Part shown: positions 1 through 64,000 of the stretch, in pieces
Numbering within the stretch: the stretch's first letter is position 1
Layout of the letters: every line of letters begins with the position of its first letter
From: Acidobacteriota bacterium
GTDB lineage: Bacteria; Acidobacteriota; Terriglobia; 2-12-FULL-54-10
NCBI GenBank assembly: GCA_009691245.1
Contig: SHUM01000002.1
Coordinates: forward strand, 62,001-126,000
Length of the DNA stretch: 64,000 nt
Reading direction: 5' to 3'
Notes under the pieces: generated by a model
Told to the model about the DNA's origin: nothing
The model's database searches: none
What the model saw: the letters and a program-made list of their open reading frames with translations, nothing else
Program-made: the position numbers and the translations under genes

Positions 1-861
1 GGCTCAATGGATTTACTGCTCGGCGCTGCCATCGCCCTGATTTTTGTCGGACTGGCCTTCAAGATTTCTGCCGTCCCGTTTCAGGCCTGGACCCCTGACG
101 TTTACCAGGGCGCGCCCGCGCCGGTGGCGGCCATGCTATCGACAGCGCCCAAAGCCGCCGCGTTCGCAGCCTTCATCCGCATCTTCATGGTGAGCCTGGG
201 AGCCAGCGCGGCGCAGTGGTCGCATCTGCTGTGGGCGACCGCGCTGCTGACCATGACGGTGGGAAATCTGGCCGCTCTTTGGCAATCGAACCTCAAGCGC
301 CTACTTGCCTACTCATCCATCGCTCATGCTGGGTACATGCTCGTGGCCTTCACCTCAGGCTCCACCGATGGTATCACCGCGATTCTTTTTTACCTGGTCG
401 GCTACGCCTTCATGAACATCGGCGCATTTATTGTGATTACTCACGTGGCTGGTCCCGGGGAGCGGTTAACAGAGTTGGACGACTATGCCGGGTTGGGATT
501 CCGTTCGCCTGCCCTGGCTGCCTTGCTGACGATATTCATGCTTTCACTCATCGGAATCCCGCTCACCGCAGGATTTTTCGGTAAGTTCTACATCTTCCGC
601 GCTGCGCTGGATTCGGGTCTGCTTTGGCTAACCATATTCGGCGTGTTGAACAGCGCGGTAGCTGCCTATTATTATCTCCGTATACTCGTGGCCATGTATA
701 TGAAGCAGCCAACCGACTCCGCGGCCCCAGTCGCTGATATGCCAGCTGGCGTACGAACAGCGGTAATTGTCTGTGCGGCTGCTACTCTGCTAATTGGCGT
801 ACAACCGCGCGCGGTGTTGCGGATGGCTGAGTACGCCGCGCAATGGCTGCCGCAACTTTAA
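1..861 (+). CDS. nuoN: NADH-quinone oxidoreductase subunit N, 3' part
   Basis: This is the C-terminal 286 residues of the membrane subunit NuoN of respiratory complex I, which takes part in proton translocation coupled to quinone reduction. The reading frame is open to the first base of the window, so the N-terminal part (about 200 residues by comparison with the usual length near 480) lies outside. The sequence is a series of hydrophobic helices and carries the family signature FKISAVPFQAWTPDVYQGAP, with the conserved lysine in the helix before it, then the LKRLLAYSSIAHAGYM segment typical of the antiporter-like subunits. NuoN is normally the last gene of the nuo operon. The next gene starts 9 bases downstream and is not a nuo gene, which fits an operon end. 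Confidence 0.95.
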   Translation, partial: GSMDLLLGAAIALIFVGLAFKISAVPFQAWTPDVYQGAPAPVAAMLSTAPKAAAFAAFIRIFMVSLGASAAQWSHLLWATALLTMTVGNLAALWQSNLKRLLAYSSIAHAGYMLVAFTSGSTDGITAILFYLVGYAFMNIGAFIVITHVAGPGERLTELDDYAGLGFRSPALAALLTIFMLSLIGIPLTAGFFGKFYIFRAALDSGLLWLTIFGVLNSAVAAYYYLRILVAMYMKQPTDSAAPVADMPAGVRTAVIVCAAATLLIGVQPRAVLRMAEYAAQWLPQL

Positions 862-870
862 TTCGTTTGT

Positions 871-2214
871 TTGAGGCCTGCGATGACTTCCAAGACCAAC
901 AAGAAACCTCGAAACATCTATCACGATCGCGCTGTCGAGATCATGCCTCGCAAGCAACTGGAGAAGCTACAGGACCGATTGTTGCGCAAGCTCCAGACAG
1001 TTTCGCTGCAGAGCAATCCCTTCTATCGGGCAAAGTTCAAAGCGGCGGGAGTTCGTACGCCCGTTCCCTTGAGCCGACTCTCCGATCTGCCCTTTACCAC
1101 TAAGTCCGAGTTAATGGCGGATCAGCTTGCGCATCCGCCGTTTGGTTCGGACCTGGCCTACCCCGTGGCCGATTACACGCGCATGCACCAGACGTCTGGG
1201 ACTACCGGCGCGCCCGTGCGCTGGCTGGACACCGCTGAGAGTTGGGGTGCCTTTGTCGAGCAGTGGTGCTTTGTCTATCGTGGAGCAGGCATCACGCGCG
1301 GCGACCGAGTTTTCGCAGCGTTCTCTTTCGGTCCCTTCAGCGGTTTCTGGACTGGTTTTGAGGCTTCCTATCGCATCGGAGCACTGGCCATTACCGGCGG
1401 GGGGCAAACCAGTGAGCAGCGGATAGCCACCATGCAGGCCACTCAACCAACGGTCCTGATCTGCACTCCAACCTACGCACTGCGCCTGGCTGAAGTGGCG
1501 GTCACGATGGGTGTGGACCCGGCAAAGTTGGGGTTGCGAGCCAGCATCCACGCTGGAGAACCTGGCGCAGGGATTCCATCCACTCGCCGAAAAATTGAGC
1601 AGACTTGGGGAGTTCGCGCCTACGACCACTGCGGCATGACTGAGATGGGAGCCGTGGGATTCGAGTGCCAACACCAACTCGGCCCGCACGTCAATGAAGC
1701 GCACTTCATCCTGGAAGTCATCGATCCAAAAACAGGCAAGCAAGTCGGCGCAGGCGAGCGGGGCGAAATAGTTCTGACTAATTTGCGGCGCGCAGAGTCT
1801 CCTCTCATTCGATATCGAACAGGAGACTTGGCCGAGGCGACCTATACCCGTTGCTCATGCCGGAGAACATTTGCCCTGCTGCGCGGCGGGCTACTCGGAC
1901 GCGCCGATGACATGATCACGATTCGCGGGATTAACGTCTTCCCGGCCGCCATTGAGAACATCCTGCGGCGGTTTCCAGAGATCGTCGAATTCCAGGGAGA
2001 AGTCACGCGCGAGCGGGAGATGGCGGAACTGACATTGCATCTGGAAACGGATCGTCTGAAGGATGCGCAATTGCCGGCATTCGCAGAGAAGGTCATCTCC
2101 GCTCTGCACGTCAGCTTGAACCTGCGGCCTGCGGTGAAATTCGCAGCAAGCGGAACCCTGCCGCGTGCTGAGATGAAGTCGCGGCGCTTCCGCGTGACGC
2201 CTGCAAAGTCGTGA
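871..2214 (+). CDS. PaaK-like phenylacetate-CoA ligase / AMP-forming acyl-CoA ligase
   Basis: The product (447 residues) belongs to the adenylate-forming enzymes of the phenylacetate-CoA ligase group, which activate a carboxylic acid with ATP and transfer it to coenzyme A. The P-loop-like motif QTSGTTGAPVRW is at about residues 109-120, followed by YDHCGMTEMG, the RYRTGDLAE segment that binds ribose, and a C-terminal AMP-binding domain with GRADDMITIRGINVFP. The length matches PaaK (about 430-440). A second ATG four codons downstream is an equally possible start. The true substrate cannot be read from the sequence; phenylacetate or another aromatic acid is likely by family. No other phenylacetate catabolic gene is next to it. 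Confidence 0.85.
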   Translation: MRPAMTSKTNKKPRNIYHDRAVEIMPRKQLEKLQDRLLRKLQTVSLQSNPFYRAKFKAAGVRTPVPLSRLSDLPFTTKSELMADQLAHPPFGSDLAYPVADYTRMHQTSGTTGAPVRWLDTAESWGAFVEQWCFVYRGAGITRGDRVFAAFSFGPFSGFWTGFEASYRIGALAITGGGQTSEQRIATMQATQPTVLICTPTYALRLAEVAVTMGVDPAKLGLRASIHAGEPGAGIPSTRRKIEQTWGVRAYDHCGMTEMGAVGFECQHQLGPHVNEAHFILEVIDPKTGKQVGAGERGEIVLTNLRRAESPLIRYRTGDLAEATYTRCSCRRTFALLRGGLLGRADDMITIRGINVFPAAIENILRRFPEIVEFQGEVTREREMAELTLHLETDRLKDAQLPAFAEKVISALHVSLNLRPAVKFAASGTLPRAEMKSRRFRVTPAKS

Positions 2215-2242
2215 GCGATGCCGGAGCGGGCATGGCTGAAGT

Positions 2243-2272
2243 TTGTGGCCCTCGAATGGAATGCGCTACAAT
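2243..2272 (+). promoter_or_regulatory. Candidate sigma70 promoter of the xseB operon
   Basis: A TTGTGG hexamer (2243-2248) and TACAAT (2267-2272) are separated by 18 bases, about 50 bases before the xseB start. The -10 matches consensus at five of six positions and the -35 at three. This is a sequence match only. Confidence 0.4.
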
Positions 2273-2320
2273 CAGCGCACGCGCTGCGCGTGGAGTGAAC
2301 CGAGAGTTTTATCAGAGCGG

Positions 2321-2587
2321 ATGGCGAATATGGCGGAAAAATCGAACCTGGAATTAACCTTTGAAGCTGGCCTGGATCGGCTGGAGACGATTGTGCGCGA
2401 TCTGGAGCAGGGCGACCTTCAGCTCGAAAAGGCCCTCGCCCTTTTTGAAGAAGGGGTCCAAGTCTCCGGCCACTGCCGCAAGAAGCTGGAAGAAGCGGAA
2501 AGTCGCGTGGAAATCCTTCTCAAGAAAGGGGACGGTAAAGTTGTCGCAGAACCCTTCCGCCCCGGCGATAGTGACTCGCCCTCCTAG
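2321..2587 (+). CDS. xseB: Exodeoxyribonuclease VII small subunit
   Basis: This 88-residue protein is the small subunit of exonuclease VII, the single-strand-specific nuclease that acts with the large subunit XseA in mismatch repair and recombination. The family core is clear: LTFEAGLDRLETIVRDLEQG, then LEKALALFEEGVQVSGHC, then LEEAESRVEIL. I start it at the ATG at 2321 because the 26 codons upstream do not resemble the family. The second ATG at 2330 is also possible. It ends with TAG. The next gene, ispA, overlaps its 3' end, so the two are probably translationally coupled. The xseB-ispA pair is a common bacterial arrangement. Confidence 0.92.
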   Translation: MANMAEKSNLELTFEAGLDRLETIVRDLEQGDLQLEKALALFEEGVQVSGHCRKKLEEAESRVEILLKKGDGKVVAEPFRPGDSDSPS

Positions 2588-3500
2588 CGATCCGGCCAGC
2601 TTCGGCGCCGGCTTTGCTGCTTATTGGGATGAGCAGAAGAAGCGCGTGGAAGCGCGGCTGAATTTGCTGGTTCCATCCGCCGACACCGCCCCTCCCCGCA
2701 TCCACAAAGCCATGCGCTACAGTCTGTTTGCTGGCGGAAAGCGGCTGCGGCCCTTCCTGTGCATGGAGGCCTCCCGAGTGGTCGCCGATCAGGCACAGCC
2801 GAATCCTGATATTGAAGCGATCAGTTCCACTCTTGAGCTGATCCACACCTATTCGCTCATCCATGACGACCTGCCTGCGCTGGACAACGATGACCTGAGA
2901 CGGGGACGTCCTACGTGTCACGTTCAGTTCGACGAAGCCACGGCAATCCTGGCCGGCGACGCGCTTCTCACTCTTGCATTTCACGTTCTGGCTACGCTGC
3001 CCGCCTCGGATTCAGAGATTCGCGCAAGGCTGGTGGCTGTGTTGGCGACTGCCGCCGGAACCGTGGACGGCATGATTGGCGGGCAAGTGGCCGACCTGGA
3101 GGCCGTCAGCGCGCAACCCACTCCGGAGATGGTCCATTACATTCACCGTTCCAAGACTGCTGCGTTGATCACGGCAGCGGTGGTGATGGGCGCCATCGCT
3201 GAAAATGCGTCCTCCACCCAGATCGAAACCTTGCGCCGGTTCGGCTCACAGGCGGGCCTGGCCTTTCAAATCATCGATGATGTTCTGGACGTGGAAGGAA
3301 CCAGCGCGGCGCTCGGCAAGACCGCAGGGAAAGATCAAGCGCAGCACAAGGCCACGTTCCCAGCAGTGTATGGAGTTGCGCGATCGCGGGCAATGGCCTA
3401 CGAGCGGCTGAGTGAAGCGAAAGAAGCGTTGGCCACGTTTGGCGAGCGGGCGAGCACGTTAAGACAATTGGCCGACTCGCTGGTCATTCGTAACACCTAA
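2541..3500 (+). CDS. ispA: Farnesyl diphosphate synthase (polyprenyl synthetase family)
   Basis: The enzyme condenses isopentenyl diphosphate with dimethylallyl and geranyl diphosphate to make farnesyl diphosphate, the precursor of undecaprenyl lipid carrier, quinones and hopanoids. Visible motifs are GGKRLRPFL, the first aspartate-rich motif DDLPALDNDD, the GQVADLEA segment and the second motif IIDDVLDVEG. The aromatic tyrosine five residues before the first aspartate motif and the two-residue insertion within it fit a bacterial farnesyl-type chain length. No ATG lies near the expected start. TTG at 2541 has a Shine-Dalgarno-like AAAGGGG nine bases upstream, and GTG at 2571 is an alternative giving 309 residues. 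Either start overlaps xseB. The dxs gene often found next is absent. Confidence 0.93.
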   Translation: MSQNPSAPAIVTRPPSDPASFGAGFAAYWDEQKKRVEARLNLLVPSADTAPPRIHKAMRYSLFAGGKRLRPFLCMEASRVVADQAQPNPDIEAISSTLELIHTYSLIHDDLPALDNDDLRRGRPTCHVQFDEATAILAGDALLTLAFHVLATLPASDSEIRARLVAVLATAAGTVDGMIGGQVADLEAVSAQPTPEMVHYIHRSKTAALITAAVVMGAIAENASSTQIETLRRFGSQAGLAFQIIDDVLDVEGTSAALGKTAGKDQAQHKATFPAVYGVARSRAMAYERLSEAKEALATFGERASTLRQLADSLVIRNT

Positions 3501-3574
3501 CTGAAGTATCAAGTAGCGGTATAACAGCGAGCGGGCACAATAACTGATTGGCTAGGCTGGCATTCCATCCAAGC

Positions 3575-4366
3575 ATGGCAACCTCATCCCCAAAAACACG
3601 TTTGGATATCGCGCTGGTCGAGCGAGGCTTGGTAGAAACTCGCCAGAAGGCCCAGGCACTCATACTCGCCGGTAAAGTTCTGGTGAACAAGCAGAAGATT
3701 TCCAAAGCTGGAGCCGCCGTCGCCCAGGATTCCGTGGTGGAACTCATCGCGCCGCCCATGCCTTACGTGGGACGCGGCGGACTGAAGATGGCTGCGGCCC
3801 TCGATCATTGGCATATCGATCCTGGTGGGTGGGTAGCCCTCGACATCGGTTCGTCCACCGGCGGATTCACCGATTGTCTGCTGCAACGCGGCGCTGCCCG
3901 GGCGATCGCGGTGGATGCCGGTACAAACCAGTTGGATTGGCGCTTGCGCAACAACCCGCGAGTGCGAGTTCTCGAAAACACCAACGCGCGGTATCTTACA
4001 TTCGAACAGATCGGTGAACAGGTGGACATTGTCGTAATCGATGTCTCGTTCATCTCGGTAAAGCGCATCTTGCCGGTGCTCCCCGCGTTCTGCAAGGATG
4101 GCACACAATTGCTGGTCCTGGTGAAGCCGCAGTTTGAGGCTGGCCGTGAGCAGGTTGGCAAGGGCGGGATCGTGCGCGATGAGGCGGTGCGGGACGCCGT
4201 CGTGGAGTCCGTCCGCCAAGCGGTTTCCGCCGAAGGTTTCCGCCATCTGGGCCACATTGCCTGTCCCGTTTTGGGTGCGGAAGGAAATCAGGAGTATTTG
4301 CTGCACGGAATATTTGTGCGCTCCGCTGCACTGACCACTGCCGCCACGCCCGCAATTGAGCGATAA
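3575..4366 (+). CDS. tlyA: TlyA-family RNA methyltransferase (S4 plus FtsJ domains)
   Basis: The product (263 residues) has an N-terminal S4 RNA-binding domain (about residues 8-60) and a Rossmann methyltransferase domain with the SAM-binding motif DIGSSTGG at about 90-97, followed by LVKPQFEAGREQVGKGGIVR, which is typical of TlyA. TlyA proteins 2'-O-methylate cytidines in 16S and 23S rRNA, and some members were first described as hemolysins. I chose the ATG at 3575; a TTG at 3548 would add nine residues unlike the family. The gene lies between ispA and nadK on the same strand, in the common xseB-ispA-tlyA-nadK order. Confidence 0.92.
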   Translation: MATSSPKTRLDIALVERGLVETRQKAQALILAGKVLVNKQKISKAGAAVAQDSVVELIAPPMPYVGRGGLKMAAALDHWHIDPGGWVALDIGSSTGGFTDCLLQRGAARAIAVDAGTNQLDWRLRNNPRVRVLENTNARYLTFEQIGEQVDIVVIDVSFISVKRILPVLPAFCKDGTQLLVLVKPQFEAGREQVGKGGIVRDEAVRDAVVESVRQAVSAEGFRHLGHIACPVLGAEGNQEYLLHGIFVRSAALTTAATPAIER

Positions 4367-4449
4367 TTAACGATCAGCTAGGCCACATGTATTTATCAAG
4401 ATTTTAGAGAACCGACCGAGACGAGCAGGAGTCCAAAGGCTGGAACGGA

Positions 4450-5331
4450 ATGTCGATACGAACCGTAGGAATCATCTCCAAACCGCGCAAGCAAAACTTG
4501 GCTGAGATCATTCCGGCTCTGGTGGTGTGGCTGCGCGGCAAAGAGCTCAACCCATTATTCGACCGCGAAACGGCGGCCAGCCTGGACACTGATCTGCGCA
4601 ACCAACTCGCCGTTCCGGTGATAGCCCGCAATGAGCTGGGGGCAGCATGTGATCTAGTACTGGTCTTAGGCGGCGATGGAACTCTTCTGGCTGCGGCCCG
4701 CGCGGTCCGCAAGGACAATGTCCCGATACTTGCGGTAAACCTCGGCAATCTGGGCTTTCTCACCGCTGTTACCATGAGCGAGCTTTACGTCAGCCTCGAA
4801 CAAATATTGAAACAAGAACATCAAATAGAAAGACGCAAGATGCTCACAATAGAGGTTATCAGTGGAGAGGTTGTAGCGGCTACCTATCACGCGCTGAACG
4901 ATGCAGTCATGAACAAGGGCGCCATATCGCGCATCCTGGATTTTGAGACTCGGGTGGATGGCCGATTCTTGAATCTATTCAAAGCAGACGGGCTGATCAT
5001 ATCCACACCCACCGGGTCCACAGCCTATTGTCTGGCCGCTGGCGGACCGATTGTGCATCCGTCCGTGGATGCCTTCATCATTACGCCAATTTGCTCGCAC
5101 ACGCTCAGTAACCGGCCGCTGGTAATTTCTGACCAGTCGGTGGTCGAAGTGATCGTTAAGACGGAAGCTGAGTCGGTTTTCCTTACCGTGGATGGCCAAG
5201 TCGGCCTAGCGTTACATGCCGAGGACCGTATCCGCTGCAGACTGTCTGAGAGCCACATCGAACTGGTCCGGCCGCCCAACAAGGATTTCTATGAAGTGCT
5301 GCGCAGCAAGCTGAAGTGGGGGGAGCGGTAG
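4450..5331 (+). CDS. nadK: NAD kinase
   Basis: This 293-residue enzyme phosphorylates NAD to NADP in the cytoplasm. The catalytic GGDGT motif is at residues 74-78, followed by NLGNLGFLTAV, the NDAVMNKGAISRI segment (conserved NE/D region), and the glycine-rich DGLIISTPTGSTAY motif. The length matches family members. It is the last gene of the xseB-ispA-tlyA-nadK operon: it ends with TAG, and a strong intrinsic terminator follows about 120 bases downstream. Confidence 0.95.
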   Translation: MSIRTVGIISKPRKQNLAEIIPALVVWLRGKELNPLFDRETAASLDTDLRNQLAVPVIARNELGAACDLVLVLGGDGTLLAAARAVRKDNVPILAVNLGNLGFLTAVTMSELYVSLEQILKQEHQIERRKMLTIEVISGEVVAATYHALNDAVMNKGAISRILDFETRVDGRFLNLFKADGLIISTPTGSTAYCLAAGGPIVHPSVDAFIITPICSHTLSNRPLVISDQSVVEVIVKTEAESVFLTVDGQVGLALHAEDRIRCRLSESHIELVRPPNKDFYEVLRSKLKWGER

Positions 5332-5451
5332 GAAGCTAAGCAGCCTCCCTCCGCCAACGTTTGCGCCGTCCAGCGTGCCTGAATTATTTATTGAGAATCT
5401 TCCTGAAACCTTTTTTACCGTTCCACCGTTATCTGTACATCCCCGTTACGA

Positions 5452-5500
5452 GGCGGGCGCTCACCCCAGCCCAATCAACAACCGAGCGCCCGCCTTTTTT
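5452..5500 (+). terminator. Rho-independent terminator after nadK
   Basis: A perfect 11-base-pair GC-rich stem (GGCGGGCGCTC at 5452-5462 with its complement at 5484-5494) has a 21-base loop and is followed directly by six T. It closes the housekeeping operon. Confidence 0.85.
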
Positions 5501-5610
5501 GTTTCTACACCCCGCCACAAGCTAATTTCTGGCACATCTCTGATCCTCACTTCCGGCTCAGTACTCCATCCATTACGAATCACTTTGACCACTTTCTTTC
5601 TCCACTAAGC

Positions 5611-5639
5611 TTGACACCTGGCCTAAAGTGCAATAAAGT
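5611..5639 (+). promoter_or_regulatory. Sigma70 promoter of the first Oar-like receptor
   Basis: A perfect TTGACA (5611-5616), a 17-base spacer and TAAAGT (5634-5639) lie about 100 bases upstream of the receptor start. The rest of the 5332-5740 gap holds the nadK terminator and no recognisable gene. Confidence 0.65.
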
Positions 5640-5740
5640 TTGGCCACATGCAGGTTTGGTCTATTTTTCAGGAGCTCGCAAGGAACATCGGGGGCCTTAC
5701 GGCTCGTTTAGCAATCTGGACTGACAAAGGAGAAATGAAA

Positions 5741-8700
5741 ATGACTGGGAATCGAAGCGCCATGAATAGTGGACATTGGGCATACGTCCTTGTTGTATTG
5801 ATGCTGGCGGCCAGCACGGCCACAAGCCAGCTCCCGACAGCAACCATTCTGGGAACCGTGAAAGATACCAGCGGCGCAGTGATCCCCGGCGCTAATCTCA
5901 CCGTCCACAACACGGAGACAGGACAGACACGCGCCAGTGTTTCCGGCGCAGATGGCGCTTATAGATTCTCCGCATTGCCGGTAGGCAGCTACGAGCTGCG
6001 TATCGAGAGCGCGGGCTTCCAGTCCGAAGTCCGCAGTGGTCTGACGTTGGCTGTGAGCCAGGAAGCTGTGATTAATGTGGCACTGCAAGTAGGCGCCATT
6101 GAGCAGACGGTTGAAGTAACCGGTGAGGCCCCCCTGGTGAATACCACCAGCGGCTCGCTCGGCGGACTGGTGGATGAGAAGAAAGTTGCCGAGCTACCGC
6201 TGAATGGTCGCAACTATGTGGACCTTGCCTTTCTGCAACCCGGTATTCAGCCGGAACGTCGGACGGGCGGGGGACCGGTGATGGCCGGGCAGTTCTTCAG
6301 CAGCAATGGAGCGCCGCCGCGCTCGAATAACTTCATGCTGGACGGCGCGATCATGCAATCCAGCAACGACACCAGCTCGGCCTCCAGCACCAACGCCACT
6401 CTTGGGGTAGAAGGCATTCGCGAGTTTCGCGTGGTCTCCAACGCCGCCAACGCCGAATATGGAATGCGCATGGGCAGCCAACTGGTGCTGGTCAGCAAGA
6501 GCGGCACCAACGATTTTCATGGCTCGGTGTTTGATTATCTTCGCAATAGCGCGCTGGATGCCCGCAACTTTTTCGATAAAGTGACGGCCCGCACCCCGCG
6601 CCGCCTGCCCGCGTTCACCCGCAACCAGTTCGGCGGCTCAGTCGGCGGGCCCATTAAGAGCGACAAGACTTTTTTCCACGCCGTATATGAAAGCCTGCGC
6701 GAGCGCACCGGCCAGACGCTGACTTTCACAACCATTCCGCAGTCCTGCCGCACGCAGGGTTCGCTATGCACAAGTACTCCCTCATTTGCCGTACCCGTTA
6801 TCCCACCGGTCATTCGTCCGTTGCTGGATCTCTATCCTGTGTCCAACCTGCCCAATGATCAGGTCACCTTCCCGTTCAATCAGCCGAGCGACGAGCACTA
6901 CGGCCAGGCGCGTGTGGACCAGAATTTTTCCTCCGACGACAGCTTGTTTGTCCGCTATACGGCGGACAGCGCCGAGCGTCTGCTGGCACCTGGATTGGAC
7001 GGTTTTGCCAGCACCCGGCCAAGCCGCTCACAGTTCGGAACGATCTCCGAGACACACATCTTCTCGCCCGCCGTGTTGAACACCTTCCGCTACTCGTACA
7101 GCCGAACCAAGCTGGCATCAGAGAATCCGACCTCGGAGGGAGCGCAGTACGCCTTTGTCCCCGGACAAGGGTTGGGAACGATCAATCCCGGCTCTGGCGT
7201 GTCAACTATTGGCAACGGCACGGACGCCAGCACCACCATCCAGAATGTGTTCACATGGAGCGATGACTTGTTTTACGCTCGCGGCGCGCACTCATTCAAG
7301 TTTGGCACGCTGATCAACCGCTTTCAGCCCTGGCTCAAAACCGGAACCAATGTGCGCGGCGTGATCCGCTTCGCCAATCTGCAAACCTTCCTGCAAGGTA
7401 ATACCAACAACGTAACTGCCGTGACGCCCGGTTCGATTGTGGACCGCACCTACCGTTACACCACGTATGGTTTCTACGCGCAGGATGACTGGCGCGCGAC
7501 TTCCACGCTGACCTTGAACCTGGGATTGCGCTACGAGTTCCACTCCAACTTTGTCGAGCGCTTCAATCAGGGTGCGGCGCTGCGCGACCTGGTCTCCGAC
7601 CGGGACACCACCGTGGGCGATGTTTTTATCAACCCGTCACTCAGGAATTTCAGCCCGCGCTTCGGCTTTGCCTGGGACGTGCGCGGCGATGGCAAGACAG
7701 CGGTGCGCGGCGGCTTCGGCTTGCTCTACGATGTCGCCGGCGGATTCATGGCGGGACTGAAGATCTCGACCGTGGCCACCCCACCGTTCTCCAGCCAGAG
7801 CACGGTAAGTGTTACGCAGCCGCTCACGCTGCCCCTGACCTACCCAGCCGATGCTGTGGGCCGCGGCCTGCGCCTTCAGGACTACCACATGCAGCAGCCG
7901 CATCTGCTCTCCTACAACCTCACGGTGGAGCGCCAACTGCCTTTCGGCATGGGAGTGACTGCCGCCTACGCCGCCTCGCGCGCCATCAACATCCTGCAAG
8001 CCAAGGAAGGCAACCCGACCGTGCCGCTAGGTGTTCCACAAGCTGGGGCCTGCGTTGCACGCCCGGCGGGCACCGCGTATGTTCTCAACTCACCGAAGTG
8101 CTGGCTGGGCATCGGCATTGATCCCAGAACCAATCCCAACTGGACCAACATCGAGTTGGTAACCGCGGGCACCAGTTCCTGGTACAACTCCTTGCAACTC
8201 TCTCTGCAGAAACGGCTCAGCCAGGGACTGCAATTCCAAAGTTCCTTTACCTGGTCGAAGGCGCTTGATGAAGGGCAGCAGGTGATCGTCGGCGACACCA
8301 GCGATTATCCTTCAGACCCCACCGATCGCCGTGTAGATAAAGGCCCTGCTGGCTTTGATATTCGCGGCAACTGGCGCTTCAATGCCATTTATCGGATTCC
8401 AGAGATCGCCAGCGGCTGGAAAGGCAAGCTGCTAAATGGCTGGTGGACCAGTGGCATCTGGAGCGTGCAGTCGGGCTTCGCGCTGACGCCGGACCTGACT
8501 TCCAACCGCTCGCGCTCCAACAACAACAACGCCTTTGGAGGACCGAGCGACCGGCCTGATATTCTCCCTGGGCGCAACAATGAAAACATCACCAGGGGAA
8601 CGACCGCGGGCTGCACCGGTGTAGCCGCCGGACAGAAACTAGGCACCCCGGACCTTTACTTCGATCCCTGTGCTTTCGCGGTGCAGGCCGCGGGATTTCT

Positions 8701-9013
8701 GGGCAACTCCGGCAAGGGCATCCTGCGCGGACCGGGCACCAACAACCTGGATTTCTCACTGGTCAAGGACACCGCGCTAGGCTTGCTGGGCGAGTCGGGC
8801 AAACTGGAGTTCCGCACAGAGGTTTTCAATATCCTCAACCGCACCACCTTTGACCTGCCGGCCGTAACCCTCTTTGCCGGCAGCACGGCAGCGACAGGCA
8901 CCGGGGCCAACCTGCTGGCAGGCGGTGAGTCCGCTCTGAGCACCGCGGGGCGTATCAACGGAACGCGCACCACGTCGCGGCAGATTCAACTGTCCCTGAA
9001 ACTGCTGTTCTAG
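5741..9013 (+). CDS. Oar-like TonB-dependent outer-membrane receptor
   Basis: The product (1090 residues) is an outer-membrane receptor of the Oar-like group common in Acidobacteriota. A signal peptide (hydrophobic VLVVLMLAAST) is followed by a carboxypeptidase-regulatory-like domain (ATILGTVKDTSGAVIPGANL onward, about residues 32-115), a plug with the ELPLNGRNYVDLAFLQPG signature, and a long beta barrel ending in an aromatic-rich strand with a C-terminal phenylalanine (LSLKLLF). The ligand is unknown; polysaccharide, peptide or other large substrates are typical inferences. ATG 5741 is preferred because AAAGGAG lies about eight bases upstream; ATG 5735 is too close. It has its own promoter and terminator, so it is transcribed alone. 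Confidence 0.9.
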   Translation: MTGNRSAMNSGHWAYVLVVLMLAASTATSQLPTATILGTVKDTSGAVIPGANLTVHNTETGQTRASVSGADGAYRFSALPVGSYELRIESAGFQSEVRSGLTLAVSQEAVINVALQVGAIEQTVEVTGEAPLVNTTSGSLGGLVDEKKVAELPLNGRNYVDLAFLQPGIQPERRTGGGPVMAGQFFSSNGAPPRSNNFMLDGAIMQSSNDTSSASSTNATLGVEGIREFRVVSNAANAEYGMRMGSQLVLVSKSGTNDFHGSVFDYLRNSALDARNFFDKVTARTPRRLPAFTRNQFGGSVGGPIKSDKTFFHAVYESLRERTGQTLTFTTIPQSCRTQGSLCTSTPSFAVPVIPPVIRPLLDLYPVSNLPNDQVTFPFNQPSDEHYGQARVDQNFSSDDSLFVRYTADSAERLLAPGLDGFASTRPSRSQFGTISETHIFSPAVLNTFRYSYSRTKLASENPTSEGAQYAFVPGQGLGTINPGSGVSTIGNGTDASTTIQNVFTWSDDLFYARGAHSFKFGTLINRFQPWLKTGTNVRGVIRFANLQTFLQGNTNNVTAVTPGSIVDRTYRYTTYGFYAQDDWRATSTLTLNLGLRYEFHSNFVERFNQGAALRDLVSDRDTTVGDVFINPSLRNFSPRFGFAWDVRGDGKTAVRGGFGLLYDVAGGFMAGLKISTVATPPFSSQSTVSVTQPLTLPLTYPADAVGRGLRLQDYHMQQPHLLSYNLTVERQLPFGMGVTAAYAASRAINILQAKEGNPTVPLGVPQAGACVARPAGTAYVLNSPKCWLGIGIDPRTNPNWTNIELVTAGTSSWYNSLQLSLQKRLSQGLQFQSSFTWSKALDEGQQVIVGDTSDYPSDPTDRRVDKGPAGFDIRGNWRFNAIYRIPEIASGWKGKLLNGWWTSGIWSVQSGFALTPDLTSNRSRSNNNNAFGGPSDRPDILPGRNNENITRGTTAGCTGVAAGQKLGTPDLYFDPCAFAVQAAGFLGNSGKGILRGPGTNNLDFSLVKDTALGLLGESGKLEFRTEVFNILNRTTFDLPAVTLFAGSTAATGTGANLLAGGESALSTAGRINGTRTTSRQIQLSLKLLF

Positions 9014-9037
9014 CTTTTGGTAGCGCGGATTAATCGG

Positions 9038-9067
9038 AAGGGCCCGTCGTGAGGCGGGTCCTTTTTT
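9038..9067 (+). terminator. Intrinsic terminator after the Oar-like receptor
   Basis: GGGCCCGTC (9040-9048) pairs with GGCGGGTCC (9053-9061), including two wobble pairs, with a four-base loop and six T after the stem. Confidence 0.8.
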
Positions 9068-9090
9068 CGTTTCTGGAAGTCGCATTCAGG

Positions 9091-10848
9091 CTAACGGAAA
9101 TTCACAATAAACGGCACCGGAACTGTTTCGCCTCCGCCCGGTTTTGGTGAGCTGACTACCAGCGAATAGGTTCCCGCGCGAGCGGTGTGCAATGGGGTGA
9201 GCGTAATTTGAAGCTCTGTGGCGCTGATGAATCGCGTGGCAAGCGGCGCGCCGGCAAATGTGACCACGGTACTCGGCACAAACCCTCGGCCAGTCAGACG
9301 GACAATCACTTCCTGACCTTCATCGGCCACCGGAGGCTGAGCATCACGCAACTGCGGCGCAGGATTATAGAGATGCTTGCTCTCGCCTCCATAACGCGGA
9401 AATGGAAACTGGTAATCGCTATGAAACGCGGTGTCGGCGATCTCGCCATTCTGAACCACTCTGTTGATCCGCTTCGTGTTGCGTATGTCCGCCAGCGGAT
9501 TGGCATCCAGGATCACCAGGTCAGCCAGCTTCCCTTCCTCGATGCTCCCGAGCTGATCCTGCAGCCGAAGAATCTCCGCGCCCCATAGGGTGGCGGACAT
9601 CAGCGATTGCATGGGGGTTAATCCGGCATCCACCAATAGCTCCATCTCCTGATGCATGCTCAGGCCCGGCGTCGTCGCGGCGGCGCTATCGGTGCCGGAA
9701 TAAATTTTTCCGCCGGCTTTCACAAAGCGGCTTAGGAATTCCTGCACGCGACGGTACCCTTTGGCGTACTGCTCCTTCTCAGCAGACGATTTCTCATCCG
9801 CCCAATGGTATTGCCCCAGCGTAACCAGCCGCTCATCCAGCGGAACATACTGCAACTGGGGATTGCTCAACAAGCGAGTGTCTTCCAGTTCGTGCTCACG
9901 CGTGCGGGGGTTGATTCCCTTCCACTCGAAGTGTAGCGTCGGGTTGATGTACACGTTATTTTTCAAAAGATCGGCAATGAGCGGATCAAATGCAGATGGG
10001 TCCATCCACTGATAGAGCGTGCTGTTCTTGTGCCCGGCTTCGATATGCTTGCCTTCAAATAACTTTTTGCCCTCCGGGCTGGTCATGGTGGCAAAGCCGA
10101 TACCCACCATATGTTCGATACCGTCGATCCCCCACCGGATGGAGTCACGAGCGTCCAGTGAATGCGCGATAATCGAAATGCCCTGGGCATCGGCCTCGTG
10201 GCCTAGCGCCGTGAAGTATTCGCCCTTGGTGTCCTCGCGCAACTTGATACAATCGGCCGACTGCTTCACCTGCGCGACAGCCTGCTTGGCATCGGCGGGG
10301 CTCTTCATTGTTACCAGAACACGTTTCTCAACCGTGGGAAGATTCTCCTCCGCCGTCGAGCCATCCGTGCCGCCGATGTCCCCGCAGAAGTAAAAGCGCG
10401 GGCCGCGAATCTTCCCGCTATTGAGGCCACGCTTGGTTGCCTCCAGCCAATAGAGCGGGTCTCCCAGATCATTCACCGTGGTAACACCATAGGCGAGGAA
10501 CAGCTCGCCCATATAAGGCCGGTAATGAACGTGGGAATCAATCAGCCCGGGGATGACGAACTTCCCGCGAATATCGATGGCAATAGTGCCAGCGGGTAGA
10601 CGCGGCACGGCTCCCGCATCACCCACCCACACCTTGCTGATGACGTTGCCTTCAATCAAAATATTTGCATTCACCTGCGCAGGCTTGCCCGTCCCGTCAA
10701 TCAGCGTTCCGCCCTGAAGCAGAATGTTCTCCGCGCCGGCTGACTGGAGCGCTAGCGTAAGCACAACAATCATCAAACAAGGCATGGCCCTGGAAAACAA
10801 GACGGCCCAACGACAGCTTTCACAGAAGCTTCTGCTGAATCGGTTCAC
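9091..10848 (-). CDS. Secreted amidohydrolase with C-terminal IPT/TIG-like domain
   Basis: The product (585 residues) is an imidazolonepropionase-like metal-dependent amidohydrolase. A signal sequence (MIVVLTLALQSAGA) is followed by the urease-type composite domain (LLQGGTLIDGTGKPAQ), the metal-binding HxH in GKFVIPGLIDSHVHYRP, later IIAHSLDA, a catalytic aspartate in YSGTDSAAATTPG, and GKLADLVILDANPL. After about residue 500 comes an extra domain of some 80 residues (GQEVIVRLTGRGFVPSTVV) that looks like an IPT/TIG immunoglobulin fold. The start is set at GTG 10848 because GGAGGA precedes it by four bases; an upstream GTG at 10860 would lack this site. The Mop gene lies immediately upstream on the same strand, so the two may be co-transcribed. 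The substrate is unknown. Confidence 0.83.
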   Translation of the reverse strand: MNRFSRSFCESCRWAVLFSRAMPCLMIVVLTLALQSAGAENILLQGGTLIDGTGKPAQVNANILIEGNVISKVWVGDAGAVPRLPAGTIAIDIRGKFVIPGLIDSHVHYRPYMGELFLAYGVTTVNDLGDPLYWLEATKRGLNSGKIRGPRFYFCGDIGGTDGSTAEENLPTVEKRVLVTMKSPADAKQAVAQVKQSADCIKLREDTKGEYFTALGHEADAQGISIIAHSLDARDSIRWGIDGIEHMVGIGFATMTSPEGKKLFEGKHIEAGHKNSTLYQWMDPSAFDPLIADLLKNNVYINPTLHFEWKGINPRTREHELEDTRLLSNPQLQYVPLDERLVTLGQYHWADEKSSAEKEQYAKGYRRVQEFLSRFVKAGGKIYSGTDSAAATTPGLSMHQEMELLVDAGLTPMQSLMSATLWGAEILRLQDQLGSIEEGKLADLVILDANPLADIRNTKRINRVVQNGEIADTAFHSDYQFPFPRYGGESKHLYNPAPQLRDAQPPVADEGQEVIVRLTGRGFVPSTVVTFAGAPLATRFISATELQITLTPLHTARAGTYSLVVSSPKPGGGETVPVPFIVNFR

Positions 10849-10878
10849 GGAATCCTCCACATTAACCGCAGTAGCGGG

Positions 10879-11088
10879 TTATTCCTTTACGGGCAACACA
10901 TGGATCGCTTTGATCACCAGCAACACTTCGTCGCCCTTCTTGAGCTGCAACTCTTCCACCGACTCGGTGGTCAGTACGGAAGCCAACTCGCCTGGTTTCG
11001 ATACCCTGAACTTCACCAGCGACATGATGTCGCCCTTCTTCACGGATGTAACTTTACCTTGCAGATTATTCCTTGCTCCAAACTTCAT
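10879..11088 (-). CDS. Molybdenum-pterin binding (Mop/TOBE) protein
   Basis: This 69-residue protein is a single Mop/TOBE domain, which binds molybdate or tungstate as an oligomer and serves in storage or homeostasis. The family start MKFGARNNLQGKVTSVKKG and the core VKFRVSKPGELASVLTTESV are clear. The start is certain: ATG 11088 has AAGGAGG five bases upstream. It precedes the secreted amidohydrolase by about 30 bases on the same strand. No molybdate transporter gene is in the window. Confidence 0.88.
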   Translation of the reverse strand: MKFGARNNLQGKVTSVKKGDIMSLVKFRVSKPGELASVLTTESVEELQLKKGDEVLLVIKAIHVLPVKE

Positions 11089-11142
11089 GTGATCCTCCTT
11101 CGCGCGATTCCATCGGTTCTCCAACAAAAATCATCAAACAAA

Positions 11143-12431
11143 ATGATCCTCTCACCGTGGATTCATTGTAATGCGTTCCCGCAACAATCGTCCGCACCAT
11201 TACAATACTATTGTTCCTTACTTGCCGCCACCGAGCGTAACGTCAAATTCCGAAAGGGCAGACCATTGGCAGTTCCTGGTCCATTGAACGAAGCATCCTC
11301 CGCAACGATTGCGTCTCGCAGCCCCGCGGTCCGATCCACGGACAGCGATTGTATTGTGGTGGGGGCAAGCTTTGCTGGGTTGGCTTGCGCTACGGCGCTG
11401 GCCACCGCTGGACATCGCGTTACGGTACTTGAACGCAAAGCGGACGTTGCTGAAAAGTTGCACACCACGGGAATTATCGTCAAGGAAGCGGCTGAAAACT
11501 CTCCGATACTTGAAGGGCTGCCCAGCGAGATGGTCCGACGAATCAACGGGGTCAGGCTCTACGCACCGAATCTGCGGCACATTGACTTGTCTTCACCGGG
11601 CTACTATTTTCTGGCCACCGATACCCCGGCAGTGCTGCGCTGGCTTGCCCACCGCGCAGAAGATGCGGGCGCGCGAATCGCCTATCGCAAGGCTTTCGAC
11701 GGGGCGGAGCGCATCGCCGAAATATTCAGCTTGCCTCATGTCGGAACTACGCGCTACCTGATCGGCGCCGATGGTCCTCGATCAATCGTAGCCCGTGAAT
11801 TTGGCCTGGGCAGGAGCAGTGAGTTCCTGCACGGACTCGAGTACGAGTACGACACGGCCGGCTGCAGGACACTGCGATGCTTCATTGCTTCATCAACCGC
11901 CAGATCGCGCCGGGTTATATCGGTTGGGTTGTCGCTGGGGTCGGCGTCGTGCAGGTTGGCTTGGCCCTCCGCATGAACAATTATCGGGGAACTCTCGTTG
12001 AAGCCATGGAGCAGTATCTCAAAACAATAGCGCCCGTATTTGACTTCCGCGATCGCAAGCCTGTCTCGGTGCGCGCCGGAGGAATTCCCTGCGGCGGTTT
12101 GGTGAGTCCGCTATCCGCGAGTGGAGTCCTACTGGTAGGCGATGCCGCTGGCATGGTGTCGCCCGTAACCGCTGGTGGAATCCACACGGCGCTTAAGCAC
12201 GGGTGGGCAGCAGGAGAAGCGATCTCCGAATTTCTCTCTGGTCGCGCTGCCGACCCGGCGGGTTGGTTCGTAAATTCGTATCCACGGTTTCGCATGAAGC
12301 GTGTTCTCCGAGCAATGTTTGATACGTTTCAAAGCGACACACTCTTCAATTTGTTGCTGGGAACGCCGCTGATGCGCGCTGCGGCCGAGTTGGTTTATTT
12401 TCATCATCAAGGGGTATTCAGGAAGAAGTAG
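11143..12431 (+). pseudogene. Geranylgeranyl-reductase-like FAD oxidoreductase, frameshifted
   Basis: The gene encodes a flavoprotein of the geranylgeranyl reductase / FAD-dependent monooxygenase group. The FAD-binding fold is near the N-terminus (DCIVVGASFAGLACA), and the second flavin motif VGDAAGMVSPVTAGGIHTAL is in the C-terminal half. The first half reads in one frame to about 11853 (ending LEYEYD). The second half continues in another frame with LQDTAMLHCFINRQIAPGY. Skipping two bases at 11854-11855, or adding one, restores a single reading frame. The start is uncertain: the only in-frame ATG before the FAD motif is at 11143, which gives an unusually long leader and has no good ribosome site. 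The gene is either decayed or carries a sequence error. Confidence 0.7.
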
Positions 12432-12604
12432 CGCATTACCAGGAAGCGATGGGAGAGCGAAGTGTGTCAGAAGCAGTCTTGAATGTCGGCAAATAAACGT
12501 GTACTCTGAGGCCCACTTGGTGGGGATCAGCTGAGGTTCCGATGATAATTTCCCCCAGTTGCTCTAACAGAGAAATTTTATTTCACGCAAGAAAGAGGAT
12601 GACC

Positions 12605-13678
12605 ATGAGAATGAAATTCGTGATATCAGCCGCTATGCTGGGTGCCGTGCTGTGGATGGCGGGAAGCGGAATGGCGCAAAGCGCCGGTGGACCGACCGCC
12701 CCAAAACACGAAACTGGATACGCATTGAAGAAACCGGTATTTGGCGGTGCGTGCCCGACCTGCCCGTGGGGAGAGATGGGGGAGATCGTGCGCGAAGCAA
12801 TGAAGGGATATGGCTGGGACGTCCAAATCTGCTATGTCTGCGCTGGCGGGCCGCGCGAAACGCGCATGGTGTCTGGAGCGATGATGCCCGAGCCGCGCGG
12901 CACAGGCGCGGAACCTCTGCCCAAAGGCCCCGTGGATTTCGGCGCAACCGGCTCGCAGTTCCTGCAGTGGGCTTATCTCGGCATCCATGATTTTGCCAAG
13001 GACAAGGAAGGGCCACGCAAACATCTACGCGTGATCGCGCACATCCAAGAGCCGACGTATTACGTGGTCGCGGTGAAGGCCAGTTCCGGCATCAAGAATC
13101 TGAGCGAAATTGTGGAAAAGAAGTTGCCCGTGAAGGTGCTGGCCACCACCAGCATCGGCGGCGATATTACGCCCACCGTGCTTGAATTCTATGGTCTCTC
13201 GAAAGAGAAGATGGCTTCGCAGGGCGGCGAGTTGCGCACGGAGAGCGGCGCCGAGCATCGCCAGGGTCTTGAGGTCATCATCGGCTTCGGGTCGATGGTC
13301 AACGCTCCGGAATACAACTTCTGGTATGAGCTGACCCAGAAGGAAGATTTGGTTTATCTGGAGATCGCGCCGGCTTTGCGCGCCAAGCTGGCGAAGGAGT
13401 TCTACCTGGTCGAGAAGACCATGCCGCAGGGATACTTCCGCGGCATCAATCGCCCCATTCAAACACTGGGGCGCACGGGCACCGTCATTTACGGGCGCGA
13501 CGACATGCCGGACGATTTTGCCTACACTATCGCCAAGGCCATGGACGAGCAGCAGGAATTATTGCAGTGGAGTTCGATGAATTTTTCATACAACTGGCGA
13601 AATGTCTGGAAGGCATTTGATGTGCCGCTGCATCCCGGTGCGGCCAAATATTATCGCGAAGTGCGCTACATGAAGTAG
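12605..13678 (+). CDS. TAXI-family-like periplasmic solute-binding protein
   Basis: The product (357 residues) has a signal peptide (MKFVISAAMLGAVLWMAGSGMAQ without a clear lipobox) and a periplasmic binding-protein fold most like the TAXI group of TRAP transporter receptors. Visible features are a glycine/cysteine-rich N-terminal ligand segment (FGGACPTCPWGEMGEIV), the phrase LRVIAHIQEPTYYVVAVKAS and the hinge-like KVLATTSIGGDITPTVLEFYG. The start is ATG 12605, six bases after AGAGG; ATGs at 12599 and 12611 are alternatives. No TRAP permease gene is adjacent, so its transporter partner or a different role is unresolved. Confidence 0.6.
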   Translation: MRMKFVISAAMLGAVLWMAGSGMAQSAGGPTAPKHETGYALKKPVFGGACPTCPWGEMGEIVREAMKGYGWDVQICYVCAGGPRETRMVSGAMMPEPRGTGAEPLPKGPVDFGATGSQFLQWAYLGIHDFAKDKEGPRKHLRVIAHIQEPTYYVVAVKASSGIKNLSEIVEKKLPVKVLATTSIGGDITPTVLEFYGLSKEKMASQGGELRTESGAEHRQGLEVIIGFGSMVNAPEYNFWYELTQKEDLVYLEIAPALRAKLAKEFYLVEKTMPQGYFRGINRPIQTLGRTGTVIYGRDDMPDDFAYTIAKAMDEQQELLQWSSMNFSYNWRNVWKAFDVPLHPGAAKYYREVRYMK

Positions 13679-13704
13679 CCCTGAGTTTCATGTGAGTAAA
13701 AAGA

Positions 13705-13745
13705 GAAATAGGGTGGCGAATTGAATCGCCACCCCCTTGTTATTG
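13705..13745. terminator. Bidirectional terminator between convergent genes
   Basis: GGGTGGCGA (13711-13719) pairs perfectly with TCGCCACCC (13726-13734) over a six-base loop. T-rich sequence follows on the plus strand and, read from the other strand, follows on the minus side as well. It lies between the solute-binding protein gene and the convergent amidohydrolase gene. Confidence 0.7.
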
Positions 13746-13760
13746 TGATTGTTGTCAGGC

Positions 13761-15686
13761 CTAGTTGTCGCCCTGCTCGATGCGAGCGCGCCACGGAGTT
13801 GCATCCGAGGGGAACTGGAATCCCACTGCGGGCCTGTTCCACTTCTTGGCCATGTCCTGATGCAGAAAACGCGTTACGCCGCCCACCACGGTAAGCTGCG
13901 GAACGATGTCAGGAATCGCCGCGGTAGTAGCCGAGAAGAAATCCTTGTTCAGTACGGTAAAGTCAGCATACTTGCCCAGCTCCAGCGTGCCGATTTCCTT
14001 CTCCTTCAGCATGTATTGGCCCGCCCAAGTGGTAAACAACTTCAACACCACCACGCGGTCCAGCCTCTCTTCGGGCAGAACCACGCGCCCATTCACTTCG
14101 CGCGTGATCAGGTTGTTCATGGTGCTGCCCACGGCGCCGCCCTCGAAATGGCCGACTACGGTGAAACCGTTGTCCAGCCACTTCTTCACCGGCATCATGA
14201 AGGCTTCGGCTTTCGGCCCGTAGTCCTGAATGTATTCCTTCTCGCGGACCAGGCGCGGCGGATTGACGTTGATGATGATCCCGTATTCCTTGATCTTGGC
14301 CATCACGTCCGGCACGTAGCCAAGCGCTTCAACGTGCTCGATGGTGGGCCGCAGCGCGCGAATATCGGCGGCGGTCATGTTGGTTTCCTTGACGACCTTG
14401 TCCATCAACTGCGTGAAGCGGCGCACGCCGTCGCTGGCAAGACCATGCACGCCGGCCAGACGCCATCCAGCCTTGAGCGCGTTCTCCAGAACGTCCCAAT
14501 AGAGGATGCCCGCCTTGGGGCACAGCTCACGCATCTTGATGACCGCCGGCGCGGGAAGATCAGGACCCAGACAGGATTGCGGAAAGCTCGAATCCCACAA
14601 CTCGCTGGCCACGCCGTGAATCCACAGCGTATCGTCGCCCAAGCCGGTCAAATTGCCGGAGTAGCCGTAGAACTTGCGAACGAAAGCGGGATCTTCTGGC
14701 TTACGGTGAACTTCGTACAACGCGCCGAAGCGGATCGGCATATCCAGTTCGCGGCGGATATAAGTTACCGTGTCCATGATGCGCGGATTGTGAACACGCG
14801 AGGCAAACGTGGTGATGCCCTGCGAGATCAGTCGTTCCCATCCGCGGCGAACCACTTCGCCCAGCCGGCGCTGCGACTGATTGCGGTAGAAAACATTCCA
14901 AGTCAGCGCCGTCTGCTCTCCGACAGCGATAATGCCGCGCTGCACGGCTTCGGGCACGTCGGTGATCTCCGCCGCCGCATACTCATCAAAGTTCGGCATA
15001 AACTTTCGTGCGATCTCCCAACCCGCGTCATTCATGGTCGCGCGGCTGGCCTGCTGTACGATCACGGGATTTTTCGGGGCCAGACGATTCAGCCGCTCAC
15101 GCGGCTCCAGCTCGCCGCGCACCACCCAGGAGAAGATGCGGTTCGAACTGATGTCTTCCTTGGAATTCGCCGTGATGCCGATGTGAATCCAGTCGCCGTC
15201 TTTGGATTTGGCAACCGAATCCGTGATGGCCTTCTCCACCACCATCCGAGTTGATTCAATGTCCTTGCCGGCCATTACATTCATCTGAATGCCATTGTCC
15301 GGCGAGCGCACGCCCATCTGTGCGGCCACGCCGCTGCCGAAGTTGTGATTGTGAGTGTCGATCAGGCCGGGAATCATGGTCATCCCCTCCAGATCGGTAA
15401 CTACCGTCTTGGGACCGGCCAGGGTGCGAATGTAGGCAGAGGTATTGAGCCCTACAATGCGGCCGTTCTTCACTGCGATGCCTTCGTAGGTGTGTCCTAC
15501 ACTGGTGTTATAGCCGTGATCGTCCATGGTGACGATCTTGCCGTTGACGTAGATGGAATCGGCGTAACCGTGGTCAGCCACTTCTTGCGGCATGGCCATC
15601 TGCGCCGCCAACATGCCCGGCAGTGAGACCAGCACTGCCAGAATGGCGACTCCAAATTTGCTTGCGTACTTCTTTCTTTGGTTCAT
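13761..15686 (-). CDS. Secreted YtcJ-like amidohydrolase
   Basis: The product (641 residues) is a metal-dependent hydrolase of the Amidohydro_3/YtcJ type. It has a signal peptide (VAILAVLVSLPGMLAAQ), an N-terminal composite-domain strand (SIYVNGKIVTMDDHG), the HxH metal site in MTMIPGLIDTHNHNFG, a histidine in GWRLAGVHGLASDG, a further one in TIEHVEALG, and the closing ELGKYADFTVLNKDF. An AAGGAG lies 11 bases upstream of the ATG. It is 24-30 percent longer than YtcJ because of a long central region. The neighbouring gene upstream on the same strand is a related amidohydrolase of similar length, so the pair probably arose by duplication. The substrate is unknown. Confidence 0.83.
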   Translation of the reverse strand: MNQRKKYASKFGVAILAVLVSLPGMLAAQMAMPQEVADHGYADSIYVNGKIVTMDDHGYNTSVGHTYEGIAVKNGRIVGLNTSAYIRTLAGPKTVVTDLEGMTMIPGLIDTHNHNFGSGVAAQMGVRSPDNGIQMNVMAGKDIESTRMVVEKAITDSVAKSKDGDWIHIGITANSKEDISSNRIFSWVVRGELEPRERLNRLAPKNPVIVQQASRATMNDAGWEIARKFMPNFDEYAAAEITDVPEAVQRGIIAVGEQTALTWNVFYRNQSQRRLGEVVRRGWERLISQGITTFASRVHNPRIMDTVTYIRRELDMPIRFGALYEVHRKPEDPAFVRKFYGYSGNLTGLGDDTLWIHGVASELWDSSFPQSCLGPDLPAPAVIKMRELCPKAGILYWDVLENALKAGWRLAGVHGLASDGVRRFTQLMDKVVKETNMTAADIRALRPTIEHVEALGYVPDVMAKIKEYGIIINVNPPRLVREKEYIQDYGPKAEAFMMPVKKWLDNGFTVVGHFEGGAVGSTMNNLITREVNGRVVLPEERLDRVVVLKLFTTWAGQYMLKEKEIGTLELGKYADFTVLNKDFFSATTAAIPDIVPQLTVVGGVTRFLHQDMAKKWNRPAVGFQFPSDATPWRARIEQGDN

Positions 15687-15909
15687 GAAATGGAAGCTCC
15701 TTTGCTCCGAATAAGATTGCCCCGTTCAAACTCTGCAAAACCGCACACGCCCAGCAGCCCGCCAGACGTCCAGTATTTCAAAACAAACCTTGTTGGAATG
15801 AATTCATCCGTAGAACGCCGTGGCGAATATGATATGACTTGCTTGCACGCGCGTCAATCGCCTATTGCACGCTCTACTGCCGCACACTCGACTACCGCAC
15901 TCTTCGGCA

Positions 15910-17862
15910 TCAATCTCCGCCGCGGCCCTTTTTCGCGTCCTCGGGAGTGCCGCGCAGCCAATATGACCGGTCCCCCTGATACCCAACCGTCGCAAGGCCC
16001 GCAGCCGTAGCAAAGGCAGGCTCGGTGTAAACGGGCTTGCCGCTCACCATTGTCAACACCGGGTCCAGTCGTCCGATCTCTGCCTCCGGCACCGTCAGGT
16101 AGTCCTTGTCGAGCACCACCAGATCGGCGTACTTGCCCACCTCAATAGAACCCAGCAACTTTTCCTTTAGCGTGTAGTCAGCGGCCCAACGCGTGTAAGC
16201 ATAAAGAGCCTCGGTGCGATTGATGCGCTGCTGCGGCCCCCACAACTTGCCGGTAATGTCTACGCGGGTGACCGATGCCTGCAATGCCGTCATCGGATGG
16301 AAGGCGTGTTGATCCAGCTCCATCACCGTGCGCAGTCCCTGGTCTATCAACCGCCGCAGCGGCACCACCACGTCCTGCGCGATGTCGCCGAATATCTCCT
16401 TGAACGCGCCGATATCGCCGCGCTCCCCGGCATAGATATACTTCGGCCCGCAACTGAATTGGATGCCCAGCTTCTTGGCGCGCGCGGCGTGCTGGTCGCT
16501 CAAGTAGCGGCAATGGTCAATCGCCCAGCGGCGGCCGGGCAGGTCAGGATACTGCTTGGCGAGACTCTCGGCGATGTCGAAAAAATCGTCGATGCCCCGG
16601 TCTCCACCGGTGTGCATCCCCGCAATACGGAAGCCGTACTTTGCCGCGGCCTTCAACAGATCCGCGTCGCGGTAATTGGCATCGGTCAGACGGCAGAGGC
16701 CATTGGGCCCGTAGAACTGATAGCGCCACAGGAAGAAGTTCTTGGCTTCGCGCGGATAGGGCTTGCTCACGCAGCTTCCCGCCAAACCTGGCGTCGAATC
16801 AATACTGATCAGTGAAAGGCCGACGGTCCACAGCATGTCGTCGCCCGAACCCCACATGCGGTCGCCGCTCCCGCCCTGCAGGCCTACAATACGACTGACG
16901 ATGGCGTCGGGCACCACGGAGCGCGCCGCCGTCTCCATGGTGTAGGCCATGCGGATGGGCATCTCGCCGCGCGCATGCAGCCAGCTATAGGCGGCCACCG
17001 AGTCTGGGTCCATACGCGCTGACACCGTGGTCAGTCCCTGTGCGGCCACTTCATTCATCTCCATCGCATAGTAAGGTCCGTACTCCGCTGGAACGGTTGG
17101 TGTGGCAAATTCATATTCAATGGTCTGGTCGGCGACGCCGCTGATCCATCCCGTGGGCACTCCCTTCGCGTCCTTGTGAATGCCCGGCAGGTCCGTGCCA
17201 TAACGGTCGATGATCGGCTGCAGCGCCTTGGTGTTAACAAAGCTGTCGCCAGTGGGGCTGAAGAAGATGCGCGCGATGCGCAGTGGATGGTTGGGGACCA
17301 CCTTGTCAAGATCAAAGCGGGTGATCTCGCCCTTCTGCACCGCAATCGGGAAGACCACCGCCGCCGGTGAACTAGCCCCGCCCGCGCTACCGCCACTCAA
17401 CGAAGTCTTGATCCACTCGCCGGGCTTCTTGGTGCTGGCCAGCGCGCGCAGAGCCGACAATCCCTGATCGCGAGTAGGCCAGGCGATGGCCGCATCTTCG
17501 TCGGTGCGCCGGGTCGGGAAGAAGTGCGCCGCATACTCATTAATGTGGTCGTGCGTATCGATCAATCCGGGAATCACCGTGCGGCCCGCCAGGTCAATCC
17601 TCTTGGTAATCGTTCCCGCATACGCCAACGCTTCCTGGTTGGTGCCCACCACCTGGAACTTGCCGTTCCGAATAGCCACGGCTTGCACGGTGCGGTAGTT
17701 GCCGATGTTGTCGCTATCCATGGTGAGTATCTTGCCATTGGTCAGAATCAGATCGGCAAAGGGCTCCGCGGCACGCCCCACTGGCGGAAGCGCAACCAAG
17801 GTGGCTAGCGCCATCCCCAGGAACATAAATGGACAGAGTCTTGTCGATGTGGTCTGGCGCAT
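15910..17862 (-). CDS. Secreted YtcJ-like amidohydrolase, paralogue
   Basis: The product (650 residues) has the same architecture as the adjacent downstream amidohydrolase: a signal peptide (FLGMALATLVALPPVGRAA), composite-domain strand DLILTNGKILTMDSDN, metal motif RTVIPGLIDTHDHINE, a histidine in FRIAGMHTGGDRGIDDF, WAIDHCRYL, and the closing IEVGKYADLVVLDKDYL. The ribosome-binding site AGGGGGA lies eight bases before the ATG. The 220-base gap to the downstream paralogue holds no recognisable gene. The pair may form one transcription unit. The reaction is hydrolysis of an amide or related bond by family; the substrate is not identifiable. Confidence 0.83.
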   Translation of the reverse strand: MRQTTSTRLCPFMFLGMALATLVALPPVGRAAEPFADLILTNGKILTMDSDNIGNYRTVQAVAIRNGKFQVVGTNQEALAYAGTITKRIDLAGRTVIPGLIDTHDHINEYAAHFFPTRRTDEDAAIAWPTRDQGLSALRALASTKKPGEWIKTSLSGGSAGGASSPAAVVFPIAVQKGEITRFDLDKVVPNHPLRIARIFFSPTGDSFVNTKALQPIIDRYGTDLPGIHKDAKGVPTGWISGVADQTIEYEFATPTVPAEYGPYYAMEMNEVAAQGLTTVSARMDPDSVAAYSWLHARGEMPIRMAYTMETAARSVVPDAIVSRIVGLQGGSGDRMWGSGDDMLWTVGLSLISIDSTPGLAGSCVSKPYPREAKNFFLWRYQFYGPNGLCRLTDANYRDADLLKAAAKYGFRIAGMHTGGDRGIDDFFDIAESLAKQYPDLPGRRWAIDHCRYLSDQHAARAKKLGIQFSCGPKYIYAGERGDIGAFKEIFGDIAQDVVVPLRRLIDQGLRTVMELDQHAFHPMTALQASVTRVDITGKLWGPQQRINRTEALYAYTRWAADYTLKEKLLGSIEVGKYADLVVLDKDYLTVPEAEIGRLDPVLTMVSGKPVYTEPAFATAAGLATVGYQGDRSYWLRGTPEDAKKGRGGD

Positions 17863-18045
17863 TACGCGTTCCCCCTAAATCGAATCTCTCCGCCACGCAG
17901 GCGGACAAGATAGGACGAAGTACCCAAACAACTCGCCGCGCGCTTCCGGGCGCGACTATTATCACACAAAAGCAATGTCCAACATGCCGTGTAAATCATG
18001 TGGCCGACTACATAGAATGGAAGGCATTCGGGGAAGCGTGGACGA

Positions 18046-18054
18046 TGCTATAAT
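18046..18054 (+). promoter_or_regulatory. Extended -10 promoter of the M15 peptidase gene
   Basis: TGCTATAAT (18046-18054) is a perfect TGN-TATAAT extended -10 element 52 bases upstream of the M15 start codon. No strong -35 is seen, which is usual for this promoter class. Confidence 0.6.
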
Positions 18055-18105
18055 CACGCTCTTGCGTAGCGCAGGATTGATCCCTAAATTCGAGGCTGAC
18101 TCCAG

Positions 18106-18567
18106 ATGAAACTATCCGACAACTTCCAGATTTCCGAATTCACCCGCAATGATAAGGGGCTTGCCAACGACGCCCCCGGCGAAGTAATCCCGCTCCTGAA
18201 AGAATTTTGCAATGACGTGCTGGAGCCCATCCGCACGCGCTTTGGGAAGGTGCGCATCTCCAGTGGATTCCGTGGCGTGGAGCTGAATAAACTGATTGGC
18301 GGCACCGCAGACAGTTATCACTGCGCAACTTCAACACGGTGCGCCGCCGACATCCAGACGCCCGGCACGCAACTCCAGGAAGTATTCGATTGGATTCGCA
18401 TGGAGTCCGGTATTCCCTTCGACAAAGTTATTCTGGAGCGCGGCAAAATCCAGTCATCTGAAACCGACGACTGTATTCATATCCAGTACCAAAAAGAGCC
18501 GCAGAGGCTAGCCTACAGCGGAGCGACGCAGGGCCAAAGCTCATACACGAAGGTTGACGTGGCTTAA
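18106..18567 (+). CDS. Peptidase M15-like D-Ala-D-Ala carboxypeptidase
   Basis: This 153-residue protein matches the Peptidase_M15_3 type, zinc enzymes that cleave peptidoglycan peptide stems and are common in phages and bacteria. It shows LSDNFQISEFTRN at the start, RISSGFRG at about 50-56, and the zinc ligands H72, D82 (in AADIQTPG) and H125 (in DDCIHIQYQ). The loop between H72 and D82 has nine residues, three more than the usual SxHxxGxAxD spacing, and carries two cysteines (CATSTRC). There is no signal peptide. It stands alone between divergent amidohydrolase and convergent ubiD genes, with its own promoter, and no phage genes are near. Confidence 0.75.
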   Translation: MKLSDNFQISEFTRNDKGLANDAPGEVIPLLKEFCNDVLEPIRTRFGKVRISSGFRGVELNKLIGGTADSYHCATSTRCAADIQTPGTQLQEVFDWIRMESGIPFDKVILERGKIQSSETDDCIHIQYQKEPQRLAYSGATQGQSSYTKVDVA

Positions 18568-18639
18568 GTTGGCCGACCGAGCTACCAGCCTACTCCGCGC
18601 CCAGGCGAGATCATCTGTTCGCAATCCACTCACTCCAAA

Positions 18640-18684
18640 AACAAAACGACCGGCACTCACCCTAATCTTGGTGAAGGCCGGTCG
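18640..18684 (-). terminator. Terminator of the ubiD gene
   Basis: CGACCGGC (18647-18654) pairs with GCCGGTCG (18677-18684), with a further CACC/GGTG pairing inside. Read on the minus strand the stem is followed by a T-rich tract (from the A-rich run at 18637-18646), so it serves the convergent UbiD gene. Confidence 0.65.
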
Positions 18685-18772
18685 CCGGTTTGGCCGCGGA
18701 CCGCGGCTGATTTACATTTGGAGACAGCGTTCCAGTGACTCGCTGTCTACCTGGACCCAATTACATCCTCAA

Positions 18773-20308
18773 TTACATGGAGGTCCCGCCGGACGGGAAG
18801 TCTCCTGTCTTGGTGGTGAACTGAATCGGCGTCAGCGTGTTGGAATCCTCGAACGTCAGGATCTTCTCCGGCACGCCGTCCAGCCCCAGCTCCTTCCAGC
18901 GACTGGCGAGGTGATCGTACATCTCGCGCCGAATGCGGTTGCGCGCCGAGAACGTCTTCAGGAACTTGTGCTCCTTGCACGCATTGATCAGCGCCTTCGA
19001 TCCCCAGGGCCGCTCCTCGGGAGGATTCTTGGTTGGATCAAGCCAGGTCGACCATGTCTCGCGCAGAATGTCGATGTCCTTCTCCATATTGCTGCGCGTG
19101 GCGATGGCCCACATCACCTGATGAATGTCCGTGCAGTCGATGTCGTCATCGACCACGATGATCAGCTTCGAGTAGTACGCGCCGCTGGGCAGTTGCGCCG
19201 CCAGCGCCGCCGTCTGCGCGGCGTGTCCAGCATAGCGCTGCTCAATCGACACCGCGGTGATGCCGAATCCGCCCGCACCCTCGGGGAAGCAGTAGACACC
19301 CTTCACGCCGGGCAGTCCCACCTTATCGAAGTCCGTCCAGATGGACGCGCTGCGCGCCAGCGCGTAGATGATGCCCAGCTCGTTCGCCGGATAGTCCGCC
19401 ATCAACGCGCAGGTGAGGATGGGGTTCTTGCGCATGCGGATGCGCTCCACTTCAATGTACGGAGTGTGCGCTTCGGGACGGCCATAGTAGCCAGTGAACT
19501 CACCGAACGGACCTTCCACTCCAACCTTGCCCGGACGCATGAAGCCTTCCACAATAATCTCCGCGGAGGCAGGCAGCTCCAGCCCGGTCAGGTCGCTGAT
19601 GAACGTCTTCACAGGCTCATTCCAAAGGCCTCCCGCGTAGTCGTACTCGCACTCCGTCTTGGGCATGGTGATGCAGCCCACGGCCAGCAGCGCGGGGTCG
19701 GGACCATACACCGCAGCCACCGGAAAGTCCTTGCCCTGGCTCCAGTAGCGCTCGCTCATCAGACGCGCGTCCTTGCCGGGCGACCAGTAGACGAACAGCT
19801 CGTTCTTCGACTTGATCATCTGTCGATAGGTGCCGAGGTTGATGTGGTCGTCCTCCAGATCGCGCGTTACCAGCACGTCCCATGTGCCCAGATAGCGGCC
19901 GCCATCGCGGGGCCACATCTTCGGCGCGGGGAAGTCGAACAGATTGATGTCCTTGCCCTCGAGGATAATCTCGTTGACTGGCGCCTGCTCCGGCTTCACC
20001 TGGACCGGGGGAATCTTCTTGCCGAACTTGGCCTTGCACAGCTCGATCAGCTCCTGCATGCTCTTGCCCACGGGCAGGCCCATGGCCATGGCCACGCGGT
20101 CCTGGCCGGTGCCGAACATGTTCATCAGCGCCGACGACCCGTGCTTGGAGTCCTTCACGTTGGTGAACCACAACGCCGGCGCGCCTTCCTTTTGCGCCAC
20201 CATGTAGTTCAGCGCGCCCATCTCCTCATTCCAGTCGACCGGCGCAGTGATCTTCTTGAGCTGCCCCATCTTCTCGCACTCTTTTATAAAGTCCCGAGTT
20301 GTCTGCAT
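18773..20308 (-). CDS. UbiD-family (prenylated-FMN) decarboxylase
   Basis: The product (511 residues) belongs to the UbiD family, cytoplasmic enzymes that decarboxylate or carboxylate aromatic and unsaturated acids using prenylated FMN. The catalytic glutamate pair lies in EGPFGEFTGYYG (E265 and E270), and conserved segments LFDFPAPKMWPRDGG, YRQMIKSKNELFVYWSPGKDA and ILTCALMADYPANELG are present. AGGAGG lies six bases before the ATG. No ubiX (prenyl-FMN synthase) is in the window. A LysR regulator is divergent to it across a 435-base gap with a consensus LysR box, which suggests substrate-responsive control. An aromatic acid substrate is an inference. Confidence 0.9.
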   Translation of the reverse strand: MQTTRDFIKECEKMGQLKKITAPVDWNEEMGALNYMVAQKEGAPALWFTNVKDSKHGSSALMNMFGTGQDRVAMAMGLPVGKSMQELIELCKAKFGKKIPPVQVKPEQAPVNEIILEGKDINLFDFPAPKMWPRDGGRYLGTWDVLVTRDLEDDHINLGTYRQMIKSKNELFVYWSPGKDARLMSERYWSQGKDFPVAAVYGPDPALLAVGCITMPKTECEYDYAGGLWNEPVKTFISDLTGLELPASAEIIVEGFMRPGKVGVEGPFGEFTGYYGRPEAHTPYIEVERIRMRKNPILTCALMADYPANELGIIYALARSASIWTDFDKVGLPGVKGVYCFPEGAGGFGITAVSIEQRYAGHAAQTAALAAQLPSGAYYSKLIIVVDDDIDCTDIHQVMWAIATRSNMEKDIDILRETWSTWLDPTKNPPEERPWGSKALINACKEHKFLKTFSARNRIRREMYDHLASRWKELGLDGVPEKILTFEDSNTLTPIQFTTKTGDFPSGGTSM

Positions 20309-20596
20309 TATTTCCTCCTGATCATTTCACCCTCGACGGGTCAAATTATGCCAAATCCCGAATGTCCATTCACGCCAAAATTGACCAAATTTGCGGCAGA
20401 GACCAAAGTGCACACTTTCACGGTTCTGACCAAAGAACGCCGCAATTCACGCGTGTCCCAGATACGCCATACGCGCCGTTTTTTCCGCCCCACAAAATCC
20501 GCGAAATCTGCGGATAATTCCGGGATGCGGTCGCGCCGCCAACCATCTTTATAATTGACTCCGCCGCAAAGCTCCAATACATTGTAAATTTAGTAC

Positions 20597-20615
20597 TAAT
20601 ACTTTTTTCGTATTA
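20597..20615. promoter_or_regulatory. LysR-type binding site between ubiD and lysR
   Basis: TAATAC-N7-GTATTA (20597-20615) is a perfect 6-base inverted repeat with the T-N11-A form of LysR boxes. It is placed 130 bases before the lysR start and 290 bases before ubiD. The gap 20309-20743 also holds a palindromic repeat (20640-20721) and, at 20340-20540, low-information sequence in which no gene is seen. Confidence 0.55.
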
Positions 20616-20639
20616 ATCGAATTTTGCCGCGCCTTCTGT

Positions 20640-20721
20640 CAGAGCCGCAACCGGGAGGGAGTGGTCGTTCAGGGGGCGACCCGGTCCCAGCAGCCACCGC
20701 TCCCTTCCGGTCGCGGCTCTG
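20640..20721. repeat. Palindromic repeat, family A, copy 1
   Basis: The outer arms CAGAGCCGCAACCGGGAGGG and CCCTTCCGGTCGCGGCTCTG are imperfect reverse complements (about 26 bases each) around a 30-base centre. The same arm occurs at 33011-33097 and 38452-38552. This copy lies in the leader of the lysR gene and is the most diverged of the three. Confidence 0.8.
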
Positions 20722-20743
20722 TTGCGATATGGAGATCACACAC

Positions 20744-21691
20744 ATGGAACTCCGCCAACTCCGCTACTTCCTCGCCGTCTCCGAAGAACTGCACTTCGGA
20801 CGCGCCGCGCGGCGCCTGCACATGAGCCAGCCGCCGTTGAGCGCGCAGATCCGCCAGCTCGAGGAGGAGATGCGCATCCAGTTATTCTACCGCACCAAGC
20901 GCAAAGTGGAACTCACGGAAGCGGGCCGCGTCTTCGCGCGAGAAGCCCGCCTCATTTTGCAGCAGGTGGAGCTGGCCACGGGACTCGCCGCCGAGGCCAA
21001 CCGCTCCAAGCAGAACCGCCTCGTAGTGGGATGCTCGCCGGCCAACAGCGAAGTGGTGGTGCGCATCCTGAGCGCGGTCGCGCGACGCAACCCGGCGCTT
21101 GCCATCACCGTGAAGAGCCTGCCCACGCCGCAGCAGATCGAGGCGCTGCGCAACAGCCAGATCGACCTCGGCTTCATCACCATCCCCGTGCCGCACGAGG
21201 GCCTCGCCGTGGAGCCGCTGTGGAAGGAGCCGCTGGTCGTCGCGCTGCCTCGCGCGCACGCACTGGCCTCGCGCGGCCGCATCGCATTGCGCGCGCTGGA
21301 GCGCGAGACACTCATCCTCTTCCCGCTATACATGAGTCCCGGCCGCTACGAGTCCATCGCAGACATGTGCCGCAAAGCCGGCTTCAGCCTGAACGCCGTG
21401 CATGAAGTGGACAACATCCACACCATGCTGGAGATGGTCAGCGCGGGAATGGGCGTGGCTCTGCTGCGCGCCTCCGCCCGCCTGATCGAAAACCCGCTGG
21501 GTCGTTCTCTGAAACACCCGCTTGGAAACCCGGTCGAAAAGAAGTCGCCGGGCAATCGCGGCATCGCCTTCCGCGACCTGCAACACTCCCCACTAGTCGA
21601 GACCGCCCTAGCCTACCGCCCCGACCACAAGATCGCCTCCCTGCCCGAGTTCGCCGCCATCGCCCGCCAGGTCAGCAGCCGATTCGCGTAG
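20744..21691 (+). CDS. LysR-family transcriptional regulator
   Basis: The product (315 residues) has the LysR winged helix-turn-helix at residues 1-60 (MELRQLRYFLAVSEELHFG, then AARRLHMSQPPLSAQIRQLE) and a periplasmic-binding-protein-like effector domain (NRLVVGCSPANSEVVVRIL onward). This type senses a small molecule, often an aromatic acid, and activates a divergent operon. ATG 20744 has GGAGAT seven bases upstream; ATG 20729 is an alternative. It is divergent from the UbiD decarboxylase, whose gene is the likely target through the palindrome at 20597-20615. Confidence 0.92.
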   Translation: MELRQLRYFLAVSEELHFGRAARRLHMSQPPLSAQIRQLEEEMRIQLFYRTKRKVELTEAGRVFAREARLILQQVELATGLAAEANRSKQNRLVVGCSPANSEVVVRILSAVARRNPALAITVKSLPTPQQIEALRNSQIDLGFITIPVPHEGLAVEPLWKEPLVVALPRAHALASRGRIALRALERETLILFPLYMSPGRYESIADMCRKAGFSLNAVHEVDNIHTMLEMVSAGMGVALLRASARLIENPLGRSLKHPLGNPVEKKSPGNRGIAFRDLQHSPLVETALAYRPDHKIASLPEFAAIARQVSSRFA

Positions 21692-21741
21692 AACCAATCC
21701 CAGCAATTCAGCCAACACCCTAGGGTGTGCCCACTATTCCT

Positions 21742-21750
21742 TGATATGAT
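21742..21750 (+). promoter_or_regulatory. Extended -10 element upstream of the methyltransferase
   Basis: TGATATGAT (21742-21750) fits TGN plus a five-of-six match to TATAAT. It places the transcript start near 21757 and so favours a translation start at 21800 or 21818. Confidence 0.4.
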
Positions 21751-21799
21751 ACCTACTGGAAATCGACCAGAGGGAATTAGCCGAACCGTTAAATTACTT

Positions 21800-23107
21800 A
21801 TGAGACTAGCAACACAAATGAAGCAAGCGCTGCTTTTTCCTGGCCTTGAAGATACGCCCACAAAAAAGACCGACACAACTTCCACTTTCCAAAGCAATTT
21901 AGCATTGCCGATTCATAGGTGGTTTCGGTATTCAGCCGGTTTTTCCGCAGCTTGGGCTAAAGAACTAATTGACAGAGAAAAGGCCAATGGAAGAAAGCGG
22001 GTTCTAGATCCATTCGCCGGTTCCGGAACGGTTTTGTTGGAAGGCGAGCAGAGCAATGTTTCAACCATCGGAGTGGAAGCACATCCTTTTGTCTCCCGAA
22101 TCGCCAGAGCGAAACTACACTGGAGATAGAATCCGGAAACTTTTCGGAAATTTTCCCTTTCAATCCTTGAAGACGCCAAGAGGCAAAGCGCGCACATTGA
22201 GGCAATTCCCAAGCTCATCGAAAAATGTTTTCCTCCAGTGGCGATTGACCAACTATACTCACTGAAACGCGCATGGGTAGCCGCATCTGATAACTCCCCG
22301 CTCTCTGATCTCGCATGGTTAGCCATGATCTGCATCATCAGGTCGTGTTCACCAGTAGGGACGGCGCAATGGCAGTACGTGCTTCCCAACAAATCCAAGG
22401 CCAAGTCGCTCGAACCTTACGCCGCGTTTGAAGCCAAAGTATGGGAATTCTCAAACGACATGGCCATCCGCCAAAGTATGACCCACGGTCCCAAGGCAAA
22501 GCTCTATCACGAGGATGCTAGAAACAGTTCTTCTCTTCCTGACGGATGGGCCCAACTCGTTGTAACGTCTCCTCCGTATGCCAACAACTACGACTATGCA
22601 GATGCGACGAGACTCGAGATGACGCTGATGGGTGAGATTCAAGGTTGGGGGGACTTGCAAGATGCAGTCCGCAAATATCTGGTGCGTTCTTGCACACAGC
22701 ACGTGGCCGAATTGAATGGGGAGACGAAGCCCATTCTGGAAGATCCAAACCTCGACCATATCCGGGAGGACTTGACGGTTGTCTGCGATTCGTTGGCAAT
22801 CGAGCGGGAGATCCACGGCGGGAAAAAATCGTATCACACCATGATTGCCTCATACTTCAGCGACATGGCAAAAGTAATGCGAGCATTGCGTCGAGTGACG
22901 GCCAGCGGGGCGTTGGTCTGCTTCGTTGTCGGCGATTCGGCTCCTTATGGAATCTATGTTCCAGTGGAAAAATGGCTGGGGAAGCTTGCCGTCGCAGCCG
23001 GGTTTAAGTCTTATCATTTCGAGAAAACCAGAGATAGAAACGTGAAGTGGAAGAACCGCAAGCATCGCGTCCCGCTCCACGAAGGCCGCCTCTGGATAAA
23101 TGGATAA
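21800..23107 (+). pseudogene. DNA methyltransferase (TSPPY type) with in-frame TAG
   Basis: The reading frame encodes a DNA methyltransferase of about 435 codons with the SAM motif VLDPFAGSGTVLLEG followed by the catalytic motif VVTSPPYANNYDYAD, an order seen in N4-cytosine and N6-adenine enzymes. A single TAG at 22127-22129 interrupts it after RAKLHWR. The same frame continues with NPETFRKFSLSILEDAKRQ and on to the catalytic motif with no other stop, so the gene is intact except for this codon. If translated as written, the first piece (about 110 residues) lacks the catalytic motif and the second lacks the SAM site. The start could be ATG 21800 or 21818. It overlaps the following nuclease-like gene by 8 bases, as in restriction-modification pairs. 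Base composition is more AT-rich than the neighbours, which hints at transfer. Confidence 0.75.
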
Positions 23108-23977
23108 TATGGCGGAATCACCAGCCCATAAATTCGGACAGATAATCGGCGACTTAATAGAGGCGGCCGTTGAGCCTCTGTTGCGGCGGTTCGCCGAGGA
23201 ACACAAACTCTTTCTCGATAAAAAGGGGCCTCGGCCGGCACGGAGCGGCAGCAAGTTGAGCTGGACCGACGCTCACGGCAATACCCACGATCTTGACTAC
23301 GTCCTGGAAAGAAACGGTAGTCATGCAAAAACAGGTCAGCCAGTCGCGTTCATTGAAACCGCCTGGCGCCGCTACACGAAACACTCCCGCAACAAAGCGC
23401 AGGAGATTCAGGGCGCGCTGATACCCTTATTGGAGACGCACAAGCACCATGCTCCTTTTATCGGGACAATCCTCGGTGGAGTTTTTACCAAGGGCGCGTT
23501 GAGCCAACTCGAGTCACTGGGATTTTCCGTTGTCTACTTCTCGTATGAAAGTGTAATTTCGGCTTTCAAACGTGTCGGTATAGTTGCGTCTTTGATGAAA
23601 AAACTGCTGATGCTGAGTTTGCAAAAAAGATTAGGGCATGGAAATGGCTGAGTAAGGCCAAGCGCATGCGTGTAGCCACAACTCTGATTGAAATCAACGC
23701 AGAACAAGTTCAAAGCTTTGTGGATAAGCTCAACCGCGCGGTCACAAGAAAAATCAAATCAGTGCGCATCCTTCCACTTCACGGAGCAGCTGTGGAATGG
23801 AATTCCATTGAAAAGGCAATTGCTTTCGTCGAACAATACAACGAACTCTCAGCGCCTCAACCGATCGTGAAATACGAGGTCCAGATTCTGTACAGCAACG
23901 GAGACCGAATCGAAGGGCAATTCGCAGACAGAAAAGATGCTATCCAATTCCTCCGCGGCTACGCGCACGGCGCCTAA
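23100..23977 (+). pseudogene. Putative restriction endonuclease partner, frameshifted
   Basis: Two frames join into one protein of about 292 residues. The first (23100-about 23590) has FGQIIGDLIEAAVEPLLRRF, then DLDYVLERNG and AFIETAWRRYTKHSRNKAQE, which resembles a PD-(D/E)xK nuclease core with an acidic D, a following E and basic residues. The second continues with FDEKTADAEFAKKIRAWKWL and ends in RYEV-like KYEVQILYSNGDRIEG. The total length, 878 bases, is one base short of a whole number of codons, and adding one T to the TTT at 23591-23593 joins the halves. It overlaps the methyltransferase by 8 bases. Function as the matching endonuclease is inferred from position and motif, not from a recognised family. 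Confidence 0.55.
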
Positions 23978-24164
23978 GGTTAGGCTGATCCATTTAGGAT
24001 GAATAGCACTTTTCGGAGTACACCGAACACACTGGAACATCACGGCTGTCACGAATCCGCCGGATGCACTGGCGGGATACCTCTGCCAGCGCCCCGCATT
24101 ATCCCTTCCCCAAAAATTTAAATACGGATATTGACAAGCGGCGGTGAAGTGAGCGAAACTGGTT

Positions 24165-24197
24165 ATTCCTTATTGCAAGTCATTTGCAATAAGGAAT
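24165..24197. promoter_or_regulatory. Iron-box-like palindrome, site 1
   Basis: ATTCCTTATTGCAA (24165-24178) and its exact reverse complement (24184-24197) flank a five-base centre. The core GCAAGTCATTTGC resembles Fur-type boxes with GCAAAT/ATTTGC half sites. It lies about 120 bases before the siderophore receptor. The gap 23978-24315 holds no gene besides these sites. Confidence 0.55.
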
Positions 24198-24258
24198 CCT
24201 GCAAACAAATAGTGGGGCAAGGCGAACACGGAATATCGTACGGGGATAAACGCGCGGC

Positions 24259-24283
24259 CTTATTGCAACACATTTGCATTTAG
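24259..24283. promoter_or_regulatory. Iron-box-like palindrome, site 2
   Basis: CTTATTGCAA-N5-TTGCATTTAG repeats the core of site 1 with the same five-base spacing and a few changes in the right arm. It begins 94 bases after site 1 and ends 32 bases before the receptor start codon, where a bound repressor would block transcription or translation initiation. Confidence 0.5.
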
Positions 24284-24315
24284 ATGCTGCGCGGAACAGA
24301 AGGAGAACGCAACCT

Positions 24316-26910
24316 ATGAAGGCAGGTTTCAGCGCAGGGTTACAAGGTCAGCAGTTCCGAGTCATGACTTTTGGGGGAGTCTGGACGCGAGGCATCGTCT
24401 TAGCTGTCGTCCTGGCCGTCTCCACTCCGCTTCGGGGGCTGGGGGGACTGGCGGCGATGGCGCAGAATGCTCCGGACACTTCGGCCAACGCGGCGGATCG
24501 CGCCACGCTGCGCGACACTGAGGTGCGCGGCGTAACGCTGCGCGGAGTCGTACTGGATTCCTCTGGCGCGGCCATCGCTGGAGCAGCGATCACTGCCCGG
24601 CCTGAACAGTTCCCTGAATATGCCTCCGAAGAAGCCATCGAACCGAATGCTTCAGGCGCGAGCTCTACCGTCTCCGATAGCAACGGCGAATTCACGTTGC
24701 GGCTGGCTCCCGGCAGATACGCGTTGCGCGCCTCGGCGGAGGGCTTTCAGGAACATTCGCGGATCGTAGCAGTCACCGCAGTCGCCGCCGACAGCACCGG
24801 ACTTTCCACGCCCACGGCCACGATTTCGGCCACGCCCGCGGCCGCGCTCGCGAATGAGCCTATAGTGGAGAATATGCTGGTGATTATTCTGGCGATTGCG
24901 CCGCACAGCGAGACCGTGCTGGTGAGCGAGATGACCGAGTACCTGTCGCCCACCATCGGCAGCGCGACCAAGACGCTCACGCCGCTGCGCGACGTTCCGC
25001 AGTCGATCACCGTGGTCACTCGCGAGCTGATTCGCGATCAGGCCATGCAGAACCTCGGCGACGTGGTGCGCTATGTGCCCGGCATCGCCTACCATCAGGG
25101 GGAGAACAATCGCGACGATGTGGTCATTCGCGGCAACCGCTCCTCGGCGGATTTCTTTGTCAACGGTATCCGCGACGATGTCCAGTATTACCGCGACCTT
25201 TACGATTTGGAGCGTGTTGAGGCGTTGAAGGGACCGAACGCGATGATCTTCGGTCGTGGCGGAGCGGGCGGAGTGATCAACCGCATCACCAAGGAAGCCG
25301 CCTTCGCCCCTCTGCACGAGATCACGCTGCAAGGCGGCTCGCATGGTAATAAACGCATGACGGCCGACTTCAATCAACCACTCGGGGATCAGCTCGCGCT
25401 GAGGATCAACGGCATGGCGGAGGATTCCGGCAGCTTTCGCAACTTTGTCGGACTCGCGCGCACCGGCATCAGTCCAGCGCTCGCCTACATGCCCAGCCAG
25501 CGCACCAAAATTACCTTTGGATACGAACATTTCCGCGACCGCCGCACCGCCGACCGCGGCATCACGTCGTTTGAGGGCCGTCCCGCCAACGTGCCCATCG
25601 AGACGTTCTACGGCGATCCGAAGCAAAGCAAAGTGCGCGCCACGATCAACCTGGGAACGGCGGCCATCGATCATCAGGCGGGGCGGCTCGGCATCCGCAA
25701 CCGGATGCAGGCCGGCGGGTATGACCGCTTCTATCAGAACTACGTCCCCGGCACCGCCACCGCGGATAGGCAGTTCGTCGCGCTGACTGCTTACAACAAC
25801 TCGACCGCGCGGTTTAATATTTTCAACCAGACCGACGTAACCTATCGCCTTTCGACCGGACCCATGCACCACACGCTGTTGGGAGGCACCGAGTTGGGAC
25901 GGCAGGTAACCGACAACTTCCGCCAGTCGGGATTCTTCCACAACACCTCAAGCTCCATTCTCGCGCCCTTCTTCAATCCCACCATCGACACGCCGATCAC
26001 CTTCCGCCAGAATTCGAGCGATGCGGATAATCACCTGCGGGCGCGCGTGACGGCGACTTATCTTCAGGATCAAATCGCGGTTTCCCGTTACGTGCAAGTC
26101 ATTGCCGGGGTGCGCTTCGACCGCTTCGAGTTGCGTTATCAAAACAATCGCACCACCAATAGCAACAACGCCATTCTGGACCGTGTGGATCATCTGGTCT
26201 CGCCGCGCGCGGGAATTGTGGTGAAGCCCGTTGAGCCGCTCTCCCTCTACGGAAACTACAGCGTGTCGTATCTGCCCAGCTCCGGCGATCAATTTTCGGC
26301 ACTGACGACAATTACCCAGCAGGTGAAGCCGGAGAAATTTACCAACTACGAAGCCGGCGCGAAGTGGGACATTCATCGCGCCTTGTCGCTCACCACGGCC
26401 GTCTATCGTCTGAACCGCACCAACACGCGCGCGACCGACTCGAATGACCCCACGCGCATTGTGCAGACCGGCAGCCAGCGCAGCAACGGTTTCGAGGTGG
26501 GGCTGGCGGGCAATGTCACGAGCAACTGGAAAATTGCGGGCGGGCTTGCCTGGCAGGATGCGTTCGTCACCAGCGCGACCACGGCGGCGCGCGCTGGCGC
26601 GCAAGTGGGGCAGGTGCCGCATCACACCTTTTCACTGTGGAACAACTACCGGATCATCCCGCGCATCGCAGTCGCCCTGGGCATCCACCATCGCGGCGAC
26701 ATGTTCGCGGCCATCGACAACACGGTGGTGCTGCCGGGCTACACGCGAGCCGATGGGGCCGTCTTCGTCTCGCTCACCGAGCGTGTGCGCCTGCAAACGA
26801 ACATTGAGAACCTGTTCAACGCGGTCACCTTCGCCAACGCCGACAGCAACACCAACATCTCACCGGGCGCGCCTCGCGCCGTGCGCGTGGGACTGATCGC
26901 TCGCTTCTAA
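24316..26910 (+). CDS. TonB-dependent siderophore receptor
   Basis: The product (864 residues) is an outer-membrane receptor for ferric siderophores of the FhuA/Fiu type. After a signal segment (GIVLAVVLAVSTPLRGLGG) comes a carboxypeptidase-regulatory-like domain (LRGVVLDSSGAAIAGAAIT), then a plug with TPLRDVPQSITVVTRELI, GDVVRYVPGI and the conserved LERVEALKGPNAMIFGRG, and a barrel ending in VGLIARF with terminal phenylalanine. ATG 24316 has AAGGAG upstream. Two palindromes upstream suggest iron-responsive repression. Unlike the other three receptors in the window this one is of the classical siderophore class. Confidence 0.92.
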   Translation: MKAGFSAGLQGQQFRVMTFGGVWTRGIVLAVVLAVSTPLRGLGGLAAMAQNAPDTSANAADRATLRDTEVRGVTLRGVVLDSSGAAIAGAAITARPEQFPEYASEEAIEPNASGASSTVSDSNGEFTLRLAPGRYALRASAEGFQEHSRIVAVTAVAADSTGLSTPTATISATPAAALANEPIVENMLVIILAIAPHSETVLVSEMTEYLSPTIGSATKTLTPLRDVPQSITVVTRELIRDQAMQNLGDVVRYVPGIAYHQGENNRDDVVIRGNRSSADFFVNGIRDDVQYYRDLYDLERVEALKGPNAMIFGRGGAGGVINRITKEAAFAPLHEITLQGGSHGNKRMTADFNQPLGDQLALRINGMAEDSGSFRNFVGLARTGISPALAYMPSQRTKITFGYEHFRDRRTADRGITSFEGRPANVPIETFYGDPKQSKVRATINLGTAAIDHQAGRLGIRNRMQAGGYDRFYQNYVPGTATADRQFVALTAYNNSTARFNIFNQTDVTYRLSTGPMHHTLLGGTELGRQVTDNFRQSGFFHNTSSSILAPFFNPTIDTPITFRQNSSDADNHLRARVTATYLQDQIAVSRYVQVIAGVRFDRFELRYQNNRTTNSNNAILDRVDHLVSPRAGIVVKPVEPLSLYGNYSVSYLPSSGDQFSALTTITQQVKPEKFTNYEAGAKWDIHRALSLTTAVYRLNRTNTRATDSNDPTRIVQTGSQRSNGFEVGLAGNVTSNWKIAGGLAWQDAFVTSATTAARAGAQVGQVPHHTFSLWNNYRIIPRIAVALGIHHRGDMFAAIDNTVVLPGYTRADGAVFVSLTERVRLQTNIENLFNAVTFANADSNTNISPGAPRAVRVGLIARF

Positions 26911-26924
26911 ATCGTTTTCTGGTG

Positions 26925-27083
26925 TATCCGAGCCGCGCCAGTGATGAAGCGGCCACCATGCGGATAAGCCCGACCAAGTTGCCGTTGTAAGCAACGCCCC
27001 GCAAACGGGCACGGGTTTTCCAACCCATACCGAATCGCGTTACCTACATGGTGGCCGCTCCATTACTGGCGCGGCTCGGATCA
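26925..27083. repeat. Palindromic repeat, family B, copy 1 (overlaps pyrE stop)
   Basis: The arms ATCCGAGCCGCGCCAGTGAT and its counterpart ending GCGCGGCTCGGATCA are about 38-base imperfect reverse complements. The right end supplies the TGA stop codon of pyrE (27081-27083), and the left end begins 14 bases after the siderophore receptor stop. It lies between convergent genes and may also act as a terminator. Confidence 0.8.
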
Positions 27084-27986
27084 GCGATTCGCCACGTCGA
27101 AGCGGCGGGTGGAGAGGAATTGCTGGATGCGCTGGTGGTCGGCGGCGGTGATGAGCGCTTCGGCGTGGTAGAAGTCCACAACGTCCTTCAACTGAAAAAT
27201 GCTGTGCAGGTCGAAGCCTTCTTCGCGCAGGCCGTCGCCTTGGCCGCGGTCAAAGAAGACGATGATGCGCGTCAGCGGGACGCCTTCGGCGCGGAGCTTT
27301 GCGGCGGCGGCGCGTTTGGTGAGACCGCTGGCCACCACGTCGTCAATCAGGTTGTATTCGCGCTCGACGCAACTGTCACCGCCAGCAGGAGCATCGACTG
27401 GCGCAGATTCGCTTGCCCCTGGAATTGTGGCTGCGGGCCTCGTGGGCGCGCCCTGAACGCCATCAATATGGCGTTCAGTAGCGCGGCTCGGATCAGGCTT
27501 CGCCTGATGAGGGCCAATCCAGAAACTTTCTTCGTGGCCTGGATAGCGCTTGGCTTCCTTGCGCAGCAGCGCGAAGGTGATCTCCGGCGCCGCGGGATTC
27601 TGCCAGGCGTGGAGCGCGGTGGCCAGCGCCAGCGGCGTGGCCGTGTCGGGAATGCCGATGACTATTTGCGGTATCGGCTGCGGCGCGGGAGAGCCAGCGT
27701 CTCCCGGCGTGAGCGTGAGTTCTCCATCGGCCCGTTTGCTGACGCGCGCGGCACTGGCACTATCCTTGGCCCGCTCGCGAATCTTCCCCGCGAACGCGCC
27801 GCCGATGCGCCATAGCACCTCGGGATGCGCGTAGAGGTTCTCGCGCATGTTGATGTAGATGGGCGAGCGCAGGCCGACGCGTCGCTCGACTTCATCGCCT
27901 ATCAGCACGCAGCCGGCGGCGAACAGATCGCGCAGCAGTGTGCGTTGATCAGCCGTGTACGGCGCGTTGGGCGTGGTGGCGTTCAT
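27081..27986 (-). CDS. pyrE: Orotate phosphoribosyltransferase, expanded by insertions
   Basis: The enzyme joins orotate to PRPP in pyrimidine synthesis. Family segments are LFAAGCVLIGDEVERRVGLR, SPIYINMRENLYAHPEVL, IVIGIPDTATPLALA, LLRKEAKRYPGHEESFWIG, and the PRPP-binding loop YNLIDDVVASGLTK (about 211-224). At 301 residues it is some 80 longer than usual. The excess lies in two low-complexity insertions: about residues 72-104 and about 159-207, just before the PRPP loop. Both are built from sequences that recur elsewhere in the window: the first matches 32 of 34 bases of repeat family C, and the second holds a 16-base match to the end of repeat family B and two hairpins. The frame stays open through both. 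The stop codon lies in a family B repeat. Whether the protein is active is not visible. Confidence 0.85.
   Translation of the reverse strand: MNATTPNAPYTADQRTLLRDLFAAGCVLIGDEVERRVGLRSPIYINMRENLYAHPEVLWRIGGAFAGKIRERAKDSASAARVSKRADGELTLTPGDAGSPAPQPIPQIVIGIPDTATPLALATALHAWQNPAAPEITFALLRKEAKRYPGHEESFWIGPHQAKPDPSRATERHIDGVQGAPTRPAATIPGASESAPVDAPAGGDSCVEREYNLIDDVVASGLTKRAAAAKLRAEGVPLTRIIVFFDRGQGDGLREEGFDLHSIFQLKDVVDFYHAEALITAADHQRIQQFLSTRRFDVANR
27366..27512. repeat. Repeat-derived insertion inside pyrE (hairpins, family B end)
   Basis: This stretch of the pyrE coding sequence includes CTGAACGCCAT-N4-ATGGCGTTCAG, then GCGCGGCTCGGATCAG (27481-27496), identical to the right end of the repeat at 27069-27084, then ATCAGGC-N3-GCCTGAT. 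It keeps the reading frame and encodes about 49 residues rich in Pro and Ala. Confidence 0.7.
27723..27756 (-). repeat. Family C repeat core inside pyrE
   Basis: Read on the minus strand, this 34-base stretch begins CAGTGCCGCGCGCGTCAGC and matches 32 of 34 bases at 48022-48055. It encodes SAARVSKRADG within the first insertion of pyrE. Confidence 0.75.
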
Positions 27987-28000
27987 GTTGGAAAAAACGG

Positions 28001-28082
28001 TGTTAGGTTGTTAGGGATTAGGTGTTAGGGATTGGGGAGTGCGGCAGCGCCTTAATCCCTAACAGCGAACCCCTAATCCCTA
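28001..28082. repeat. TTAGGGATTAGG inverted repeat (overlaps hydrolase stop)
   Basis: The left arm GTTAGGGATTAGGTGTTAGG and right arm CCTAACAGCGAACCCCTAAT are imperfect reverse complements built on TAGGGATTAGG. The right end contains the TAG stop codon (28080-28082) of the alpha/beta hydrolase; the left end lies in the leader of pyrE. Confidence 0.75.
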
Positions 28083-29495
28083 TTTCTTAAAGAATCCACC
28101 CAGAATCGCTTCGTGCCACAGCAGCGCGCCGACGGGGGCGATGCCCAGCGGCAGGCCCTCTTCGGCGGCGGTGTAGCCGTGCGTGCCGGCGTCGAGCTGC
28201 ACCAAACGAACTTTCGGCGCGGGCCTCATGGCGGCGTAGCTCGGCAGATAGACCTTCTCGTAAATCTGCGGGTCATGGTCGCGGCTGTTTTTGGCGATGT
28301 TCAGATAGAGCGGCGGCACGGGCTTGACGCCGGGGCCGGAGAGTTCCTTGAGATATCCGACGTAGCGATCGACCAGCTTTTTCGTCTCCGCCTCGCTCAT
28401 CTTCAGACGCTTGGCGGCGGCGCGCGCGGCGTCGGCAAGCTGCGGCGGCGAATCGAAGTGGATGATGTTCTCGGCCTTGAACTGCGCCTCGTGCGTCTCC
28501 TTCTCCCAATCTTCGAGCACCTCTTCCATCACCATCGCCAGACGCTCCAGCGCCTTGGTGCCCTCGCGCTGGATCAGCTCATAGCCGTAGTAGCGCGCCG
28601 TATCGCGCCAACTGCGCACGCGCAGGCAGTGGAAGCCGGCCTCCCAGGTTTCAGCGATGCCCTGAATCTCGCGCGTCATCTTGCCGTAGAGCGCGCCAAA
28701 GGGCGAGCTTTCCATGCCCAGGATGCCGGCCATGTTGGGCACGCGCTGGCTGAAGATCATCGTGAAGGGGCCGCCGGTCGAGTGGCCATGCGCGTAGACG
28801 GAAAACTGCGCGGCGGGCAGGTGCTTAGCGAGCAGCGCGACGCCGCCGTCTTCAAACGCGGCGGGCCATCCGGCCATGCGGTCGTAGAATTCCGTGCCGG
28901 GCTTGGCGCAGGCCAGGAACAGCGTGCCCCAGCGGCGGCGGCGGGCCTCATCGCGATCCTGCACCACTTCATATTGGTCCTTGCTGATCTGCTGGCCGCG
29001 CAACCACATCGGCGTGCGCATGGTGCCGTCAGCGCCGATGGTGTCGCCGGGCCAGTCGTGATTAGCCACGTCGAGATTCAGCCGGCCGGGATAGGACATG
29101 TTGACAACCTTGTAGCCGAACTTGGTGGCCAGGAAGCGCGCGAACTTGTCCATCGAGCGATGGTCGCCCGAGCCGCCGTGCAGCATGAACACGCCGACCT
29201 TCTTGCCGTCGGCTCCGACGGTAATCTTCGCCGCGTCAGTGGGCTCGTAGATCACCGCCGCGATGTCCCAGTCGAGGCCCAGCGACTGGATGCGCAGCAC
29301 TTCCTCGTGCGACTTGATAGCGATATCCGGCAGAGCCATGACGCGTTTGGAAATCTCGACCAGCTCGGGCCGCGCAATCGCGCCCCAGTCGGCGCCGGCG
29401 ACGCTCTTGAAGCTCAGGTTCAGCGGCTCGGCGGCGCGGGCGGGGCCGGCGGCAAGCGCCGCGAACAAGGCAATGATCAGACGAGTGCTACGCAT
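28080..29495 (-). CDS. Secreted alpha/beta hydrolase
   Basis: The product (471 residues) has a signal peptide (LIIALFAALAAGPARAA) and an alpha/beta hydrolase fold with the nucleophile elbow GHSTGGP (serine nucleophile), an oxyanion-type FMLHGGSGDHRS region and a late histidine in LDAGTHGYTA as the likely catalytic base. I start it at ATG 29495, which has GGAGG nine bases upstream; a TTG- or ATG-type start eight codons earlier is less likely. A similar-length secreted hydrolase with the same GHSTGG elbow lies 3.6 kb away on the same strand, on the other side of an Oar-like receptor. Ester hydrolysis is inferred; the substrate is unknown. Confidence 0.75.
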   Translation of the reverse strand: MRSTRLIIALFAALAAGPARAAEPLNLSFKSVAGADWGAIARPELVEISKRVMALPDIAIKSHEEVLRIQSLGLDWDIAAVIYEPTDAAKITVGADGKKVGVFMLHGGSGDHRSMDKFARFLATKFGYKVVNMSYPGRLNLDVANHDWPGDTIGADGTMRTPMWLRGQQISKDQYEVVQDRDEARRRRWGTLFLACAKPGTEFYDRMAGWPAAFEDGGVALLAKHLPAAQFSVYAHGHSTGGPFTMIFSQRVPNMAGILGMESSPFGALYGKMTREIQGIAETWEAGFHCLRVRSWRDTARYYGYELIQREGTKALERLAMVMEEVLEDWEKETHEAQFKAENIIHFDSPPQLADAARAAAKRLKMSEAETKKLVDRYVGYLKELSGPGVKPVPPLYLNIAKNSRDHDPQIYEKVYLPSYAAMRPAPKVRLVQLDAGTHGYTAAEEGLPLGIAPVGALLWHEAILGGFFKK

Positions 29496-29553
29496 AAGAG
29501 CAAGTTCCTCCCACCACAAAAGTCAGTCATCTTTATTGTATGCGAAGGCGGGC

Positions 29554-29709
29554 CAATCCGAGCCGCGACAGTAATGGAGCAGCCACAATGTCCGATCATC
29601 GATGAGCGTTCGCTTGGAACACATCGCCCGCCACACGTCTCTTTGCTTTCATTTGATTTGCCGACGGATACGCATGGTGGCCGCTCCATGACTGTCGCGG
29701 CTCGGATCA
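29554..29709. repeat. Palindromic repeat, family B, copy 2
   Basis: CAATCCGAGCCGCGACAGTA at the left and its counterpart ending TGTCGCGGCTCGGATCA at the right form arms of about 38 bases, closely like the repeat at 26925-27083. It occupies half of the 333-base gap 29496-29828 between the hydrolase and the divergent receptor; nothing else is recognised in that gap. Confidence 0.8.
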
Positions 29710-29828
29710 GGCACCCCGCATCCTTGACACTGCCAGGCCGGTCCATTAGATTACCAGCAGAACTTGTGTGGACATTGACGTCTTGCCGTCGGTCTGGTTC
29801 GGTCTTAGACCGCCATTAGGAGGAGTTC

Positions 29829-32800
29829 ATGTTGAGGAAAACGTACGCGTTTCTATTGCTGCTCACCGTCGCGCTGGCTGCGCCGACTGGAGCGCAGATC
29901 ACCACGGGAACCATCTCGGGTACGGCGAAGGATGCGACCGGCGCGGTGCTACCCGGCGTCCAAGTGGTCCTGCTGAATGAGGACACAGGTTTGTCGCGCA
30001 CCGTCGCCAGCGATTCGGCGGGGCGCTACAACGCGCCCATGTTGAGTCTGGGCAACTATAAAGTTACCGCCACGCTGGAAGGTTTCCAGACCGAGGCGCG
30101 CAGCGGCATCGTGCTGAACGTGGGCCGCGAGGCCGTGGTTGATCTGCAACTTTCGGTCGGCTCCGTCTCGCAGACCATCGAAGTAACCGGCGAAGCTCCG
30201 CTGGTGCAGACCACGGAAGCGACCGTTGGTTATCTCGTCGAAGACCGCACCATCCGCGAGCTGCCGCTGAATGGCCGCGACGTTACGCAACTCATCCTGC
30301 TCAATCCCGGCGTGGTCTCCGCTGTCAACTCGACAGCCAATAGCGGCACGGTGGGCTTCGGCAAACGCATCTCCATCTCCGGCTCGCGCGGCGAGGACAA
30401 CGCCTACCTGCTCGACGGCAGCTATATCAATGACTTCAGCCGCCACATCCCCGCCGGGCCCAGCGGCGCGCTGCTGGGCGCCGAGACGGTGCGCGAATTT
30501 CAGGTGCTGACCAATTCCTTCAGCGCGCAGTATGGCCGCGCCATGGGCGGCGTGTTCAATGCGGTGTCGAAATCCGGCACCAACGAATTTCACGGCAGCA
30601 TCTATGAATATCTGCGCAACAGCGCGCTCGACGCGCGGGACTTCTTCGATCCGCAAAAATGGCCGCTGCGCCGCAACCAATTTGGCGGCACCATCGCCGG
30701 GCCGGTCATCTCTGACAAGGCATTCTTTTTCACGGCCTATGAGGCCATGCGCGAGTCGCTCACGCAGACGCAAACCAACATCGTGCCCACCGCCACGGCG
30801 CGCCTGGCGACCACATCACCAAAGTCCGCGCCCTTCATTCCGTTCTTTCCGCTGCCCACGCCCGGCGGACGCGTGCTGGCCGACCCGTTGATCGGCGAGT
30901 ACCGCTTCCCCGCCGTGCAGCCCACGCGCGAGGATTTTGGCCAGGGCCGTTACGATCAGCAGCTTACTGAAAACGCCTCGTTCTTCGGACGCTTCACCAT
31001 CTCCAACTCGAATCGCTCGCGCACGTCGGACTATCCCGGCAACGTGTCGGATCAGAATTTGAACTCGCGGCTGTTCACGCTCTCCGAGACGCAAATCATT
31101 TCACCTCGCGCGCTGAACACCTTCCGCTTTTCGTTCAACCGCGTCGCTCCCGTGGCCAGCACCACCGGGTTCGCCAGCGTTCCCGGAGTGCCCACCGTGC
31201 CGGGACAGGCGCTGCCGGGCATCGCGCCGGGCAGCGGCATCACCGGATACAACACCAATGTCACGCCGAAAATTCAGTGGACCACCAATCGCTTCAACGA
31301 GCAGGACGATTTCAGCCTCACGCTCGGCGCACACGCGCTGAAGCTCGGCGGCATGGTCGAGCGGCTGCAGTTCAACGCCGACCAGCCCAATCGCGGCAAC
31401 GGCACATGGACCTTCGCCAGCTTCGCGCAGTTCCTCGCCGCCGTCCCCAATAACTATCGCGGCACGCCGCCGCAGACCGGGCGCGGCTCGGTGCGCGGGA
31501 TGCGGCAATGGTTCTATTCCCTCTACGCGCAGGACGACTGGCAGGTGCGCCCCGGCCTGACGCTGAACCTGGGCGTGCGCTGGGATGACTCCTCGGTGCC
31601 CACCGAAGTCAACGGCCTCATCGCCAATCTGCGCCACCGCGAAGACCCGGCCACCTCGGTCGGCGATCCTCTGTGGAAAAACAAGATCGGCAATCTCGCG
31701 CCGCGCCTCGGCTTCGCCTGGACGCCGTTCTCGAGCGGCAAGACTTCCGTGCGCGGCGGCTTTGGATTGTTTTACGTCCCGCTTGATCCCGGCGTCTGGT
31801 TCCGCTCGATGGCGCGTGTCGCGCCACTATTTGCCGAGTACGATTTCCAGATCGCCGCCAACGACGCGGCAGCAGGAACCTTTCCCGACGCGGCGGCGGC
31901 CATTGAAGCGGCGCTACGCACGCGCGCGCCCTTCGGCACCGTCTATGTGTTTCAATACGACGACATCCGCACGCCGCACACCATGCAGTACAACCTGAAT
32001 ATTCAGCAACAGATTGATTCCAGCAGCGTGCTGAGTGTCGGTTACGTGGGCAATCGCGGACTGAACCTGACGTCGCTCGAGAATTACAATCAGGCCATCG
32101 CCACCTACAACGGACGGTCGCTCGAAACCGCGCCGAACCCTGTGCGCTTCAATCCCAGCTACGAATGCATCTGCTACTACAACAACACCACCGACTCCTG
32201 GTACAACGCGCTGACCGCCTCCTATCAGCGGCGCTTCGCGGCGGGCTTCCAAACGCAAGCGTCGTTTACATGGTCGAGGACCATCAATGAGAATGACGGC
32301 AACAACACCGGGCAGAATGTTACGTCAAGCGACTTCCCCATTCTGAAATACACCTACGACGGCGGCGCCAACCGCGGCTTGAGCGGCTACGGAATTCCCG
32401 TGTCGCTGACCACGAACTACTCCTACGACCTGCCCTTCGCCAAGGGCGCGTCCGGAATCGCCAAGCATCTGATCGCCGGTTGGCAGTTGAGTGGAATCTT
32501 CACCGCGCAGCGCGGCCAGCCGTTCACCGTAACCGCCGCCAGTCCCACGGCGCTGGCCGCCGGACAAATCACCATCCGCTCGCCGCAAGCCGCCGCTGGG
32601 CGCACGGGCGAAGACATCAGCAGCGGCGCCTCCACGGGATGCACCTCCGGCGCGGTGGTCATCGCTCCCGGCCGTGCGCTCGGCGGGCCGGATCTTTTCT
32701 TCGACCCCTGCGCTTATGATCTGCCCGGCGCGTTCGAGCTGGGCAACGTGGGACGCAACACGCTGTACGGACCGGGCCTGGTTAAGTGGGATTTTTCGCT

Positions 32801-33005
32801 GGCCAAGAACACCGCGCTGAGCGATCGCTGGAACATGCAGTTCCGCTCCGAGTTTTTCAACCTCTTCAATCACGCCAACTTCGCCGGCCCAGCCGCCAGC
32901 GCCTTTGCGGCAGCCGGCACTCGCGTAGGCACGACCGGAGTCATCTCGCGCACGTTGAACCAGAACTGGCGGCAAGTCCAGTTCGCGCTGCGCCTGACGT
33001 TTTAG
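29829..33005 (+). CDS. Oar-like TonB-dependent outer-membrane receptor
   Basis: The product (1058 residues) has a signal peptide (AFLLLLTVALAAPTGAQ), a carboxypeptidase-regulatory-like domain (GTISGTAKDATGAVLPGVQV), a plug with RELPLNGRDVTQLILLNPG, and a large barrel ending in VQFALRLTF with the terminal phenylalanine of outer-membrane proteins. AGGAGGAG lies before the ATG. It is the same type as the receptors at 5741 and 57754. It is flanked on both sides by minus-strand secreted alpha/beta hydrolases, which suggests a shared substrate, though they are not in one operon. Confidence 0.9.
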   Translation: MLRKTYAFLLLLTVALAAPTGAQITTGTISGTAKDATGAVLPGVQVVLLNEDTGLSRTVASDSAGRYNAPMLSLGNYKVTATLEGFQTEARSGIVLNVGREAVVDLQLSVGSVSQTIEVTGEAPLVQTTEATVGYLVEDRTIRELPLNGRDVTQLILLNPGVVSAVNSTANSGTVGFGKRISISGSRGEDNAYLLDGSYINDFSRHIPAGPSGALLGAETVREFQVLTNSFSAQYGRAMGGVFNAVSKSGTNEFHGSIYEYLRNSALDARDFFDPQKWPLRRNQFGGTIAGPVISDKAFFFTAYEAMRESLTQTQTNIVPTATARLATTSPKSAPFIPFFPLPTPGGRVLADPLIGEYRFPAVQPTREDFGQGRYDQQLTENASFFGRFTISNSNRSRTSDYPGNVSDQNLNSRLFTLSETQIISPRALNTFRFSFNRVAPVASTTGFASVPGVPTVPGQALPGIAPGSGITGYNTNVTPKIQWTTNRFNEQDDFSLTLGAHALKLGGMVERLQFNADQPNRGNGTWTFASFAQFLAAVPNNYRGTPPQTGRGSVRGMRQWFYSLYAQDDWQVRPGLTLNLGVRWDDSSVPTEVNGLIANLRHREDPATSVGDPLWKNKIGNLAPRLGFAWTPFSSGKTSVRGGFGLFYVPLDPGVWFRSMARVAPLFAEYDFQIAANDAAAGTFPDAAAAIEAALRTRAPFGTVYVFQYDDIRTPHTMQYNLNIQQQIDSSSVLSVGYVGNRGLNLTSLENYNQAIATYNGRSLETAPNPVRFNPSYECICYYNNTTDSWYNALTASYQRRFAAGFQTQASFTWSRTINENDGNNTGQNVTSSDFPILKYTYDGGANRGLSGYGIPVSLTTNYSYDLPFAKGASGIAKHLIAGWQLSGIFTAQRGQPFTVTAASPTALAAGQITIRSPQAAAGRTGEDISSGASTGCTSGAVVIAPGRALGGPDLFFDPCAYDLPGAFELGNVGRNTLYGPGLVKWDFSLAKNTALSDRWNMQFRSEFFNLFNHANFAGPAASAFAAAGTRVGTTGVISRTLNQNWRQVQFALRLTF

Positions 33006-33010
33006 TTTTT

Positions 33011-33097
33011 AACAGAGCCGCGACAGTGAGGGAGCGGTGGTTGGTACTTCCCATGAAGGAAAACCAACCCCCGCTCCCTCACGGTCGCGGCTCTGTT
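33011..33097. repeat. Palindromic repeat, family A, copy 2 (overlaps hydrolase stop)
   Basis: AACAGAGCCGCGACAGTGAG and its counterpart ending CGGTCGCGGCTCTGTT form near-perfect arms of about 35 bases. The left end starts 5 bases after the receptor stop, and the right end contains most of the TAA stop of the convergent hydrolase (33096-33098). It fills the whole gap between two convergent genes. Confidence 0.85.
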
Positions 33098-34484
33098 ACT
33101 GCGCCAGCCACATCAGCGCCGCGAGCAAACCGCCGGCTAACTGCTTGGGCTTCTCCACATGGCCGTAGTGGGTCATGGGCACATCAAAAACCATCACGCG
33201 GATCGGGATGCCGGGGTTGGCTTTGCGGAATTCGTTGGCCACTTGCAGTTCGCGCGCCTTGGTGGAGTCCTTGTCCCAGTGCCCGTCGTCAAGCTGCGCC
33301 GTGGTCCAGATCATCTTCGTATAGCCCACCTCGGGCGACTTCATAGTCGAGAATAGATCGCGAATCACCTCGTCAGGATTCACGCCTAGCTTATTGCCCT
33401 TCAGCGTTTCACGGATTTGCGTGGCGGCATTTTCGCGCAGATTGTCGGCGCTGTTGTGCTCCATGTCCTGAAGCGGCTGCTTGAACTTCGGGCGGCGGCG
33501 CTCTTCCAATCCCATCCAATGCTCGGCCATCGCTTCGCGCGACTTGCTCGCGTCCCAGACGGGATTCAGCGGGCCAAGATATCCACGCGCGTGCCCGCTA
33601 TTGGGCCGCGCGCGCAACTCGCGCACGTGCAGATAATCGTCCGCGCCGCGCTCGCCGCGGAACTCCTGCATGGCCGCCAGCGACGCCGGTCCTCCCGTGC
33701 CCCATCCGAGCGACAGCCCGCGCAGGCGCGACTTCAGACGGTCTTTCAAGAGGAACTGAATCTCCCCTCCCGTCGAATGGCCCACGATCACCACCGGGCC
33801 CTGCACGACTTTTTCTATGATGGCCGCCACGCCGTCAGCCACCACGCGGAACGTGTACGCCGCGTTACGAAACTTCAGTTCGTCGGCGGAAACATCGCGG
33901 TCCAGCACATAGCCGGGGATGCGCTCCTCATATTTCGCCTCACTCCAGCCGCCGTGGCGGAAATTGCCGGGGATGGTGACAATCAGCGTCGGGACGCGCT
34001 GCGCGAGGTACTGCCCCAGGCCCGGCGCGTTGAGCGGATCGACGAAAAACTCATACCAGTTGGAGGAGCCGCCGTTGATGATGACCATGGTCGGCAAATT
34101 GGGACTTACGGGATGGAGCGGCGTCAGCATTAGGCCGGGAATGTCCCACTCGATGCCGTAAACTTTGTAGCGAACCTCATGCCACTTGACGCGATAGCCG
34201 AGCTGGGCCTCAGAGATCGACTCCAGCTTGCGCGGATCGAACGCGCCGCCGGGCGCGGCGTCGGCCAGCGCCTTCACCGCCGCGCCGCCGTCGGGCAAAT
34301 CCCAGCCGAGGCGATTGAACACCTCAGGCGTGACGGCGTGAAACGGCTTGTTCTCGCCCAGCATCTTGACGACTTCGTCTTCCGCATCACCTACCGCCGC
34401 GGTGCGCGCCGATAAATTCCAGGCAAGTGAAAAAAGCAAGGCGAGCATGGCGGTCGCCAGAATTCGAATATTTCTGTTTTTCAT
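33096..34484 (-). CDS. Secreted alpha/beta hydrolase
   Basis: The product (462 residues) has a signal peptide (ILATAMLALLFSLAWNLSA), an oxyanion-type strand TMVIINGGSSNWYEFFVDP, the nucleophile elbow VGHSTGGEIQF and a C-terminal histidine-containing segment VFDVPMTHYGHVEKPKQL. AGGAGG lies seven bases before the ATG. The overall plan resembles the hydrolase at 28080 although the sequences are well diverged. Its stop codon is supplied by a palindromic repeat. An esterase-type reaction is inferred from the fold. Confidence 0.75.
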   Translation of the reverse strand: MKNRNIRILATAMLALLFSLAWNLSARTAAVGDAEDEVVKMLGENKPFHAVTPEVFNRLGWDLPDGGAAVKALADAAPGGAFDPRKLESISEAQLGYRVKWHEVRYKVYGIEWDIPGLMLTPLHPVSPNLPTMVIINGGSSNWYEFFVDPLNAPGLGQYLAQRVPTLIVTIPGNFRHGGWSEAKYEERIPGYVLDRDVSADELKFRNAAYTFRVVADGVAAIIEKVVQGPVVIVGHSTGGEIQFLLKDRLKSRLRGLSLGWGTGGPASLAAMQEFRGERGADDYLHVRELRARPNSGHARGYLGPLNPVWDASKSREAMAEHWMGLEERRRPKFKQPLQDMEHNSADNLRENAATQIRETLKGNKLGVNPDEVIRDLFSTMKSPEVGYTKMIWTTAQLDDGHWDKDSTKARELQVANEFRKANPGIPIRVMVFDVPMTHYGHVEKPKQLAGGLLAALMWLAQ

Positions 34485-34608
34485 GAGTGCCTCCTGCTAC
34501 CAACGCGTTCTATATTATATAGTGTGCCGCGCACTTGCCGCCAAGTATACCAATATACCCGGCGCGATTTGGTATCATGAAATTAGTTTGTGGTAAGAGG
34601 TGTCGTCC

Positions 34609-34992
34609 ATGAAGAAGTCCGATCAGGAATGGAAGAATGCACTCGATTCGCAGCAGTTTCACGTCTGCCGCATGAAGGGAACCGAGCCACCGTTCACCGG
34701 CAAGTATTTTGACAACCACGAGCCGGGCATGTACAAGTGCGTCTGCTGCGGCTCGGACCTGTTTGACGCCACCGCCAAGTTTGACTCCGGCACCGGCTGG
34801 CCCAGCTTCTGGGAGCCGGCCTTTGGCGCCAACGTGAAAACGGAGACGGACCAGACCCACGGCATGACGCGCACGGAAGTAATGTGCGCCCAGTGCGACG
34901 CGCATCTCGGCCACGTCTTCCACGATGGCCCCAAACCCACCGGCCTGCGCTATTGCATCAACTCAACATCGCTGGCATTTGAGAAGAAGTAA
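34609..34992 (+). CDS. msrB: Peptide methionine-(R)-S-oxide reductase
   Basis: The enzyme (127 residues) reduces the R-sulfoxide of methionine in damaged proteins. It has two zinc-binding CxxC pairs (CVCC and CAQC), the [10 protein letters not shown] motif and the catalytic cysteine in RYCINS near the end. ATG 34609 follows TAAGAGG by eight bases; a GTG at 34600 is possible. The cysteine, not selenocysteine, is encoded at the active site although selB is the next gene (convergent). Confidence 0.95.
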
Positions 34993-34995
34993 GAA

Positions 34996-35057
34996 AGGGT
35001 GTAGGGTGTGGGGAAACCCTAGCGGCGCCGCCCCCACATCCAACGCCCTACACCCTA
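34996..35057. repeat. GGGTGTAGGG inverted repeat (overlaps selB stop)
   Basis: The left arm AGGGTGTAGGGTGTGGGG (34996-35013) and right arm ending GCCCTACACCCTA (to 35057) are reverse complements apart from a seven-base gap. The right end contains the TAG stop of selB; the left end lies three bases after the msrB stop. Confidence 0.75.
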
Positions 35058-37046
35058 AAGAATTACGCGCTCGTCGCCGTCGCGGCGCGTGGCCTTTTCG
35101 CGGTCGAGATATTCCAGCAGCGGGATGGCGTATTTGCGGCTGACGCCGGCCAAGTCCTTGAACGCCGTAACATTGATGCGCGGACTTTTCAGTTTGTGCT
35201 GCGCGAGGCGCTGGCGCAGGTCCTGCAGCGCGCTTGCGTGATAGACCAGGTCTTCGCTCACGCGGATCAGCACCTTCTCCTGCAGCAACAATTTAAAGAC
35301 GCGGTCGGTGCGCTGGCGGTCGAGCGGCACGCGGTCCAGCACCTCGCGTATCGATGGGACGGATAATCCAGCGGCCTCGAAGGCTTTCGAGATTTGCCGC
35401 TTCGATTTCTCTTCATCATCCTTCAACACAATCTTGTGCGCGGCCAGCCGCGCCGTCTCACCGCTGATTACCAGCGTGCCCGCATCCGCCATCCGGCGCA
35501 GCACGGTTTCTGCAATTTGCGAGTCAGCACGCCGGAAGACTTTCCCGCGCACCGCTTCGATCGACATGCCAGGCTGCAGCGGATTGGCCTGATGAAACTT
35601 GAGCAGCAGTTGCAGGACCGCTTCCTGCAATCCAGCCAGATATGCGGCATCAGCGTATCGAATCGGCTGCTGCGTGCTTTGCTGAGCCAGCTTCACCAGC
35701 TTGCCGGCGGAGCATAACGCTTCGGCGGCGACGCTGGCCTCCTTGTCCAACCATCCGGTGCGCGCGACGGCGGCAACCAACGTGATCGAGCGCGAGGGAG
35801 TGCGCGCGACGAGCAACGCGAGAATTTCCTGATGACTCCCCTGCTCAATCACCGAGAGGAAATTGCGATAGGCCGCGTCGCGCTTCTGGCGCGTGGGAAC
35901 GCTGTCGGGCGGCGTCAGGTTATCGAGTACGCGTCCGCCGCCGATGGTGATAACTGGAGACAGTTTGCGGATGATGAAGTGATCGCCGGGGAGCAGTAAC
36001 AGCGGCTCGCGCAGGCGGAACTGGACGTAGCCGGAGCGGCCCGGATCGAGTCGCAGCGCGGTGTCGTCGCCGGACGACGGGGCCTCTTCCAGAATCACAG
36101 CGGTGGCGATGATCTCGGAGGTGGCCGAGTGGAAATGGACCTGCGCGCCATTTTTTAGCGCGATGGCCGAGGGCAGCAGATTCAAGATACAGTCGGCGCG
36201 GCGCGTGGGCTGAAAGCGGCCCGGCTCAGTCAGCGTCATGCCGCGCAGCAACTCGCCTGGTTCAGCGCCACCCAGATTCAACGCGGTGCGCTGCCCGGCC
36301 AGCGCGGTGTCCTCGGCACGCCCATGCACCTGAATGCCGCGCACGCGGAGACGCTTGCCAGTGGGCTGGACTTCGACCTCGGTGTCCTTCTTAACTTTTC
36401 CCGAGACCAGCGTGCCGGTGATGACCGTGCCGAATCCTTTCATAAGGAACGAGCGGTCGATGGGCAGGCGGAAGTGTCGCGAGGAATCCTTGGCGGGCGC
36501 TTCGCCCGCCGCGCGCGCCAGCTCCACGCGCAGTTGATCGAGTCCCGCGCCGGTCTTGGCGCTGACGGGGACCACGGGCGCATTGGCGAGAAATGATCCG
36601 GCGAGAAACTCTTCCACTTCGAGCTTCGCGAGATCGAGCCGGTCTGTGTCGACTAAATCAGATTTCGTCAGAACCACCAACCCGCGCTGAATTTCCAGCA
36701 GGCGGCAGATGTCGAAGTGCTCCTGAGTCTGCGGCTGGATGCCCTCGTCGGCGGCGATGATCAGCAGCAGCAGATCGATGCCACCCACGCCCGCGAGCAT
36801 GTTCTTGACGAAGCGCTCGTGCCCCGGCACGTCCACGAAGCCGAGACGGTATTGCTCTTCCTTTTGATCTTCGTTTTGATCTTTGCCAGGCCCTTTCAGA
36901 TCGAGCGTGGCGAAGCCGAGGTCAATGGTGATGCCGCGCCGCTTCTCCTCTTCCAGGCGATCCGGGTCCGTGCCCGTCAGCGCGCGGACAAGCGCGCTCT
37001 TACCATGATCAATATGCCCTGCGGTGCCTACGATGATCGATTTCAT
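35055..37046 (-). CDS. selB: Selenocysteine-specific elongation factor SelB
   Basis: This 663-residue GTPase delivers selenocysteinyl-tRNA to the ribosome at UGA codons followed by a SECIS element. The G1 loop [11 protein letters not shown] (7-17), the [11 protein letters not shown] switch region, [12 protein letters not shown] (G3) and LTKSDLVD (G4) are present, followed by beta-barrel domains and a C-terminal array of winged helices ([28 protein letters not shown] and others) that bind SECIS RNA. The length is normal. selA, selD and the selenocysteine tRNA gene are not seen in this window. Confidence 0.93.
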
Positions 37047-37188
37047 TTATTCTGCCGTCACTCCAGCCGGGACTCCCGGCAACAAATGCGAAGAGATTGA
37101 TTGTATTCCAACAGCCGTGAACAACCAAAAAATAAGACGCATAGTGAAGCGGCTGACGGGGATGGGAGTTTTTCGCGTATGATGGCCG

Positions 37189-38472
37189 ATGACGGTCGCG
37201 CCGGTCATATTCAGCATGAATACTGAGACAATCCATCCATCCATCACCAATCGTTGGAGGCAGGAGCTTCCTGCATGGCTTGCGGGCGGAGCCTGCGCCA
37301 CGATTACCATCTCCATCGCGGTGTCGCAGATTCTGCTGGCGGCTAGCGTGCTGGCGATTCTCTTCAGGCGCGACCATAAGCGCGGCCGGGAGCGTGGCAT
37401 GCTGCCCGCCACATGGGCTTGGCCGCTGCTGGGCTTCATCCTCTGGACTGCGCTCTCACTGGCATTTTCCGACGCGCCATTAGCCGGACTCTCTCAGATC
37501 AAGAAGCTGGTGCTGCTGGCCGTGATTCCCATCACCTACACAGCCTTTACGCGCGCGTCCCAAGTTGACTGGACGTTGCGCGCGACGCTGCTCACCGGAA
37601 CGGCGTCGGCGGGGTGGGGGCTGATCCAGTTCGTTGGCGATTATCGTTACATCGCGGCGCAGAACCTGCCCTTTTATGAAAACTACATCACGCATCAGAT
37701 CACCGGCTTCATGAGCCACTGGATGACCTATGGCGGACAGCTCATGCTCCTCATCATGGGCGTGGCCGCTATGATTTTTTTCAGGCAGGGCGGTCAACGC
37801 GCTTGGGCGCTGATCGGATTCTCGTTGACCAGCACGGCGCTCCTCGCCGCCTTCACGCGTGGGGCGTGGCTCGGCGCGCTGGTGGGATTTAGCTATCTGG
37901 TCTACTCGTACCGCAAGTGGCTGGTGCCACTGATCCCGGCGGGCCTGCTGATACTCTATCTGGCCGCGCCGGATGCACTGCGGAAGCGCGAGCAGTCAAT
38001 TGTGGAGCCGGGGTCGGACTCCTCCATTCAATCGCGCTTGGTGATGGCCCGCACCGGGCTAGCGATGATCGTTGCTCATCCTCTATTCGGCGTGGGGCCG
38101 GAGCGCGTTGCGCCGATGTTCGAGCGGTACCGGCCGGCGGGGATCACTCTGCCACCAGCCTGGTATGGACATCTGCACAACAGCTTCATTCACTTCGCGG
38201 CGGAGCGCGGCCTGCCCGCGCTGGCATTTTTCGTTTGGCTGATCGTAGTGATTCTGCGTGCCAATTACCGTCTGACATCGGCGCGCAACGCAGCCACGGC
38301 TGCGCTGGCGCGCACGGCGGTGGCGGCCACGCTGGGGATGATCGTGTTGGGTGCCTTCGAATATAACTTCGGCGACTCGGAGGTGCTGATGCTCTACCTA
38401 TTTTTCGTTACGCTGCCGCTGGCCGCCAGCAGGCTGGAATTGGACGATATCAAAACAGAGCCGCGACCGTAA
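37189..38472 (+). CDS. O-antigen ligase family membrane protein
   Basis: The product (427 residues) has about ten hydrophobic segments and the Wzy_C/WaaL-type features: a large periplasmic loop (about residues 250-330) with GVGPERVAPMF and GHLHNSFIHFAAERGLPAL, including the conserved histidines and arginine. Such proteins transfer or polymerise undecaprenyl-linked glycans at the outer face of the inner membrane. The start is ATG 37189, with ATG 37216 as alternative. The last residues KTEPRP and the TAA stop are encoded by the left arm of a palindromic repeat, so the natural C-terminus may have been replaced. Confidence 0.82.
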   Translation: MTVAPVIFSMNTETIHPSITNRWRQELPAWLAGGACATITISIAVSQILLAASVLAILFRRDHKRGRERGMLPATWAWPLLGFILWTALSLAFSDAPLAGLSQIKKLVLLAVIPITYTAFTRASQVDWTLRATLLTGTASAGWGLIQFVGDYRYIAAQNLPFYENYITHQITGFMSHWMTYGGQLMLLIMGVAAMIFFRQGGQRAWALIGFSLTSTALLAAFTRGAWLGALVGFSYLVYSYRKWLVPLIPAGLLILYLAAPDALRKREQSIVEPGSDSSIQSRLVMARTGLAMIVAHPLFGVGPERVAPMFERYRPAGITLPPAWYGHLHNSFIHFAAERGLPALAFFVWLIVVILRANYRLTSARNAATAALARTAVAATLGMIVLGAFEYNFGDSEVLMLYLFFVTLPLAASRLELDDIKTEPRP

Positions 38473-38552
38473 GGGAGCGGGAGTTGGCGCTGCGGTGGCG
38501 GGTATTGAATGTACGAACGAACCCCGCTCCCTTACGGTCGCGGCTCTGTTTT
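38452..38552. repeat. Palindromic repeat, family A, copy 3 (encodes ligase C-terminus)
   Basis: AAAACAGAGCCGCGACCGTA and its counterpart ending TCGCGGCTCTGTTTT form arms of about 30 bases with one or two mismatches. The left arm encodes the last six residues and stop codon of the O-antigen ligase gene; the right arm lies just before the methyltransferase. Confidence 0.85.
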
Positions 38553-38581
38553 GCATCACGCCTGGCGTGGGAGTATTTTGC

Positions 38582-39163
38582 GTGGAACGATCGAAACATC
38601 TTTTCAGAGAATATTTGCTGCCGCTCATGCGCATCGCGGCGCAGGACCGCCTGCTGGACGTCGGCTGCGGCGACGGCTGGGCCTGCCGCATCATGGCCGG
38701 GTTTGCCAGCAGCGGTACGGTGGTGGGTCTGGACGCATCCACCGACCGCATCGGCGAGGCGCGCAGGCACTCAGTGGGTTTCGAGAATATTCTCCACATC
38801 GCCGCCGAGGCCGAGGAAAATCCCTGGCAGGATGGCTTCTTCACTCACGCCGTGATGATCGACACTTTATATCGCGTGAAGGACCCGGCGGGGGCGCTGC
38901 GGCATACCCATCGCGTGCTGGCGCCCGGCGGCGCGTTGTGGATACTCAATCAGATCGCTCATGAAAATGGCACCGCCGCGCTGATCGAAGCGGATGAGGA
39001 AAGTTCAAGCAAGCTGTTGCGTGCGGATGAGTACGTCGAGATGCTGCGGAGTTGCGGGTTCGTTGAACCCGCCTGGCAACTTCTTCCAGCACCGGATGGC
39101 GCCGGCGCATCCAGCGCTGAGCTATTCAGCGTTTTGATTACTGCAATCAAGCCGGTGAGCTAA
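38582..39163 (+). CDS. Class I SAM-dependent methyltransferase
   Basis: The product (193 residues) is a small Rossmann methyltransferase of the Methyltransf_11 type. Motif I is LLDVGCGDGWACRI, with the acidic end of strand 2 in VVGLDAS and the post-motif HRVLAPGGALWILNQIA. I set the start at GTG 38582 because GGGAG lies eight bases upstream; longer readings to 38495 would be translated repeat sequence. The substrate is unknown. It follows the O-antigen ligase gene on the same strand, separated by a palindromic repeat. Confidence 0.82.
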   Translation: MERSKHLFREYLLPLMRIAAQDRLLDVGCGDGWACRIMAGFASSGTVVGLDASTDRIGEARRHSVGFENILHIAAEAEENPWQDGFFTHAVMIDTLYRVKDPAGALRHTHRVLAPGGALWILNQIAHENGTAALIEADEESSSKLLRADEYVEMLRSCGFVEPAWQLLPAPDGAGASSAELFSVLITAIKPVS

Positions 39164-39192
39164 TCAAGAATATCCCGAACCCGCATGCCCGA

Positions 39193-39366
39193 AGGGCATG
39201 ACCGTGAATAGCCGCAGGTGAAACCTACGGTTCAGAACGGACAAATGTGGTCCAACCCCGAACGGGGTTGACTTCGAATTTGTTAGTCCGGCCCCTTCAG
39301 GGCCGCTCGTATTTTGGGAACCCGCAGTCCGTAGGTTTCACCTGCGGCTATTCACGGTCATGCCCT
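39193..39366. repeat. Long inverted repeat with 38-base perfect arms
   Basis: The arms 39193-39230 and 39329-39366 are exact reverse complements (beginning AGGGCATGACCGTGAATAGC). The 98-base centre contains smaller hairpins such as CCCCGAACGGGG-type and CCCTTCAGGGC-type sequences, and a further TTGCCCTTCGGGCAA hairpin lies just outside. It sits between the methyltransferase and the convergent topA gene. Confidence 0.85.
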
Positions 39367-39410
39367 CCAGGTAACTTCCGAGCAAGTAGTTGCCCTTCGG
39401 GCAACCGCCA

Positions 39411-41999
<2,589 letters not shown>

Positions 42000-42042
42000 C
42001 TCGATTCGATCCTCGGACCTTTCACTTCCACTAATACATCAA

Positions 42043-43245
42043 TTAGAACGTCTTTACAAAATTCTTCCCGGGCAACTGCCGGATCAGGCTCTTGAATTCA
42101 AGCTCCAGCAGACTTGCCAGCACTTCCGACGATGATAGGTTCGGGAGCGTGTTCAGGACTTCATCAATATGTACCGCCTCTTCCACTTTCAGCAAGTCAT
42201 AAATTGCGCGCTCTGTTTCCGAAATAGATTCCGCGAATAGAGATGCGCGGCTGGCGGCGGGAGATGCGGAATTCTTTCCCAGCCCGTTTTCCGCTGAGCT
42301 TTCGAGCAGGCGCAAGCGCACCTGAGATGGCAGGTCCTCCAGCACATCCTGCCAGTCCTGCACCAGTTTCGCGCCCTGTTTGATGAGCAGATGCGGTCCC
42401 CAACTATTTTTATTGGTAACCGATCCGGGCACCGCAAACACTTCGCGATTCTGTTCCATCGCCAGCCGCGCCGTGATCAGCGAGCCGGAGTGCTCGGCGG
42501 CCTCGACCACCAAAACGCCCGCCGACAATCCGCTGATGATGCGATTGCGAATCGGGAAATTCTGCGGCGCGGGGAACGTCCCCAGCGAAAACTCGGAGAG
42601 CAGCAACCCCTTCGCGGCAATCGTCTCGTAGAGTTTCTTGTTCTCCGCGGGATAGACCACATCAATGCCCGAGCCCATCACGGCAATCGTCTTGCCGTTG
42701 GCGTCGAGCGCGCCCTGATGCGCGGCGGCATCAATGCCGCGCGCCAAGCCGCTGATGATGCCCAGTCCGTGCGCGGCCAGATCGGTCGAGAGGCGCTGCG
42801 CCATGGCCCGGCCATAAGCCGTCGGGCGGCGCGACCCGACCACGCCGACGAGGTCCGCATCCAGCAGCGATATATCGCCCATTGCGTAGAGCAGCAGTGG
42901 CGGATCGAAAATCTCGCGCAGCTTCTCGGGGTAGCTGGCATCCTGAAAAGTCAGACACACCGCGCCCTTCTGCCGCGCCGCCTCGGCCTCTCGCAGCGCC
43001 TGCTCAAACGACGTACCCGTGGCCAGCGCGCGCGCCACGTGAGTGGGCAAGCCCAGCGCGTCCAGCTCTGTGAGCGACGCGTGGAAGACGCCAGCCGCCG
43101 AGCCAATCTCGCTCACCAGCCGCTGCGCCGTGCGGTTACCCAGCCCCGGCACGAAGCGCATGGCCAACAAGGAAACGAGCTCTTCCTCCGCAGCGTCACG
43201 GCTGGGATTGCTCGCAGGAACATGCTGTTGAGAATCTTTTGACAA
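42043..43245 (-). CDS. dprA: DNA-processing protein DprA (Smf)
   Basis: DprA (400 residues) binds incoming single-stranded DNA and loads RecA during transformation. It has a helical N-terminal region (AMRFVPGLGNRTAQRLV), the Rossmann core with VGVVGSRRPTAYGRAMA, GLARGIDAAAHQGAL, GSGIDVVYPAENKKLY and EHSGSLITARLAMEQNREVF, and a C-terminal winged helix (ERAIYDLLKVEEAVHIDEVL). The listed start is TTG 43245; no good ATG is near, so the exact start is uncertain. It precedes topA by about 45 bases. Confidence 0.93.
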   Translation of the reverse strand: MSKDSQQHVPASNPSRDAAEEELVSLLAMRFVPGLGNRTAQRLVSEIGSAAGVFHASLTELDALGLPTHVARALATGTSFEQALREAEAARQKGAVCLTFQDASYPEKLREIFDPPLLLYAMGDISLLDADLVGVVGSRRPTAYGRAMAQRLSTDLAAHGLGIISGLARGIDAAAHQGALDANGKTIAVMGSGIDVVYPAENKKLYETIAAKGLLLSEFSLGTFPAPQNFPIRNRIISGLSAGVLVVEAAEHSGSLITARLAMEQNREVFAVPGSVTNKNSWGPHLLIKQGAKLVQDWQDVLEDLPSQVRLRLLESSAENGLGKNSASPAASRASLFAESISETERAIYDLLKVEEAVHIDEVLNTLPNLSSSEVLASLLELEFKSLIRQLPGKNFVKTF

Positions 43246-43411
43246 AACGAACTGAATCTAGCGGAGTTGGATTCCAATTGTCAAGGGAGTTCACGGCGCG
43301 CTATGCATAACGTCGCTCAAAGCACTCATGAAAATGGGAAGTTTCCCTCGCCCATTCGGAAGTTACAGGACATATCCATCCAATGGTCTCAAGAATTTTC
43401 TTGACGTCCAA

Positions 43412-43942
43412 TTACAAATCTCTTCCGAGGATAGTTTCGTGGTGAGCCACTCGATTTCTGAGGGATCGAATTGAATTCAACCGCTTATGCACAACCTTCT
43501 GGTCAACCAGCTTTTCTCGGAAAGCCTTCGATAGCTGACCGCGGTTCCAAATTTCAATTCGGTATTGGTTGCTTGTAACGGCAGTCTAGAATCCGAAAGA
43601 AAGTTGGGCGACTATACGGTCGCTTTCGACTGCCTTGTTTAGTCTCCTCATCTCCTCTTTTGCAGACTTTACCTGCTCATTCTGAGGATATCTCCACTCG
43701 ATATTGTTGTACCACTGATCGGTCCGCAAGCTCGTAGTCAGAGTCTGCTGGAACGAATTCCTCAAGACAATTTCCAATCCTTGGAGAATTCCGTAGATGG
43801 CTTCCGAAAGGTGTGAGTTTCTCTCGTAGAGCTTTATGGCTCGACGGCGATCGTTATTGGCCCGCTCTAGGTATGGCGCTAGCCGCGAAATGGAAATTAA
43901 CTTCTGGAGCCGATCGAGTTGGGCATCTGAATACTCAAACAT
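43412..43942 (-). pseudogene. Abi-like HEPN protein with in-frame TAG
   Basis: The frame encodes an abortive-infection-like protein of about 175 residues. The N-terminal half (SRLAPYLERANNDRRRAIKL, then EAIYGILQGLEIVLRNSFQQ) is typical of the Abi_2 family. Translation stops at TAG 43586-43588 after AQLSFGF, where the family normally has tryptophan (TGG). The same frame goes on for 57 codons to a TAA at 43412, through VHKRLNSIRSLRNRVAHHE, which contains the R-N-x3-H HEPN ribonuclease motif. As written, the product lacks its catalytic motif. The start is ATG 43942. The surroundings are AT-richer than the neighbours. A TA- or phage-defence role is a family inference. Confidence 0.65.
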
Positions 43943-44045
43943 ATACTTGATAATCAAAAAGAAAATGCGCGACAACATCTATGTAGACTGCGGTGTCACC
44001 CCTTAGCGGCTAATCCCGGTAATGTGCCCGTGGTAATGGTTTCAG

Positions 44046-44079
44046 TCAAGCCGCCCTTGTGGGGCGGCTTGATTTATTT
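44046..44079 (+). terminator. Strong hairpin terminator without an obvious upstream gene
   Basis: TCAAGCCGCCC (44046-44056) pairs perfectly with GGGCGGCTTGA (44062-44072), followed by TTTATTT. No plus-strand gene was found in the 350-base gap 43943-44293 that holds it. Confidence 0.65.
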
Positions 44080-44293
44080 ACGGCCAAGGTGAGCACGGAC
44101 GGGAATTGTAGCATAGGGTCAGCGTTCAGTCGAAAACCAGCTTTCCCAACGCGCCCGCCGGTGGTACATTAAAGAACTGGGCACACGGCTTCATCGCAAG
44201 CCGTGCAGTAGAGCCAGATTATCCCGGCCAACCCTCCCGCTCAATCGCAATCGGCGGAACAGGCTGAATCTTAGCTGACTATAAGGAGACGCA

Positions 44294-45355
44294 ATGGACC
44301 CGCGTGTAGATATTTTTTGTCATATTTTACCGAAGAAGTACGATGCCGCTCGCTGGGAGCGGGTGGGCAAGACCAACTTCGTCAAGCACAGCCCCTCGCA
44401 CCTGAAGTATGTTGCAGGTGGCAAGACGCAAGATCAGGAAAATATTAAAGTCCTGATGGACCTCGATGCGCGCTGGCGCATGATGGACCAGTTCCCTGGA
44501 TATCGCCAGGTGATCAGCGTGGCGTCGCCGCCGGTCGAGGCCGTGGACCCGGACGACAGCGAATATCTGGCCAAGCTGCTGAACGACGAGATGGCCGAGC
44601 TGGTGCTCAAGTATCCCGACCGTTTCGCCGGCGCTGCCGCCTCACTGCCCATGAACAAGCCCGAGGCCGCCGCCAAGGAACTGGAGCGTTGCATCAAGGA
44701 CCTGAAGCTTTGCACGCTACAGATTTTCTCGAACGTCAACGGCAAGCCGCTCGATCTGGTTGAGTACCGGCCCATCTTCGAGATCATGGAGAAGAACAAT
44801 CTTCCCATCCTGCTGCACCCGGCGCGCGCCATTGACCATTGGGATTACCCCACCGAAGCGGACTCGAAGTTCATCATCTGGCAGGTCTTCGGCTGGCCGT
44901 ACGAAACCACTGCGGCCATGACCCGCATCGCCTTTGGCGGCGTGCTTGATGACTACCCGAACCTGAAGATCATCTGCCACCACTCCGGCGCGATGGTGCC
45001 GTTCTTCGCCGGGCGCATTACCTCAATGTACCGGATGCTCGAGCCGCTGATCGTTGCCGAGCGCAAGGGCCGCCCCTTCAGCAAGCCGATCATCGAATAT
45101 TTCCGCGCGTTCTACGCCGATGTCTCGACCTTCACCACTTCTTCCATCGAGTGCGCGGTGGACTTCTTCGGCGTCGATCACGTCATCTTCGGCACCGACG
45201 CGCCGTTTGACTTCGAGGGCGGTCGCGCGTCGGTCCGCGAGTGCACGGACGCCATCAACAACTCGCGCCTAAGCGCGGAGGATAAGTCCCGCATTTTCTC
45301 CGGGAACTTCGAGAAGCACTTCCGCCTCCCGGCCCGGGTTGCAGCGAAAGTGTAA
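44294..45355 (+). CDS. ACMSD-like amidohydrolase-2 family protein
   Basis: The product (353 residues) is a TIM-barrel metal-dependent hydrolase or decarboxylase of the Amidohydro_2 family, which includes aminocarboxymuconate-semialdehyde and gamma-resorcylate decarboxylases. Metal or catalytic positions visible are H175 (PILLHPAR), H229/H230 (IICHHSG) and D302 (FGTDAPF). The N-terminal HxH that binds the metal in this family reads FCH (F8, H10 in VDIFCHILP), so the first histidine is missing. AAGGAGA lies six bases before the ATG. There is no signal peptide. Decarboxylation of an aromatic or related acid is a possible role, not shown. Confidence 0.8.
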   Translation: MDPRVDIFCHILPKKYDAARWERVGKTNFVKHSPSHLKYVAGGKTQDQENIKVLMDLDARWRMMDQFPGYRQVISVASPPVEAVDPDDSEYLAKLLNDEMAELVLKYPDRFAGAAASLPMNKPEAAAKELERCIKDLKLCTLQIFSNVNGKPLDLVEYRPIFEIMEKNNLPILLHPARAIDHWDYPTEADSKFIIWQVFGWPYETTAAMTRIAFGGVLDDYPNLKIICHHSGAMVPFFAGRITSMYRMLEPLIVAERKGRPFSKPIIEYFRAFYADVSTFTTSSIECAVDFFGVDHVIFGTDAPFDFEGGRASVRECTDAINNSRLSAEDKSRIFSGNFEKHFRLPARVAAKV

Positions 45356-45364
45356 CTTGCAATA

Positions 45365-45380
45365 AGTTAGTTAACTAACT
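45365..45380. other. Perfect 16-base palindrome
   Basis: AGTTAGTTAACTAACT reads the same on both strands and lies 10 bases after the ACMSD-like gene stop. It may be part of the transcript end or a protein site; no partner is known. Confidence 0.35.
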
Positions 45381-45395
45381 GAAAAATATAGAAAA

Positions 45396-45442
45396 ACAAA
45401 GCGCAATTCGCCGAATAATGGCGGGTCGCGCTTTGTCGTTTT
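45396..45442 (+). terminator. Hairpin after the ACMSD-like gene
   Basis: ACAAAGCGC (45396-45404) pairs with GCGCTTTGT (45428-45436), with a short T tract after it. It lies between the convergent ACMSD-like and GAF genes and may serve both. Confidence 0.5.
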
Positions 45443-45492
45443 AGAGCAGAAAGGTCTGCTGAAAGGGATGACTCAACAACGAAATTGCGGCG

Positions 45493-46050
45493 CTATTTCC
45501 TCAGACATTTGGCGACAATGCCAGCGGTGGTTACCAAGGTGGTCAGGTCGCGGATGGTGAAGTCAGCGCCGGCCGTGGTTGGAGATTTGCCCTTGCGAGA
45601 AATCTGAATCACCCCGACGGCCTTGTTTTCCGCCAGCAGGGGCACGCTCATAATTTTTTGTATCGGCTGTAGATCAATCTTGGGGGTCTTATTATCTGGC
45701 GCATCCAGCGAGATGGATTCAAATACGGTCGGATGCTTTTGCGCCGGAAAATTATTGATCATCTCCGGGCGTTTCTCACGCACGGTGCGCGTGGCCAGCG
45801 AATTGGTGGTGCTCATCGGAATGCTGCCAGCCTTCTTCAGCTTGACAGGATAGACGAACGCCAGGATGGAGTCGTTCTGTACCAACTCCAGCACGGCGAC
45901 CTCGTCCAATTTGACCGAGAACATTCGGGCCAGCTCTCTCACGATAGCTGTAACGTCATCCTCGGTCGGCTTGCGACCGGCTTTCACCATTCCGTCCACT
46001 AGCCGCGCAATCTCCGCGGCGGGCGTGGGAGCTACTGGCGAAGTGCTCAT
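45493..46050 (-). CDS. GAF domain protein
   Basis: This 185-residue soluble protein consists mainly of one GAF domain (about residues 30-180: DEVAVLELVQNDSILAFVYP, then NNFPAQKHPTVFESI, PIQKIMSVPLLAENKAVGVI and ISRKG). GAF domains bind small ligands such as cyclic nucleotides or heme, or act as dimerisation and sensor modules. No kinase, cyclase or DNA-binding domain is attached. AGGAG precedes the ATG by seven bases. Its partner is unknown. Confidence 0.8.
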   Translation of the reverse strand: MSTSPVAPTPAAEIARLVDGMVKAGRKPTEDDVTAIVRELARMFSVKLDEVAVLELVQNDSILAFVYPVKLKKAGSIPMSTTNSLATRTVREKRPEMINNFPAQKHPTVFESISLDAPDNKTPKIDLQPIQKIMSVPLLAENKAVGVIQISRKGKSPTTAGADFTIRDLTTLVTTAGIVAKCLRK

Positions 46051-46179
46051 GTTGTGTGCTCCTATCGGTGCAGCTTCGGGGGCGATTAATATTATAATCC
46101 ATCCGGACCGGCCTGTCGGCAGTGAAGTGGCTGACGATCGTCCCCACCTAAGTACCCTTCTCGTTTCACTCTCGCCTGC

Positions 46180-47397
46180 TCATTCTCCCCGCGGCGGTTT
46201 CCCGTATTGCCGGGCCTTCCAGGTAACTCCGGAACCGAGCAGGGTGCGGAACATCGAGTCAAAAGTGATGACCGCATAGATGCTGGCCGCAATCGGAGCC
46301 AGCAGTCCGAAGCCCGCGCCAATCCTCAAATACAGCAACACGGGCAGATGAATGAATCCGACCAGCAAATATTCGGCGGCCGCCAGCGAGACAGCCGTAC
46401 TCTCCACGCCCGCAGCCCGGCCACCGCCCGTCATCCAGCGCAGGCCATACCAGCCCAGCACCGCCAGCGGCAGGAAGTTGGTAAGCAGATACCCGAAGCT
46501 GGCCGCCAGCAGCTTGGCGACGGAGAAGCGGTGCCCGGCAAAAGCGTTCTTGCGAAGCCCTTCCCAGATTTCTCCGAAACTCGTGTACATGCGCGTCGAG
46601 AGCAGGTCGCGCGTGGCCGCGGCGAAGATGCGATGTCCGGAGTGCTTCACCAGCCGCGCGGTGTTCAAATCGTCGATCATCTCGGACTGAATAGCGCGAT
46701 AGCCGCCGAGCGAGGCCCACACACTGCGGCGCATTAGTATATATCCGCCGGAGGCCAGTGCCACACTGGCTTTGGGATCGTTTATTTTGCGCTGTGGAAA
46801 GACGGTGCTGATGAGCAGCGCGAAGCCGGGCATCATCATTTTCTCCCAAAACGTCTCACACTGCATGAAGGCGTAGATGGTAACCATATCCGCCTTTTGC
46901 TGCTCGGCGATCCACAGGCCGGCGCGCAACGCGCTGGGGTGATACACAATGTCGGCGTCGGTGGCTAAGACCCATTCGCTCTCTGGAGATTTCTCCGCCA
47001 CAGACTGAAACGCAGTGTGCAGCGCATGGTTCTTGCCGATCCATCCGGGGGGGAGTTGCTCCTTCACGCGAATCAGCCGCAGGCGGTGGGCTTCCTCTTC
47101 GGGCAACGAGCGCGCCAAAGTTTCCGCCACATCCCCCGTCCCGTCCGTCGAGCCATCGTCCACCAGCACCACTTCGTAGTTGGCATAATTCTGTTGGAGC
47201 AAACCGGGGAGCGTCGAGGGCAGCATCGCAGCCTCATTGCGCGCCGGGACCATAATGGACACACGCGGCGTTTCGCTAAGTGGGAATGGCTCGCCGGAAG
47301 AAACGGAGTAGTGGCCACGGAAGTTCACGATATTCCACAGCAGCATCCCCACCCACAGGGCGATGCCCGCGATTAGTCCTGCCATCAGCCAGTTCAA
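46180..47397 (-). CDS. Glycosyltransferase family 2, HpnB/CrtQ-like
   Basis: The product (405 residues) has an N-terminal membrane helix (LIAGIALWVGMLLWNIVNF), a GT2 catalytic domain with VSIMVPARNEA, VVLVDDGSTDGT, LPPGWIGKNHAL and the metal-binding ATDADI, the acceptor-site acidic motif EMIDDLNTARL, and two or three C-terminal membrane helices. The LPPGW-GK segment is typical of the hopanoid- or carotenoid-associated transferases. No ATG lies upstream of the helix: I start at TTG 47397 after GGAAGGAAG, with ATG 47385 as alternative. It probably glycosylates a lipid at the membrane; the acceptor is not known. Confidence 0.8.
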   Translation of the reverse strand: MNWLMAGLIAGIALWVGMLLWNIVNFRGHYSVSSGEPFPLSETPRVSIMVPARNEAAMLPSTLPGLLQQNYANYEVVLVDDGSTDGTGDVAETLARSLPEEEAHRLRLIRVKEQLPPGWIGKNHALHTAFQSVAEKSPESEWVLATDADIVYHPSALRAGLWIAEQQKADMVTIYAFMQCETFWEKMMMPGFALLISTVFPQRKINDPKASVALASGGYILMRRSVWASLGGYRAIQSEMIDDLNTARLVKHSGHRIFAAATRDLLSTRMYTSFGEIWEGLRKNAFAGHRFSVAKLLAASFGYLLTNFLPLAVLGWYGLRWMTGGGRAAGVESTAVSLAAAEYLLVGFIHLPVLLYLRIGAGFGLLAPIAASIYAVITFDSMFRTLLGSGVTWKARQYGKPPRGE

Positions 47398-47439
47398 GCG
47401 GTCTTCCTTCCTCTCGACGCCACAGCGTTGCCGCAACCA

Positions 47440-47479
47440 AACCGAGCCGCGAACGAACGGGCGCGGTCGCGGCTCGGTT
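47440..47479. repeat. Short palindrome related to repeat families A and B
   Basis: AACCGAGCCGCGA (47440-47452) and TCGCGGCTCGGTT (47467-47479) are exact reverse complements around 14 bases. The arms share GAGCCGCG with families A and B. It lies in the leader of the GT2 gene. Confidence 0.6.
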
Positions 47480-47600
47480 ACACCAGAACAGAGACCGCGC
47501 GGCGGCTCACTCTCGAATCAGCTATCATATATTGTGTTGAGGTTTGGTGTCGTGGCCCCGCTGTTTTCTTATGACAACCACGAACGTACGGAGTCTGCTC

Positions 47601-47999
47601 ATGTTCGAACATATCCGGCCCCTGGATCCCCGGTCGGAAAAAATCAAGCGCCGCCTGCTGATCTTTATTCCCATCGTGCTGGCTCTATCTGGCTATGCCT
47701 TCTGGCAATTCAAAAACTACCCGCAGGAGAAGCACGCCCACCAGTTCTTCACCGCCCTGAGCGCAAGCAAGTATGAAGCAGCCTACCAGCTTTGGCAGCC
47801 CAGCCGCTACTATCACCTTGGGGATTTTCTGGATGATTGGGGCGACAAACGAACGGGCGGCCCGATTCGCCACTTCTACATTCGCCGCTCCCGCTCACGG
47901 GGAACAGGCGTGGTCGTCGACGTGGTCGTAAATAACGGCGAGACGCTGCGCCTGTGGGTAGATCGGGAAACCAAAAGCCTCAGCTTCCCGCCGTTTTGA
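47601..47999 (+). CDS. Small membrane-anchored protein of unknown function
   Basis: I do not recognise this 132-residue protein. It has a basic N-terminus (SEKIKRRLL), one membrane helix (IFIPIVLALSGYAFWQF) and an outer soluble domain with HAHQFFTALSASKYEAAYQL, similar in shape to small NTF2-like or DUF4864-like domains, and ends with SLSFPPF. ATG 47601 has GGAG eight bases upstream; longer readings start at 47571 or 47544. It is divergent from the GT2 gene. It is probably real because the sequence is coherent and hydrophobicity is ordered. Confidence 0.6.
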   Translation: MFEHIRPLDPRSEKIKRRLLIFIPIVLALSGYAFWQFKNYPQEKHAHQFFTALSASKYEAAYQLWQPSRYYHLGDFLDDWGDKRTGGPIRHFYIRRSRSRGTGVVVDVVVNNGETLRLWVDRETKSLSFPPF

Positions 48000-48020
48000 T
48001 TGGTGCGCCATTGCCGCGTG

Positions 48021-48177
48021 ACAGTGCCGCGCGCGTCAGCAAGCGGGCCGCTGGAAAAACCACGCCCCGGCCGCCGATGTTTTCCCCACTCCGCATGCAA
48101 CGCCATCATGAAACCCAACCGTCACCGACCGGGGCGTTGCGTTCCATCAGCCCGCTCGCTCAAGCGCGCGGCACTGT
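48021..48177. repeat. Palindromic repeat, family C (encodes RND permease C-terminus)
   Basis: The left arm begins ACAGTGCCGCGCGCGTCAGC and the right arm is its imperfect reverse complement over about 50 bases, down to a shared ACGCCCCGG. The right arm encodes the last residues TVPRA and the TGA stop of the RND permease gene. A 34-base piece of the same repeat lies inside pyrE. Confidence 0.8.
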
Positions 48178-51100
48178 AAATCGGACAGCGATGTCGTCGA
48201 AGAGGGTGTAGAACACCGGGATGGCCAGCAGCGTCAGCAGGAAGCAAAGCGTCTGCCCACCGGCGATGACCACCGCGATGGGTGCGCGCGATCCGCTGCC
48301 CGGCCCGGTCCCGAAGGCGGTGGGGATCATGGCCACCACGATTGATACGGTGGTCATCAGGATAGGACGCAGGCGAACGCGGTTGGCTTCCATGATGGCG
48401 GCGGTGCGCTCCATGCCCTGCTCGCGGCGCAGGCGGTTGGTGAAATCAATCTGCAAAATGGAGTTCTTCTTCACAATACCGAACAGCAGCAGCACGCCGA
48501 TCGCTCCGAACAGGCTCAACGATTTTCCCGCCAAGAACAGTGCGATTAGCGCGAAGGGAATCGCCAGCGGCAGCGACGCGAGAATCGTGATGGGGTGGAC
48601 GAAGCTCTCAAACTGTGCCGCCAGCACCATGTACATAAAGATGACGGACAGCACCAGAGCGAGCAAGAAACTCTCCATCACTTCCTGCAGCAGCTCGCCG
48701 AAGCCGATGAACTTGTAGTCATAGCCCGCCGGCAGACTCACGGCCTTCACCGCGTTCTCCACTTCCGTCAGCGAAGCGCCCAGCGGCGCGCCCGTTACCA
48801 TATTGGAGGAGAGCAGCACTTGGCGCTGCCGGTTGTAGCGCTCCACTTGCGCCGGACCCAGCCCGCGCGTTACCGCGGCCACGTTGTCCAGACGCACCAA
48901 TCGGCCATCGGATGTGGGCACCATCAGCGCGCCGAGTGAAGCCGCGTTCAGGCGTTGCTCGGACTTCACGCGCAGGCGCACTTCGTACAGCTCATCGCCT
49001 TCCTTGTATTTCGTAATCGGCGCGGTGCCGGAGACCAGCAGGCGGATGGCATCAGAAATGTCCGCCACCGACACGTCGAGGTCGGCGGCCTTCTCGCGCG
49101 CAATCTCAATGTGCATCTCCGGGTTGCCCACGTTCAGCGAAGTCTCCACTTCCAGCAGCGTGGGAATCTGCTGCATTTTGCTGAGAATCTCGCCGGAGAT
49201 GCGCGACAACTCGGCCATGTCCGAGCCGCGCACGATCAGATTGATGGGCGTCTGGCGGAACGCCGAGCTGCTGACCGCGCCCACATTACTGACGCTGATG
49301 CGCGCCCCCGCGATATCTTTCAACGCAGTGCGGGACCGGTCCATGATTTGGAATTGATCGAGAGGCCGCTCATTCATAGGCGCGAGCTTCACGTAAATCG
49401 AACCATCCGTAACCGTTCCTTGCCCGTCGGAATTCACCGTGGTCAGCAGATGCTCGACGTGCGGAACGGTATTCAGGCGCTGCTCGATCTGTTGCAGCAT
49501 GGCGTCGGTGCCTTCCAGCGAAGTGCCTTCCGGCATGGTGATGTTCACCTGAAACTCGTCCTGATCGTCCCACGTAACAAAGTCCTTGCCGATAGCCATG
49601 AACAGCGGGATCACGCTGAAAAACGTAATTGCGCAGACGGCCAGCACGGCCAGACGGTGGCGCAGGCTCCAGGCCAGCATGATGATGTATTTGTCTTCAA
49701 TCCAACGATAGATGGGAAACTGTTTTGAGTTTTTCTTTAGTTTGCCATCTGCATCCGTGCTCGTCTTCAGGAAACGCGAACTCAGCATGGGCGTCAGAGT
49801 AAAGCTGATAAACATGGAAATCGCGATGGATCCAGCCGCGGTGAGCGCGAAGCCACGCAGCCAGCGTCCGGCAATGCCCGCCAGATAGAACACCGGCGCG
49901 AAGACGATCAGCAGCGACAGCGTAGTGGCCATCACCGCCAGCGTGATCTCCTTGGTGCCCTCGATGGCCGCTTCCATGGCGGAGACTTTCTTTTCCTCGA
50001 TGTAGCGAAAGATATTTTCGAGCACCACGATGGCGTCGTCGATGACAATGCCCACGGCGACAGTAAGGCCCAGCAGGGTCATGGTGTTCAATGTCATGCC
50101 CGCCCACTCGACGATCAGGAACGTGGCGATGATGGAAGTGGGAATGGCGATAGCGGCGATCAGGCTGGCGCGCCAGTTGCCCATGAAGAGAAAAACCACC
50201 AGGCTGGCCAGAAATCCGCCCAGCACGAGATGCTCGTAGATGGCATCCACAGATCCCTTGATGAAGACTGACTGGTCGCGAATAATGTCCAGCTTCAGGC
50301 CCGGCGGAAGCTGCGCGCGAATCTGCTCAATGCGGCCCTTGAGTGTGTCGATCAACTCGACCGTGTTTACGCCGGACTGCTTGCGAACTTGCAGGATGAC
50401 GCCGGGCTGGCCGTCAAGACGAGCCAGATTGCGCGGCTCCTCATAGGAGTCCGTGACCGTGGCGAAATCGCGCACGCGAATGGCTACGCCGTTGCGCTGC
50501 GCCGCGACCACATCGCCGAACTGCTCCGCCGCCGTCAGACGGCCCAGGGTGCGCACGATCAATTCACGCTCGCCCTGCGCCAGCCGACCGCCGGGCGACT
50601 CCTGATTCTGCCGCCGCAAACTGCCCGCTACTTGATTAATGCTCAGGCCCAGCGAGTTCAGCCGGTCGGCGTCCACCTCAATCTGGATGGCGCGCTCGCG
50701 CCCGCCGATCAACTGCACCTGGCCAACACCGGCCAGGCCCTCAAGTTCCTGCTTGATGCGCTTGTCGGCAATCTCCGTCATTTCGCGCAGAGGCTTGTCG
50801 CCAGAGAGAGCGATGGCCAGAACGGGCGAGGCGTCCGGATCGACCTTCTCGATCAACGGAGGATCGACACCGTCCGGCAACAGCTTAATCACGTTGGAAA
50901 CTTTGTCGCGCACATCCTCCGAGACTTCCTCGATGTTGCGATCCAGAACGAAGCTGACCACCACGATGGAGACGCCTTCGCGGCTCACCGAGCGCAGCTC
51001 GTCGATACCTTGAATCGTATTGACGGCCTCTTCGATGGGCTTTGATATCTCGGTCTCAATTTCCTCGGCGCTGGCGCCGGGAAAGGTTGTGGTGATGACC

Positions 51101-51234
51101 AGTGTGGGAAATTCCACGCGAGGGAAAAGATCGACGCCGAGCTTGCTGAAGGAAAACAGACCGAGCACGACCAGCGCCATGATCATCATGGTGGTGAACA
51201 CGGGCCGCCGGACACTGACCGCTGCGAGACTCAT
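48160..51234 (-). CDS. RND efflux transporter permease (AcrB/MdtB-like)
   Basis: This 1024-residue inner-membrane pump exports drugs or other toxic compounds with the proton gradient. It starts SLAAVSVRRPVFTTMMIMAL and has the usual 12-helix plan with two large periplasmic domains. The proton-relay aspartates lie in GIVIDDAIVVLENIFRYIEE, and the C-terminal helices include FGIVKKNSILQIDF. Its ATG overlaps the stop of the adaptor gene (ATGA), so the two are translationally coupled. No outer-membrane TolC-like gene is near. The last five residues and the stop codon come from a palindromic repeat. Confidence 0.93.
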   Translation of the reverse strand: MSLAAVSVRRPVFTTMMIMALVVLGLFSFSKLGVDLFPRVEFPTLVITTTFPGASAEEIETEISKPIEEAVNTIQGIDELRSVSREGVSIVVVSFVLDRNIEEVSEDVRDKVSNVIKLLPDGVDPPLIEKVDPDASPVLAIALSGDKPLREMTEIADKRIKQELEGLAGVGQVQLIGGRERAIQIEVDADRLNSLGLSINQVAGSLRRQNQESPGGRLAQGERELIVRTLGRLTAAEQFGDVVAAQRNGVAIRVRDFATVTDSYEEPRNLARLDGQPGVILQVRKQSGVNTVELIDTLKGRIEQIRAQLPPGLKLDIIRDQSVFIKGSVDAIYEHLVLGGFLASLVVFLFMGNWRASLIAAIAIPTSIIATFLIVEWAGMTLNTMTLLGLTVAVGIVIDDAIVVLENIFRYIEEKKVSAMEAAIEGTKEITLAVMATTLSLLIVFAPVFYLAGIAGRWLRGFALTAAGSIAISMFISFTLTPMLSSRFLKTSTDADGKLKKNSKQFPIYRWIEDKYIIMLAWSLRHRLAVLAVCAITFFSVIPLFMAIGKDFVTWDDQDEFQVNITMPEGTSLEGTDAMLQQIEQRLNTVPHVEHLLTTVNSDGQGTVTDGSIYVKLAPMNERPLDQFQIMDRSRTALKDIAGARISVSNVGAVSSSAFRQTPINLIVRGSDMAELSRISGEILSKMQQIPTLLEVETSLNVGNPEMHIEIAREKAADLDVSVADISDAIRLLVSGTAPITKYKEGDELYEVRLRVKSEQRLNAASLGALMVPTSDGRLVRLDNVAAVTRGLGPAQVERYNRQRQVLLSSNMVTGAPLGASLTEVENAVKAVSLPAGYDYKFIGFGELLQEVMESFLLALVLSVIFMYMVLAAQFESFVHPITILASLPLAIPFALIALFLAGKSLSLFGAIGVLLLFGIVKKNSILQIDFTNRLRREQGMERTAAIMEANRVRLRPILMTTVSIVVAMIPTAFGTGPGSGSRAPIAVVIAGGQTLCFLLTLLAIPVFYTLFDDIAVRFTVPRA

Positions 51235-52490
51235 GGCTGACTCCCGGATGAAGCAGAGGATGGCGTCGCTGTTACCTTTACGCCTTCGCGTAGACGAGCC
51301 ATCTGCGAGACGGCGATCTGCTCGCCAGGACTGAGTCCTTTGATGATTTCGATTTTGTCGCCGTAGCGGTCGCCCAACTCGACCACTTTCTCTTTGATCG
51401 CCCCACTCTCCACTACATAGACTTTTTGTACACCGTAGAACGAAAGCACGGCGGTAGCGGGAACGCGCATCATCGGGTCCACTTGGTCGGTGTCGAGTAT
51501 GGCGCGAGCAAACAGGCCGGGCCGCAGGCGTCGCGCGCCGTTCTCCACGCGGGCCTCCACGGAGAAGGTGCGCGACTGTGGATTCACCGCGCCGGCGAGA
51601 CGGGTGATCTTTCCCAAAAATGTCTCGCCACTGTAAGCCTCCACAGAAACGCGGACGTCCGCTCCGGCTTTCACATAAGGGAAGAATCGCTCCGGAACAT
51701 CGGCGCGCAGCTTCAGCGGATTGGTGCTGGCGATGGCCGCCAGCGGCGTCTGCTCGCGGACATACTGGCCCACCTCCACCAGCCGCTCGCGGATGGTGCC
51801 CGCGAAAGGCGCCTTCACGCGGGTGTTGGCCAGGTCCTGCTCGGCCAGTCCCAACTGGGCGCGCAGATTATCCACGCGAGCCACCAGGTTGCGGGCCTGT
51901 TCGAGCGCGGCGGAGTAGTTGGCTTGGCTGGTGCGCTCACGCGCCTCGGCGCTGTCGTAGGCGGCCTGTGAGAGCACGCCGTCGGTTTTGAGCGACTGGG
52001 CGCGATCAAAATTAGCTTTGGCGTCGGCGGCTTCGGCGACGGCGCGACGCACGCTGGAAGTTCCTGTCAGCTCGGGAATCTTCGCGGTCGCATTTTGCAT
52101 ACCCAGTTGCGCAAGGACTTCTTGCAGCGCGGCGCGCTGGCGAGCGACGGCCAACTCATACTCCGTGGCGTCCATCTCGATTAATATTTGGCCTTGCGCC
52201 ACACTGTCGCCGAGATCGGCGCGGACGACTTTCACCAAACCGGATACTTCGCTCGACACAACCACTTCCTGATCGCCCGCCAGCGTGCCCACGATCTCCA
52301 CTTCGCGGCGCACCGGCTCAGTGGAGACCACCAGCGATTGGATAGCCAGCGGCGCGTCCGGCACGACGGCTGTCTCTACGGCGGGCTTCGAGCAACCCGT
52401 GACCATCAGCAGGATGGCCAGCGCGGCGCAACAGCAAGCGGATGTTCTCCGGAAGAACCGGGATTGTTGCAGCGGGTAATGGCAGGTCAT
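51231..52490 (-). CDS. RND efflux periplasmic adaptor lipoprotein
   Basis: The product (419 residues) is a membrane fusion protein that links the RND pump to an outer-membrane channel. A lipoprotein signal with lipobox LMVTGC sits near residue 34, followed by a lipoyl/biotinyl-like domain (VVSSEVSGLVKVVRADLGDS), a helical hairpin (about 105-190), the second lipoyl half (DLANTRVKAPFAGTIRERLV) and beta-barrel and membrane-proximal domains. ATG 52490 gives the lipoprotein signal; a start 16 codons upstream is less likely. It overlaps the permease gene by four bases. Confidence 0.92.
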   Translation of the reverse strand: MTCHYPLQQSRFFRRTSACCCAALAILLMVTGCSKPAVETAVVPDAPLAIQSLVVSTEPVRREVEIVGTLAGDQEVVVSSEVSGLVKVVRADLGDSVAQGQILIEMDATEYELAVARQRAALQEVLAQLGMQNATAKIPELTGTSSVRRAVAEAADAKANFDRAQSLKTDGVLSQAAYDSAEARERTSQANYSAALEQARNLVARVDNLRAQLGLAEQDLANTRVKAPFAGTIRERLVEVGQYVREQTPLAAIASTNPLKLRADVPERFFPYVKAGADVRVSVEAYSGETFLGKITRLAGAVNPQSRTFSVEARVENGARRLRPGLFARAILDTDQVDPMMRVPATAVLSFYGVQKVYVVESGAIKEKVVELGDRYGDKIEIIKGLSPGEQIAVSQMARLREGVKVTATPSSASSGSQP

Positions 52491-52568
52491 GTGTGAGAGA
52501 TCTTTCTGGAGTTGAGCAGAGTACAAAGCGCATATCAACGACGTTCGAGATCAAGCCATGCAGCGCTG

Positions 52569-52643
52569 TCATTCCGAGCGCAGCGAGGAATCTGCTTTTC
52601 GCGCGCTACTGAAAAAGCAGATTCCTCGCTGCGCTCGGAATGA
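52569..52643. repeat. Inverted repeat with 31-base perfect arms
   Basis: The arms 52569-52599 and 52613-52643 are exact reverse complements (starting TCATTCCGAGCGCAGCGAGG) around a 13-base loop. It lies between the GlcG-like gene and the adaptor gene, both on the minus strand. It is a different sequence family from A, B and C. Confidence 0.85.
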
Positions 52644-52683
52644 AAACAAAGTCGGATTTCAGGCTGCTCCGGGATGCGTAACG

Positions 52684-53106
52684 TTAGCTGGTGAGCGCCG
52701 CCAGACCAGCCTCGGCCACCTGCATGTCTTCCTTCCAGTGGCCGCCGGAAACGCCGATGCCGCCAACCAATTGCTTCTCAATTTTGATTGGATAACCGCC
52801 GCCGAAGATCACCAGGCGAGGGGTGTGGGTGATGCCGTGCAGGAGCGGTGGGTCGTCCTTGACGAAGTCGAACCACTGATGCGTGGCCACGCCGAAGCTG
52901 ATCGAGGTCCACGCCTTGTTCTGCGAAATCTCGATGGACAGGACCGGCGCTCCGTCCATGCGGGTGTAGGCTTTCAGGTTGCCGCCTTCATCGCAGATGG
53001 CGATGCACATGGGCCGCTTCATCTCAGCCGCTTTGGCCTCGGCCGCGGCGAGCATCTTCTTGGCCGCCTCGGCAGAGATCGTCTGTTTGGTAATGGTATT
53101 GGACAT
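52684..53106 (-). CDS. GlcG/HbpS-family heme-binding-like protein
   Basis: This 140-residue protein is a single GlcG/HbpS (DUF336) domain. It has TISAEAAKKMLAAAEAKAAE, PMCIAICDEGGNLKAYTRMD and the glycine-rich end VIFGGGYPIKI followed by VGGIGVSGGHWKEDMQVAEAG. Members bind heme or act as accessory subunits, often beside oxidoreductases or diol-metabolism genes. GGAGG precedes ATG 53106 by nine bases. No heme or glycolate gene lies next to it, so the role here is open. Confidence 0.85.
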   Translation of the reverse strand: MSNTITKQTISAEAAKKMLAAAEAKAAEMKRPMCIAICDEGGNLKAYTRMDGAPVLSIEISQNKAWTSISFGVATHQWFDFVKDDPPLLHGITHTPRLVIFGGGYPIKIEKQLVGGIGVSGGHWKEDMQVAEAGLAALTS

Positions 53107-53256
53107 CAACACTTTCCTCCGTGGGTTGTTGGGAGCATTAGGGTGCGCGGGCAAATACTTATGATATCTCTGATTGGCGTAAATAGTAAGAGCGAGTGGC
53201 GTGGACAGGCGTTGGGGAATGGCAACCTGGTCTGCTTGCTGACGAGGGCGGCTCTG

Positions 53257-54021
53257 TCACTTCACCAGGAAGTAGAAGGCGATGCCGAAGCCAATGACCG
53301 ATACGATCGCGCGCACCAGCTTGGGGCCCACGCGGCGCGCCAGTCGCGGGCCAAGGATGCCGCCGAGCGCGGTGCCGGCGAAGATGGTTCCGCACTCCAC
53401 CCAGTAAATATCGGCGAGCAGGACGAAGACCACGCAGGCGATTCCGTTGATGAGCAGGCCCTGGAAGACTTTCAGCGCGTTCATGGCGTGGATGTTTTTT
53501 TGACCCATCAGACCGAGGGCGGCCAGCATCAGGATGCCAATGCCCGCGCCGAAGTAGCCACCGTAGCTGGCCACCAGAAACTGAACGAACATGGCCAGCG
53601 CCAGGCCATAGCGCGACTTCTCGATGGCATGCGCTTCAATCTCGAATAACCTCATGAGCTGATTCTGGAAGGTGAACACCAGCGCTGCGAATAGCAGCAG
53701 GTAGGGAATCATTTCGTTGAAAACGGTCTCACCCGTCCTCAGCAACAGGAGCGAGCCTACCAGTCCGCCGAGCAGGCTGGGTCCGGCGTAGCGCAACACC
53801 CATTGGCGCTGCGAGGCCAGCTCATTGCGATAACTCCAGATGGAAGTAGAGATGCCGCCCATCACCGCCCAGGTATTAGTGGCGTTGGCGGAGATGGAGG
53901 GCAGTCCAGCCCACAGCAAAGCCGGAAAAGTAATCAGCGTGCCGCCGCCGGCGATGGAGTTCATCACGCCCGCTGCGAGTCCAGCGAAGAATAGGATGGT
54001 GGTTTTCCACTCAGCGGGCAT
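53257..54021 (-). CDS. TauE/SafE family sulfite or anion exporter
   Basis: The product (254 residues) is a membrane protein with about eight hydrophobic helices and the family features AAGVMNSIAGGGTLITFPAL in the first half and the related YGGYFGAGIGILMLAALGL in the second, which reflect an internal duplication. The family exports sulfite, sulfoacetate or related small anions. Neighbouring genes give no sulfur context. It lies upstream of the GlcG-like gene on the same strand, 150 bases apart. Confidence 0.88.
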   Translation of the reverse strand: MPAEWKTTILFFAGLAAGVMNSIAGGGTLITFPALLWAGLPSISANATNTWAVMGGISTSIWSYRNELASQRQWVLRYAGPSLLGGLVGSLLLLRTGETVFNEMIPYLLLFAALVFTFQNQLMRLFEIEAHAIEKSRYGLALAMFVQFLVASYGGYFGAGIGILMLAALGLMGQKNIHAMNALKVFQGLLINGIACVVFVLLADIYWVECGTIFAGTALGGILGPRLARRVGPKLVRAIVSVIGFGIAFYFLVK

Positions 54022-54129
54022 AAGTTAAGTTCCTGTGAAAAGCAAGCAAAGCAGTGAATGGTGAGTGGTGGAACACGGTTTACGTATGAATAGCTAAAAA
54101 GCTGTTGTTTGACCTATTTTAACGCATCA

Positions 54130-54267
54130 TAAGGGCACGGTTTCAACCGTGCCAAACCGTGGCTCTCAGACCCGAGGCTTTAGCCGCTGAGGGCCAACGA
54201 CGCACCTCAGGGGCTAAAGCCCGTCATCGTTACGGCCTCCATCGGCACGGTTGAAGCCGTGCCCTTA
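54130..54267. repeat. Inverted repeat of the GGGCTTTAGCC type
   Basis: The outer arms TAAGGGCACGGTTTCAACCG (54130-) and their near-exact complement ending at 54267 enclose a second pair (GGCTTTAGCC / GGCTAAAGCC with CTGAGG blocks). The gap 54022-54359 also holds blocks of AGTGAATGGTGAGTGG-like sequence at 54053-54070 and 54305-54375; no gene is seen. Confidence 0.8.
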
Positions 54268-54304
54268 CGATCGCCAAACGAGGTTATGCAACAGTCCCTA
54301 TTGT

Positions 54305-54375
54305 CCTTCACCATCTACCGCTCACTACTGACAACTTATCACTCACTACCCGCCAATCACTACTCACCACTCACC
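54305..54375 (-). repeat. GTGAGTGGTGAGTAGTGA simple repeat at the CDF gene end
   Basis: Read on the minus strand, this stretch is a run of GTGAGT/GTAGTGA units, and a similar unit in the opposite orientation is at 54053-54070. It encodes the last residues (VSGE) and TAG stop of the CDF gene. Confidence 0.65.
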
Positions 54376-55277
54376 AGCCGGGCGGGCTCGACGTGAATCA
54401 GCACATCGGCCACGGCGGGCACGCGCTGCCGAATGCGGCTGCGAACTTGACCGGCGATTTCGTGCGAATCATAGACGCTCAAGTGCGGAGCCACTTCAAG
54501 GTGCAGGTCCACGTGATAGCGCAGGCCTGTCTTGCGCGCGAAGCACTTCTCCACGCCGAGCGCGCCGGGCACGCTCAGGGCCGCCTCGCGGATGGCGCGC
54601 AAAACGGGCTCGGCGGGCATGGTGTCCATCAACTCGAGCGCGGGGTTCCACATAACACGGAAGCCAGTGAAAATAACGACGAGGCCCACGGCGGCGCCGC
54701 CAAAGTGATCGGCGGCCAGAAAGCGCTCCGGGTCAGAGAGCGTCAGGCCCAGCGCGGCCAGCGCGACCGCGGCGGCGAGGATATCCACCGCGTCATTCCA
54801 GGCATCGGCGATCAGCCCTGCGCTGCCGATCTGCCGGCCGAAGTGGAACTTGGTGTAAGTCAGCAGTCCTTTTACGACGATGGTGATCAGCAAGGCCCAG
54901 ATGCCCAGGATGGTTGGCGGATCATGATGGATGCCAACCTGGTCGAGCGAACGCAAGCAGATGGCCACGCCGGCTCCGGTCAGGATCATGCCGACGAGCA
55001 AGCCAGCCAAAATCTCCGAGCGACCGTGGCCGTAAGGGTGATTCGCATCGGCGGGGCGCGCGGCGTAGATCATGCCCAGCATCACCGCGCCGGAGGCGAT
55101 CACGTCTCCGGCGAACTCGAAACCAGCAGCGGTGACGGAAGTGGAGCCAATCGAGATGCCGACCGCGATATTCATCGCCGCAAGCAGACCGCTGCCCACC
55201 ACGCCGGCCAGCGCGACACGCCGCCCCAGCCGGTGCGCGTCAACATCAGAAGGCTCAATTTCCAGAACGTTATTCAT
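54360..55277 (-). CDS. Cation diffusion facilitator family transporter
   Basis: The product (305 residues) exports divalent metal ions such as zinc, cobalt or iron by proton exchange. Six membrane helices include FEFAGDVIASG (metal site of the second helix) and AWNDAVDILAAAVAL (fifth helix), and the RHPYGHG-type motif appears as NHPYGHGRSEILAG. A cytoplasmic C-terminal domain (AIREAALSVPGALGVEKCFA, then HVDLHLEVAPHLS) has the ferredoxin-like fold of the family. The first site lacks a histidine at one usual position (E and D instead). ATG 55277 is chosen over GTG 55292. The C-terminal residues and stop come from repeat sequence. Confidence 0.88.
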   Translation of the reverse strand: MNNVLEIEPSDVDAHRLGRRVALAGVVGSGLLAAMNIAVGISIGSTSVTAAGFEFAGDVIASGAVMLGMIYAARPADANHPYGHGRSEILAGLLVGMILTGAGVAICLRSLDQVGIHHDPPTILGIWALLITIVVKGLLTYTKFHFGRQIGSAGLIADAWNDAVDILAAAVALAALGLTLSDPERFLAADHFGGAAVGLVVIFTGFRVMWNPALELMDTMPAEPVLRAIREAALSVPGALGVEKCFARKTGLRYHVDLHLEVAPHLSVYDSHEIAGQVRSRIRQRVPAVADVLIHVEPARLVSGE

Positions 55278-55465
55278 AGTCGAGTACTTCACCGGGCAGG
55301 TTCTCGAAGTTCTCCAAACCAGGACAGCACGAGAAGACCGCGTCGGCCATTATAGCGGAGAGCGCCTCCGTGTGCCTGAAACCATTCCGGCGAACCCGTT
55401 TAACGACCAGTTAATTATGGGATAACTCCGTCCTCCAATTCACTTTCAAGCCTCCGAAATCAGTA

Positions 55466-55474
55466 TGATATAAT
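55466..55474 (+). promoter_or_regulatory. Extended -10 promoter of the PpiC-type gene
   Basis: TGATATAAT (55466-55474) is a perfect TGN-TATAAT element about 65 bases before the start codon. A clear -35 is absent. Confidence 0.55.
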
Positions 55475-55538
55475 CCGGTCTATTCAAGCGCCCCCCGCCC
55501 GGGCAGCAGCCGGGAGCAAGCGACCGAGAGGAGCAATC

Positions 55539-56639
55539 ATGAATTTCTTTACGACATATTTCGGAAGGTTCCTCGGAATGCTCCGGCGCATCGCCGCAAG
55601 TTCGCCTGTCGAAGTACCGCTGTTCGGTCTGATGATGTTGGCTCTGATGTTGGGCATCGCTACGCCGAGGCGGTTGTTCGCGCAGGATGCGGCCACCGGT
55701 GCAGGCTCCAACGCTCCCGCCGCAACAGAAGCGATGCCACTTATCCGCGACGAGGAAGTGGTGTTAGCCGTGGGAAACATTAAGATCACCGCCGCGGAAT
55801 TCAAGGAAATATTAGGATCACTGCCACCGCAGTTCGCCGCGCTTTACGGCCAGATGGGCGCAAAGGCATTTGCCGAGCAGTACGCCAGCCTTCTGGGTCT
55901 CTCGCAGGAAGCCGAGAAGCGGGAGTTCGACAAGACCGACCAGTTTCGCCGCATGTTCGAGTTTGAGCGCCGAGTGGTATTGGCGCAGGTGATGGCCAAC
56001 CAGATAACCAGCACGGCCGGCTCGGTTAGCGACGAAGAGGTTAACTACTACTACACCACGCACGAATCCGAGTTTGAGCAGCTCAAAGTCCGGGGCATAT
56101 TTATTCCGGTAGTTACCTCGACGACTCGGGCCACGGTGAGCGCGGCCCCGCCCGGAACGCCGCGTACCGGAGCGAAGCCGCAGTATAACGAGCAGATGGG
56201 CCAACGGCGCGCCCTACAGATTCGTTCGCTGGTCATTAGCGGCATGGCCGACATGGCGGCTCTGGCCAAGACCGATTCCGATCATCCGACCTCCGCCAAA
56301 GGGGGAGACTTTGGCTTCGTGCGACGCGGCGAACTGCCGCCTGCTGTCTCCACCACGGTCTTCGGCATGCAGGTAAATCAGGTGAGCGCGCCGCTAAGAG
56401 ACAAGTCGGCGACGAAGGGCGGGTTCTACATTTTCCGCGTGGAGGCCAAGCGCTTGCAGCCGCTGGCCGAAGTGAAGGAAGGAATCCGCTCCTCGCTCAG
56501 CATGGAAAAGCTGAACACCTACCTATTGCAGATCCGCGAGAATTATCCGGTAACCTACCATCCCACTTTCTATAATGTTCTGGAGCCGGCCAAGCCAGCG
56601 GCCAGCACCGCGCCCGCTCCAGCGAGCGGTGGACGATAA
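55539..56639 (+). CDS. PpiC-type peptidylprolyl isomerase (SurA/PrsA-like)
   Basis: The product (366 residues) is a secreted parvulin-type prolyl isomerase and chaperone. A hydrophobic signal segment (VPLFGLMMLALMLGIA) is followed by an N-terminal SurA-like region (VVLAVGNIKITAAEFKEILG, then YASLLGLSQEAEKREFDKTD), a linker, and a parvulin domain with HPTSAKGGDFGFVRRGELPP and the closing GGFYIFRVEAKRLQPLAEVK. GAGAGGAG precedes the ATG. It probably helps fold outer-membrane proteins, of which the window encodes four large receptors. Confidence 0.88.
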   Translation: MNFFTTYFGRFLGMLRRIAASSPVEVPLFGLMMLALMLGIATPRRLFAQDAATGAGSNAPAATEAMPLIRDEEVVLAVGNIKITAAEFKEILGSLPPQFAALYGQMGAKAFAEQYASLLGLSQEAEKREFDKTDQFRRMFEFERRVVLAQVMANQITSTAGSVSDEEVNYYYTTHESEFEQLKVRGIFIPVVTSTTRATVSAAPPGTPRTGAKPQYNEQMGQRRALQIRSLVISGMADMAALAKTDSDHPTSAKGGDFGFVRRGELPPAVSTTVFGMQVNQVSAPLRDKSATKGGFYIFRVEAKRLQPLAEVKEGIRSSLSMEKLNTYLLQIRENYPVTYHPTFYNVLEPAKPAASTAPAPASGGR

Positions 56640-56970
56640 TTACCTTGAAGTTCCAGCAATCCGAAGCCAGTGTGGAAAACCCTGTGGAAATGCTCCCAAC
56701 GAGATACCGCAGTCGTTAACAATTGCGCCGCTTCGTGCGGTTTGCACCAATATTCAGCAATCGCCTATCGAGATTTTATCCATAAATTTGACAGTTACAT
56801 ACAGAAGACTATTGGACATTCGCCGATGATTTACTGGAGGTTGCAGCGGGTCGTAACCAGAGAGGTATTACCATTCACATAGATGATCAGCCGCCAAAGG
56901 CGTAGGCTGGCGGTACGGAGTCTTCCCAATAGAAATATATGACCGGCAATTGAAGTGATGAGAGTGGAGG
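56640..56970. other. Intergenic stretch without a recognised gene
   Basis: This 331-base gap lies between convergent genes. It is AT-richer than its neighbours. A TTGACA at 56788 has no good -10 partner and no gene downstream, and I see no terminator or repeat. Confidence 0.5.
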
Positions 56971-57417
56971 TTAGTACGCGCTCTTCTGGCCGGAGGGCAG
57001 CTTCATGGGGATGGTAATCTCCTGGGCGCTTTCCTTCAATTCATGCTGCTCCCCGTAGGTTTGATAGCCGCGAGCAATCACCTGAATCTTCACCGTCCCA
57101 CGGGGGATGTTGCTTAGCACCACCACGCCCTTCTGATTCGCTTTCGATTCCCAAGATACGCGCTTGTCTCGGCGTAGACGGCGGTCCACCTCGAAACGCA
57201 CCACAACGTGGGCATTGTAGATCGGCTTCTTGCTTTCCTGTTCCACCACCTGCACGGTCAAGCGGGTCGTCTTCTCTGTTTCCGGGGTCAACACCTCAGG
57301 CGACTGCTCATCGCGAGCCAGTGGCGTAGGATTTTGAGCTGCCGATCGTTGCGCGGGCAGCGCAGCCACCATGGCCAGCAAAGCCAAAAGAATCGTCGCT
57401 GTGATAGGCCTGCTCAT
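56971..57417 (-). CDS. Secreted carboxypeptidase-regulatory-like (Ig-fold) protein
   Basis: This 148-residue protein has a signal peptide (ITATILLALLAMVAALPAQ) and one immunoglobulin-like beta-sandwich of the carboxypeptidase-regulatory type: LTVQVVEQESKKPIYNAHVV, then ANQKGVVVLSNIPRGTVKIQ and VIARGYQTYGEQHEL. The fold matches the N-terminal domain of the Oar-like receptors, one of which starts 340 bases away in the opposite direction. It has no membrane barrel. The role is unknown, perhaps adhesion or scaffold. Confidence 0.7.
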   Translation of the reverse strand: MSRPITATILLALLAMVAALPAQRSAAQNPTPLARDEQSPEVLTPETEKTTRLTVQVVEQESKKPIYNAHVVVRFEVDRRLRRDKRVSWESKANQKGVVVLSNIPRGTVKIQVIARGYQTYGEQHELKESAQEITIPMKLPSGQKSAY

Positions 57418-57753
57418 CGCGTCCTCATCTAGTCGAAGGTAGTCCTAAAAATCCTCGCGTGCAATATGAGCAATTCTACCACAGCTCCCGGCAGCCAGCA
57501 TCCATCTATGGTGTCCATGAAGTTGGATGCAAGATCGTCTTGACACGCTGGGGACCCAGACCTATGATGTCTCTCAGGTGAGGGTGGCAGGTGGTGGGTC
57601 AGCGGCGGAATCGGCCTTCTAACGAATGCAATGCAGCGAACCCTACCATGGTGGATTCTCAATAGTATTGGGGTCGTAATCTAGTCAAGTCGCAGTTCGT
57701 TAGTACACGATAGTTGAACAAAGACAAGCTTTGATCACGAAAGAGGGGTCTCT
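57418..57753. other. Divergent intergenic region, no gene seen
   Basis: This 336-base region separates the small Ig-fold gene from the divergent receptor. It should hold promoters for both, but I see no convincing -35/-10 pair. Confidence 0.5.
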
Positions 57754-60700
57754 ATGAGCAAGAAGAACTCTGTTTGGTCGGGATTGTGCCTGCTGGTTTT
57801 GATGGCGCTGGTAGGAACGGGTATTGCGCAGGCACAAAACGTCGGCGCCATCTCTGGCAAGGTCACAGATACCTCCGGCGCGGTCATCCCCGGAGCGACC
57901 GTTGAGTTGCGCAATCTGGATACAGGTTCCTCGCGCACCGTTACCTCGGACGGGCAAGGCAACTACCGCGCGCCGGAAGTTCCCCTCGGCAGCTATCAGT
58001 TGGATGCCAGCTTCACCGGCTTCCAGAAAGTTCAGCGCACCGGCGTACAGATCACGCTGGGCCGCGACGCCACCATCGACTTCCAACTCTCAGTCGGCGA
58101 AGTGCAGGAAGTGGTAACGGTAACGGGCGACGCGCCGATGGTGGAGACCACCAAGGCGGACATGGGATCGCTGGTCACGCGTGAGCAGATCTCCGACCTG
58201 CCGCTGCGCTCGCGCGACTTCTCGCAGTTGATCACCATGCAGGCCGGCGCGGTGCAGTACCGCCACACCACGGGCAGCGACATCGCCGGCTACGGCGCGC
58301 GCATCTCGGTCAGCGGCGCGCGCACCAGCTCGAACAGCTTCACGCTCGACGGCGTGGACATCAACACGCCCAACCAGATGATCCCCTCCGGCGTCGACGG
58401 CGCGATGCTGGGGGTGGAAGCCATCCGCGAATTTAAGGTGCTGGGCAGCAACTACAGCGCGCAATACGGCCGCGCCGCCGGAGCGAACCTGCAGGCCGTC
58501 AGCCGCTCGGGCACCAACCTGTTGCACGGGTCGCTGTTCGAGTATCTGCGCAACGACAATCTCGACGCCGCCAAGTGGGAGACCAGCGCCTTCAAACTGA
58601 AGAAACCGGAGTTCAAGCGCAATCAATTTGGCGGCTCGGTCGGCGGACCGATCATCATGGACAAGACCCATTTCTTTACGACGTATGAAGGCGTACGCCA
58701 GGTCTTTCCCCGCTCGGAGGTCTCCGTGGTGCCCTCGACTATCGCGCGGCAGGGAGCGAACGTAAGTCCCGTGATCCGCCCCTATTTAAATCTGTGGCCG
58801 ACTCCAAATCTTACGGAACCCGCCACGGGCCTGGTGGCGGACTGGGCTAATAATGATATTCAGAAGATCAACGCCGACTACGTGAGCGGGCGCATCGATC
58901 ATCAATTACACGCCAACCACTCCATCTTCGGACGTTACACGATAGACGATTCCGGCCTGACCGACCCGGACACAATTCCGCTGTTCGGGGCCGATGCGCG
59001 CATTCGCAATCAATATATAACCCTGGAAGAGCGCAGCATCATTTCCCCAACCACGATCAACGCCGTGCGCCTGGGCTTCTCGCGCTCGGCGCAGTTCTCC
59101 GATATCTATGAGATCAATGCCCCGCCCGCGGCGCTGTCGTTCGTACAGGGCCGGCCCTTCGGCGGCATCTCCACCGGCAGCGGCGTTACGGGGTTGACCG
59201 GCTACTCCGGCAACGGCCCGCGCAACTACATCCTGAATATTTTTCAGGTCTATGACGACTTTACCTGGGAGCGCTCCAGCCATTCCATCAAGCTGGGATT
59301 CACTTACGAACATTTCGTGTTCAATCGCAAGGGCCTGTCCCGAGCGGGAGGCGCGTGGACCTTCGGCAACCTCACTTCTTTCCTGACCAACGGCACGCCC
59401 ACCCGTCTGCGCATCATGGGTCCGGAGCAGTTCGTCGATGCCCAAGGCCGCACGCTGCGCACCGATCCGTACCGGACGGCATTGCAGGACCTGCTCTCCG
59501 GATATTTTCAGGATGACTGGCGCGTGCGCACGAACCTGACGCTGAATCTCGGCGTGCGCTGGGAGATGACCACGGCAGGCAAGGAAAAGCACGGGCGGCT
59601 GGCCAATCTGCGCAACGCGCTCGATCCCTTCCCGACCGTGGGCGACCCGCTCTACGACAATCCCACGGCGGACAACTTCATGCCCCGCATCGGCTTCGCC
59701 TGGGACCCCACCGGCTCCGGCAAGACTTCCTTGCGCGGCGGCACGGGATTGTTCTATGAGCCTATCCTAGCCCGGCAATATCTGAACAGCATTGACCGCC
59801 AGCCGCCCTTCTGGGTGGATGTGGATGTGCGCACGGCCGACATCGCTCGCGTGAATGCATTTCCCAATCTGACCCCGGTGCTGGCCCAGTTGGCCACAGG
59901 CCCGCAGGCGCTGCACGTTACCGATTTCAATTTGAATAGCCCGTATATTTTCCAGTGGAACCTTGCCGTGCAGCACATGATGACGCGTACGTCGGTGGTG
60001 GAGCTTGGCTACACCGGCTCGCGCGGCGTGCATCTCTCCAGCCGCCAGGACCTGGCCGTGCCCGTGCCCGTCCGTCAGGCGGATGGCCGCTTGTTCTATA
60101 ATCCCAGCCGCAGTGCCATCTCGGACCTGCTGAACCCGAATTTCTCGCGCATGGAGTGGTATTCCACCGGCGCGAACTCGAAATATCACGGACTGCGCGC
60201 CTCCTTCCAGCAGCGCATGAGCAACGACCTGAACTTCCAGGCCAACTACACTTTCTCGAAGGCCATGGACAACTCCTCGACCACCATCAGCGGCGAAGTG
60301 GGCGACTCGACCATTCAGAACGCCTATGACATGATGGCAGACTATTCACTCGCCGATTTCTACGTGAAGCACAACTTCGTAACCAATTTCACCTACCAGC
60401 TTCCCATTGGCCAAGGTAAGAAGATTGCCGGAGGCATCGGCTCGTTGAGCAATGCCTTTATCGGCGGCTGGCAGATCGCCGGGGTTTTCTCGGCCATCAC
60501 CGGCACGCCGATGTCTGCCACCAGCAATAATCAACTCTCCCACACGCTGTTCGGCGGGGGCGTGCGGCCTGATCTGAAATCGGGTGGCGATAACAATCCG
60601 GTCTATGAATCCCCTGAGGTGCGCGCGGTCCCTGGATTGTTCTACTACGATCCCACCAATTTCGCCCCGCAGTCGGGCGGCCGGGCCGGCGCGCCGTCGG

Positions 60701-60969
60701 GCTACTACGGCAATCTGGGCCGCAACACCATCATCGGACCCGGCACCACCACGGTTGATTTTTCACTGATGAAGAATGCGGCGATAACTGAAGGCAAGAA
60801 CCTCCAGTTCCGCGCTGAGTTCTTCAATATGCTGAACCGCCCGAACTTCTCCCAGCCGAGCGCCCTCATCTTCGATTCGGCGGCGGCATTTGTGGCGGAA
60901 GCTGGTCGCATCTCGTCCACGGTCGGCTCGGCGCGGCAGATTCAGCTCGCGCTGCGCTTTACCTTCTAG
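57754..60969 (+). CDS. Oar-like TonB-dependent outer-membrane receptor
   Basis: The product (1071 residues) has a signal peptide (LCLLVLMALVGTGIAQAQ), a carboxypeptidase-regulatory-like domain (GAISGKVTDTSGAVIPGATV), a plug (MVETTKADMGSLVTREQISD, then LPLRSRDFSQLITMQAG), and a barrel ending in IQLALRFTF. It is the third receptor of this type in the window and is close in plan to the one at 29829. AGAGGGG precedes the ATG by about seven bases. It is followed by its own terminator. The substrate is unknown. Confidence 0.9.
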   Translation: MSKKNSVWSGLCLLVLMALVGTGIAQAQNVGAISGKVTDTSGAVIPGATVELRNLDTGSSRTVTSDGQGNYRAPEVPLGSYQLDASFTGFQKVQRTGVQITLGRDATIDFQLSVGEVQEVVTVTGDAPMVETTKADMGSLVTREQISDLPLRSRDFSQLITMQAGAVQYRHTTGSDIAGYGARISVSGARTSSNSFTLDGVDINTPNQMIPSGVDGAMLGVEAIREFKVLGSNYSAQYGRAAGANLQAVSRSGTNLLHGSLFEYLRNDNLDAAKWETSAFKLKKPEFKRNQFGGSVGGPIIMDKTHFFTTYEGVRQVFPRSEVSVVPSTIARQGANVSPVIRPYLNLWPTPNLTEPATGLVADWANNDIQKINADYVSGRIDHQLHANHSIFGRYTIDDSGLTDPDTIPLFGADARIRNQYITLEERSIISPTTINAVRLGFSRSAQFSDIYEINAPPAALSFVQGRPFGGISTGSGVTGLTGYSGNGPRNYILNIFQVYDDFTWERSSHSIKLGFTYEHFVFNRKGLSRAGGAWTFGNLTSFLTNGTPTRLRIMGPEQFVDAQGRTLRTDPYRTALQDLLSGYFQDDWRVRTNLTLNLGVRWEMTTAGKEKHGRLANLRNALDPFPTVGDPLYDNPTADNFMPRIGFAWDPTGSGKTSLRGGTGLFYEPILARQYLNSIDRQPPFWVDVDVRTADIARVNAFPNLTPVLAQLATGPQALHVTDFNLNSPYIFQWNLAVQHMMTRTSVVELGYTGSRGVHLSSRQDLAVPVPVRQADGRLFYNPSRSAISDLLNPNFSRMEWYSTGANSKYHGLRASFQQRMSNDLNFQANYTFSKAMDNSSTTISGEVGDSTIQNAYDMMADYSLADFYVKHNFVTNFTYQLPIGQGKKIAGGIGSLSNAFIGGWQIAGVFSAITGTPMSATSNNQLSHTLFGGGVRPDLKSGGDNNPVYESPEVRAVPGLFYYDPTNFAPQSGGRAGAPSGYYGNLGRNTIIGPGTTTVDFSLMKNAAITEGKNLQFRAEFFNMLNRPNFSQPSALIFDSAAAFVAEAGRISSTVGSARQIQLALRFTF

Positions 60970-61003
60970 CAACTGAAGCGGAACCAACTTTTCACTTTCA
61001 ACG

Positions 61004-61041
61004 GGCCCGGGGGCATTGCCTTCGGGCCTGTTTCTTGTTTT
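61004..61041 (+). terminator. Intrinsic terminator after the third Oar-like receptor
   Basis: GGCCCGGGGGC (61004-61014) pairs with GCCTTCGGGCC (61018-61028), including two wobble pairs, with a three-base loop and a T-rich tail. Confidence 0.75.
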
Positions 61042-61269
61042 ACTAGGCGCTCGGATTCACTTTCCCCTCGGAGCAGCTCCCCCCGAAATCGCGATTGGAG
61101 TAGTGTATTTGGTAGTCCCAGTACTACTGAGACTCCGGTTCCATTTGCATCCGCGCCGCGCGACTGCATACTGGCGCTTGATGGGACGCGAAGTGTGGCG
61201 CCGGTTCATTGATGTGGAGAATTGGCAATGGAAATGGCGGTCGGCAGGCTTGGGAAGGAAGCTGGCTTG

Positions 61270-62151
61270 ATGAAGATTCTGAACGCACCTCGCTACGCGG
61301 CCATGCTGGTCGCGCTCTACTTTGCGTTCGCATGGTGCGCGACTTCCTTGTTCGCGCATGGTGATCCTGGCGGGCAGATTGAGGCGGTAACCGCCGAACT
61401 CGCAGCCCATCCTGGCAACGCGCAACTTCATCTCAAGCGCGGCGAGCTGCACCGCAACGCGGAGTTCTTCCTGTTTGCCAATGACGATTTTGATCGCGTC
61501 GAGAAGATTGATCCTTCCATCACCTTGGTCCACCTGGCCCGCGCGAGGAACTACCTCGGCTGGCGGAAGCCCGCGCCGGGCCTGGAATCCATCGAGCGCT
61601 ATTTAGTCACCGAGCCGCCCGACGCGCTGGCCGCCGAGGCGCATGAAGTTCACGGCAAGCTGCTGGCCGCTCTCCACCGTTCGCTGGAAGCCGCCGCCGC
61701 GTTTACTCTCGCCATTGAACGTTCCTCCTCGCCTTCGCCTGATCTGTTTATGGAGCGCTTCGGCGCGTACCAGTCCGCGGGATCGGCTCATCTCGACGCG
61801 GCGCTGCGCAGCCTCGACCAAGGCATTGCGCGGCTTGGCCCCATCGTCAGCCTGATGCAGCCGGCTCTCGAGATGGAGTTGCTCTTGCACCGCTTCGACG
61901 CCGCGCTCGCCCGCGTGAACCAAATCGCCGCCACCATGCCGCGTCCGGAAACCTGGGTTGCGCGCCGTGGCGAGATACTCATGCAGGCTGGTCGCGCCAC
62001 GGAAGCGCAGGCGGCGTTTCAACAGTCTTTAGTCAAGATCGAATTGCTGCCGGCGCGCCATCGCGCCACGCCGGCGACTCAACAACTCGAAAAGGAAGTT
62101 CGTAGCAAGCTGAACGCGCTGGAAGAATCGACGATCGCGGCAAGCAACTAA
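61270..62151 (+). CDS. Secreted TPR-like repeat protein
   Basis: The product (293 residues) has a signal segment (YAAMLVALYFAFAWCATSLF) and then alpha-helical TPR-like repeats such as AHPGNAQLHLKRGELHRNAE, ALLAALHRSLEAAAAFTLAI and AGRATEAQAAFQQSLVK. TPR arrays bind proteins; no enzyme domain is seen. ATG 61270 follows GGAAG; longer readings from 61222 are possible. The next gene starts 44 bases downstream on the same strand, so the pair may be an operon with the phosphatase-like gene. Confidence 0.75.
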   Translation: MKILNAPRYAAMLVALYFAFAWCATSLFAHGDPGGQIEAVTAELAAHPGNAQLHLKRGELHRNAEFFLFANDDFDRVEKIDPSITLVHLARARNYLGWRKPAPGLESIERYLVTEPPDALAAEAHEVHGKLLAALHRSLEAAAAFTLAIERSSSPSPDLFMERFGAYQSAGSAHLDAALRSLDQGIARLGPIVSLMQPALEMELLLHRFDAALARVNQIAATMPRPETWVARRGEILMQAGRATEAQAAFQQSLVKIELLPARHRATPATQQLEKEVRSKLNALEESTIAASN

Positions 62152-62195
62152 CGGGGACGGCGCTGCCGCTTCATATTGTTTGAGGAGAAGTAATC

Positions 62196-64000
62196 ATGCA
62201 TTCCATAAGCACTGCACCGCGCCACAAACGCTCCGCCATCCTGCTGCTGGTGGCGCTCGCCCTGCTGACCGCGGGGCCGCTCGACGCCGCCAGTCTCACG
62301 CGCGGGCCTTACCTGCAAATCAGCACGCAGACCAGCATGGTGGTGCGCTGGCGCAGCGATGTGGCAACGAATAGCCGCGTGCGTTACGGCACCGCGCCCG
62401 GTTCGCTGACGTCCACACTGGACAACGCCTCCTCGGTAACCGAGCACGAGATCACTCTGGCCGGACTTTCACCGAACACCACGTACTGGTATTCCGTCGG
62501 CTCCACCACGTAGACGCTGGCCTCGGGCAACGATACCTTTTTCCTGACCGCGCCCTCCACCGGCAAGCCCACCCGCGTGTGGATACTGGGCGACGCCGGC
62601 ACGCTCACCGCCGGCCAGCAGAATGTGCGCAATGCCTACGACCGCTTCACCGGTTCGCGCCACACCGACCTCTGGTTGATGTTGGGCGATAACGCTTACA
62701 ACACCGGCACCGACGCGGAGTTTCAAGCGGCCGTGTTCAACATGTACCCCCAGATGCTGCGCAAGAGCGCACTGTGGTCCACGCGCGGCAATCATGAAAG
62801 CGCGACGTCGGGCGGAGTGCCTGTCTACTACAACATCTTCAGCATGCCCACCGCTGCTCAGGCCGGCGGAATGTCCTCGGGCACCGAGGCATACTATTCA
62901 TTCGACTACGGCGACATCCACTTCATTTGTCTGGACTCCTACGGCAGCAGCCGCGCGGCAGGCTCGGCGATGCTGAACTGGCTGCAAGGCGACATTAATT
63001 CCACTACCAAGACGTGGATCATCGCCTTCTGGCATCATCCGCCGTATAGCAAAGGCTCGCACAATTCCGACACGGAAGCCGAGCTGATCGAGATGCGTCA
63101 GAACGCTTTGCCCATACTTGAGGCGGGCGGCGTTGATCTGGTCCTGGGCGGGCACAGCCACTCCTACGAACGCAGCTTCCTGCTCGACGGGCACTACGGA
63201 CTGTCGGGCACGCTGATCCCGGCGATGAAGAAGGACGCCGGCAGCGGACGTCCTGGCGGCGCCGGCTCGTACAAGAAACTCTCGCCCAACCCGCAAGCTC
63301 CCAACGCGGGCGCGGTCTATGCCGTGGCGGGCAGCTCCGGCCAGGCCACCGGCGGCACGCTGAATCACCCGGCGATGTTCATCTCTCTGAACAACATGGG
63401 CTCGATGGTGCTGGACGTCGACGGCAACACCATGCACGTGAAATATCTGCGCGACACCGGCGCGATCGACGACTACTTCACCATGCAGAAGGTCTCACTC
63501 GGCAACACCGTGCCGCCGAGCATCACCACGACTTCCGTTCCTGACGCCATCACCAACACGCCCTACTCGGCTTCCTTCGCCGCTGACGGCGATCAGCCCA
63601 TCGTGTGGTCGCAAATAGCGGACGCGCTGCCTCCGGGCATGATCTTCCACCCGACCGGCACGTATTACGGGACGCCGACCGCGGCGGGGACATACAACTT
63701 CACGGTGCAGGCTTTGAACGTCGCGCCGGCCGATACACAGGCCATCACGCACGTCGTCGTATCCGCTACACCAGGCGCTCCTGTTTCGCTGGGAGCCACG
63801 GCCGTCTCCGCCAGCCAGATCAATCTCGCCTGGACCGACACCGCCGGCAACGAAACCGGCTTCAAGATCGAACGCTCCACCGACGGCGTGAACTTCACCG
63901 AGATCACTACGGTGGGCGCCAACGTAACGGCGTACTCGAATACGGGACTGAACGCTTCCACGCAGTACACCTACCGCGTGCGAGCGTATAACGTCGCCGG
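62196..64000 (+). pseudogene. Purple-acid-phosphatase-like protein with in-frame TAG, 3' cut
   Basis: The frame encodes a secreted metallophosphoesterase. It starts with a signal peptide (ILLLVALALLTAGPLDAAS) and an N-terminal fibronectin-like domain (SLTRGPYLQISTQTSMVVRW). A TAG at 62511-62513 interrupts it after YWYSVGSTT. The same frame continues with TLASGNDTFFLTAP and all metallophosphoesterase motifs: GDAG, LMLGDNAY, TRGNHES, WHHPPYS and GGHSHSYERS. Then follow a putative Ig domain (VPDAITNTPYSASFAADGDQ) and a fibronectin type III domain that runs off the window end. Glutamine (CAG) is the expected residue at the TAG. GAGGAG precedes the ATG. As written, only a 105-residue fragment without active site would be made. 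Confidence 0.78.

Follow-up and report, generated by a model that had tools for sequence, protein, structure and literature searches.

The closest described relatives of the elements reported here are the repeats of class 3 TnpA-Y1 systems, a small group of HUH-Y1 transposases from Planctomycetes, Acidobacteria and Proteobacteria described in a 2018 survey (PMC6006769). Members of this class have an HUH motif of the form NHVH, a W[TA] motif and the Y motif YV[VI][AENY]EQ (Table 1, PMC6006769), and their flanking hairpins have the foot CnGA and reach about 600 copies in Solibacter usitatus (PMC6006769). Repeats inside protein genes are unreported in the class 3 description given by that survey (PMC6006769). 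Other REPs have been found in frame in genes: the GTAG- and CGTC-tagged superfamilies, including the Rickettsia elements RPE-4 and RPE-6, were catalogued in 2013 (PMC3733652), and in a recent review the Rickettsia palindromic elements (RPEs) stand out for how often they form such fusions (PMC10969869).

The DNA analysed here is a 64,000-nt stretch of the genome of an uncultured Acidobacteriota bacterium (the window), in which the single pyrE gene very probably carries two inserted REP elements of the class 3 TnpA-Y1 kind (HUH/tyrosine, REP-associated), most likely as neutral passengers. The system shares with the published class 3 description its occurrence in Acidobacteria, an HUH transposase with W[TA] and Y----Q motifs (its HUH sequence departing from NHVH), and flanking, high-copy hairpins, which have a CnGA foot in families A and B; unlike that description, it comprises three co-existing families, one of which (family C) has the foot CAGT, and some of its copies lie in frame in genes (PMC6006769). 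In the GTAG- and CGTC-tagged superfamilies, too, REPs occur singly or as dimers in frame in many unrelated genes, add 20-30 residues or more and hit some genes more than once; those superfamilies, however, differ in sequence and are mostly from other phyla, and pyrE is not among the examples considered here (PMC3733652). The GTAG or CGTC end tag is absent here: the feet are CAGA, CAGT and CCGA, and the CGTC that some units contain is internal to the hairpin, at its loop.

RPEs have in common with the present elements that mobile palindromes lie in frame in conserved genes, with an added peptide that appears to be tolerated, but they were about 150 bp long as first reported (PMC10969869) and belong to a different phylum. 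RPEs are also far more often intragenic (nearly half of them in R. conorii). REPINs of the classical sort lie mostly outside genes, have a foot of the GTAG type and go with class 2 transposases (PMC6006769). The feature shared with the REPIN/RAYT systems is the presence of inverted REP pairs tied to a REP-associated tyrosine transposase (PMC3116915). The first-pass annotation had compared the pyrE insertions with RPEs, noting a different sequence and phylum, and this likeness holds in effect, which is the level of comparison here: in-frame insertion into unrelated genes with empty homologues was found for pyrE, a PSD protein and a methyltransferase. It missed the closer class 3 relatives and the earlier records, from bacteria other than Rickettsia, of REPs lying in frame within genes (PMC3733652). 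Searches of the open-access literature turned up no account of class 3 REPs within protein-coding genes of Acidobacteria. Intragenic in-frame REPs as such are known, and their Acidobacterial class 3 type, present twice in a sole pyrE gene, appears to be new.

Table 1. Features of the pyrE locus and repeat pairs in the window (positions are those of the window).
Feature	Position	Strand	Evidence or remarks
pyrE, orotate phosphoribosyltransferase (OPRT), 301 aa, two in-frame insertions	27081..27986	-	ORF; TIGR00336/NF010382; 2wns; fold match
Insertion 1, 27 residues (77-103, ASAARVSKRADGELTLTPGDAGSPAPQ)	27678..27758	-	absent in six homologues; coding score drop
Insertion 2, 44 residues (163-206, KPDPSRATERHIDGVQGAPTRPAATIPGASESAPVDAPAGGDSC)	27369..27500	-	absent in six homologues; coding score drop; predicted disorder
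REP unit, family C, core hairpin CAGT-G-CCGC..GTCA..ACGG; foot 2 nt from insertion 1 start	27732..27756	-	57 further genome matches
REP unit, I2 type; foot CCGA at 27488-27491; long hairpin 27453-27478	27437..27500	-	five strong further copies
Second perfect hairpin, ATCAGGC-GAA-GCCTGAT, spans 5' border of insertion 2	27492..27508	-	hairpin search
Family B repeat pair, inverted, 42-nt arms, at/just past 3' end of pyrE	26926..27081	.	inverted-repeat and genome search
Family B repeat pair, second	29556..29707	.	inverted-repeat and genome search
Family A repeat pair	33010..33098	.	inverted-repeat and genome search
Family A repeat pair, 31-nt arms, 100% complementary	38451..38553	.	inverted-repeat and genome search
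Family C repeat pair, outside pyrE	48018..48177	.	inverted-repeat and genome search

The product of pyrE has both the OPRT fold and the PRPP motif. Its residues 213-296 match the NCBIfam pyrE models; among solved structures, human OPRT (2wns) is the closest in sequence, and a fold comparison of the predicted structure finds OPRTs with an E value of 1e-11. The PF00156 score is under the curated cut-off of that model, as expected for a fold interrupted by insertions. The gene is the sole match in the source genome, a 3.43-Mb assembly with an estimated completeness of 100%.

Alignment with Acidobacteriota PyrE proteins, a check that the first-pass annotation had proposed, placed the borders of both insertions to within a few nucleotides and showed that neither has a counterpart in six homologues, four from other genera of the same family (G002, G003, G005 and G006) and two from more distant Acidobacteria (L204 and L205). 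The named relatives in the genome collection were three genomes already compared and two more distant ones, and none of them has the insertions. Together the insertions account for 71 excess residues, close to the 80 or so noted before, and both lie within the previously marked span (27366-27773), the end of which runs 15 nt beyond insertion 1. The nearest available PyrE is about 60-67% identical in the best segments and no near-identical empty site was found for either insertion, which limits the precision of the borders to a few nucleotides and gives no basis for a target rule. The only same-genus assembly (G001) offers neither borders nor a target rule, since its contig ends between a conserved neighbour gene, which is only 74% identical, and the expected place of pyrE. 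Around the two insertions, no direct repeats of 8 nt or more (target duplications) were present.

The coding score per codon, from a model trained on the 64-kb window, averages 0.34 over pyrE and drops to 0.0 around insertion 1 and to -0.28 in insertion 2. The structure model has mostly confident values in the core, and the two insertions differ. Insertion 1 lies between a helix and the next strand and is of intermediate quality (pLDDT about 65-74), with two short strands. Insertion 2 (pLDDT about 30) is disordered and occupies the turn joining the flexible catalytic loop (K143, K146) to the strand whose end bears the PRPP motif (D215, D216). It had been described as directly preceding the PRPP loop; it does lie ahead of it, but with a strand between, and ends nine residues before D215.

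Both insertions contain repeat sequence. The one in insertion 1 is 84% identical over 56 nt to the family C repeat at 48018-48073, and its further matches in the genome (E ≤ 0.03, the best 7e-13) are so numerous that the similarity is not due to chance. The insertion 2 repeat recurs at five other places in the genome with strong matches (E values of 2e-15 to 1e-10). Insertion 2 contains the shared GCGGCTCGGATCAG end, a perfect 11-bp hairpin (27453-27478) and a perfect 7-bp hairpin (27492-27508), and its hairpin unit, judged by eye from the genome copies, resembles a family B unit to which an extra, longer central hairpin has been added. The first-pass annotation had recognised the family C likeness in one insertion, and the family B end and both hairpins in the other, and these assignments stand. 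The segment 27437-27525, which covers the hairpins of insertion 2, folds at z = -4.4, and insertion 1 showed no special RNA fold (z = +1.4). Read in the direction of pyrE, the repeat sits at the 5' end of each insertion, with its foot 2 nt (insertion 1) and 9 nt (insertion 2) from the aligned border. About 50 nt of insertion 1 and 68 nt of insertion 2 have no other strong match; the part of each without one exceeds half its length and therefore either has another origin or has decayed.

These data bear on whether the insertions are an old functional part of PyrE, such as regulatory or oligomerisation loops, with an incidental likeness to repeats. The open frame of both insertions and the moderate model confidence and short strands of insertion 1 would fit such a history, but the DNA matches dispersed repeats, the coding score collapses in both insertions, insertion 2 is predicted to be disordered, and the other genera lack both, which indicates that they are not an old PyrE feature. 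The first-pass annotation had named conserved insertions in close relatives as the sign of an old protein part; the outcome of this check is mixed, as the insertions are absent from the other genera but the only same-genus assembly lacks pyrE itself, and in other genes the sister species does have a repeat at the same site. We regard the old-feature explanation as largely refuted and very improbable.

Another possibility is that pyrE is dying, inactivated by the insertions and open in frame only because these are recent. Two insertions in one gene would be in line with decay, as would the changes in the core of the protein, where 12 of 80 positions invariant among relatives are altered (the relatives each differ at 0 to 8 of 68-76). 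Such an excess means that PyrE activity may be reduced, and the changes could be a sign of adaptation to the inserts or of slight decay. Loss of the enzyme nevertheless seems improbable: pyrE is the only copy in a genome judged complete, its 301 codons contain no stop or frameshift, the coding signal outside the insertions is strong, and the catalytic-loop lysines K143 and K146 and the PRPP motif residues D215-D216 are retained. Least credible of all is that the ribosome skips the hairpin inserts (programmed bypassing), or that they are otherwise removed, to yield a PyrE of normal length; the strong hairpin and the modelled disorder of insertion 2 would suit this idea, but bypassing requires neither a length divisible by three nor the absence of stops, and both insertions have these properties. 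The PyrE protein with its inserts is probably produced and enzymatically active.

The repeats of pyrE belong to a genome-wide load of three related families with about 200 units. Searches with the insertion 1 repeat, the insertion 2 repeat, family A and family B returned 58, 23, 85 and 82 matches, respectively, the last two counts covering both strands of self-complementary pairs, and removal of duplicates left 219 repeat units. They occur in high copy number, commonly as single units and also as inverted pairs. Ordinary units of all families follow a plan of roughly 25 nt: a foot C-N-G-A/T and a G are followed by the outer stem CCGC/GCGG, two mismatched positions per side, an inner stem of 2 bp and a loop of four bases of the type GTNA. 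Family A has CC/GG as its inner stem, family B CA/TG and family C GC/GC, and the 5' foot is CAGA in family A, CCGA in family B and I2, and CAGT in family C, to which the insertion 1 repeat belongs. Outer-stem variants include CCCC/GGGG and CCAC/GTGG. Across 103 distinct units, 94% of stem pairs are formed, compared to a mean of 80% and a maximum of 83% in 1000 column shuffles. Compensatory base changes are found on both sides of the inner and outer stems, although the sequences fall into few families and the independent changes are accordingly few.

The A/B core has 166 matches in the source genome, against none for the reversed-pattern control. The search for the repeats covered 121 genomes of the same class as the source genome, in which the core is present in all seven members of the family, patchily in a few other families and nowhere in most, with a single match to the reversed pattern. 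In one genome (G004:C58:25294-26207), three family B-like units recur at intervals of exactly 441 nt, which suggests that they form a tandem array. The window also contains other inverted repeats. One at 39188-39371 (43 nt, 95% complementary, 98 nt apart) contains TGAAACCTACGG, which also starts the terminal repeat of a Y1 transposase in G001 (L260). A second, at 54126-54271 with GGGCACGGTTTCAACCGTGCC, resembles the terminal repeats of another type of Y1 transposase (L107, L262). A perfect 31-nt inverted repeat, TCATTCCGAGCGCAGCGAGGAATCTGCTTTT, flanks 13 nt at 52569-52643.

Copies in other genes were picked by scanning for an open frame through the repeat with a coding signal on both sides. 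At least five genes besides pyrE carry in-frame copies, namely those for a short-chain fatty acid (SCFA) transporter (PF02667), a DUF1592/PSD protein, a methyltransferase, a PD40 protein and a membrane-type protein without a Pfam match. With the empty homologues of pyrE and the repeat copies across the genome, these unrelated genes bear out the earlier reading of the pyrE insertions as repeat-derived and in frame. As the copies were found through their open frames, their number is no evidence for a mechanism that favours the frame. They are a minority, by estimate about ten of some 125 elements. Further candidates (L179, L169, L193, L091 and L096) were rejected or left out, as a plausible start codon follows the repeat or the frame is weak or antisense.

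Homologues in other genera are empty for the PSD protein and the methyltransferase. The SCFA transporter of the same-genus species has this repeat, too, at the same place and in frame, and those of other genera have unrelated linkers; this site varies in length in all relatives, which makes the empty state less clear. At the loop of the PSD protein the source genome has a family A repeat, and the same-genus contig ends in the start of a family B repeat; in the methyltransferase, the source genome has a CCCC/GGGG pair and the same-genus genome the end of a canonical family A repeat. The loops with variants are at G000:C31:8851, compared with the end of G001:C314, and at G000:C3:51489-51568, compared with the end of G001:C167 (L198, L237, L134, L238); both G001 contigs end inside or beside REP repeats. 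The presence of different variants at the same loops looks like repeated insertion at permissive sites, with conversion between repeats as the alternative. Since the sister species has repeats at the same sites of other genes, some of the insertions, or else the hot spots that received them, go back to the origin of the genus. A bolder proposal, which we put forward tentatively and hold to be somewhat less probable than its opposite, is that in this lineage class 3 REPs land again and again in particular loops of conserved enzymes, with different families or variants in sister species; REPs would then supply proteins with new segments continually, and not only by rare accident.

The PD40 beta-propeller protein (G000:C82:1-2172, L197) contains at least three, perhaps four, REP-derived segments, with the sequences PPPLADARGT, SQSRDREGAG..PPLADARGT and QSRDREGAGV. 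This case is based on an uninterrupted frame, a coding signal on both sides and Pfam matches downstream.

The source genome encodes six Y1 transposases. One of them (C80; G000:C80:8995-9474, L309) has a family C pair on one side and a family A pair on the other; it is the only class 3-like transposase in the genome and is full length but for one in-frame TAG. An intact class 3-like transposase with family C pairs on both flanks is present in G001. The relatives of C80 form a distinct group, mostly about 45-66% identical among themselves, without clear similarity to the other Y1 proteins compared. They have RW[AT]RHG and YVxxxQ motifs and an HUH motif of DHIH, SHVH or THVH, compared to the published NHVH; given these two motifs, the inexact HUH and the feet CnGA (families A and B) and CAGT (family C), we place the group as class 3-like. 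The other Y1 transposases of the genome were set aside as partners of the repeats since their terminal repeats are different.

A search with one member of the group found class 3-like transposases in 12 of the 121 genomes. At least five A/B cores are present in 10 of these 12 genomes, compared to 8 of the 109 without the transposase (Fisher p 2e-8, uncorrected for kinship). REP cores adjoin the class 3-like gene in ten genomes (G000, G001, G002, G004, G010, G015, G044 and G050, and more weakly G079 and G092). The G081 locus has no REP cores, and the G112 locus has a different motif. At 27 other Y1 transposase loci (83 kb) there were only two REP cores.

It has to be considered whether the repeats are instead MITEs of another transposase type, or were spread by recombination or gene conversion, with an incidental link to class 3. 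The pairs, with their inverted arms of 31-42 nt, are MITE-like, the genome has five other Y1 transposases and a class 3-like copy with a TAG, and three repeat-bearing members of the family are without a class 3-like gene. On the other hand, single units are common, the family A/B foot and the Y motif fit the published description of class 3 (PMC6006769), and the cores adjoining class 3-like genes in ten genomes are essentially absent at other Y1 loci. An origin outside class 3 is therefore unlikely, if the most serious of the alternatives, and we infer that the hairpins were mobilised by a class 3-like transposase.

Under the preferred reading, insertion of class 3 REPs, hairpin DNA would be inserted by the transposase, probably near the repeat foot, and selection would then keep only those events that are in frame and located in loops. 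Survival of a REP within a gene would require that the frame is kept, that the frame read contains no stop and that the site is a tolerant surface loop. In pyrE the extra residues would be translated and tolerated by the enzyme, those of insertion 2 probably in a disordered state. The fold model, likewise proposed in the first-pass annotation, agrees with such a site for insertion 2, which is disordered in a turn, and places insertion 1 with moderate confidence between a helix and a strand. The residues of both insertions are most likely neutral passengers of a selfish repeat and not selected parts of the protein.

Proteins with such inserts are a warning that domain models falter on them, as PF00156 does on PyrE. 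With insert-free relatives at hand, the cost of the insertions to a sole housekeeping enzyme is directly measurable by insert removal. These results extend the in-frame lengthening of conserved proteins by mobile palindromes beyond Rickettsia and the groups listed in 2013, and link it, in Acidobacteriota, to one particular class of transposases that has been little studied and whose repeats can be recognised.
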